Source: Candidatus Aenigmatarchaeota archaeon | Lineage (GTDB): Archaea > Aenigmatarchaeota > Aenigmatarchaeia > CG10238-14 > SCSR01 | Direction of reading: 5' to 3' | NCBI GenBank assembly: GCA_026397385.1 | Contig: JAPLUY010000005.1 | Span: 1 to 36,813 of the forward strand | Length of the DNA stretch: 36,813 nucleotides | Shown here: positions 1 through 36,813 of the stretch, piece after piece | Numbering within the stretch: position 1 is the stretch's first letter | Layout: each line of letters opens with the position of its first letter | The notes under the pieces: model-generated | Database searches by the model: none | The model's input: only the letters and a program-made list of their open reading frames with translations | Told to the model about the DNA's origin: nothing | Position numbers and translations under genes: made by a program

Positions 1-2
1 TT

Positions 3-1712
3 GCGAACGCAATCATAGAAAACAAGCCCGAGAGGACGGTGAAGAAGCTCTTCACGGACAAGGAGGAAGGCGAGAAGGTCGACGTGATCGAGACCAAGGA
101 CGATGACGACCAGGCGAATTTCATCCTCAAGACCGTAAAGGAGCTGCTGAAGAAGTACAGCATGAAGGACATAGCGATACTTTGCAGGGGGAGGGCAAGC
201 GCTGGACTGATCGTCGACGCCTTCCGGAAGCACGGCATCCCGTTCCACTTCGTCGGCGAGGCTGGATTCTTCGAGGAGCCTATAGTCAAGGACGTCATGT
301 CTTATCTCAAGGTCGTCGATGACCCAGTGGAGAGCAACGCGGAGATGGTGAGGATACTCCACAGGGACATCTACTCGATAAGGAGGACGGACATAGCGAA
401 GTTCAACACCTACGCGTCGGACAACGACCTCAGCGCTTTCGAGGCGCTTGAGCACATCAATAAGATGGACATAGACAGGAAGAGGTTCGAGGCGGCGAGG
501 TCGGTGCTGGAGGATCTGATAAAGTCCAAGAGTAAGATGAAGCTGCTCGAGCTGGTGCACAAGCTGCTTTTCGAGACGGACTTCTACAGGTACGAGATAG
601 CCTTCGACAACAAGAAGAACATCGCCCTTTTGAACAAGTTCTACAAGTTTGTCGAGGAGTATGACGGCATATACCGCGGCTTTTCTACGTAGGCGTGACG
701 AGGGCGGAGAAGAAGCTCATAATAACCTATGCGAAGAGGTACGGAGACAACAAGACCGATTCGAAGCCCTCGAGGTTCCTTGAGGAGATTGCATACAGGA
801 AGAACCCGAATGTCAAGTTCGAATCGGTGGAGGTCGAAAGGACGGAAGTAGAGGAGACGAAGATTGAAAGGCGGGTGCACGACATGCTGCTAAGGGAGGC
901 CGTTTCCGCGCTTAGGCTGAACGACTACAACCTGGCCATAGAGAAGGTATTGCTCATGGCGAAGGCGATAAACGAGGACACGGACATCGAAAAGGACATA
1001 ATCGGCAAGATCAAGGCTCCCGACTGCAGCGAGGTCTTGAGGCAGATAAAGGACGGACGGATGGTCCAGGAAAAGCTGATCATGGAAGGCTCCACGCGAC
1101 TTCGGAGCCACGGTGCACGACGTGATAGAGCAGCTCACGAGGATGATTATGGACGGCCGGAAGCCAAGCGAAAAGGACGCGCTGGAGCTGCTGAAAAGGA
1201 GATGGGATCCCAAGGGCTACGGGTCCAAGCTGGACGAGAAGAGGGACTACGATGAGGGGAAGGATATACTCAAGACCTTCCTCAAGGAGCAGACTGCGAT
1301 GAAGGGCGATATCGTGGACATAGAGAGGTCCTTCACCACGGACGTGGACGGCATAAAGATGACAGGAAGGATCGACAGGATAGACAAGGACGGCGAGGAC
1401 TACACGGTCATCGACTACAAGACCGCGAAGAAGGTCCTGTCGGAGAAGGAGATAAGGGAGGACCTGCAGCTGCTGATGTACTCGCTTGTCACGGAGAAGC
1501 TCTACGGGAAGAAGCCAAGCAGGATAGGCATCTGGTTCCTGCGGCACAACAAGAAGGTCTTCGTGGAGGTGGACGGCGCCTCCCTGGAGGCGATGAAGGC
1601 AGACGTGAAGGCGGCCGTCGAGAAGATCATGTCCGAAGCTTTCGATCCAACGCCCGGATGGGAGTGCAAGAACTGCGACTACGACTGCCTGTGCGACGCG
1701 AGGAAAATGTGA
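3..1712 (+). pseudogene. UvrD/PcrA-like superfamily 1 helicase with C-terminal RecB-like PD-(D/E)XK nuclease; 5'-truncated by window edge and broken into three frames
   Basis: Frame 3 is open from nt 3 (ANAIIENKPERTVKKLF...). Helicase motif VI 'FYVGVTRAEKKLIITYA' is in another frame at ~683-740. Nuclease 'FGATVHDVIEQ...GRIDRIDKDGEDYTVIDYKTAKK...CKNCDYDCLC' is in a third frame (1113-1712). Sequence between blocks is missing. Confidence 0.8.
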
Positions 1713-1789
1713 GGGAAAAATATATTATTAGAAAAATGCAATAAATTATTAGAAGTCGAAAAAATAAAGGATTTATTTGGTGGCAACAA

Positions 1790-2125
1790 ATGAAACAAAA
1801 AAAATCAGCAATTCAAAATTTTTTAAAAAATAAATCGGAGTGTGAACCTAAAATTGTCAACATCGTTGCAACTGGCAATTTTTCGAAAAGACTTAATATT
1901 AATTCACTAGCAAGAAATCTGGATGTAGAAGAAAAAATATATGACCCTGAGACGTATCCAGCTTTACTTGTAAAAGTAGGAAAAAATAAAAAACACGTGA
2001 CCCTATATTCAAGTGGTAAATACATTATTGTAGGAGTGACGTCTAAAAAAGAATTATTTTTAGTATACAAAGAAATAGTAAAAAAATTAAAGAAAGCCGG
2101 AGCATTAAACTCCAATTTTCAATGA
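1790..2125 (+). CDS. Single-repeat TBP-like protein (half-TBP, 111 aa)
   Basis: KIVNIVATGNFSKRLNINSLARNLDVEEKIYDPETYPALLVKVGKNKKHVTLYSSGKYIIVGVTSKKELFLVYKEIVKKLKKAGAL aligns end to end with repeat 2 of the TBP at 6944-7540 (VENIVASAKLDGTLDLDKIAFNLDNSEYEPEQFPGLVYRMKDPKVAFLLFGSGKVICAGARNVKDIGIAVARVSKKLKEIGAI). Confidence 0.75.
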   Translation: MKQKKSAIQNFLKNKSECEPKIVNIVATGNFSKRLNINSLARNLDVEEKIYDPETYPALLVKVGKNKKHVTLYSSGKYIIVGVTSKKELFLVYKEIVKKLKKAGALNSNFQ

Positions 2126-2313
2126 TGATAAATAAAAATTAAATATGTAATAGAAAATTTTCAGAATGAAGGTCGTGAAACGGGTACATTTCAATTGGTG
2201 TATGTGTTTTAATTAAGAACTTTTTTAGAAGTATGAAAAGTTATGCGGGAGGAGGTTATTAATCTCAGAGGGTTAAGATTATCATAAAACATCACTTAAA
2301 GAAGGTATTACAA

Positions 2314-4095
2314 ATGAATGAAGATATCCACGATTCTATTTTTACGAAAAACATACAAAGAGGACTAGATAAAAAAATCATTAAAGTAGAAAATGATGGT
2401 TCTAAAATAATTTATTATTGCAAGAGAAATTACTCAACCTCTTTTAAAAATCCGGAAGAAAGAGTCAGAGCTTCTTATTTTTGTGAGCTTGTTATAGATT
2501 ACGATTATCAGCCAAAAAATATAGATATTGAGGTTACGGTTCCTAGAAGGACGCCGGAAGACAGGGCAGATATTGTTGTTTATGATGAGGACGGTGCAGA
2601 ATATCTTGTTGTTGAATGCAAAAAAGACGGAATAACTGATGCTGAATTTAAACAGGCAATTGAACAAGTTTTTGGAAATGCAAATAGCCTAAGGGCAAAG
2701 TTTGCCTCTGTCATTGCAGGTATTACTAAAACTGCTTTTGATGTTTCAGGGTTCAAACCAAATGAAAGAGAAAAAAATGTTATTTCCGACATTCCTAAAA
2801 AATATGGAAAAACACCAAAATACAAATTCGTCAAAGGATACCCATACAAAGAATTAAAGGAAGTCTCTAGGGAGGAATTAATAAGAGCATTGGAAAAATC
2901 ACATGATACGGTTTGGCAAGGTGGAAAATTAGCGCCTACTACCGCTTTTGACGAAGTTTCTAAATTACTTTTTTGTAAATTAAGAGATGAAAAAATAACA
3001 AAGAAAGGCGAAGCTTACAGTTTTCAGATAGGAACTCATGAATCTTCGGAAGAAATTTTTAAGAGGATAGATGTAATTTATCAGAAAGCAAAGGCTGAAG
3101 ACTCAGAAGTCTTTAAGGAAGATATAAAATTAGAACCAAGAGTAGTTTATAGTGTTGTTGAACATTTGCAGGAATTAGCAATAGGCAAGATAGATTTAGA
3201 TACAAAGGGTGTTGCGTTTGAGCGATTTATGGAAGACTTTTTTAAGGGCAAGATGGGACAATTTTTTACACCGAGAGAAATAATAAACTTCTGCGTTGAA
3301 ATTATGAACCCGGAAAGAAGCGATTTAGTTATAGATCCCGCTTGCGGGTCTGGTGGTTTTTTGCTTAACGCTCTTGATAAAGTTAGAAAATTTTCAGAAT
3401 TGAATTACGATGAAATGGAAGCGTGGGAAAATTGGCATAAGTTTGCTATGAATAATCTTTATGGAATTGAAATAAATGATCAAATTGCAAGAGTTTGTAA
3501 GATGAATATGATAATTCATGATGATGGACACACAAATATTATCAGCACAGATTCATTGAAAAATATTGATGAAATCACAAAAATCCACAAAGGATTTAAG
3601 AAAGCTCAATTTGACATTCTTTTAACAAATCCCCCGTTTGGAGCAATTGTAAAATCTACAGAAAAAGATTATTTGGACAAATATGAATTGGGTAAAGATA
3701 AACAAAACCAAAAAACAGAGATTTTATTCATAGAAAGATGTTTGGATTTCCTAAAGCCAAATGGAAAAATGGCGATTGTTTTACCGGATGGAATTTTAAC
3801 AAATTCCTCTTTACAATATGTTAGAGATTTCTTGATAAAAAAGTCGCAGATTTTGGCAATTGTTAGTTTACCGCAATTTGCGTTTACACATTTCGGAGCG
3901 GGGGTCAAATCCTCTCTTATTTTTGTAAGAAAGAAAAAAGAAGAAGAAACAAACAACTGTCCTATTTTTATGGCGATCGCTGAACACATCGGTTACGATG
4001 CAACGGGAAGGAAAGATGCGATCAACGACTTAAATAAAATTTATGACGAATATAAAAAATTCGAGAAGGATCCAAAGTCTTACAAGGGAGTTTAA
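2314..4095 (+). CDS. hsdM: Fused restriction-modification protein: N-terminal HSDR_N-like PD-(D/E)XK nuclease plus HsdM-type N6-adenine methyltransferase
   Basis: Nuclease signature 'RADIVVYDEDGAEYLVVECKK'; MTase motif I 'VIDPACGSGGFLLNAL', motif IV 'ILLTNPPFG', and 'GQFFTPREI' region. Confidence 0.88.
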   Translation: MNEDIHDSIFTKNIQRGLDKKIIKVENDGSKIIYYCKRNYSTSFKNPEERVRASYFCELVIDYDYQPKNIDIEVTVPRRTPEDRADIVVYDEDGAEYLVVECKKDGITDAEFKQAIEQVFGNANSLRAKFASVIAGITKTAFDVSGFKPNEREKNVISDIPKKYGKTPKYKFVKGYPYKELKEVSREELIRALEKSHDTVWQGGKLAPTTAFDEVSKLLFCKLRDEKITKKGEAYSFQIGTHESSEEIFKRIDVIYQKAKAEDSEVFKEDIKLEPRVVYSVVEHLQELAIGKIDLDTKGVAFERFMEDFFKGKMGQFFTPREIINFCVEIMNPERSDLVIDPACGSGGFLLNALDKVRKFSELNYDEMEAWENWHKFAMNNLYGIEINDQIARVCKMNMIIHDDGHTNIISTDSLKNIDEITKIHKGFKKAQFDILLTNPPFGAIVKSTEKDYLDKYELGKDKQNQKTEILFIERCLDFLKPNGKMAIVLPDGILTNSSLQYVRDFLIKKSQILAIVSLPQFAFTHFGAGVKSSLIFVRKKKEEETNNCPIFMAIAEHIGYDATGRKDAINDLNKIYDEYKKFEKDPKSYKGV

Positions 4096-4096
4096 G

Positions 4097-5479
4097 ATGG
4101 AATGCTTTACTATCCTTGCTGATGAAATTGATCAAAGGAGATTAGATCCTTACTATCATTCTAAAATTTTTAAAGATAATGAAAAAATAATAAGAAACTC
4201 TAAATTTGAAGTAAAACTGTTGAAGGATGTTTCTAAAAAAATAGTTGACGGTCCTTTCGGTAGTCAACTAAAAGTAGAGGAATATGTTGAAAAAGGAATC
4301 CCACTAATCAGAGTCAAAGATGTTAAAGATCAAGAATTACTTGAAGATAATTTTGTATACATTTCTAAAGAAAAACAAGAACAACTAAAGAGAAGTAAAG
4401 TACTTCCAGGAGATGTACTTTTAACTAAGGCGGGTTCTATTGGAAATGCATGTGTTTTTCCAAAACACTTAAGAGAAGCGAACATAACTTCTCACCTGGC
4501 AAAGATAGAAGTAAACAATGTTGTATACCCAGAATATTTATGTAAATATTTAAACACAAAATATGGCAGATTACAAATATTTAGAGAAGGAAATAAAACT
4601 ACACGACCGGAGCTAAATATTTCCGAAGTTTCCTCCATACTTGTTATAGTCCCTCCATTGGGAAAACAGGAAAAAATAGTTCAATTGATGGATAAATCAT
4701 ATTTTCAAAAGAGGGAAAAAAAACTAGAAGCCCAGAATTTACTTGATTCATTAAATGATTATGTTCTTGGAGAATTGGGAATAGTCCCACTCAAATTAAA
4801 GGATAAAATGATTTATGTTGTTAATTATGATACTGTTAAAAATAATAGATTAGATGCTTACTATTATCAGCCTAAATTTGAAGAAGTGGAAAATATAATT
4901 AAGAACTGTGGAGTTGAGGTTAAAAAGTTAAAAGAATGTTTTGATGGTGAGTTAGTCAAAGGGATATTGCCCACCGATAAAGAAAAAGAAGGTGGTGCAA
5001 AAGTTTTACAGATTAAAAACATTCTTAGAAACGGATTGATAAATACTTCTAAATATGTTACTGCCAAAAATATCTTTGGGTCAGAACATAAGATAAAAAA
5101 GGGAGAAGTGATACTAGTCATTACTGGGGCAACAATTGGTAAAGTTGGTTTATGGTATTCTAATGAAGATTTTTATCTTGGTGGGGATATGGTAAAATTT
5201 TTTACAAGTGACAATGTTGATCCATACTATATTCAAGCCTTCTTATTGTCCCAATTAGGGCAATATCAATTATTGAGACATATTACGGGAGCGACAAACA
5301 AACATTTGTCTCCTGATGATATTGAGAAAATTAAAATTCCTATTCCATCGTTTAGTGTTCAAAACAAAATTGGCGAAGAATTTAAAAAACGAATGCAAAA
5401 AGCTGAACAATTGAAAAATGAAGCTAAAGAAGATTTTGAAAAAACTAAACAAGAAGTTGAAAAGATGATTCTAGGTTAG
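4097..5479 (+). CDS. hsdS: Type I-like specificity subunit with two target recognition domains
   Basis: ATG 1 nt after the hsdM stop. Two TRD/conserved-region units (DGPFGSQLKVEEY...PGDVLLTKAGSIGNACVF and KGILPTDKEKEGG...KGEVILVITGATIGKVGLW). The longer ORF start at 4043 overlaps hsdM and is less likely. Confidence 0.85.
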   Translation: MECFTILADEIDQRRLDPYYHSKIFKDNEKIIRNSKFEVKLLKDVSKKIVDGPFGSQLKVEEYVEKGIPLIRVKDVKDQELLEDNFVYISKEKQEQLKRSKVLPGDVLLTKAGSIGNACVFPKHLREANITSHLAKIEVNNVVYPEYLCKYLNTKYGRLQIFREGNKTTRPELNISEVSSILVIVPPLGKQEKIVQLMDKSYFQKREKKLEAQNLLDSLNDYVLGELGIVPLKLKDKMIYVVNYDTVKNNRLDAYYYQPKFEEVENIIKNCGVEVKKLKECFDGELVKGILPTDKEKEGGAKVLQIKNILRNGLINTSKYVTAKNIFGSEHKIKKGEVILVITGATIGKVGLWYSNEDFYLGGDMVKFFTSDNVDPYYIQAFLLSQLGQYQLLRHITGATNKHLSPDDIEKIKIPIPSFSVQNKIGEEFKKRMQKAEQLKNEAKEDFEKTKQEVEKMILG

Positions 5480-5536
5480 AAAAATTGATTATATATATTT
5501 TCAAATATTATTTTCTGGGGATTAACTAAATTAACA

Positions 5537-5833
5537 TTAAATAATTCCTGAAAACCCAAGTTCTTTGAGTTCCTCTAGTCTTTTTTTCTTATCTATGTTA
5601 TTCGTCTGAGTACCTTCTCTCCAAGCGCGTTCTATCTCCTTCGCGGACTTGCCACAGTTCGGACATTTATCTGATAAAAGTTCGTGCCCCTCTGCCTTTT
5701 TGTGCCATCTAGTGTTCTTGGCAATTGCACTTCTGCTGATGCTAGCCGCAGTATGACTAGGCCACCAGAGAATCTCCAGAACCTCATGCTCGCAGAAAGG
5801 ACACATTTCTTTGAGTTTCTGATGTGGATCCAT
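5537..5833 (-). CDS. Small double CxxC zinc-ribbon protein
   Basis: 98 aa with CPFC...CPNC pairs and His between them. Confidence 0.6.
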   Translation of the reverse strand: MDPHQKLKEMCPFCEHEVLEILWWPSHTAASISRSAIAKNTRWHKKAEGHELLSDKCPNCGKSAKEIERAWREGTQTNNIDKKKRLEELKELGFSGII

Positions 5834-5958
5834 GATTTAATAATGTCTAGGAGTTAATTAAAAAGAATATTAAAAGTCTGGCTTTGCATATTCTGTCAAC
5901 AAGCCATGGTGACGAGAAATTTTGTCGCACGCGGGTGATTCATTTTTAAAGACGCTAA

Positions 5959-6420
5959 TTAGCCGCTGGCTTCTGAAGCTTCCACTTCCTTTCGTATTTT
6001 TGCTATATGTTGCTTCGCTGTTTCGGGGGCTATAGTTTCTATGTGCAAATCCCCACATTTTGCACGTTCCGTTTCGTCTTCGGTTACAACAACAACGTCT
6101 AGTCCTTCAAGCTGTTTCAGCTGAGCTAGTTTGACGGTGGACTCGATCGGTGTAAGGGAAGCGGAGGGGTTGTCCTCGTGCAGTAGGCCTTTTACACACC
6201 CTATATACCAGTGCTTTTCCGGATAAGCCGCAAAAAGACTGTTCAGCACGGACGACGTAACGCAAAAGTTAAGTTCCATCTTGTGGCATTTGCAATCCAT
6301 CACTTCTTTGAGCATGGCTTTAGATGGTGTTTCCACGTAATGCTTCTCTATGGATTTGTTAAGCGCGGAAAACCCGAAAATGAACACTTGAAAATCGTCT
6401 CGTACGTGCTCTTCAAACAT
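5959..6420 (-). CDS. Hypothetical protein, possibly PIN-like toxin
   Basis: 153 aa ORF. Pattern VFIFGFSALNKS...SSVLNSLFAA...LDVVVVTEDETERAKCGDLHIETIAPE is loosely reminiscent of PIN-domain C-termini; preceded on the same strand by a small ORF. Confidence 0.45.
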   Translation of the reverse strand: MFEEHVRDDFQVFIFGFSALNKSIEKHYVETPSKAMLKEVMDCKCHKMELNFCVTSSVLNSLFAAYPEKHWYIGCVKGLLHEDNPSASLTPIESTVKLAQLKQLEGLDVVVVTEDETERAKCGDLHIETIAPETAKQHIAKIRKEVEASEASG

Positions 6421-6475
6421 ATGTGCCCCTCAGTGCTAAAAGTAAGTCCGTTCAGAACTTGCTTTTTTAAGCAGT

Positions 6476-6739
6476 TTAATCTTCGGCAACCGCAAAGATG
6501 TCAGGTGTTTGAGTAACGTTTGCGGCTTTAATTATCCTAAGAGGCGAGTGCATCGTAATCCTGACAGAAATGATGTCTTGCGGTTGTGCCGAATCTATGA
6601 TTTCCCGCGCAGGCCCCTCGACGACGAACCCGTATTTTTTGACGGTAGTCCTGATGGTATCGGCGGGCAGGTATTTCACGGCTTCAAATTCTTCTTTGTT
6701 TGAGTTCATTTCTATCATCTTCATACTAGCCTCTGGCAA
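6476..6739 (-). CDS. Small hypothetical protein, candidate antitoxin partner (start may be 6724)
   Basis: 87 aa ORF directly upstream of 6420-5959 on the same strand; two in-frame ATGs near the start. Confidence 0.4.
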   Translation of the reverse strand: MPEASMKMIEMNSNKEEFEAVKYLPADTIRTTVKKYGFVVEGPAREIIDSAQPQDIISVRITMHSPLRIIKAANVTQTPDIFAVAED

Positions 6740-6943
6740 TTCGTAATCGCATGGCTAAGAATTTAAACTTGAGCCCAACGCGCACCAGAGCTATGTAAAA
6801 TATGGGCTAGCTACATGATAAGTTTAACGTCCACCTTCGGAGATCATCGACAGTTCCCTTGACAATCTTCACAACCGCCTCGCTGTTCTTATAATCGTCG
6901 TCTATCTTGAACTTGGACTTCCTTCAAGTCTTCCGCCCGTCCA

Positions 6944-7540
6944 CTAAGCCTTCGTCGCGGGCTTCGGCTTGATTATCGCGCCTATTTCCTTGAGCTTCTT
7001 AGAGACGCGCGCGACTGCGATTCCGATGTCCTTCACGTTGCGTGCGCCTGCGCAGATGACCTTGCCGCTGCCGAACAGCAGGAACGCGACCTTCGGGTCC
7101 TTCATGCGGTAGACGAGGCCAGGGAACTGCTCGGGCTCGTACTCTGAGTTGTCCAGGTTGAACGCGATCTTGTCGAGGTCCAGCGTACCATCGAGCTTGG
7201 CCGAGGCCACGATGTTCTCGACCTGCACCTTATAGTCCTTGGGCAGCTTCACGCCCGACTTGGTGATGAGTTCGGCCACGCGCTCGAAGACGAGCTTGAC
7301 GTCGGATATGTTGCGGCAGCCCGTGCAGACGACCTTCCCGCTGCCGAAGATCAAGGCAGCGGCCTTCGGCTCCTTCATGCGGTAGACCACGCCCGGAAAA
7401 CGCTCCGGCTCGTACTCCATCCCGCCCGTCTTTACCAGCCTTTCCAGCTGTATGCGTACGCCAAACGTGGCGGTAGCGACCGTGTTCTCCACGTGAATCC
7501 CGAACTCCTTAGAGGCTGTCAATAGAAAACGACCTAGCAT
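6944..7540 (-). CDS. tbp: TATA-box-binding protein (two repeats)
   Basis: Two tandem TBP repeats: IHVENTVATATFG...RFPGVVYRMKEPKAAALIFGSGKVVCTG and VQVENIVASAKL...QFPGLVYRMKDPKVAFLLFGSGKVICAG. Confidence 0.97.
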   Translation of the reverse strand: MLGRFLLTASKEFGIHVENTVATATFGVRIQLERLVKTGGMEYEPERFPGVVYRMKEPKAAALIFGSGKVVCTGCRNISDVKLVFERVAELITKSGVKLPKDYKVQVENIVASAKLDGTLDLDKIAFNLDNSEYEPEQFPGLVYRMKDPKVAFLLFGSGKVICAGARNVKDIGIAVARVSKKLKEIGAIIKPKPATKA

Positions 7541-7691
7541 AAATTAGTCATGCACCCACATATACTCGATATATGGCGCCCTGGCAGGCCCGGACGGGCG
7601 TCGCCCGAACCACGGGAGGTGGTGGGAAGGGCAGATATCCTTCCGGGGTGCAACGGAATCGTATGGAAGCATTGCCGGGATCAAAACTTAA

Positions 7692-7715
7692 GTATTATAT
7701 AGACGTATATAATAC
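7692..7715. promoter_or_regulatory. Perfect 10-bp inverted repeat (4-nt spacer) just upstream of the TA operon; candidate autoregulatory operator
   Basis: GTATTATATA-GACG-TATATAATAC; ATG of the first gene at 7723. Confidence 0.7.
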
Positions 7716-7722
7716 AGATAAC

Positions 7723-8022
7723 ATGCCCCAGAAACGTAAGACCGAAGCCTCGCAGGCCAGGCGCGCGAACAGCATCCTGCACTACCCGAGGCTGGACACG
7801 GTCATGATGATCGAGGATGCAATACGCGACGCGAAGGAATACCCTTCCAAGCGCCAGCTCTGGCTGTCGCTGAAGAGGAAGGTGATGTACCAGACGTTCC
7901 TCGTGGTGCTCGACTACCTCGAAAAATCGAACAAGATACTGCTGAACAGGGGCAAGATCATCTGGATATGGGACCCGGAAGGTGCTAAAAAATACCTGAA
8001 AGACGGGTTGATAGTCAGATGA
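7723..8022 (+). CDS. Winged-helix-like protein, putative antitoxin
   Basis: MPQKRKTEASQARRANSILHYPRLDTVMMIEDAIRDAKEYPSKRQLWLSLKRKVMYQTFLVVLDYLEKSNKILLNRGKIIWIWDP; ATGA overlap with the next gene. The 7573 start in the ORF track runs through the operator and is unlikely. Confidence 0.65.
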   Translation: MPQKRKTEASQARRANSILHYPRLDTVMMIEDAIRDAKEYPSKRQLWLSLKRKVMYQTFLVVLDYLEKSNKILLNRGKIIWIWDPEGAKKYLKDGLIVR

Positions 8023-8363
8023 GCAACGGCAGCACCGGAACGAGAAGGGTTGTCGTCACATTCGCCGACGACGGCCTTCGCGAGTCATACGAGAGGCTAA
8101 AGAAAGAGGACGACAAGCTGTACAAGGCGATAACGCGCGTGCTCGACTCGCTGAGAAGCAACCCCGCTTTCGGCGTCTCGATAGCGAAGAACCTGATACC
8201 GGCTTACTACGTAAGGAGATATGGCGTGAACAACCTCCACAAATGCAACCTGCCGGGCGGATGGAGGCTTTTGTATTTCGTGAAAGGCACGCAAGCGGAG
8301 GTCGTTTCCATCGTGCTCGAATGGCTCACTCACAAAAAGTACGAAAGAAGGTTCGGTTACTGA
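8019..8363 (+). CDS. RelE/ParE-family toxin-like protein
   Basis: ESYERLKKEDDKLYKAITRVLDSLRSNPAFG...LPGGWRLLYFVKGTQAEVVSIVLEWLTHKKYERRFGY is RelE-like. Confidence 0.75.
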   Translation: MSNGSTGTRRVVVTFADDGLRESYERLKKEDDKLYKAITRVLDSLRSNPAFGVSIAKNLIPAYYVRRYGVNNLHKCNLPGGWRLLYFVKGTQAEVVSIVLEWLTHKKYERRFGY

Positions 8364-8386
8364 ACGGATGCAAAAGCTGAAAATAG

Positions 8387-9067
8387 CTAGACTATCAGCA
8401 GAAGCTCGCTTATGCCGCCGATCTCATGGTCGGCCTTGCAACGTCTCGTCTCCTTCCAGACCTGCCCGTACTTCGCCAGTACTGTCCGCATGCCGAGCTT
8501 GTGCGCGCCGAGCACGTCGCGTCCGACAGAGTCGCCGACCATGACAGCCTCCGCAGGCTTCACGTGCAGCTTCCTCAGCGCGGCCCTGAACGGCAGCCGG
8601 CTAGGCTTCTTGCGGCCGGTGTCCTCGAGCGCAACGATGAAGTCAAAGTACTTGTCCAGTTTCAGCTCGAACAGCCTGGACCACGCCTGGAACCGCGGAG
8701 CGTCCGTTACTATGGCAAGCTTCAGTCCGCGCGTCCGCAGCTGGCGGAGCGTAGGCACCACGCCCGGATACGGCCGCATCTGCAGCTCCTTCGCGTGCCT
8801 GTATGCCACGACGCCTGCCGCCAGAAGCCTATCGTCCGAACGGCCAGTCGTCTCCTTCAGGAAAATCTCGAAGATCCTCTGGTTCTCGATGCCATAGAGG
8901 TCGAAAAGGCGGTTCAGCGTACGCCAGGCCACCTGCTTGTCGGTCTTCAAGCCGGCGCGGATCATCGCCGCAAGCGCCGCCTTGCTAGCCGCCTTCTTCA
9001 TCTTCCAGAAGTCTATCAGCGTGTTGTCCAGGTCGAACAGCACTGCCTTGATCGCTGCGCCAGCCAT
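8387..9067 (-). CDS. HAD superfamily hydrolase
   Basis: VLFDLDNTLIDF (motif I), AIVTDAP (motif II), K...MVGDSVGRDVLGA (motifs III/IV). Confidence 0.92.
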   Translation of the reverse strand: MAGAAIKAVLFDLDNTLIDFWKMKKAASKAALAAMIRAGLKTDKQVAWRTLNRLFDLYGIENQRIFEIFLKETTGRSDDRLLAAGVVAYRHAKELQMRPYPGVVPTLRQLRTRGLKLAIVTDAPRFQAWSRLFELKLDKYFDFIVALEDTGRKKPSRLPFRAALRKLHVKPAEAVMVGDSVGRDVLGAHKLGMRTVLAKYGQVWKETRRCKADHEIGGISELLLIV

Positions 9068-9128
9068 GAATAACTGGATAGTCGCCGGAGGTATAAAAGA
9101 CCTACGGCCGCTTGCCGGCCGGAAGCCT

Positions 9129-9335
9129 TCACATTATCACGGTCGCGCCGTGCGGCGCCTTCACGGCCTTCAGCTGCTTCCTGACGCGCTCGTACTCCGT
9201 CTCGGACACGCTCGAGAAACCGCAGTTGCAGCACTCGTCCACTCCGACCTTCTCCACGATGACCTTCGGGTTGACCTCGAACTCCATCGCTTCCTTCTTC
9301 TTCCGCATCTTCGAGTCGCAGTCCGGGCATCTCAT
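9129..9335 (-). CDS. YgiT/MqsA-type zinc-finger protein (putative antitoxin)
   Basis: MRCPDCDSKMRKKKEAMEF...VGVDECCNCGFSSVSETEYERV; CPDC/CCNC knuckles and 4-nt overlap with the upstream gene. Confidence 0.65.
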   Translation of the reverse strand: MRCPDCDSKMRKKKEAMEFEVNPKVIVEKVGVDECCNCGFSSVSETEYERVRKQLKAVKAPHGATVIM

Positions 9336-9643
9336 CTCTCTTGCACCTTCGCCTTGGAGCGCTTGTAATCCTCTATCTCTCGATAATTGGATTTATACAC
9401 CGTTATGATAAATATAACCCTCGCCTTCGGCGCGATTATCAGCGTCCAGTGGCAGCCGTCGTCCGGGTCCCTGTAGACGCACGTCCGCCTGTCCTCGATC
9501 ACGTGCGGGCACCATACGCCGCCGTACACCATACGTTTCAGTTTCGAAATCGGGAACCTTCTCTCGATGCACCTCTTGAAAGCCTCCTTCGTAAGATGGA
9601 GTCCGCATCTTTTCGCTGGGTTGCCCGCGTGCCCGGCTGCCAT
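9332..9643 (-). CDS. DUF4258-like protein (putative toxin paired with the YgiT-type gene)
   Basis: LTKEAFKRCIERRFPISKLKRMVYGGVWCPHV...RDPDDGCHWTLIIAPKARVIFIITVYKSN. Confidence 0.6.
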   Translation of the reverse strand: MAAGHAGNPAKRCGLHLTKEAFKRCIERRFPISKLKRMVYGGVWCPHVIEDRRTCVYRDPDDGCHWTLIIAPKARVIFIITVYKSNYREIEDYKRSKAKVQER

Positions 9644-9777
9644 TTTCTGATTTCAGGGATATGGCGTATATCATGCTTTCCCACCGCTGCCGGTGGTCGG
9701 GAATCCTCGTTCAGGTCCCTGGCTGGGCCGTCCGAAAAGCAAAAATAATACCCCGGAACGCCAATTAATAGCATAAG

Positions 9778-11346
9778 GTGGAGTTCTTGGTAGACGAAGA
9801 TACCGACGACGTTTCAGAGCTGGAGGAGCGGCCTACGTCGGTCATGGGCGGGGCCATCCGCAACGCCGTGCGGCCCGAGGACAAGTTCAAGCTCAGCATG
9901 CTCAACATGGAGAAGCGCTTCATCGACATGGAATTTGCTATCTCCGAGCTCGCGTCGCGCGTGAAGGACATCAATCCTGAGAACATCGAGACGTACGACA
10001 ACCGCATCGAAGCGCTCGAGGACATGATAACCGTCGAGCAGGCGGGCGTCGGCGAGCTCAAGCAGATAATGGAGCGCGTGGACGAGGGCTTCACGACCTC
10101 CGCGACCCTGCGCGATATCGAGGATATGCGCGAGCGCGTGCGACGCGTGGAAAATCTCGCGCGCGCGGCCGCGGAGATGACGGACCTGCCCGCGGAGATG
10201 AGCGAGGAGACCAAGCACCGGATGAAGTCGCTCGAGGACGGCGTCGCCGAGCTCAAGGACAAGACGTTCGAGTCGGTCAGCCCCATGGAAGTAGCGGAGA
10301 TGCGGCGCGCGGTCGGCAACATCGACGAGCGCGTGACCATGATGCGAATGTGCGTGGACGACCTGAAGCGCAGCATAGACAAGCGCGTGCAGGACGGCAT
10401 CAAGGGCGCGCAGATAACCACCGCGGACTTTGACTTTATCAACACCAAGATCAACTCCGTCAAGTCCGCAATCGACATGCTGTCCGACAAGCGCATCGAG
10501 AACGAGATGAAGATATCCGCGCTCGAGCAGCGGCTGTCCACCCTGCACGCGGGCCAGGGCGACGACGGCACGGGCATGCTGTCCGAAAAGTTTCTCGATG
10601 AGCTGAAGAGCATGCGGCGCGACGTCGAGACCGCGAAGCTGCGCATGGAGTCGGTCGAGCGCGTGACGCAGGAGACGTCGCACATGGCGCAGGAAGCCGA
10701 GAAGGCCGCGAGGCGCTTCGAAGGCTTCGAACGTTTGTCAGGATTGAAGAACGAGGTCGACGACAAGCTGCAGCAGTTCCGCGCCGTGCAGAGCGAGATC
10801 AGCAACCTCTCGAACCGCGTCGAGAGCATGTACGAGGGCGTGGAGAAGCGGTTCGCCGAGCTGCGTGGCGCGGAGCGCGAGATGCACGACATGGGACGCG
10901 TCATCGCGGACACGCGCAGGGACATCGACGAGCTGAAGCTCGCGGCGCACCGCACGGCCAGCAAGGAAGACCTGGCGAAGGTCGCGGTCGGCTCGAACAT
11001 GGCCGGCCGCCTCGAAGGCAAGGTCGCCGAGCTCGAGGACGAGGTACGCCGCATGGACAAGTCGTACGAGCACCTCCAGAGCTCGGGCGGCGTGTCGAAC
11101 GAGGTGCTGTCGGTCCTGAAGGAGATGGACGACAGGCTGGAGAACGCCGAGCAGAGGATCTCCGAGGTCCAGAAGTCGGCCGGCGGCGGGAACGTCGTGT
11201 CTGCGACAGGGCTGCTCGGGCCGCAGGACATCGAGGGCAGGTTCAACGACGTCATCGACAAGCTCATCTTCCTGGAGAGCAGGCTGAGCGCCGTCGAGGC
11301 GGTGTACCAGACCAGCTCGAAGACGCACGCCATGGTCATAGAGTAG
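9778..11346 (+). CDS. Long coiled-coil protein of unknown function (GTG start)
   Basis: 522 aa dominated by heptad-like Glu/Lys/Leu/Met segments with almost no other domain signal. Confidence 0.75.
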   Translation: MEFLVDEDTDDVSELEERPTSVMGGAIRNAVRPEDKFKLSMLNMEKRFIDMEFAISELASRVKDINPENIETYDNRIEALEDMITVEQAGVGELKQIMERVDEGFTTSATLRDIEDMRERVRRVENLARAAAEMTDLPAEMSEETKHRMKSLEDGVAELKDKTFESVSPMEVAEMRRAVGNIDERVTMMRMCVDDLKRSIDKRVQDGIKGAQITTADFDFINTKINSVKSAIDMLSDKRIENEMKISALEQRLSTLHAGQGDDGTGMLSEKFLDELKSMRRDVETAKLRMESVERVTQETSHMAQEAEKAARRFEGFERLSGLKNEVDDKLQQFRAVQSEISNLSNRVESMYEGVEKRFAELRGAEREMHDMGRVIADTRRDIDELKLAAHRTASKEDLAKVAVGSNMAGRLEGKVAELEDEVRRMDKSYEHLQSSGGVSNEVLSVLKEMDDRLENAEQRISEVQKSAGGGNVVSATGLLGPQDIEGRFNDVIDKLIFLESRLSAVEAVYQTSSKTHAMVIE

Positions 11347-11400
11347 GACTTCTGCGCTCGCTTTAATTTTTGCAAGAAGAATTTATAGACAGCCCCGCGG

Positions 11401-13494
11401 GTGAGTGTTCTGGCCGAAAGCATCTCAGGATTGACAGTCATCATCACGGAGAAGCCGGATGCAGCCACGCGCATAGCCGGCGCGCTCGCGGAGAGGCCGC
11501 GCAAGGTCGCGAGCCGCGGCGCGTACTGGTACGAGTTCGAACGCGGCGGCCGCAAGTTCATCGTCGTTCCGGCCGTCGGCCACCTGATCGCGCTCGACAC
11601 CGTCAAGGACAAGAGCGGCTGGGGCTATCCCACGTTCGCGACGCGCTGGATCCCCGCATACGAGAAGAAGGGCGGCGAGTTCTCCGAGCGATACTACCGC
11701 AACATGCAGGACGTGCTCGCGGCTTCGCCGTCCGCGGAGGTCATCGTCGCGACGGACTATGACACCGAGGGCAGCGTGATCGGATACAATATCATCAGCC
11801 GGATCGCCGGCCGTGCGGACGCGGGCAGGATGAAGTTCTCCACGCTCACGAAGGACGAGCTCGTCGAGGCGTTCGAGAAACGCGACGAGGCGCTGGACAT
11901 GGGACAGGTCGAATCGGGCCTGACGCGGCACTATCTGGATTTCTACTGGGGCATCAACATGACACGTGCGCTCACGACGGCGGCGAAGCACGCGAACGAG
12001 CACGGCTTCGCGCTGCTGTCCACGGGCCGCGTGCAGGGCCCGACGCTCGCGATGCTATTCGACCGCGAGCTGGAGATACGCGCGTTCGTACCCAAGCCGT
12101 TCTGGCAGGTCGATGCCGGCTTGGAAAATGACGGCCGCGCGTTCACGGCATCGTACGGCCGCGGAAGCATCTGGGACGAGGACGAGGCGAAGAAGATACG
12201 CGACGAGTGCAGCCGCGCAGGCACGCGCGCGATCGTGACCATAGTTGAAAAGAGAAAATATTCGCAGGCCCCGCCTGTGCCGTTCAACACGACCGACCTG
12301 CAGGCCGAGTCGTACGAGCACTTCCACTACTCGCCGAAGCAGACGCTGGGCATCGTGGAGGAATTGTATCAGGCAGGCGCCGTGTCGTACCCGCGATCGT
12401 CGTCGCAGAAGCTCCCGCCTGCCATAGGATACAAGAAGATAATCTCCGCGCTGTCGAAATTATCGGCGTACAAGACGCTCGCGAACGCGCTTGCGAAGAG
12501 GAAGGAACTCATTCCTAACGAGGGTTCGAAGACGGACCCCGCGCACCCGGCGATCTATCCGACAGCCGAGACGCCCGACACGCGCAAGCTTTCGACCGCG
12601 CAAAAAAACCTGTACGACATGATCGTCCGGCGCTTCATGGCGGTGTTCGCGGAAGCGGCGCTGCGCGAGGCGACCACGGCGACGTTCGACATCGCCGGGC
12701 ACGAGTTCAAGGCCACTGGGCACACGACGCTCGAGCAGGGCTGGGCGAAGTTCGCAGGCAAGTACGCGAGCCTAGAGGAGGACACGCTGCCCGATCTGAA
12801 GGAGGGCGAACAGTTGTTGGTGAAAACGATAGCACTTCTCGCGAAGAAGACGCAGCCGCCCGCGCGCTTCACGCAGGCTTCGGTGCTGCGCGCGATGGAG
12901 GACAAGGAACTCGGCACACGCGCCACGCGCGCCGAGATATTGCAGACGCTGTACGACCGCAACTACATAACCGGCCGCACGATCGAAGTCACGAAGCTCG
13001 GCGAGGCCGTCACTTCGGTGCTGAAGGATTACTCGCCGCGGATCGTTAGCGAGGAACTGACGCGCAAGTTCGAGGAGGAGATGGAAGCGGTGCAGTCCGG
13101 CGGGAAGAAGCGCGACGAAGTCTTGGAAGAGGCGAAGAACATACTTACAGAACTGCTCGCAGGTTTCAAGCAGAACGAGCCCGAGATCGGGCAGAAGCTG
13201 CTCGCGGGCGTGCAACAGGCGCGGGACGAGGAGCGCGCGTTCGGCAAGTGCCCGAACTGCGGCAGCGACCTGCGCGTGATCGTGTCCAAGGCCACGGGCA
13301 AGCGCTTCGTCGGATGTTCTAACTACCCGAAGTGCAGCACGTCGTTCCCCCTGCCTCAGAAAGGCGCGCTCAGGAAGGCCGGTGCGACGTGCAAGTGCGG
13401 GCTGCCGATGATACTCATCTTCGGCCGCGGCCGCCGGCCGTACCGCGCGTGCATCAACCCCTCGTGCAGAGGTAAGGAATCCTCGGCTCGTTGA
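11401..13494 (+). CDS. topA: DNA topoisomerase I (type IA) with C-terminal zinc fingers
   Basis: TOPRIM 'VIITEKPDAATRIA...ATDYDTEG', active-site region 'AGAVSYPRSSSQKLP', C-terminal CPNCG...C..YPKC and CKCG...CINPSC. Confidence 0.95.
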   Translation: MSVLAESISGLTVIITEKPDAATRIAGALAERPRKVASRGAYWYEFERGGRKFIVVPAVGHLIALDTVKDKSGWGYPTFATRWIPAYEKKGGEFSERYYRNMQDVLAASPSAEVIVATDYDTEGSVIGYNIISRIAGRADAGRMKFSTLTKDELVEAFEKRDEALDMGQVESGLTRHYLDFYWGINMTRALTTAAKHANEHGFALLSTGRVQGPTLAMLFDRELEIRAFVPKPFWQVDAGLENDGRAFTASYGRGSIWDEDEAKKIRDECSRAGTRAIVTIVEKRKYSQAPPVPFNTTDLQAESYEHFHYSPKQTLGIVEELYQAGAVSYPRSSSQKLPPAIGYKKIISALSKLSAYKTLANALAKRKELIPNEGSKTDPAHPAIYPTAETPDTRKLSTAQKNLYDMIVRRFMAVFAEAALREATTATFDIAGHEFKATGHTTLEQGWAKFAGKYASLEEDTLPDLKEGEQLLVKTIALLAKKTQPPARFTQASVLRAMEDKELGTRATRAEILQTLYDRNYITGRTIEVTKLGEAVTSVLKDYSPRIVSEELTRKFEEEMEAVQSGGKKRDEVLEEAKNILTELLAGFKQNEPEIGQKLLAGVQQARDEERAFGKCPNCGSDLRVIVSKATGKRFVGCSNYPKCSTSFPLPQKGALRKAGATCKCGLPMILIFGRGRRPYRACINPSCRGKESSAR

Positions 13495-13978
13495 GCTTCT
13501 TCTCCAACTGCTCGAATATGCCGTCGAGGCTGAGCAGCCCCCTCGGCCCGTACATGCCTACCATGCCGGCATGGGCGTCGTCGTTGCCGACGATTGGGAG
13601 GTGGGAGAGCCCGTGCTCGCGCATCAGCCCCATCGCGTCGTCCACCGTGAAGCCGTAAGGCGCGCGCGGATAGGCGCTGCCGAAGTCTTCCATGGACACG
13701 TCCCTGCAGCAGGATTCGGAAAAGTACTTGGCGACGTCCCTGTTCTTCGGGGAGTATCCTGCGGGCATCTTGACCGCCCCGCGCACCACGCCGCCGTCCA
13801 CTACCGGCATGACGTCCAGCTGGAGCCTGTGCATCGCGTCGAACGCACTGATTGCAGGCGTCGCGGGGCCGAGGGCGTACTCCCCGCCCCGGTAGCGCAC
13901 GATGCCGGACGGAATCATGTTCAGCTTCATACCGCCCATGTCGGAAGCCTTCGCAGGGTTCGCAGTTTTCGTGACCAT
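13454..13978 (-). CDS. CBS-domain pair protein
   Basis: SAFDAMHRLQLDVMPVVDGGVVRGAV...TVDDAMGLMREHGLSHLPIVGNDDAHAGMVG; convergent 3' overlap with topA (41 bp). Confidence 0.75.
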   Translation of the reverse strand: MVTKTANPAKASDMGGMKLNMIPSGIVRYRGGEYALGPATPAISAFDAMHRLQLDVMPVVDGGVVRGAVKMPAGYSPKNRDVAKYFSESCCRDVSMEDFGSAYPRAPYGFTVDDAMGLMREHGLSHLPIVGNDDAHAGMVGMYGPRGLLSLDGIFEQLEKKLNEPRIPYLCTRG

Positions 13979-14030
13979 CGGAACGACCTCTCCTTTGAGG
14001 GAATTTTAAAAGTTAAGCATTTAATGCTAT

Positions 14031-14063
14031 TGATTTATCTTCCAGTCCGAGAAAGATAAATCA
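14031..14063. promoter_or_regulatory. 11-bp perfect inverted repeat abutting the start codon
   Basis: TGATTTATCTT (14031-14041), 11-nt spacer, AAGATAAATCA (14053-14063); last A is the A of ATG. A second palindrome AGCATT-T-AATGCT lies at 14016-14028. Confidence 0.6.
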
Positions 14064-14344
14064 TGCCGAAACGTGCGGCACGAGCAGCCAGCATGTCGTG
14101 GATGGAGACCCATTCCGAGTGGCTCCTGTCGCTGATGATAGCCACGGCGTGCATCGTGTTCTCGTTCATATTCACCGTGCTCACGGCGCTGCTCGGGCCG
14201 ATAGCCAGCGACATCAAGGTCATATTCATAATGCTGCTCGTGTTGACGACCACGGTCGCATCCACGGTCTCGCTGATTTTCTACATGCTCGTGGTCAACA
14301 ACGTCGGGGCGAGACTGAAGCGCACCAGCAGGAGAAGGCGCTAG
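14063..14344 (+). CDS. Small two/three-TM membrane protein with Arg-rich termini
   Basis: MPKRAARAASMSWMETHSEWLLSLMIATACIVFSFIFTVLTALLGPIASDIKVIFIMLLVL...RLKRTSRRRR. Confidence 0.65.
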   Translation: MPKRAARAASMSWMETHSEWLLSLMIATACIVFSFIFTVLTALLGPIASDIKVIFIMLLVLTTTVASTVSLIFYMLVVNNVGARLKRTSRRRR

Positions 14345-14352
14345 ACCCGCGC

Positions 14353-14955
14353 TCAGCCGAACAGCTCGCGCACGTCCTTCGACAGCGATATCAGGTTGGT
14401 CTTGCCGCGCGCGTGCACCGACACCACGCCCTTCCTTTCGAGGTCGCGTATGGCGCGGTGCGTCCTCAGCTTGTCCATCCCGTCAAGCCGGCTTATCTCG
14501 GCCTGCATCATCTCGCCTTTCTTGCGTATGAGCGCCTCAACGACCCTGCGCTCGCCAGGGTTAAGGAACTTGAGCACTATCTCGTTGCCCCCTGACGCGG
14601 GCCCGGCCTTCGGCATGCGTCCGCCCTTCACGAGCTTGGATATGAGGCTGAACTTGGCCTCGAGGTGCTGCTCCAGGCTCTCCGATACGATGTAGTACGA
14701 CACGGGCACGACCGCGGCTATCAGAAGCGCCGAGGAGAGGAACATGCTGTGCAGCGGCAGCCCGAGCCTGGCGCGGAAGAACGGGTCGAACGGGCCTGCG
14801 AAGGCGTCCGGCCTCGACTGGTTGCCCGGGACGGCGACCGCGCCGGTCTGGAACTGCGGAGCCTCGAAGGTCGCGCTCATGTAGAGGTTCAGCGCGAACC
14901 CGACCATCGCCACGAACGACAACGCCAGCAGCCATCTCCTGCTCCTGTAGGCCAT
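14353..14955 (-). CDS. Membrane-anchored winged-helix transcriptional regulator
   Basis: Two N-terminal TM segments plus C-terminal wHTH 'LNPGERRVVEALIRKKGEMMQAEISRLDGMDKLRTHRAIRDLERKGVVSVHARGKTNLISLS'. ATG at 14955 is preferred over 14997 because TATTTAAA (minus strand) lies ~25 nt upstream. Confidence 0.8.
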   Translation of the reverse strand: MAYRSRRWLLALSFVAMVGFALNLYMSATFEAPQFQTGAVAVPGNQSRPDAFAGPFDPFFRARLGLPLHSMFLSSALLIAAVVPVSYYIVSESLEQHLEAKFSLISKLVKGGRMPKAGPASGGNEIVLKFLNPGERRVVEALIRKKGEMMQAEISRLDGMDKLRTHRAIRDLERKGVVSVHARGKTNLISLSKDVRELFG

Positions 14956-14984
14956 ACTGGATAATTGCAGCGTGGGTTTAAATA

Positions 14985-15054
14985 GTTTCAAGTCCATGAA
15001 ACCATGAAAGATGGTTTCACCAGCGTTTTAAATATGGTTTCAACCAAATGAAAC
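14985..15054. promoter_or_regulatory. Divergent promoter region with two GTTTCA-N6-TGAAAC operator copies plus an extra half-site
   Basis: Copy 1 at 14985-15002 and copy 2 at 15037-15054, 52 bp apart. Overlapping perfect 9-bp IR TGAAACCAT-GAAAG-ATGGTTTCA at 14997-15019. Confidence 0.75.
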
Positions 15055-15073
15055 TATCACGGAAGGCGGAATA

Positions 15074-15760
15074 ATGAACGGGAAGCCTGTAATCGAGCTG
15101 AAGGGCGTCGGCAAGACGTACGGCATGGACGAGGTCACCGTGCAGGCGCTGCGCGACATAAACCTCCGCATAATGAAGGAGGAGTTCGTGGCGATCATGG
15201 GACCGAGCGGGTCCGGCAAGTCGACGATGCTGAACATGGTCGGCCTGCTGGACCGGCCGACGAAGGGCAAGATCCTGCTCAACGGCGTCGACATAGCCAC
15301 GCTAAACGACTCGGAGCTCTCGAGGCTCCGCGGCGGGCGCATCGGGTTCGTGTTCCAGTTCTTCAACCTTTATCCCACGCTCACGGCTAAGGAGAACATC
15401 GAGCTGCCGATGATGATACTCGAGAAGGGCAAGGAGGAGCGCGAGGCCAAGTCGACGAAGCTGCTGAAGATGGTCGGGCTCGAGGCTCGCGCGAACCACC
15501 TGCCCGCGCAGCTGTCCGGAGGCGAGCGGCAGCGTGTCGCGATATGCCGCGCGCTCGCGAACGATCCGCCGCTGCTGCTAGCGGACGAGCCGACGGGCAA
15601 CCTCGACTCGAAGACGGGCGACGACATAATAACTTTTTTGACCGGCCTGGTGAAGGAACACCACGTCACGGTCGTCATGGTCACGCACGACCCGCACCTC
15701 GCCAGGCGCGCGGAGCGCGTGATAACGATGAAGGACGGGAAAATAATGGAGGACAGGTGA
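15074..15760 (+). CDS. ABC transporter ATP-binding protein (LolD/MacB type)
   Basis: Walker A GPSGSGKST, signature LSGGERQR, Walker B LLLADEPTGNLD. Confidence 0.95.
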   Translation: MNGKPVIELKGVGKTYGMDEVTVQALRDINLRIMKEEFVAIMGPSGSGKSTMLNMVGLLDRPTKGKILLNGVDIATLNDSELSRLRGGRIGFVFQFFNLYPTLTAKENIELPMMILEKGKEEREAKSTKLLKMVGLEARANHLPAQLSGGERQRVAICRALANDPPLLLADEPTGNLDSKTGDDIITFLTGLVKEHHVTVVMVTHDPHLARRAERVITMKDGKIMEDR

Positions 15761-15766
15761 ATTGAC

Positions 15767-16759
15767 ATGGACAGGATTGGAAAATTGATTTTCGTAACGA
15801 TTGTGGCCGGGGCGCTGCTCACGTTCGCGCCCGCGGCCATGGCATCGAGCGTGGTGGCGGTCGGGACGACCAGCAGCTCGAACTACATCGCGGTGGACCA
15901 GACGAGCCTGCGCGCCACGCTGCTGAACCAGGACCCCGTGTCCGCGGAGCCGGGCAGCTACGTGAACCTGCTGTTCAAGCTCGAGAACTGGGGCACGATG
16001 CCGATGAACGACGCGAATTTCACGCTCGTGCAGGCGTTCCCGTTCACGCTCGATCCGGGCACCGATGCAACGGTGCAGCTGGGAACGGTCGGCTCGCTCG
16101 CGCGGGGGGCGACGTCGTACTTCATCAAGTACAAGGTGAAGGTTGACGCTGACGCCGTGGGCGGCGAGAACCAGATCAAGGTCGAGTTCGGCAACGCCAC
16201 ATCGCTGTCGCAGCAGACGCTCAACGTCAGCGTGGAGGACCCGCGCACCGACTTCGACGTGATAACGCAGGGCTCTACATCGGCGGCGTCCGCCACGGCG
16301 CTGTCGTCGACGAACCTCGTGATAGCCAACATCGGCGCGAACACCGCCTACTCGACAATAGTAAGCGTGCCGGACCAGTCCGGCTTCCGCGTCTCGGGCG
16401 ACTATGCCAGCATAGTGGGCAACCTGAACGCGGGCGACTATACGCTGGTGAGCTTCACGGTCGTTCCGATGAACGCGACGGCCGCGCCTGCGCAGAACGG
16501 AAGGCGCGACCTGATAGTGGAAGTCTCGTACACGGACGGCCTGGGCATACGACGCACGGTCGACAAGAACGTGCCGATCGACGTCTCGGGCTCGTCGTCC
16601 GTCCTGATTGAAAGGGCGCGCACGACCAGCACTAGCAACGGCACGTTCCAGCTGTTCGGAAGCACGGGCATGACGTACATAACGATCGGCGTCGTCGGCA
16701 TAGTGGCCATCGTGCTGCTGTTCAAGGTCGTAGGCAGGAAAAAGAAGATGAAAGGATGA
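15767..16759 (+). CDS. Secreted/membrane-anchored COG1361-like (S-layer/CARDB-like) protein of the ABC operon
   Basis: N-terminal signal sequence, repeated beta-rich modules (ENWGTMPMNDANFTL..., IANIGANTAYSTIVSV), C-terminal TM and KKKMKG tail. Confidence 0.75.
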   Translation: MDRIGKLIFVTIVAGALLTFAPAAMASSVVAVGTTSSSNYIAVDQTSLRATLLNQDPVSAEPGSYVNLLFKLENWGTMPMNDANFTLVQAFPFTLDPGTDATVQLGTVGSLARGATSYFIKYKVKVDADAVGGENQIKVEFGNATSLSQQTLNVSVEDPRTDFDVITQGSTSAASATALSSTNLVIANIGANTAYSTIVSVPDQSGFRVSGDYASIVGNLNAGDYTLVSFTVVPMNATAAPAQNGRRDLIVEVSYTDGLGIRRTVDKNVPIDVSGSSSVLIERARTTSTSNGTFQLFGSTGMTYITIGVVGIVAIVLLFKVVGRKKKMKG

Positions 16760-18033
16760 AGTTCAACGACATATTCAGGCTCTCGATGAACAACCTGCTG
16801 CACCGCGGCCTCAGGAGCTGGCTCACGATACTCGGGATCGTGATTGGCGTCGCAGCCGTAGTGGGCATACTCTCCATCAGCGCGGGCCTGCAGGAGAGCA
16901 TCTCCTCGAGGCTCGGCGGACTGGGCGCGGACATACTCACGATCACGCCGGGGTTCAGCCGGGCCGCAGGGTTCGCCTTCGCAGGCAGCGGCGGCGGGAG
17001 CACGTTCTTCACGCAGAGTGCATCATCCTCGAAGAACCTGACCACGCGCGACGTCGAGGTGATCAAGGCCGTGCCCGGCGTCGCAGTCGTGGACGGCATA
17101 GTGTCCGGCCGCGCGACCGCGTCCTACCTCGCGCAGAGCGCGTCCGTATCCGTGCAGGGCGTCGAACCGCTCGCATGGCGGCAGATGACGACCACGTCGC
17201 TCGGTTCCGGCCGCTACCTGTCGCCCGGCGACGCGAACGTGGTCGTGATCGGATACGGCATCGCCAACAACGTGTTCAAGCAGCCGCTCGGGGTGAACAC
17301 GCAGATCACGATCGGCGGCCAGCCTTTCAAGATAGTCGGCATACTGGAGCAGTCGACGGGCATCGGCGGAGGGGACAACAACGTCATAATGCCGGTGACC
17401 GCGGCGCGCAACATCGTGTCGGACATGACAGCGACCCAGCTCTCGTCCATACAGGTGAAGGTCGCGGACGTGAACGCGCTCAACGACACCAGCAACGCGA
17501 TCGAATCGAGGCTGCTGCTGTCGCGCCACGTGACCGGGACGACGAAGGACTTCACGATCACGTCGGGCGCGGCCATACAGGCGACCATAGCCAGCGTGCT
17601 GGACACGCTCAACCTGTTCCTCGGAGGCATCGCGTCCATCTCGCTGCTCGTCGGCGCGATCGGCATCGCGAACACCATGTTCATGTCCGTGATGGAGCGC
17701 ACGCGCCAGATCGGCACGCTGAAGGCATTGGGCGCGACGAGCTTCGAGGTGATGAAGCTGTTCCTTTTCGAATCGGCGATGCTCGGCCTCATCGGCGGGC
17801 TGATAGGCGTGTTCCTCGGCTTCATCGCGTCGGGCGCCCTGTCGGAACTGGGCGTCAGGCTCAACGCGGCGAGCGGGGCGGCCGCGGCGGGCGGGACGTC
17901 GAGCACGCTGATAACGCCGCAGCTCGTGCTGTTCGCGATGGGCTTCTCAATCGCGATAGGCGCCATCGCGGGCATACTGCCGGCGCGCAGCGCGTCGAAG
18001 CTGCAGCCGATAGAGGCGCTGCGGTACGAATAA
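16756..18033 (+). CDS. ABC transporter permease (MacB/FtsX family)
   Basis: MNNLLHRGLRSWLTILGIVIGVAAVVGILS...AIGIANTMFMSVMERTRQIGTLKALGAT...LPARSASKLQPIEALRYE; ATGA overlap with the upstream gene. Confidence 0.95.
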   Translation: MKFNDIFRLSMNNLLHRGLRSWLTILGIVIGVAAVVGILSISAGLQESISSRLGGLGADILTITPGFSRAAGFAFAGSGGGSTFFTQSASSSKNLTTRDVEVIKAVPGVAVVDGIVSGRATASYLAQSASVSVQGVEPLAWRQMTTTSLGSGRYLSPGDANVVVIGYGIANNVFKQPLGVNTQITIGGQPFKIVGILEQSTGIGGGDNNVIMPVTAARNIVSDMTATQLSSIQVKVADVNALNDTSNAIESRLLLSRHVTGTTKDFTITSGAAIQATIASVLDTLNLFLGGIASISLLVGAIGIANTMFMSVMERTRQIGTLKALGATSFEVMKLFLFESAMLGLIGGLIGVFLGFIASGALSELGVRLNAASGAAAAGGTSSTLITPQLVLFAMGFSIAIGAIAGILPARSASKLQPIEALRYE

Positions 18034-18057
18034 GCCGCAGGACGCCGAATTCATTTC

Positions 18058-18735
18058 ATGGGGAACGTCTCACATCTCAGGAGAGGAGTTTTTCTAAAAA
18101 TAATTATGGCCGTAGCGGTCCTTTGCGCCGCCTTCTTCCTGCCGGCGGGCTCCCTGGGATACTGGCAGGCGTGGGCGTACCTGGGCGTCGTCTTCATCCC
18201 GGGGTTCTTTGTCATAATCTATTTCGTGAAAAGGGATCCTAAGCTGCTCGAGCGGAGGATGAGGTTCAAGGAGAAGATACGGGAGCAGAAGATCATAATA
18301 ACCGTCTCGAACATCATCTTCTCCATCGGGTTCCTGATTCCCGGTTTAGATTACCGTTACCATTGGTCCGTCGTTCCCGTGCCGCTTGTCATAATCTCGG
18401 ACATGATGGTATTGCTTGGTTTCATGATAGTCGCACTTGTCTTCAGAGAGAACAGCTACGCTTCTAGGATAATCCAAGTCGAAAAAGACCAGAAGCTCAT
18501 AACGACTGGGCCGTATTCGATCGTCAGGCATCCGATGTACCTGGGCGTGCTGCTGGCGATGCTGTTCACGCCGCTCGCCCTCGGGTCGTACTGGGGCCTG
18601 GTGGCGTTCGCACCGACCGCGATAATAGTCGCGCTCAGGACGCTGAACGAAGAGAAGGTCATGATGCGTAAGCTGCCGGGTTACAGGGCGTACGCCCGGA
18701 AGGTCAGGTACAGGATAGTGCCGTTCGTCTGGTAG
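18058..18735 (+). CDS. Isoprenylcysteine carboxyl methyltransferase / PEMT-like membrane methyltransferase
   Basis: TTGPYSIVRHPMYLGVLLAMLFTPLALGSYWG...LNEEKVMMRKLPGYRAYARKVRYRIVPFVW. Confidence 0.85.
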   Translation: MGNVSHLRRGVFLKIIMAVAVLCAAFFLPAGSLGYWQAWAYLGVVFIPGFFVIIYFVKRDPKLLERRMRFKEKIREQKIIITVSNIIFSIGFLIPGLDYRYHWSVVPVPLVIISDMMVLLGFMIVALVFRENSYASRIIQVEKDQKLITTGPYSIVRHPMYLGVLLAMLFTPLALGSYWGLVAFAPTAIIVALRTLNEEKVMMRKLPGYRAYARKVRYRIVPFVW

Positions 18736-18852
18736 TTTCGGGTTCTTCATCTTCCGGATTTCCGACAAACCCCCGACCTACATCTTTATATACTTTTAGG
18801 ATACAATACATTAAAAAGTTTAGTGTACGTGCACACAAAAACGGCGAGTGTC

Positions 18853-19272
18853 ATGGCAACAAGCGAGAGACGGAAACTGCCGAAGGAGATGCAGCGCACG
18901 AGGGACGAGCGCGTGACCGAGCGCAGCGCGACGCTCGTGTGCTTCAGCGTGCGGGGCGAGAAGTTCGACAGCGCGAGCGAGCGCAACAAGTTCTTCCGCG
19001 GGCTGTACGGATGGAAGCAGACCGTCAAGACGGAGGACGCGGGCGGGCATGAGAAGGAATATACGTACGAGCGCCATGGCGTGCTGGACCGCGTGCCGCA
19101 CAAGAGGGTCGACCAGAGCTCGATAATCATGGACGACGAGAAGGCCGACGACGTGCTGCAGTTCTTCAAGAGCTGGACGAACAAGGTCATGTGGCGCACG
19201 TTCCGCGTGATGCTCGGCGAGGAGGACGAGCTCGAAAGCGACGAGACGGGCGAGGAGGAAATACCGGAATAA
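18853..19272 (+). CDS. Conserved hypothetical protein
   Basis: MATSERRKLPKEMQRTRDERVTERSATLVCFSVRGEKF... with TATA-like element (tttatata) upstream at ~18784. Confidence 0.6.
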   Translation: MATSERRKLPKEMQRTRDERVTERSATLVCFSVRGEKFDSASERNKFFRGLYGWKQTVKTEDAGGHEKEYTYERHGVLDRVPHKRVDQSSIIMDDEKADDVLQFFKSWTNKVMWRTFRVMLGEEDELESDETGEEEIPE

Positions 19273-19314
19273 GTATTTTTGATTGCTTCGCTAGATATCA
19301 AGAGGAAGATGTAA

Positions 19315-21594
19315 ATGGCCGAAGAAGTCAAGCTGAAGGTCGGCGAGCTGACCGAGCGCGCCGAGGCCGGCAGAGGCATAATCCGTGTCGGCTCCGAGAC
19401 CATGAAGGAGCTTGCCATACGCGAAGGCGAGGTAGTCGAGGTCGAAGGCAACAAGAAGACCGCGGGCATAGCCGTTCGCAGTTATCCGTCCGATGTCGGG
19501 CTGAGGATCGCGCGCATGGACGGCATCATGCGCAGGAACTGCGACAGCGGCATAGGCGAGTACGTCAAGATCCGCAAGGCCGACGTGAAGGAGGCGAAGC
19601 GCGTCACGCTCGCTCCCGCGCAGAAGGGCATCGTGATACAGATATCGCCGAACCTGATCCGCCAGAACATATACAAGCGGCCGGTGATGAAGGGCGACGT
19701 CATCGTTCCGTCGCCGGTGATGCGCAGACGCGACAGGGACAGCGACTTCTTCTCCGAGTTCTTCGGCATGGACTTCGACGCGTTCTTCACGCCGTTCTCC
19801 GAGGACACGCGCTTCGTCGTGACGGAGACGGACCCGAAGGGCATAGTCGTTATAACAGATGCGACGGACCTGGAGATGCAGCCGCGCGCGCCCGACGACA
19901 TGAAGCTGGAGGACCGCGCCGTACCCACGGTCACGTACGAGGACGTCGGCGGCATGAAGGGCGTGACGGAAAAGGTGCGCGAGATGATCGAGCTGCCCCT
20001 GAGGCACCCGGAGCTGTTCGAGCGCCTGGGCGTCGAGCCGCCGAAGGGCGTGCTGCTTTACGGGCCGCCGGGCACCGGCAAGACGCTGCTCGCCAAGGCC
20101 GTCGCGAACGAGTCGGGCGCGTACTTCATAAACATCAGCGGGCCGGAAGTGATGAGCAAGTTCTACGGCGAGTCCGAGGCGAACCTGCGCAACATATTCG
20201 ACGAGGCCGAGAAGAACGCGCCGAGCATCATATTCATCGACGAGATAGACAGCATAGCGCCGAAGCGCGAGGAAGTCACAGGCGAGGTCGAGCGCCGCGT
20301 CGTCTCGCAGCTGCTGACGCTCATGGACGGGCTGAAGAAGCGCGGCAAGGTCATAGTGATAGCCGCGACGAACCGGCCGAACGCCATCGACCCCGCGTTG
20401 CGCCGAGGCGGGCGCTTCGACCGCGAGATAGAGATACCGGTGCCGGACCGCAGCGGACGATTGGAAGTTTTGAAGATCCACACGCGCAACATGCCTATGG
20501 ACAAGACGGTCAGCCTCGACTGGCTCGCGGACGTGACGTACGGCTACGTCGGAGCGGACGTGGCAGCGCTGACGAAGGAGGCGGCGATGAGCGCGCTGCG
20601 CCGCGTGCTGCCCGAGATCAAGTGGAAGAACGAGGAAGAGCTGCCGCGCGAGATAATGGAGAAGCTCGTCGTTACGAAGTCGGACTTCGAGAACGCGCTG
20701 CGCATGGTCGAGCCGAGCGCGATGCGCGAGGTCATGATCGAGGTGCCGAAGGTCAAGTGGAGCGACATCGGCGGACTCGAGGACGTGAAGCAGCGCCTGC
20801 AGGAGATGGTCGAGTGGCCGCTGAAGAACCCGGAGAGCTTCGCGCGCGTGGGCATAAAGCCGCCGAAGGGCATACTTTTGTACGGTCCGCCCGGCACGGG
20901 CAAGACGATGCTTGCGAAAGCCGTTGCCACGGAATCGGGAGCGAACTTCATCAGCATCAAGGGCCCGCAGGTCTACAGCAAGTGGGTCGGCGAGTCGGAA
21001 AAAGCAATCCGCGACATATTCCGCCGCGCGCGACAGGTCGCGCCCACGGTGATATTCTTCGACGAGATAGACTCGCTCGCTCCGAGGCGCGGCGCGAACA
21101 CGGGCACGCAGGTCACGGAGACGGTCGTATCGCAGCTGCTGTCTGAGATGAGCGGGCTGGAAGATTTGAAGGGCGTGGTCGTAATGGCCGCGACCAACAG
21201 GCCGGACATGATCGACTCGGCGCTGATGCGGCCGGGCCGCTTCGACCGCCTGCTGTACGTGCCGACGCCGGACGAGAAGACGAGGCTCGAGATATTCAAG
21301 ATACACACGAAGGACATGCCGCTCAAGGGCGTGAACCTGAACGAACTGGCCGAGAAGACCGACGGCTTCAGCGGCGCCGACATCGAGGCGCTCGCGCGCG
21401 AAGCGGGGATGAACGCGCTGCGCGAGGACATCGACACGAAGGAGATCAAGCCGAAGCACTTCGAGGAGGCGCTGAAGAGCGTCGGGCCGAGCATAACGCC
21501 GAACCTGCAGAAGCACTACACGAGCTTCGAGGACCGCAGGAGGAAGATGCAGGAGGACCGCATGAAGTCCGACGTGCCGAACTACATAGGATGA
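19315..21594 (+). CDS. cdc48: Cdc48/VCP-type AAA+ ATPase
   Basis: N-terminal double-psi barrel region; two AAA modules each with [26 protein letters not shown] and [14 protein letters not shown]. Confidence 0.97.
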
Positions 21595-21601
21595 GCGCAC
21601 A

Positions 21602-21850
21602 ATGGAAAACAAAGTGCCTCCGTTCGTTTTTGTTCTATCGCTAGCGATAATTCTGACGGTTGTGGTCATCGCTCGGGCGCCTGGCAAAGAATGTTCATCG
21701 TTCTCTTATTCCGATTGTCCGAGCGGATGCGTGGTGTGCCCTCCGTGCGAAGTGTGCAGTTCGATCAGCTGCCAGACCGAAGAATACTGTAAAAGCATCG
21801 GGTTTAACGAAGATTGGTATGGCACCACCGTCAGTGGAATTCCCAGATGA
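21602..21850 (+). CDS. Small membrane-anchored Cys-rich protein
   Basis: N-terminal TM followed by CSSFSYSDCPSGCVVCPPCEVCSSISCQTEEYC. Confidence 0.6.
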   Translation: MENKVPPFVFVLSLAIILTVVVIARAPGKECSSFSYSDCPSGCVVCPPCEVCSSISCQTEEYCKSIGFNEDWYGTTVSGIPR

Positions 21851-21888
21851 ATGATACGCAAAACAAGAAGTCTGCGGTCCGCGGCGGT

Positions 21889-22461
21889 TCACTTTCTCGC
21901 GATCTTGAACAGGTCGGCCTTCGTTATTATGCCCACGGTGTGCGTGCCCTTCGTCACGAGCACGGCCGCGTTCGTCTGCAGCAGCGCCGAGACCGTCGCT
22001 ATCGCCTCGTTCTCGCTCACGATCGGCGGTGCGTCGTCCATCACGGAGTCCACACGCGTGCGCATAATGTCATCGAGCTTCTTCCCGTGGGCTATCTCGT
22101 CAAGCACGGTCTTCTCCGACACGCCGCCCACCACGTGCGCGCCGTCGACCACTGGCAGCTGCGAATAGCCGCGCTTGTTCATCAGTTCCACCGCCTTGCC
22201 AAGCGTGCTCTTGCGTCCGATCGTCGCGACGTCCGCGCTCATCACGTCCTTCGCGCGCGCCTCGGTCGCGCGGCCCAGTTCATCGAAGACGGCGAACAGC
22301 CGCCGCACTATGTCGTAGCTCGGACTGACGCTGCCCGCCTCTATCTTCGCCACGATGGACTGGCTAACGCCCGCGCGCAGAGCCAGCTCCTTCTGCGTCA
22401 TCCCCGCGGCCTTTCGCCTGCGACCTATCTCGCGCACTTCCGGCAACGCCATAAGCATCAT
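21889..22461 (-). CDS. HTH-CBS transcriptional regulator (Xre-type HTH plus two CBS domains)
   Basis: IGRRRKAAGMTQKELALRAGVSQSIVAKIEAGSVSPSYDIVRRL, then two CBS repeats. Start could be 22461 or 22452. Confidence 0.92.
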   Translation of the reverse strand: MMLMALPEVREIGRRRKAAGMTQKELALRAGVSQSIVAKIEAGSVSPSYDIVRRLFAVFDELGRATEARAKDVMSADVATIGRKSTLGKAVELMNKRGYSQLPVVDGAHVVGGVSEKTVLDEIAHGKKLDDIMRTRVDSVMDDAPPIVSENEAIATVSALLQTNAAVLVTKGTHTVGIITKADLFKIARK

Positions 22462-22480
22462 ATTCCTATAGGAATATTCC
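22460..22480. promoter_or_regulatory. 18-bp perfect palindrome with overlapping third half-site; candidate operator
   Basis: ATATTCCTATAGGAATAT (22460-22477) overlapping GGAATATTCC (22471-22480). Confidence 0.7.
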
Positions 22481-22532
22481 TTTCAGTAAAGATTAATAAC
22501 CCCCGCCACGAAGCGCATATCAAGGTGGTTTC

Positions 22533-23699
22533 ATGGAGAACAAAGGCAGATACTTCTTCACGTCCGAGTCCGTAGCAGAAGGACACCCGGACAAGGTGGC
22601 GGACCAGATATCCGACGCCGTGCTCGATGCGATATTCACGAACGACCCGCAGGCGCACGTCGACTGCGAGAACCTGATAATGCAGGGCACCGTGATGGTG
22701 ACGGGGCAGATCACGACGAAGACGTACGTGAACATCCCGCAGATCGTTCGCAAGACGCTGAAAGAAATCGGTTTTGATAACGCCAAGGACGGCCTGGACT
22801 GGCAGACGTGCGGCGTGCTCACGTCGATCGAGGAGCAGTCGCCTGACATCGCGCAGGGCGTCGCCCAGAGCGCGGACCACGAGCAGGGCGCGGGCGACCA
22901 GGGCATGATGTTCGGCTACGCGACGAACGAGACGCCCGAGCTTATGCCGCTGCCGATAATGCTGGCACACAAGCTCGTCAAGCGTCTGGCGGACTGCCGC
23001 AAGCAGGGCATAATCAAGTACCTGCGTCCTGACGGCAAGTCGCAGGTCACGGTCGAATATCTGGACAACAAACCGATACGCGTCGACGCTGTCGTCATCG
23101 CGGCGCAGCACGGCGAGGAGGCCGGGCACGACCAGGTGAAGCGCGACGTGATCGAGCACGTGATCAAGCCTGTCATACCCGCGAACCTGCTCGACGCGAA
23201 CACGAAGTTCCACGTCAACGAGACCGGACGGTTCGTCATAGGCGGCACGCTCGCGGACAGCGGGCTGACCGGACGCAAGATCATAGTCGACACGTACGGC
23301 GGAGCCGGCCGGCACGGAGGAGGCTGCTTCTCTGGCAAGGACCCGTCGAAGGTCGACCGCTCGGGCGCGTACATGGGACGATACATCGCGAAGAACATCG
23401 TAGCGGCAGGCCTGGCTGACAAGTGCGAGGTCCAGGTCGCGTACGCGATAGGCGTCGCTCAGCCCATCTCGGTGATGGTCAACACGTTCGGCACCGGCAA
23501 ATGCGCGGACGAGAAGATCGTCGAGCTCGTGCGCAAGCACTTCGACCTGCGGCCGCGCGCGATAATCGACCAGCTCAAGCTGCTGCGGCCGATCTACAGG
23601 AAGACGGCCGTCTATGGCCACTTCGGCCGCGACGACCCGGACTTCACCTGGGAGAAGACCGACAAGGCCGACATCCTTAGGAAGGACGCAGGAATCTGA
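22533..23699 (+). CDS. metK: S-adenosylmethionine synthetase, bacterial-type
   Basis: [27 protein letters not shown]..., [52 protein letters not shown]. Confidence 0.97.
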
Positions 23700-23724
23700 G
23701 CGCCGCAAGAAGCGGATTCCGAGT

Positions 23725-24042
23725 CTATCTGCGCCTGCGGCTCGATTTCCTGCCGCGCCTGCGCAGGCGTCGGACCCCCGAGCGTACGCCCGCGACGGCC
23801 TGCTTGGCGCGCATCCTCGACTCGACCGCGATCAGTAGCAGGCCTATAATCACGAGCGACGCGATCGCTATGCGCTCGAAGCCGAGCGTGGCGATGGACG
23901 ACATTATGTACTGCGTCAGCGTGAGCGAGGTCATCGACACGAACAGCATCACGAGCAGCACGCCCAACATGGCCCTCTTATGCTCGCCGACCGCGCTGCG
24001 CACACGGACGCGGACGCGCCTGAGCCTTCTCGACCTCGCCAT
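23725..24042 (-). CDS. Small membrane protein with highly basic termini
   Basis: Two TM segments flanked by RSRRLRRVRVRVR and RRLRRRGRKSSRRRR. Confidence 0.6.
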   Translation of the reverse strand: MARSRRLRRVRVRVRSAVGEHKRAMLGVLLVMLFVSMTSLTLTQYIMSSIATLGFERIAIASLVIIGLLLIAVESRMRAKQAVAGVRSGVRRLRRRGRKSSRRRR

Positions 24043-24127
24043 TATTAGATTCTGTGTTCGGCCGATTAAAAAGGTTTGCTAGCCGGGCCGGCCGAATCGT
24101 TTTATTCGTGCAAGACGAATATGAATT

Positions 24128-25443
24128 ATGGCTCGTTCTTTCGCAGCTGCCGCTGTCTTAGCGGTCGCGCTGGCGATGTCCGCGTGCGCTCTCGCACGGC
24201 CTGCGGCGGCAAGCATCTTCGCCGCTGACGCCGCCGGCAGCGCGGTGGGCAGTTTCTACACAAACGGCACCGTGTACGCGGCCGCGGATGCGAACATAAC
24301 GAACGAGAGCCGCGCCGTGCGCCTGTACGCCACGGCCGACAGCAACAGCTGGACCGACGGCGCCGCGCTCACGGACGTGTCAGGAGGCTACAAAAGCATC
24401 AGCACGAACTCGAGCGGGCACATGCCGCTCACGCTGCTGTGGAGCGGCCCGGCCGTCGGATCGTACGACATCGCCGCCGACGTGAACGCGGACGGATATT
24501 ACAACTCGGCTACCGACACCGTCTACAGCCTGTCGGCCGCGGGCTTCGCCGTGGTGCAGAACCCGCAGCCGTCGCTCGCCGTCGTGCCGGGACCGTACAA
24601 CCCTTCCGGCCGCGACTGGCCCGTAGGTAACACCAGCCACGCGACCGTGATGCAGCTCACGCTCTCCGGGGGGGCACCGGCGACGACGCCGCAGACGTGG
24701 GGATGACATACCTGGTCGAGGACGCCAACGGCGACGGCGCCTACAACACGGGCGACATCATGCTCGGCTACGGCACTTATTCCATGAACGACGGCGTGAT
24801 GAACTTCGCGATCGGCAGCGCCTACACGGTGCCTGCGGGCACGAGCAGGACCATGCTGCTGGCGTACGACATGAAAGGCGGCGCTTACGGAAGCACGTAC
24901 GCGGCCACGCTCGCTTCTGTGGACGCGACGGGCGTAGCGACGCACGACCCGGCGCAGGTGAGCGGGCTGTCCCTGACGTCGAGCGCGCTGACTCTCGGCG
25001 GGACCGCGGCGCCCAGCACCACGACCACCATGGCGAGCACGACGAGCAGGCTGCCCAACGACGAGTGCGCATCGGACTCGGACTGCCCGATAGAGTCGTG
25101 CACATCGCTGCAGATGTCGAGGTACAACTGCAAGGTCAGCCCGTCGAACGGCTTGCGCGTGTGCGCGGCGACCATCGAGTCCGTGCAGTGCTGCGGGGAC
25201 GGGGACTGCAACGCGGGCGAGACGTGCACGGGCAACTCGTGCTCGACGACGGGCTTCCGCCCGGTGTGGTTCGGCGGGAACACGAACTATCTGATGTTCG
25301 GGGTGATCGTCGCGGTCGTAGTCGGCACCGCGGCCGCGGTGTTCCTGATAATCACGAACAAGCAGCACTCGCACTCGCCTTGGAAGGGAGAGATCGACTA
25401 CGAGCGCGAGTGGCGCAGGCTGCGGGAGAAATGGAAGAAATAA
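24128..25443 (+). pseudogene. Secreted/surface protein with Ca-loop-like motifs and Cys-rich C-terminus, split by a frameshift at a G7 run (24668-24674)
   Basis: Frame 2 ORF (24128-24706) continues coherently in frame 1: ...LTLSGG|GTGDDAADVGMTYLVEDANGDGAYNTGD...; signal peptide at N-terminus, C-terminal TM. Confidence 0.7.
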
Positions 25444-25512
25444 AAGGGACCTCGGGCATAGTTGATTTGTTCTTTTCCGGAAAGGCTTGACAAAAAAACG
25501 GAGGCGGTTCGG

Positions 25513-25557
25513 ATGGCGTGCGGCTGCGGATGTGGAGCGAGCAAGAAAAAGAAGTGA
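25513..25557 (+). CDS. Putative 14-aa microprotein MACGCGCGASKKKK
   Basis: ATG...TGA preceded by GGAGG (25500-25504) at 8-nt spacing. Confidence 0.4.
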   Translation: MACGCGCGASKKKK

Positions 25558-25575
25558 GCTTTGGCGGTGTGACCC

Positions 25576-25695
25576 TTGGGATGGAGCGACCAGGAACCTG
25601 ACAGGAAGCCGAAGAAGCGCTACCGGGCGTACAAGCACGGCTTCGGAAGGAGCAGGTACGCGCTGGCAGACAAGTCAAAGCGCCCGGATGGTTGA
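25576..25695 (+). CDS. Putative small basic protein (TTG start)
   Basis: LGWSDQEPDRKPKKRYRAYKHGFGRSRYALADKSKRPDG; lies directly downstream of the microprotein. Confidence 0.3.
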   Translation: MGWSDQEPDRKPKKRYRAYKHGFGRSRYALADKSKRPDG

Positions 25696-25785
25696 AGTTC
25701 TTTCGTTTCACGTTTCCTATTTTTCGTCCTTAGCGTACTCGCGGTAGCATCGTGTTCTTAAACCTTACTGCCAATCATCATACTC

Positions 25786-26622
25786 ATGAAAAGGGGCACG
25801 CTGCCGTTCGTGTACGACATAGGCGGCTCGACGCTTGTCGGAACCGCACATATAATCCCGAAGCAGCTTTACGACGAGCGCTTCAGCCGCACGCTGCCCG
25901 AGATGGCAGAGTTCTATCTGGACGGAAAGGAAACGGCGGCGTTCGAGACCGACATAGGCGCCTTGGCGTCCGGCATCGACGGCTCAATATACGAGTCGAA
26001 ACACAAGCTCGGCGAAACTCTTGGTTCGGAAATCAGGGCGCTGGACAACGTGGTGAAAACCGACATTGCCAAGATTGGAACGCTGTACGGGAAACGCGCT
26101 TCAAAAATATTTCGCACTATGTACGATGACGCGCGGAAGACTGACGACCTTGCAATAATTGCGATGACCGCGTACACGGCAGAGATGTACTGTATGCAGC
26201 CGATACAACTTGACGCCGAGTTCTATTATCGAGCAAAAGACATGGGCAAGGCTTTACTGCCGCTGGAAAGCGTGGAGGAGCAGATGCAGGCTCTCAAAAA
26301 GGTCGGTGGAAACGTAGACGCGAGAAAGATGATTGACATCATCAAGGAGATTCTGGAAGGCACGGCGCAGGAGCGCGCTATGCGTGCAATGTTCGTCCCC
26401 TACGTGGACGGTGACATCGCGAGCGTCATGCGGGAGGTGTCGTCCCCGGAAAACTCGGCATCTTTCGGCCCGGTGTTCTACGATCGCAATCCGAAGTTTT
26501 ACGAAAGGAGCAGGCCTCTCTTCAACGACCCGAAGAACATAATCTTCGTCGGAGTCGGGCACTGCCCGTACATAACAGACCACGCGGCATCAGACGGATT
26601 CAGCGTTAAGAGGCTGAGCTGA
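25786..26622 (+). CDS. TraB/GumN-family protein
   Basis: LVGTAHIIPKQLY... and C-terminal IIFVGVGHCPYITDHAASDGFSVKRL. Confidence 0.7.
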   Translation: MKRGTLPFVYDIGGSTLVGTAHIIPKQLYDERFSRTLPEMAEFYLDGKETAAFETDIGALASGIDGSIYESKHKLGETLGSEIRALDNVVKTDIAKIGTLYGKRASKIFRTMYDDARKTDDLAIIAMTAYTAEMYCMQPIQLDAEFYYRAKDMGKALLPLESVEEQMQALKKVGGNVDARKMIDIIKEILEGTAQERAMRAMFVPYVDGDIASVMREVSSPENSASFGPVFYDRNPKFYERSRPLFNDPKNIIFVGVGHCPYITDHAASDGFSVKRLS

Positions 26623-26646
26623 AACTCACTTCTCGTCCTTCGAGCA
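26623..26646. repeat. Left copy of 24-bp imperfect direct repeat flanking the HAD gene
   Basis: AACTCACTTCTCGTCCTTCGAGCA versus right copy AACTTACTTCTCGTCCTTCGCGCA: 22/24 identical. Confidence 0.7.
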
Positions 26647-26689
26647 GTCATTGCTACAATATAAAACCTTTGCCGTCCCAGAAAATGGT

Positions 26690-27274
26690 ATGGAAAACCA
26701 CCCGACGAAAACCAAGCCGAAAATCAAGGCTGTGGTCTTCGACATGCATGGCGTTGTCTTGAAGATAGACTTAGGTCAGTGGTATCGTTACGTTCCATAC
26801 TACGCATACCTGATAAGCGACAAGCTCGCCAAAATTTTGGGAGAGCATGAGACGCCCGCCCACAAACAGGAAAAATTGGACCGGCATCTGAAATGTTACA
26901 ATGGGTGGGATAGACTGGATACCGGTGTTGCCGAGATTATCAAGTCGCTGAAATCGGCCAATTACGTCACCGTTGCGCTGAGCAATATGCCGACCGATCA
27001 CGCAGACACCAACCGCATGCTTGGCTATTACGATAATTTCGATTATACGATACTGTCGTCCGAAGTCGGACATAGCAAGCCGGACAGGCGGATATTCAAT
27101 AAGGTCGAAAAAGTCACCGGCATCCGGCCGGAAAACTGCCTGTACTTCGACGATTTCTTTGTAAACATACTGGCGGCCCGTGCTTATGGCTTCAACGCCG
27201 AATTGTACACTCACCTATTTGACAGCCCGAAGAAGATGAGAGCCGTGCTGGATAGGTACGGCGTGAAGTTCTGA
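26690..27274 (+). CDS. HAD-IA-like hydrolase with non-canonical motif I (FDMHGVV)
   Basis: KIKAVVFDMHGVVLKID...VALSNMP...EVGHSKPDRRIF...NCLYFDDFFVNILAARAYG. TATA-like acaatataaaa at ~26656 supports a leaderless ATG at 26690. Confidence 0.85.
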   Translation: MENHPTKTKPKIKAVVFDMHGVVLKIDLGQWYRYVPYYAYLISDKLAKILGEHETPAHKQEKLDRHLKCYNGWDRLDTGVAEIIKSLKSANYVTVALSNMPTDHADTNRMLGYYDNFDYTILSSEVGHSKPDRRIFNKVEKVTGIRPENCLYFDDFFVNILAARAYGFNAELYTHLFDSPKKMRAVLDRYGVKF

Positions 27275-27292
27275 TGGGTTCGAATCCCGCAC

Positions 27293-27316
27293 AACTTACT
27301 TCTCGTCCTTCGCGCA
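27293..27316. repeat. Right copy of the 24-bp imperfect direct repeat (3' end of the Cas4-like gene)
   Basis: AACTTACTTCTCGTCCTTCGCGCA; encodes the C-terminal CAKDEK* of the minus-strand gene. Confidence 0.7.
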
Positions 27317-27979
27317 CTTGTCCGCGTATTCGCAGTAGCGGCACATCCACTTCTCGTCCGGCAGCTTCTTAGCCTCGGGCGCCGGCAGCGTCGCCGCGGT
27401 CAGGTGCTTGTGCAGCGCGCGGAACTTGTTGATTATGCGCTTGGCCTGGTCCATCGAGAACGCGACCTCGAAGCTCTTCGTCTCGAGGGTGGACTTGTCG
27501 ATGTACAGCATCACCCCGTCGTGCACGCCCGTGGCGTACATGTAGAACTGCAGCTGCGTCTTGTGGTGCTCCATCGGCCCGCGCATGTACTTCAGCGTCT
27601 TCGTGGATTTTACTTCCACCAGGACCTTCTTGTCGCCGGCCTTCAGCAAGAGCAGGTCGTCGATGCGGCCCGACACGACGAACTTGCTGTCGGGCTCGCC
27701 GAACTCGAGCTTGAACGGCATCTCCGCATCGAGCAGCTGTATGTCGCCGTTGCGCGTGTCGCGCAGGACTTCTATGATGAAGTCGTGGAGGATGTTGCCC
27801 ATCTCGAACACGCGCCGCAGCTCGGGCTTGATCTCCGTCGGATGGTTATAGGAGTACCATACGTTCCGTATGCACTTGCCGATCTCCGACGGGTAGTAGC
27901 GTCCGACGGCCTTCGGCCGCTGCTCGCGCATGAGGTGCCTATCAATCAGACCGTCGAAGTCTATGCGCGTGCCTGCCAT
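27296..27979 (-). CDS. Cas4/RecB-like PD-(D/E)XK exonuclease with putative Fe-S Cys set, not next to CRISPR
   Basis: YYPSEIGKCIRNVWY...VVSGRIDDLLLLKAGDKKVLVEVKSTK...QLQFYMYA...WMCRYCEYADKC. Confidence 0.85.
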   Translation of the reverse strand: MAGTRIDFDGLIDRHLMREQRPKAVGRYYPSEIGKCIRNVWYSYNHPTEIKPELRRVFEMGNILHDFIIEVLRDTRNGDIQLLDAEMPFKLEFGEPDSKFVVSGRIDDLLLLKAGDKKVLVEVKSTKTLKYMRGPMEHHKTQLQFYMYATGVHDGVMLYIDKSTLETKSFEVAFSMDQAKRIINKFRALHKHLTAATLPAPEAKKLPDEKWMCRYCEYADKCAKDEK

Positions 27980-28814
27980 GTATATTCATTGCATCGGCCA
28001 GGTCTTCTTCCTTTTCGTGAGTTCGGTTCCGCAGCTCCTCGCGAATCAGCTTCACCTTGTAGGCGGTCGCGGCGCGGATGCGCTTGAGGTCGAGGAACCC
28101 GCCATCGTCCACAAGCTTCTTCCGCACGTACTCCGGCAGCACCTCATCGACGACCTCCGGTTCCAGCCCGAACCAGAGCTTCTTCCGCACGAGGTTGCCG
28201 ACCCAGTCCTTCAGGCACGACTCGTACGTCTTCTTCTCGATGGGCACGTTGTTCTTCTTCGTGCCGTTCGTAGATATCAGCCTCACATTCTCGTCGAGCA
28301 CCGGCGCGTCGTATGGGAGCCGGTTCCTCCACGTCCGCATGCTTTCCCTTCCGCCGTAGAACCTGCGCAGGAAGTTGTAGCTCAGCGCGCACGTGTAGAC
28401 GTCGACAGGCTTGCGCGAGTCTGTGCATAGCTCGTTGAGCGGCTCGACCATGCGCGACGCGAGTTCGAGCCAGTGCGGGCCGCGGGCGTCGGCGGACAGG
28501 AGGGTCTCGTAGTGCTCGAGCTCCATCTTCAGGTCGGTTATGCCGCTTTCCGGATCCGTCGCCATCGTCAATTTCGGCCTGCCCACTCCCATGCCTATGC
28601 CGACGATGTTTTTGTCGAACGTGGCGTAGGCCGGCTTGCACTCGAGCAAATAGGGCAGCACCGCCTCGTCGATGTACAGATGCTCCAGCAGGTTCGCGGG
28701 CATAGGCTTCCCGTGGAAGCGCTCCATGTCGCGCATCATCCTGCGCGGGTCGTAACTGGTCTCAGGCACGCCGCTCACGTTCTCTTCGAAAATTCGAATC
28801 TGATAACGGTCCAT
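27942..28814 (-). CDS. Conserved-looking hypothetical protein, translationally overlapping the Cas4-like gene
   Basis: 290 aa ORF whose 3' end overlaps the start of the Cas4-like ORF by 38 bp on the same strand. Confidence 0.65.
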   Translation of the reverse strand: MDRYQIRIFEENVSGVPETSYDPRRMMRDMERFHGKPMPANLLEHLYIDEAVLPYLLECKPAYATFDKNIVGIGMGVGRPKLTMATDPESGITDLKMELEHYETLLSADARGPHWLELASRMVEPLNELCTDSRKPVDVYTCALSYNFLRRFYGGRESMRTWRNRLPYDAPVLDENVRLISTNGTKKNNVPIEKKTYESCLKDWVGNLVRKKLWFGLEPEVVDEVLPEYVRKKLVDDGGFLDLKRIRAATAYKVKLIREELRNRTHEKEEDLADAMNIHGRHAHRLRRSD

Positions 28815-28880
28815 CGTGACGCCGCCTGCAATTCTGAAATAATATTCGAACGTGAAGCTTAAGCCGTCTTCGCCGTCGCT

Positions 28881-29519
28881 TCAGCGCTCCCAGAAGTACG
28901 CCGGTTTCTTTCGCTGGCGCCGCAGGTACAGCCCGTACAGCACGCCGATTGCGAGGCCGGCGATATGCGCCTGGTGCGCGATGTCCGAGGGCGTGAAGAA
29001 ACCTACGAACTCCAGGACAAACCATAGCACGGCCGCGAACACCATCGGCATGGGCACGAACACGACGTACACCGTCAGCCCCGGATACAGCGCTGCGAGC
29101 ATGCCCATGATGCCGTAGATCGCGCCGCTCGCGCCCACCGCCGGTATGGTGCCGAGCGGGTCCGTGGCCCAGTATGCGACGTTGCCCAGGATGCCCGCGA
29201 TGAAGAAGACCGTCAGGAACTGGTCCGGCTTCACGCGCGTCTCGAGGTACGTGCCGAATATGAAGAGCGCGAACATGTTGAAGAACAGGTGCTCGATGCC
29301 GGCGTGCATGAACACCGCGGTCACGAGCGTCCACGGCTGCGACGCGACGGTCGCGGGCGTGAACGCGAGGAAGTCCGATATGGAGAACACGACGTCAATC
29401 AGGAACGCGACCGCGCACACGGCGATAAGCGCGAACGTGAGCACCGGCTTCCTCTGCTCCGGGCGCCCCGAGAACATCGGGCGGTAATAGAAGAAGTCGC
29501 TGCTGGTTCTGTCGGCCAT
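28881..29519 (-). CDS. Rhomboid family intramembrane serine protease
   Basis: GASGAIYGIMGM catalytic Ser motif, HLFFNMFALFIFG, AHIAGLAIGVLYG. Confidence 0.92.
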   Translation of the reverse strand: MADRTSSDFFYYRPMFSGRPEQRKPVLTFALIAVCAVAFLIDVVFSISDFLAFTPATVASQPWTLVTAVFMHAGIEHLFFNMFALFIFGTYLETRVKPDQFLTVFFIAGILGNVAYWATDPLGTIPAVGASGAIYGIMGMLAALYPGLTVYVVFVPMPMVFAAVLWFVLEFVGFFTPSDIAHQAHIAGLAIGVLYGLYLRRQRKKPAYFWER

Positions 29520-29558
29520 CGGAACACCCGCGATAAGACTAACTCGCTCTCCGCAGTC

Positions 29559-30320
29559 TTATTTGCGCCTGCTGAACGCCACTGTGGCGACCACGCTCAT
29601 GGCCGCGGTGAACGCAAACACGACCGCCAGCGAGACGACGGGACTGACGGACGACACGCCTATGGCAGCGTAGCGCAGCGCCTCGACGCCGTACGTCATC
29701 GGATCCAGGTAGACGGCCGTTGCCATCAGCCCGCCCGTAGCCGCGATGGGGAAGAGCGCGCCGCTAAGCAGGAACATCGGCATCACGATGAAGTTCATTA
29801 TGACGTTGAATCCTTCCATCGTGTCCATGAACGACGCGATGGTAAGGCCGAGCGCGGTGAAGCCCACGGATATGACTACGATGAGCGGCAGCATGGCCAG
29901 CGCGCCCGCTATTGGCATCGTGACGCCTACGGCGTACGCGACGCCGATTATCAGCAGCGACTGGAGCAGCGACGACGTCGCACCGCCGAGCGCCTTGCCG
30001 ATTACGATGGACACGCGCGAAATCGGCGCCACGAGCATCTCCTTCAGGAACCCGAACTCGCGGTCCCAGATGACCGACACGCCCTGGAACAGCGACGTGA
30101 ACAGCACGGTCATGCCGATTATGCCCGGCGCTATGAAGGTGAAGTAGCTGAAGCCTCCGGTAGCCTGCTGGCCTGCAGCGCCAAGGCCCCCGCCGATAAT
30201 GAGGAACCACATCAGCGGCCTTGCCACCGATCCCAGAAGATTGCCACGGTCGCGGTAGAAGCGCTTGAACTCGCGCAGCCACACCGCATAAACCCCCATC
30301 ACTTCGTTCTTCATCGTCAT
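29559..30320 (-). CDS. ABC-2 type transporter permease (DrrB-like)
   Basis: LREFKRFYRDRGNLLGSVARPLMWFLIIGGGLG...SVIWDREFGFLKEMLVAPISR. Confidence 0.92.
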   Translation of the reverse strand: MTMKNEVMGVYAVWLREFKRFYRDRGNLLGSVARPLMWFLIIGGGLGAAGQQATGGFSYFTFIAPGIIGMTVLFTSLFQGVSVIWDREFGFLKEMLVAPISRVSIVIGKALGGATSSLLQSLLIIGVAYAVGVTMPIAGALAMLPLIVVISVGFTALGLTIASFMDTMEGFNVIMNFIVMPMFLLSGALFPIAATGGLMATAVYLDPMTYGVEALRYAAIGVSSVSPVVSLAVVFAFTAAMSVVATVAFSRRK

Positions 30321-30335
30321 GCTTCACACCCGCGT

Positions 30336-31373
30336 TCAATGCCTGTGCATGCGCCCGAACGCGCGCATCGCATCGGCCGTGCCGGCCTTCTCGTCGCGTA
30401 TCTCTCGGCCCGTGAGCTTGAGGAACACGTCGTTCAGCGTGGGCCTGTGCATGCTCGTCTCGAGCACGTCGATGCCAGCGCTCCTGGCCTGCTCAAGCAC
30501 GCCGCTTATCTCCTTCTCAGCGGCCTTGACGGACAGCACCATGCTGCCGTCGAACAGCTTCGCGTCCGGGAACGTCGCCTGCACTTTCTCGCGCACGGCC
30601 GGCGTGTCCGCGTCCCTCAGCTTCAGCACCACGGTCTCGCCGCCGAGCATCGACTTCAGCTCGTCCGGCGTGCCCAGGGCGATGATCTTCCCGTGGTCGA
30701 TGATGGCGATGCGCGTGCACAGCATCTCGGCCTCCTCCATGTAGTGCGTGGTCATGAGGATGGTGATCTGCTCGCGCTTCGCGAGGTCCTTGACGTAGGC
30801 CCATATGTGCTCCCGCGTCTGCGGATCCAACCCGATCGTCGGCTCGTCGAGGAACAGAACCTTCGGGTAGTGCACCAGCCCGCGCCCGATCTCCAGCCTC
30901 CGCCTCATGCCGCCCGAATAAGTGCGTACGAGCGCGTCGGCCTTGTCCTTCAGCTCGACCAGGTCCAGCACGCTGGCTATGCGCTGCGACGCAGTGGCGG
31001 CGTCCAGTCCGTACAGGGTGGCGTGCAGCTCAAGGTTCTCGCGGCCGGTGAGCCTGTCGTCCAGGCTCTGCTCCTGGAACACTATGCCTATGTTGCGGCG
31101 CACGTCGCCTGGGCGTGCGACGACGTCGAAGGAGTTTATCGACGCGCTGCCGGAGCTCGGCATCACCGTCGTGCACAGCATCGATATCAGCGTCGTCTTG
31201 CCCGCGCCGTTCGGACCGAGCAGTCCGAATATCTCGCCCGGCTTTATAGACAGGTCCACGCCGTCGACCGCCGCGAAGTCCCCGTACTTCTTAGTCAGCC
31301 CGGACGTCTGTATTATCGCGCCATCGTTTTCGGACAAGAAAACCACTCGTACCATTCGGATACCTCTTAACAT
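30336..31373 (-). CDS. ABC-2 type transporter ATP-binding protein (DrrA-like); start may be internal
   Basis: GLLGPNGAGKTTLISML, YSGGMRRRLEIGRGL, VLFLDEPTIGLDPQTR. Confidence 0.93.
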   Translation of the reverse strand: MLRGIRMVRVVFLSENDGAIIQTSGLTKKYGDFAAVDGVDLSIKPGEIFGLLGPNGAGKTTLISMLCTTVMPSSGSASINSFDVVARPGDVRRNIGIVFQEQSLDDRLTGRENLELHATLYGLDAATASQRIASVLDLVELKDKADALVRTYSGGMRRRLEIGRGLVHYPKVLFLDEPTIGLDPQTREHIWAYVKDLAKREQITILMTTHYMEEAEMLCTRIAIIDHGKIIALGTPDELKSMLGGETVVLKLRDADTPAVREKVQATFPDAKLFDGSMVLSVKAAEKEISGVLEQARSAGIDVLETSMHRPTLNDVFLKLTGREIRDEKAGTADAMRAFGRMHRH

Positions 31374-31512
31374 CTCCTTCGACGCTTATAAATCAGACGG
31401 GACGCGGGCTCTGGGGCCTGCCGGAGAAAAAGCTTATCTGCGGAGAAACAGAAATCTAATTTTATCCGCGCATTTGCCGCGGAAGACAGGCGAACGGTAC
31501 GGTGCGAACTGG

Positions 31513-32391
31513 ATGACGAGGGTAATAGGCATTTCTTCCGGCAAGGGCGGGGTGGGCAAGACCACCGTCGCAGCCAACCTCGGGCTGGCGCTGCGCGCGC
31601 TCGGCAAGCGCGTGCTCATAGTGGACTGCAACCTCTCCACGCCGCACCTCGGATACTACCTGGGCATAACAGACTACAAGCGCACGCTCAACGACGTGCT
31701 TCTGGACCGCGTGGCCGCGGACGCGGCAGTGTACAACCACGACGGGCTGCGCGTGATGCCAGCATCTCTCGACATGGCCGACCTGATAGGCCTGGACCTG
31801 AAGAAGTTCAGGAAGACAGTGGTGAAGCTCGCGGACCCGACTAAGTTCGACTTCGTGCTGCTGGACTCGGCGCCGGGGCTCGGGCGCGAGGCCGTGTGCG
31901 TGCTCAACGCCGCGGACGAGATACTTTTCGTGACGAACCCGTTCGTGCCCATGCTGAACGACGTGCTGCGATCCATAGGCATAATCAAGCAGCTCGGGCA
32001 CAAGAAGGTCGGCGTGGTGCTGAACATGGTCACCGGCCAGGGCCACGAGCTGTTCGAGCACACGGTCGAATCGGTGCTGGCCGTGCCCGTCGTAGGCTCC
32101 ATCCCGTTCGACTCCGGCATGGCGAAGAGCCTCGCATCCGGCGTGCCGATAATCGAGTCCGCGCCCAGCGCGTCGGCGAGCATCGGATTCATGAGACTCG
32201 CGGCTAGCCTGGCCGGCGTAGAGTACACGCCGCCCAGCGCGCTGTCCGCGCTCGCAAGCCGCATCAAATCGCGGTTGCTCGAGCTGTCGAGGGTCAGCGA
32301 CATAAGGGTGCCGCAGAGCAGGGAATACGTCGAGAGGGAGATGTTCATACAGGAAGGCCAGAGACACGGGGACGAGGACGAGTCAGGCTGA
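31513..32391 (+). CDS. MinD/ParA-like P-loop ATPase
   Basis: MTRVIGISSGKGGVGKTTVAANLGLALRALGKRVLIVDCNLSTPHLG...DFVLLDSAPGLG. Confidence 0.92.
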   Translation: MTRVIGISSGKGGVGKTTVAANLGLALRALGKRVLIVDCNLSTPHLGYYLGITDYKRTLNDVLLDRVAADAAVYNHDGLRVMPASLDMADLIGLDLKKFRKTVVKLADPTKFDFVLLDSAPGLGREAVCVLNAADEILFVTNPFVPMLNDVLRSIGIIKQLGHKKVGVVLNMVTGQGHELFEHTVESVLAVPVVGSIPFDSGMAKSLASGVPIIESAPSASASIGFMRLAASLAGVEYTPPSALSALASRIKSRLLELSRVSDIRVPQSREYVEREMFIQEGQRHGDEDESG

Positions 32392-32446
32392 ACCGCCCGC
32401 GCACGCCCGGTTCGTTTTTTTAAGCGGAGCTTCACAAAGTCTATCT

Positions 32447-33313
32447 ATGAGCCTCACACGCAGCGCAGGCAAGTTCGTAGGAGGCATTCTGTTCTCGCTG
32501 GCGCTCGCGCTTGCGATAACGGCGGCGGGCCTGGCGGACTTCACCGCCCGCGGCAACGCCATCCCGTTCTTCACGAACATACTGGGCCCGTATGCGACTG
32601 CCACCATACGCCAGAGCGTGCAGGGCGTCGACAACTACGCGCAGAGGCAGGACGTGCTGGCGATGTGCGAGGGCAGGGAGGCGCTGCAGAGCGGCGCCGT
32701 TGACATGAGCTCCGTCGGCGGCGGGAGCCTGCAGATATCGATAAGCTGTCCCGAGCTGATCGCGGCGACCGAATATTCGCCGGACGTGGCAGCGACTGTC
32801 GGCAACCTGACCGCGAAGGCCGTGGCGAACGCGCTGTACGACTACAATTACACCTGCGGCTTCGTCGACTGCATGCAGCAGGGAAGGCTGCTGGTGGTGA
32901 TGTCGGCCGAGGGCAACGCGTTCTTCCTCTTCGTGCAGCCCGTGCTGGCGATCATCACGGCAGCGGGCGCGGTGATGCTTCTGGCGGCTAACGAGAACTG
33001 GGCCGCGAGGCTCAAGTCGATCGGCACGCATACTGCAATGGTCGGCGTAGCGTACTTCATACTGACGTTCGGCAAGTCCTACATGATATCGGCAATGGTG
33101 CCTTCTTCCGCCAAGGCGCAGCTTGCGACCGCGGGCATAGACATCGGCGCGATGGTCGACAGCGTCGTAGGCCCGATGAACGACATGCTGCTCTACACGT
33201 TCGTCGCGGGCGTCGCGATCGTCGCTGCCGGTTACATCATCGCCTGGCGCTGGCCGGAGAAGGCTAGGGTGCAACCGCAGCAGCCGCAGAGCGTGCTTGA
33301 TATCAAGAAATAG
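32447..33313 (+). CDS. Multi-pass membrane protein of unknown function
   Basis: 288 aa with several TM segments and a Cys-containing extracytoplasmic region. Confidence 0.75.
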   Translation: MSLTRSAGKFVGGILFSLALALAITAAGLADFTARGNAIPFFTNILGPYATATIRQSVQGVDNYAQRQDVLAMCEGREALQSGAVDMSSVGGGSLQISISCPELIAATEYSPDVAATVGNLTAKAVANALYDYNYTCGFVDCMQQGRLLVVMSAEGNAFFLFVQPVLAIITAAGAVMLLAANENWAARLKSIGTHTAMVGVAYFILTFGKSYMISAMVPSSAKAQLATAGIDIGAMVDSVVGPMNDMLLYTFVAGVAIVAAGYIIAWRWPEKARVQPQQPQSVLDIKK

Positions 33314-33330
33314 CTGGCCGGAGAACGCGT

Positions 33331-33492
33331 TCAGCCGATGTAGCGCAGGTCCTTCTCGTGTTCCTTGTGCAGGCGTATGTATTCGTCCATCTGCTCGATG
33401 ATGAAGCGCTCCACGCGTATCTCCCGGCGCGTCCTGGACCTGCCCCCGACATCGGGCGCCGGACGCTTCGTTTTCCTGGTCTTTTTTGGCAT
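33331..33492 (-). CDS. Small basic hypothetical protein
   Basis: MPKKTRKTKRPAPDVGGRSRTRREIRVERFIIEQMDEYIRLHKEHEKDLRYIG. Confidence 0.5.
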   Translation of the reverse strand: MPKKTRKTKRPAPDVGGRSRTRREIRVERFIIEQMDEYIRLHKEHEKDLRYIG

Positions 33493-33502
33493 GGGCCCGC
33501 AC

Positions 33503-33766
33503 CTACAACTTCGCACGCACGAGCGACGACTGGACGTACTCGACCTTGATGTCCTCGAGAAGCTCGATGTCCACGCCGCGGTTCAGCGTGCGTATCTTCC
33601 CCCGGCGCTGCAGCCCGCGCAGGCACTCGGATACCGACTTGCTGGACCCGCATATGCGCTTTCCCATGACGGACTTGAAGACTTCCTTCAGCGGGAGCTT
33701 GCCCATCCCGCGCCTCTTCATGCCTCGCAGCACTTCCAGCACTTCTTCGGATTCAATCGGGTCCAT
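33503..33766 (-). CDS. Putative winged-helix protein
   Basis: SEEVLEVLRGMKRRGMGKLPLKEVFKSVMGKRICGSSKSVSECLRGLQRRGKIRTLNRGVDIELLED. Confidence 0.6.
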   Translation of the reverse strand: MDPIESEEVLEVLRGMKRRGMGKLPLKEVFKSVMGKRICGSSKSVSECLRGLQRRGKIRTLNRGVDIELLEDIKVEYVQSSLVRAKL

Positions 33767-33911
33767 GGGGCGGTCACGTCTCCGTTCAGTAGAAGGGTTC
33801 CATCAGATAGTTGTGGCGCGGGAGTTAAATTGATTTCCACACGCGACAGGAGGCTTCGAGCGCTCGAAAACGCGGCGAAGACTTAATAGTTTGCGGGACG
33901 AAATTAATGTT

Positions 33912-34337
33912 ATGATGGTCAAGGACGTCATGAACACCAACGTCGTCGTTGCTAAGCTGGAGGCCACGATACGCGAGGCCTCCGAGGTCATGGACAAGTA
34001 CAACATCGGCAGCCTCGTCGTGATCGGCGAAAAAGGCATAGCAGGCATAATCACAGAGCACAACATTCTGGAGACGGTCGCGGCCAACAAGAACCCGGAC
34101 GAGACCAAGGTCGGCGATGTAATGTCGCCGGAGGTCGTCACGGTGTCTCCGGACAGCACGATCGAGCAGGCCGTCGACCTGATGGTCGAGCACAAGATAA
34201 AGAAGCTGCCCGTCGTGGAAGGCGACAAGCTGCTCGGCATAATCACGGCGAGCGACATCATAGTCGTGGAGCCGAAGCTAGTCGCGAGCATAGCGAACCT
34301 CATTTCTATGAAGATGCCCGCATACAGCGGAGGATAG
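33912..34337 (+). CDS. CBS-domain pair protein
   Basis: VKDVMNTNVVVAKLEATIREASEVMDKYNIGSLVVIGEKGIAGIITEHNIL...VGDVMSPEVVTVSPDSTIEQAVDLMVEHKIKKLPVVEGDKLLGIITASDII. Confidence 0.93.
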   Translation: MMVKDVMNTNVVVAKLEATIREASEVMDKYNIGSLVVIGEKGIAGIITEHNILETVAANKNPDETKVGDVMSPEVVTVSPDSTIEQAVDLMVEHKIKKLPVVEGDKLLGIITASDIIVVEPKLVASIANLISMKMPAYSGG

Positions 34338-34341
34338 GCGC

Positions 34342-34557
34342 ATGCAGGCCAGGTGCTTCTGCCCCGAGCACGGCAGGCTCGGTTTCGATGACATACTGAT
34401 AAAGAACGGTACGCCGACGTGCGCCAAATGCTCGAAGCCGCTGGAGTACGGGAAGGTCATGCCGAGACCGGTCGTGGCTGCAGCCGCGAAGCCGAAGGCA
34501 CCTAACGCGAAGAAAAATCCTGCGAAGAAGCGCGCCGTCGGCAAGAGGCGCGGCTGA
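34342..34557 (+). CDS. Small zinc-ribbon protein with Lys/Ala-rich tail
   Basis: MQARCFCPEHGRLGF...PTCAKCSKPLEYGK...KPKAPNAKKNPAKKRAVGKRRG. Confidence 0.65.
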   Translation: MQARCFCPEHGRLGFDDILIKNGTPTCAKCSKPLEYGKVMPRPVVAAAAKPKAPNAKKNPAKKRAVGKRRG

Positions 34558-34559
34558 AA

Positions 34560-35600
34560 TCACTTGCGCGCGTTCACGACATCGTAGAACGTCGCCTTGT
34601 CCAGCGCCTTGGGCGTCGAGCCTCTGCGGCCGCGTTCGAAATGCATTATCGACTCGAACTCCTTGGGTTCAGGCACGCCGCCGTACGGGTCGAATCCCCC
34701 GGCGAACAGCGACATCTTCGGCGAGATGGTCTTCGTCCTGTAGTTCGATATCCAGTTCACAATCGAATCGCAGTCGCGGCCGTGCTCGAGAAAATACAGC
34801 CCTCCATCAAGCGCCTTCAGCGCGTTGCGTATGCGCTTGACCTCAAAATCTACTTTGTCGGGTGTACTGGCACAGCTCTTCCCCAGATCGACCATTCCGA
34901 CGTCTATGCCGCCGACAACAGTGTAGAACGCTATGTTGTGCATGCCAGCGCTCGACCTGTGGATGCGTCCGCGCGATGCCGGGTCGTCGCGTGGAATCGT
35001 GCCCCAGCACAGGCCCGCGCGCTCGAAGCCGCCGTACCAAAACCCGAGGAAATCGCCTATGCCGTAGACCAGTCTGCGAAGCTCCTCGGCTTCGCGCACG
35101 CCGTCCTGACGCATGCCCACCAGCAGGTCGCAGAACCTCGATGCGAATTCGGACAGCCGGAAGTCGCCGCGCACCTTCAGCACCGACGCGTAGACGTCGT
35201 TACCCAGGAACTTTTTTTCATAGTCGAACGCGCAGACTGGCTCCATCGGCGCCGGGATGTCGTGGCTGCGGCCGTATTCCGCCATCACGTCGGCCGCGGC
35301 GAGCTCCCTCATGACCGCATCCGCCTTCTGGCCGCCCACGGGCGTATCGCGCCCTTCGAAGCGCGCGTCGGTGGGCGCGACGCCCTTGATCTTGTACCAC
35401 GGCCCGTCCACGTTCAGCAGCGCCGACCTTTTTCCTGACGAGCGGGCCGGCATGGCAGCATAGCGCTCGGTCTTTATCAGCGGCGTGTTGAAGACCGTCC
35501 ACTTCCCGTCATACGGCAGGACACGGCCGTGGCACTCAGCCAGCCCCAACTCTGCGGAGTCTGGCATGAAAAGGAACTCATCCGCGCCTCGGTAAGACAT
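34560..35600 (-). CDS. Protein with kinase-like sequence signature
   Basis: WYKIKGV...VMRELAAADVMAEYG...GMHNIAFYTVVGGIDVGMVDLGKS resembles beta3-Lys, alphaC-Glu, catalytic-loop His/Asn and DLG positions. Confidence 0.45.
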   Translation of the reverse strand: MSYRGADEFLFMPDSAELGLAECHGRVLPYDGKWTVFNTPLIKTERYAAMPARSSGKRSALLNVDGPWYKIKGVAPTDARFEGRDTPVGGQKADAVMRELAAADVMAEYGRSHDIPAPMEPVCAFDYEKKFLGNDVYASVLKVRGDFRLSEFASRFCDLLVGMRQDGVREAEELRRLVYGIGDFLGFWYGGFERAGLCWGTIPRDDPASRGRIHRSSAGMHNIAFYTVVGGIDVGMVDLGKSCASTPDKVDFEVKRIRNALKALDGGLYFLEHGRDCDSIVNWISNYRTKTISPKMSLFAGGFDPYGGVPEPKEFESIMHFERGRRGSTPKALDKATFYDVVNARK

Positions 35601-35663
35601 AGTTAGTAACTTTATGCTAACGTTCTTAAGCCCTGCGGTCCGGCAGCGCCAATCAGGACGCGC

Positions 35664-35951
35664 TCAGTTGTTGCCTTTCGATTCCTCTTCCTTCTCCTTG
35701 AGTTTCGCGACTTTCGACATGAGCTTGTCCATGCCTTTGATGGACACGGCGTCGCCCTTGAAAATCGACTCGTCGACGTGACCGTGCTTCTCGACTATGT
35801 CCGACGTCTGCATCCCGGCGTTCTCGAGCGCGCACGCCTTGCATATCGTCACCGCCTTCTTCGTGTCCTCATCGCCCGCAGTGAAAACTACCGCATCCTC
35901 GCCGCAGATGTCGCACTTGCCCTCGAAAGTCGCGGAGATTTTTATTTTCAT
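35664..35951 (-). CDS. Small zinc-binding hypothetical protein
   Basis: MKIKISATFEGKCDICGEDAVVFTAGDEDTKKAVTICKACALENAG; CDIC/CKAC pairs. Confidence 0.6.
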   Translation of the reverse strand: MKIKISATFEGKCDICGEDAVVFTAGDEDTKKAVTICKACALENAGMQTSDIVEKHGHVDESIFKGDAVSIKGMDKLMSKVAKLKEKEEESKGNN

Positions 35952-36097
35952 AAATTTTATTTGTTTTTGCCGCATAAACGCTTTCAAAATTCCGCGCACA
36001 CGGATTTTTTTTCCGGAAAAAAATTTCTGAATTTTTTGCTCACGTTTATATTGAAGGAACGCGAAATAATATTATCGATAAATCTGAGGTGTAAAAA

Positions 36098-36130
36098 GTG
36101 GCAAAAAAGAAGAAGAGCAAGAAGCGCTGA
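36098..36130 (+). CDS. Putative 10-aa polycationic microprotein (M/V)AKKKKSKKR
   Basis: GTG start with TGAGGTG (36085-36091) at 6-nt spacing and TGA stop; TATA-like sequence upstream. Confidence 0.35.
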   Translation: MAKKKKSKKR

Positions 36131-36292
36131 TCTGAGTTTCAATTTTTTGATTGACAATCGATGTTTTGCACGTTCTTCGTTTTCATTTTTCCTTCAAACC
36201 TTAACTCCCAGCATGTGGATGGAATTTATTTAAATCGATTCAAATCATTATATACAGTTGCTGCGGCCGACGGGCCGCGCAGGCAGTCGAAC

Positions 36293-36813
36293 ATGTCCGA
36301 AAAGGTGCTTTCTGGCAGGGCCGGCGAGAAGGCCGTGATGCTCGGGAACGAAGCCATAGTGCGCGGCGCGCTCGAGGCGGGCGTGCAGTTCTCATCGACG
36401 TATCCGGGCACGCCGGCGAGCGAGATAGGCGATACTTTTGCGGCGATAGCGAAGCATGCGGGCGTCTACTTCGATGGGCGTGGACGGCGGGCTGGTCATC
36501 GCGTTCGCGGACGACCCCAGCGGATGGAGCAGCCTGCAGACCGAGCAGGACAGCAAGTGCTACGCCCGCATGATGCACATCCCCATGCTCGAGCCGTCGG
36601 ACTCGCAGGAGTGCATAGACTTCGTGAAGCGCGCGTTCGAGCTCTCGGAGAAGTTCAAGACGCCCGTTTTCGTGAGACTGACCACGCGCGTGGACCACAG
36701 CCGCAGCATAGTGAAGCTGGGCGAAGTGGTGCGCGGCACCCGCAAGGCCAGGTTCGTGAAGGACCACGAGCGCTATTTCACGATGCCGCCGGTGATAGTC
36801 GCGCTCCACGAGA
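36293..36813 (+). pseudogene. iorA: Indolepyruvate ferredoxin oxidoreductase alpha subunit-like, with internal deletion/frame change near 36470 and 3'-truncated by window
   Basis: MSEKVLSGRAGEKAVMLGNEAIVRGALEAGVQFSSTYPGTPASEIGDTFAAIAKHAGVYF | (other frame) MGVDGGLVIAFADDPSGWSSLQTEQDSKCYARMMHIPMLEPSDSQECIDFVKRAFELSEKFKTPVFVRLTTRVDHSRS. Confidence 0.8.

Follow-up and report, generated by a model that had tools for sequence, protein, structure and literature searches.

A stand-alone single-lobe TBP-family protein with tyrosine at both DNA-kinking positions beside restriction-modification genes in Archaea

Introduction

Near the start of the window, the whole stretch of archaeal DNA analysed here (36,813 nucleotides), lies an AT-rich island (1713–5530, the right boundary being approximate) that carries three genes, all on the forward strand. 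The first (1790–2125) has an ATG start, ends with a stop at 2125 and encodes a stand-alone single lobe of the TATA-binding protein (TBP) of 111 amino acids, which we term half-TBP. It is followed by a gene (2314–4095) for a fused restriction-modification (RM) subunit of 593 amino acids, which joins an HSDR_N_2 domain to an N6 adenine methyltransferase (MTase), and by a gene (4043–5479) for a type I-like specificity (S) subunit of 478 amino acids with two target-recognition domains, whose annotated start (4043) overlaps the RM gene end (4095). Outside this system, about 4.8 kb from half-TBP and in keeping with the 5 kb originally estimated, the window holds a canonical two-lobe TBP of the host (6944–7540, reverse strand), identified by Pfam TBP and a genome search and used here for comparison.

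TBP normally starts transcription, and its canonical form has two lobes in one chain that make up a saddle, with the first strand occupying the centre; a pair of intercalating phenylalanines in each lobe kinks the DNA. In bacteria, RM systems use helix-turn-helix (HTH) controller proteins (C-proteins) to put off restriction after reaching a new host. How archaeal RM and BREX systems do this is, to our knowledge, largely unknown. Monopartite proteins in which a single TBP domain is the whole protein, as it is in half-TBP, were reportedly described from some Archaea by Brindefalk et al. in 2013; we know of no RM or BREX link, and of no subfamily with the tyrosine signature described below (the 'Tyr-lobe'), in that work. 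In the literature searched, which was covered in part and does not amount to proof of novelty, we found neither a link of TBP with RM or BREX nor the Tyr-lobe signature, and a survey of archaeal RM systems leaves TBP and TATA unmentioned in its main text (PMC10609329). A Tyr-lobe branch of TBPs beside defence genes has probably gone unremarked, single-domain archaeal TBPs having already been reported.

Results

Pfam TBP matches the 111-residue protein once, along profile positions 2–84 of 85 (E=2.8e-17) and far above the curated cut-off, and in a PDB sequence search every match was a TBP, down to E=5e-19. An AlphaFold2 model of the monomer, built from an alignment of host and fetched TBP lobes, has a mean pLDDT of 85.2 (about 87–96 across the domain) and the strand-helix-four strands-helix topology of a TBP lobe. 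When this model was searched with Foldseek, 44 matches were returned at E<=0.001, TBP lobes without exception and with TM values of about 0.7 by query length, the first non-TBP fold appearing at E=0.095. Neither the family searches nor Foldseek gave an HTH family match, the fold being that of TBP and not of an XRE-type HTH. The full-domain match and the lobe fold place half-TBP in the TBP-domain superfamily, and the original prediction of a stand-alone single TBP repeat, together with the half-saddle fold that it proposed to look for, is borne out by the Pfam, PDB and AlphaFold2/Foldseek comparisons alike.

It had also been proposed that both DNA-kinking phenylalanines are changed to tyrosine, and this is indeed the case (ETYPALL, TLYSSGK), the two residues forming part of the Tyr-lobe signature YDPETYPALLVKV ... 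KHVTLYSSGKYIIVG. In an alignment of lobes, the canonical ones have Phe at the first position (F1) in 43/43 cases and at the second (F2) in 41/43; in the same comparison both are Tyr in 8/8 half-TBPs. Half-TBP is like archaeal two-lobe TBP (PF00352) in its fold, its sequence family and the core motifs NIV, (D/E)PE and SGK, but departs from it in having one lobe per chain, in lacking the intercalating Phe pair in favour of Tyr at both positions, in GKY and HVT replacing canonical residues, and in its RM company. Judged by its Pfam match, its predicted fold, its eight one-lobe orthologues and their dN/dS (see below), the gene encodes a functional one-lobe TBP-family protein.

The host genome (G000; 675 kb, 78% complete) contains two ordinary two-lobe TBPs, the one in the window and a second on another contig. 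The likeness to 'repeat 2' that was originally claimed stands in pairwise comparison, where half-TBP pairs best within its own genome with the C-lobe (41.9 vs 30.0 bits, window TBP), but not in a tree of lobes, which puts it with Tyr-type N-lobes and not with C-lobes. Since a grouping of half-TBP with C-lobes gave p=0.31 in an AU test once the signature columns were removed, an origin from repeat 2 is not established.

The N-terminal part of the 593-residue protein matches Pfam HSDR_N_2 (2.3e-16) and has an intact PD-(D/E)XK motif (D86...E-C-K), its MTase part matches Pfam N6_Mtase (3.6e-47) and has the motifs DPACGSGGF and NPPF, and its best PDB match is RM.BsaXI (2.1e-45). The S subunit matches Pfam Methylase_S in two stretches (6e-22) and is called Specificity_I by PADLOC. 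The hsdM and hsdS neighbours named in the original prediction are present in the sense that RM genes adjoin half-TBP, but these are a fused nuclease and N6-MTase plus S and not the classical pair. Judging from its domains and motifs, the window RM appears to be a complete system of type IIB style, one that has no separate HsdR. As in BsaXI and BcgI, nuclease and N6-MTase are fused and the S subunit is separate, although the N-terminal domain differs, being matched as HSDR_N_2, and the likeness is one of sequence, two-sided cleavage being a type IIB trait. In NCBIfam the MTase and S genes came closest to MAD2 and MAD5; membership of MADS was rejected, as both scores lie under the curated cut-offs (298.6 vs 720 and 150.1 vs 400 bits) and no other MAD gene adjoins. 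A related genome (G046) has an MTase 71% identical to that of the window; half-TBP was not found in this assembly, where the contig stops 117 bp upstream of the MTase and the spot at which it might lie is beyond the contig end. Separately, a genome of the same family (G003, L037) encodes a fused nuclease-MTase-S protein of 829 amino acids, 45% identical to the window MTase and close to an integrase, with no half-TBP adjoining.

The GC content of the island is 28–33%, and GC3 is 0.21 for half-TBP, 0.27 for the 593-residue gene and 0.22 for the S gene, as against 0.86 for the nearest upstream gene and 0.70–0.83 for core genes beyond 7 kb. Because the three genes share this composition and the flanking genes do not, they probably arrived together by horizontal acquisition. 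Intermediate GC3 values (0.44–0.48) are found at 5.5–6.4 kb, where two small ORFs on the reverse strand (5537–6420) mark the right edge of the island; neither has a confident family, and one has paired CxxC motifs and is zinc-ribbon-like.

Upstream of half-TBP, on the forward strand, are two copies of a direct repeat, AATATATTATTAGAA (1719–1733) and AATAAATTATTAGAA (1740–1754), which are identical at 14/15 positions and lie 21 bp, or two helical turns, apart; a 14/15 repeat was reached in 0/500 dinucleotide shuffles of the 77-bp region upstream of the gene. Copy 1 overlaps an AT-rich BRE/TATA-like stretch (1716–1729) and may be a promoter or operator of half-TBP, and the repeat analysis makes the pair a candidate operator. 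The 188-bp intergenic region before the RM gene (2126–2313), a candidate regulatory region, contained no repeat exceeding the AT-rich background. No operator common to the half-TBP and RM upstream regions of the window was found; the 8-mer TTAGAAGT that they have in common is not significant, as 428/500 shuffles share some 8-mer.

A stand-alone lobe of about 102 amino acids, 44–46% identical to the window protein, is present in 8/115 genomes of a second archaeal phylum, reached through a sequence titled 'Methanomicrobia archaeon' (L018), and these eight genomes form one group and are not eight independent events. The motifs NIVATG, ETYPALLVKV, HVT.Y and GKYII are invariant across the one-lobe orthologues, which makes the tyrosine replacements a family trait. 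Upstream of the gene a 25-bp BRE/TATA-like block (TAAAAATAAAAGCTTATATACTAGT) is invariant in all eight genomes while its flanks vary, and dN/dS among the orthologues is about 0.01–0.13, mostly 0.03–0.07. A dN/dS of about 0.05 and the invariant upstream block together indicate that the orthologues are functional genes. A canonical TBP is also present in every orthologue genome examined. There was no close relative of half-TBP among 158 genomes of the window's own phylum, and a scan of GTDB contigs with the single half-TBP sequence gave two-lobe TBPs only; several 'single' TBP matches in related genomes (G034, G032, G009, G004) turned out to be full TBPs that a contig end had truncated.

For 7/8 orthologues, half-TBP and the hsdM gene of a complete hsdR-hsdS-hsdM operon converge, leaving a gap of 4–5 bp to the hsdM stop (families confirmed for L052); two more genomes have a contig end within hsdM, short of the place where half-TBP would be expected. 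One genome (G167, L055) has no hsdRSM operon and an intact, constrained half-TBP, beside which lie about 20 nt identical to the hsdM 3' end (L055 3165–3265), a relic whose 30-mer match was matched in 1/1000 shuffles. As this hsdM relic adjoins an intact half-TBP, we conclude from the sequence that the type I RM operon was deleted in G167 and half-TBP kept. Stops interrupt hsdM in another genome (G172), possibly through an assembly error, and its half-TBP is intact. Having been kept after operon loss in G167 and with a broken hsdM in G172, half-TBP is not strictly dependent on RM. On its other side, several orthologue genomes have a divergently transcribed PAS-kinase gene.

Outside the one-lobe family, the closest lobes are the N-lobes of two-lobe TBPs from haloarchaeal plasmids and viruses, which are annotated merely as TATA-box-binding protein or TBP C. 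In the plasmid proteins F2 is Tyr in 10/10 and F1 in 8/10, followed by GKYI; except in a truncated Haloquadratum copy, their C-lobe is canonical, retaining the canonical Phe and an EPEQFPGL stirrup. They are like half-TBP in having Tyr at F2, GKY/GKF in lobe 1, an RM/BREX neighbourhood and a place in a joint clade, but unlike it in being acidic haloarchaeal proteins of two lobes with a canonical C-lobe.

The neighbourhoods of these proteins are varied. Operons of MTase, BrxHII-like helicase and TBP occur at L095, L096, L099, L110 and L111, and in several of them there is a 4-bp overlap between the TBP gene and the helicase stop; other loci have MTase-TBP (L109), MTase-HsdR-like-ORF-TBP (L093), BREX pglX-TBP-pglZ-brxL, with TBP between pglX and pglZ (L102), BREX-5 (L114), or a truncated Tyr-lobe TBP 0.9 kb from hsdM-hsdS (L094). 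In Halorubrum virus HRTV-9 (L115) and an IMG/VR contig (L117) a type IIG RM gene is followed by a Tyr-lobe TBP, and the TBP of Haloarcula virus HJTV-2 (L116), whose N-lobe is degenerate and lacks the Tyr, lies beside Eco29kI-type RM genes. Of the viral scans, the one that used the Tyr-lobe alignment picked up a single viral contig (IMG/VR), and those with half-TBP and with the one-lobe family alignment gave no match. The block upstream of the halophile MTase-helicase-TBP operons (AAAGACTATAT; stretches L118–L122) is ordinary and BRE/TATA-like, and no special promoter ahead of them was evident.

The five MTase-helicase-TBP loci each have a 63-residue ORF (annotated in 4/5), a type IIG-like MTase of about 1400 amino acids, the BrxHII-like helicase and the Tyr-lobe TBP, with 4-bp gene overlaps in most, and this gene content suggests that the plasmid operon is a compact system, so far unnamed, of BREX-like or type IIG kind that has a TBP of its own. 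HRTV-9 and HJTV-2, which are related haloviruses, have TBP and a restriction system at the same place, adjoining a ribonucleotide reductase gene, and the restriction types at that site differ (type IIG in the former, Eco29kI type II in the latter).

All 12 Tyr-N-lobe TBPs examined from haloarchaeal plasmids and viruses (L093, L094, L095, L096, L099, L102, L109, L110, L111, L114, L115, L117) adjoin MTase, RM or BREX genes, whereas an RM gene lies within 5 kb of 0/10 canonical plasmid TBPs from the same searches, a difference with a Fisher p of 2.8e-6 (conservatively 2.5e-4, with similar operons merged and the odd TBP L108, whose MTase is 3.2 kb off, counted against it) in samples that are small and not independent. 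The search for neighbourhood association that the original prediction called for therefore shows homologues strongly tied to RM genes (7/8 one-lobe, 12/12 Tyr-N-lobe, 0/10 canonical), and the repeated RM adjacency expected of a C-protein extends over the window, the orthologues and the Tyr-N-lobe relatives.

The lobe tree unites half-TBPs with RM-linked N-lobes in a single clade, with support of 100/98, or 90/93 without the Tyr/GKY signature columns and the longest branches; finer points of the tree are beyond resolution, there being about 100 columns and the branches being long. Common descent of half-TBPs and Tyr N-lobes is favoured by this grouping and not proved by it. Half-TBP has all the characters by which we propose to recognise the clade, namely Tyr at F2 with GKY/GKF, the grouping itself and an RM/BREX neighbour. 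These characters make it a member of a separate clade of TBP paralogues, the 'Tyr-lobe' clade, which in archaea and in archaeal viruses travels with genes of RM, type IIG and BREX systems.

Discussion

We propose, at what we take to be about an even chance, that half-TBP is a transcription regulator dedicated to the linked RM or defence system, the half form acting as a homodimer. We infer dimerisation, DNA binding and regulation, with its direction, along the following lines. Two copies would form a symmetric saddle by pairing along the first strand (NIVATG), which is central in the TBP saddle, and the invariance of this strand is what such pairing would lead one to expect. The dimer would occupy AT-rich promoter DNA, tyrosine in place of phenylalanine is expected to weaken or alter the kink, and the bound protein may repress or time its own gene and the RM genes, like bacterial C-proteins. 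The two-lobe haloarchaeal relatives combine a Tyr N-lobe with a canonical C-lobe, by which TFB could still be recruited, and these proteins may be RM-specific basal factors. Half-TBP resembles the C-proteins as a small DNA-binding-type protein that adjoins RM genes and has its own promoter and putative upstream direct repeats, but those are HTH proteins and half-TBP is a TBP lobe with a putative regulatory role. A strict C-protein analogy is weakened by the half-TBP of G167, which outlives its RM operon, and by the orthologues being convergent with hsdM and not upstream of RM genes. The 71% identical MTase of G046, in whose assembly half-TBP was not found, and the lack of an operator common to the two upstream regions of the window also count against the proposal.

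The survival of half-TBP, still constrained, after RM loss in G167 keeps alive another reading, that it is a general or accessory regulator of the cell, acting with TFB or the host TBP at selected promoters, and that it is linked to RM through sharing a mobile or defence locus and not through function. The divergent PAS-kinase neighbour in several orthologue genomes and the canonical TBP in each genome examined agree with this; yet we find it unlikely, as the linkage turns up repeatedly with unrelated kinds of RM system (type I, type IIB-like, type IIG and BREX) across phyla and in viruses, is seen for none of the ten canonical TBPs, and in the window, which has no PAS-kinase neighbour, leaves RM genes as the only island companions of half-TBP. 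The same diversity of partners, whose architectures are not homologous (type I HsdRSM, type IIB-like, type IIG, BREX), makes it distinctly improbable that half-TBP serves structurally within the restriction or BREX machinery, for example as a DNA-bending or minor-groove-reading subunit of an MTase/S/helicase complex. The 4-bp TBP/helicase overlap in the plasmid operons and the TBP gene between pglX and pglZ would suit a co-produced subunit, but the one-lobe orthologues are on the opposite strand with their own conserved promoter, and the C-lobe of the two-lobe forms has the canonical Phe and EPEQFPGL stirrup.

That half-TBP is an immunity decoy or effector, occupying TATA elements and hindering viral or host transcription when restriction fails, we consider very unlikely: a TBP-like protein with modified DNA-contact residues inside defence loci might act in this way, and two haloviruses and one viral contig carry a related gene beside their own RM genes, but such viral copies suggest service to the RM system and not defence against virus transcription, and half-TBP has no toxin-like signature. 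Hardly credible at all is a decaying TBP fragment, a duplicate minus one lobe. Truncation does occur, in the Haloquadratum ORF of 105 amino acids that ends just inside lobe 2, but the one-lobe length is conserved in two phyla, the motifs are invariant and the promoter is conserved, and a pseudogene or fragment reading of half-TBP is ruled out by the dN/dS of about 0.05 and by the orthologues in another phylum.

The dedicated regulator that we propose can be extended to a wider and more tentative idea, against which we put the chances somewhat higher than in its favour: archaeal RM, type IIG and BREX systems may carry a dedicated Tyr-lobe TBP, a basal factor turned defence controller, whose simplest form would be a single lobe dimerising into a symmetric TBP, the living counterpart of the inferred pre-duplication TBP. 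If this is true, a TBP clade that moves with RM and BREX, also on plasmids and in viruses, would amount to a new mode of defence regulation, and the RM-linked clade would be one reason for the many TBP paralogues in archaea. Moreover, with a one-lobe TBP that occurs in nature and is conserved, the question of a symmetric TBP before duplication can be put directly to the test on a protein of 100 residues.

Some further pieces of TBP came to light in the searches. The truncated Haloquadratum walsbyi PL100 copy (L094 4995–5312) is annotated as a 'hypothetical protein' and ends in VEISNIVAS followed by the stop. In G034, C18:11709–11930 (L022), preceded by a tRNA-like stretch and followed by an Sm-like gene, is a TBP-lobe remnant or frameshifted extra TBP, possibly a damaged copy. 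A plasmid of Halorussus lipolyticus (L112, about 6001–6174) has an unannotated Tyr-lobe TBP piece of 58 amino acids, 64% identical to the DL1 lobe, which is probably a remnant; an N-6 DNA methylase and a transposase lie about 1 kb away.
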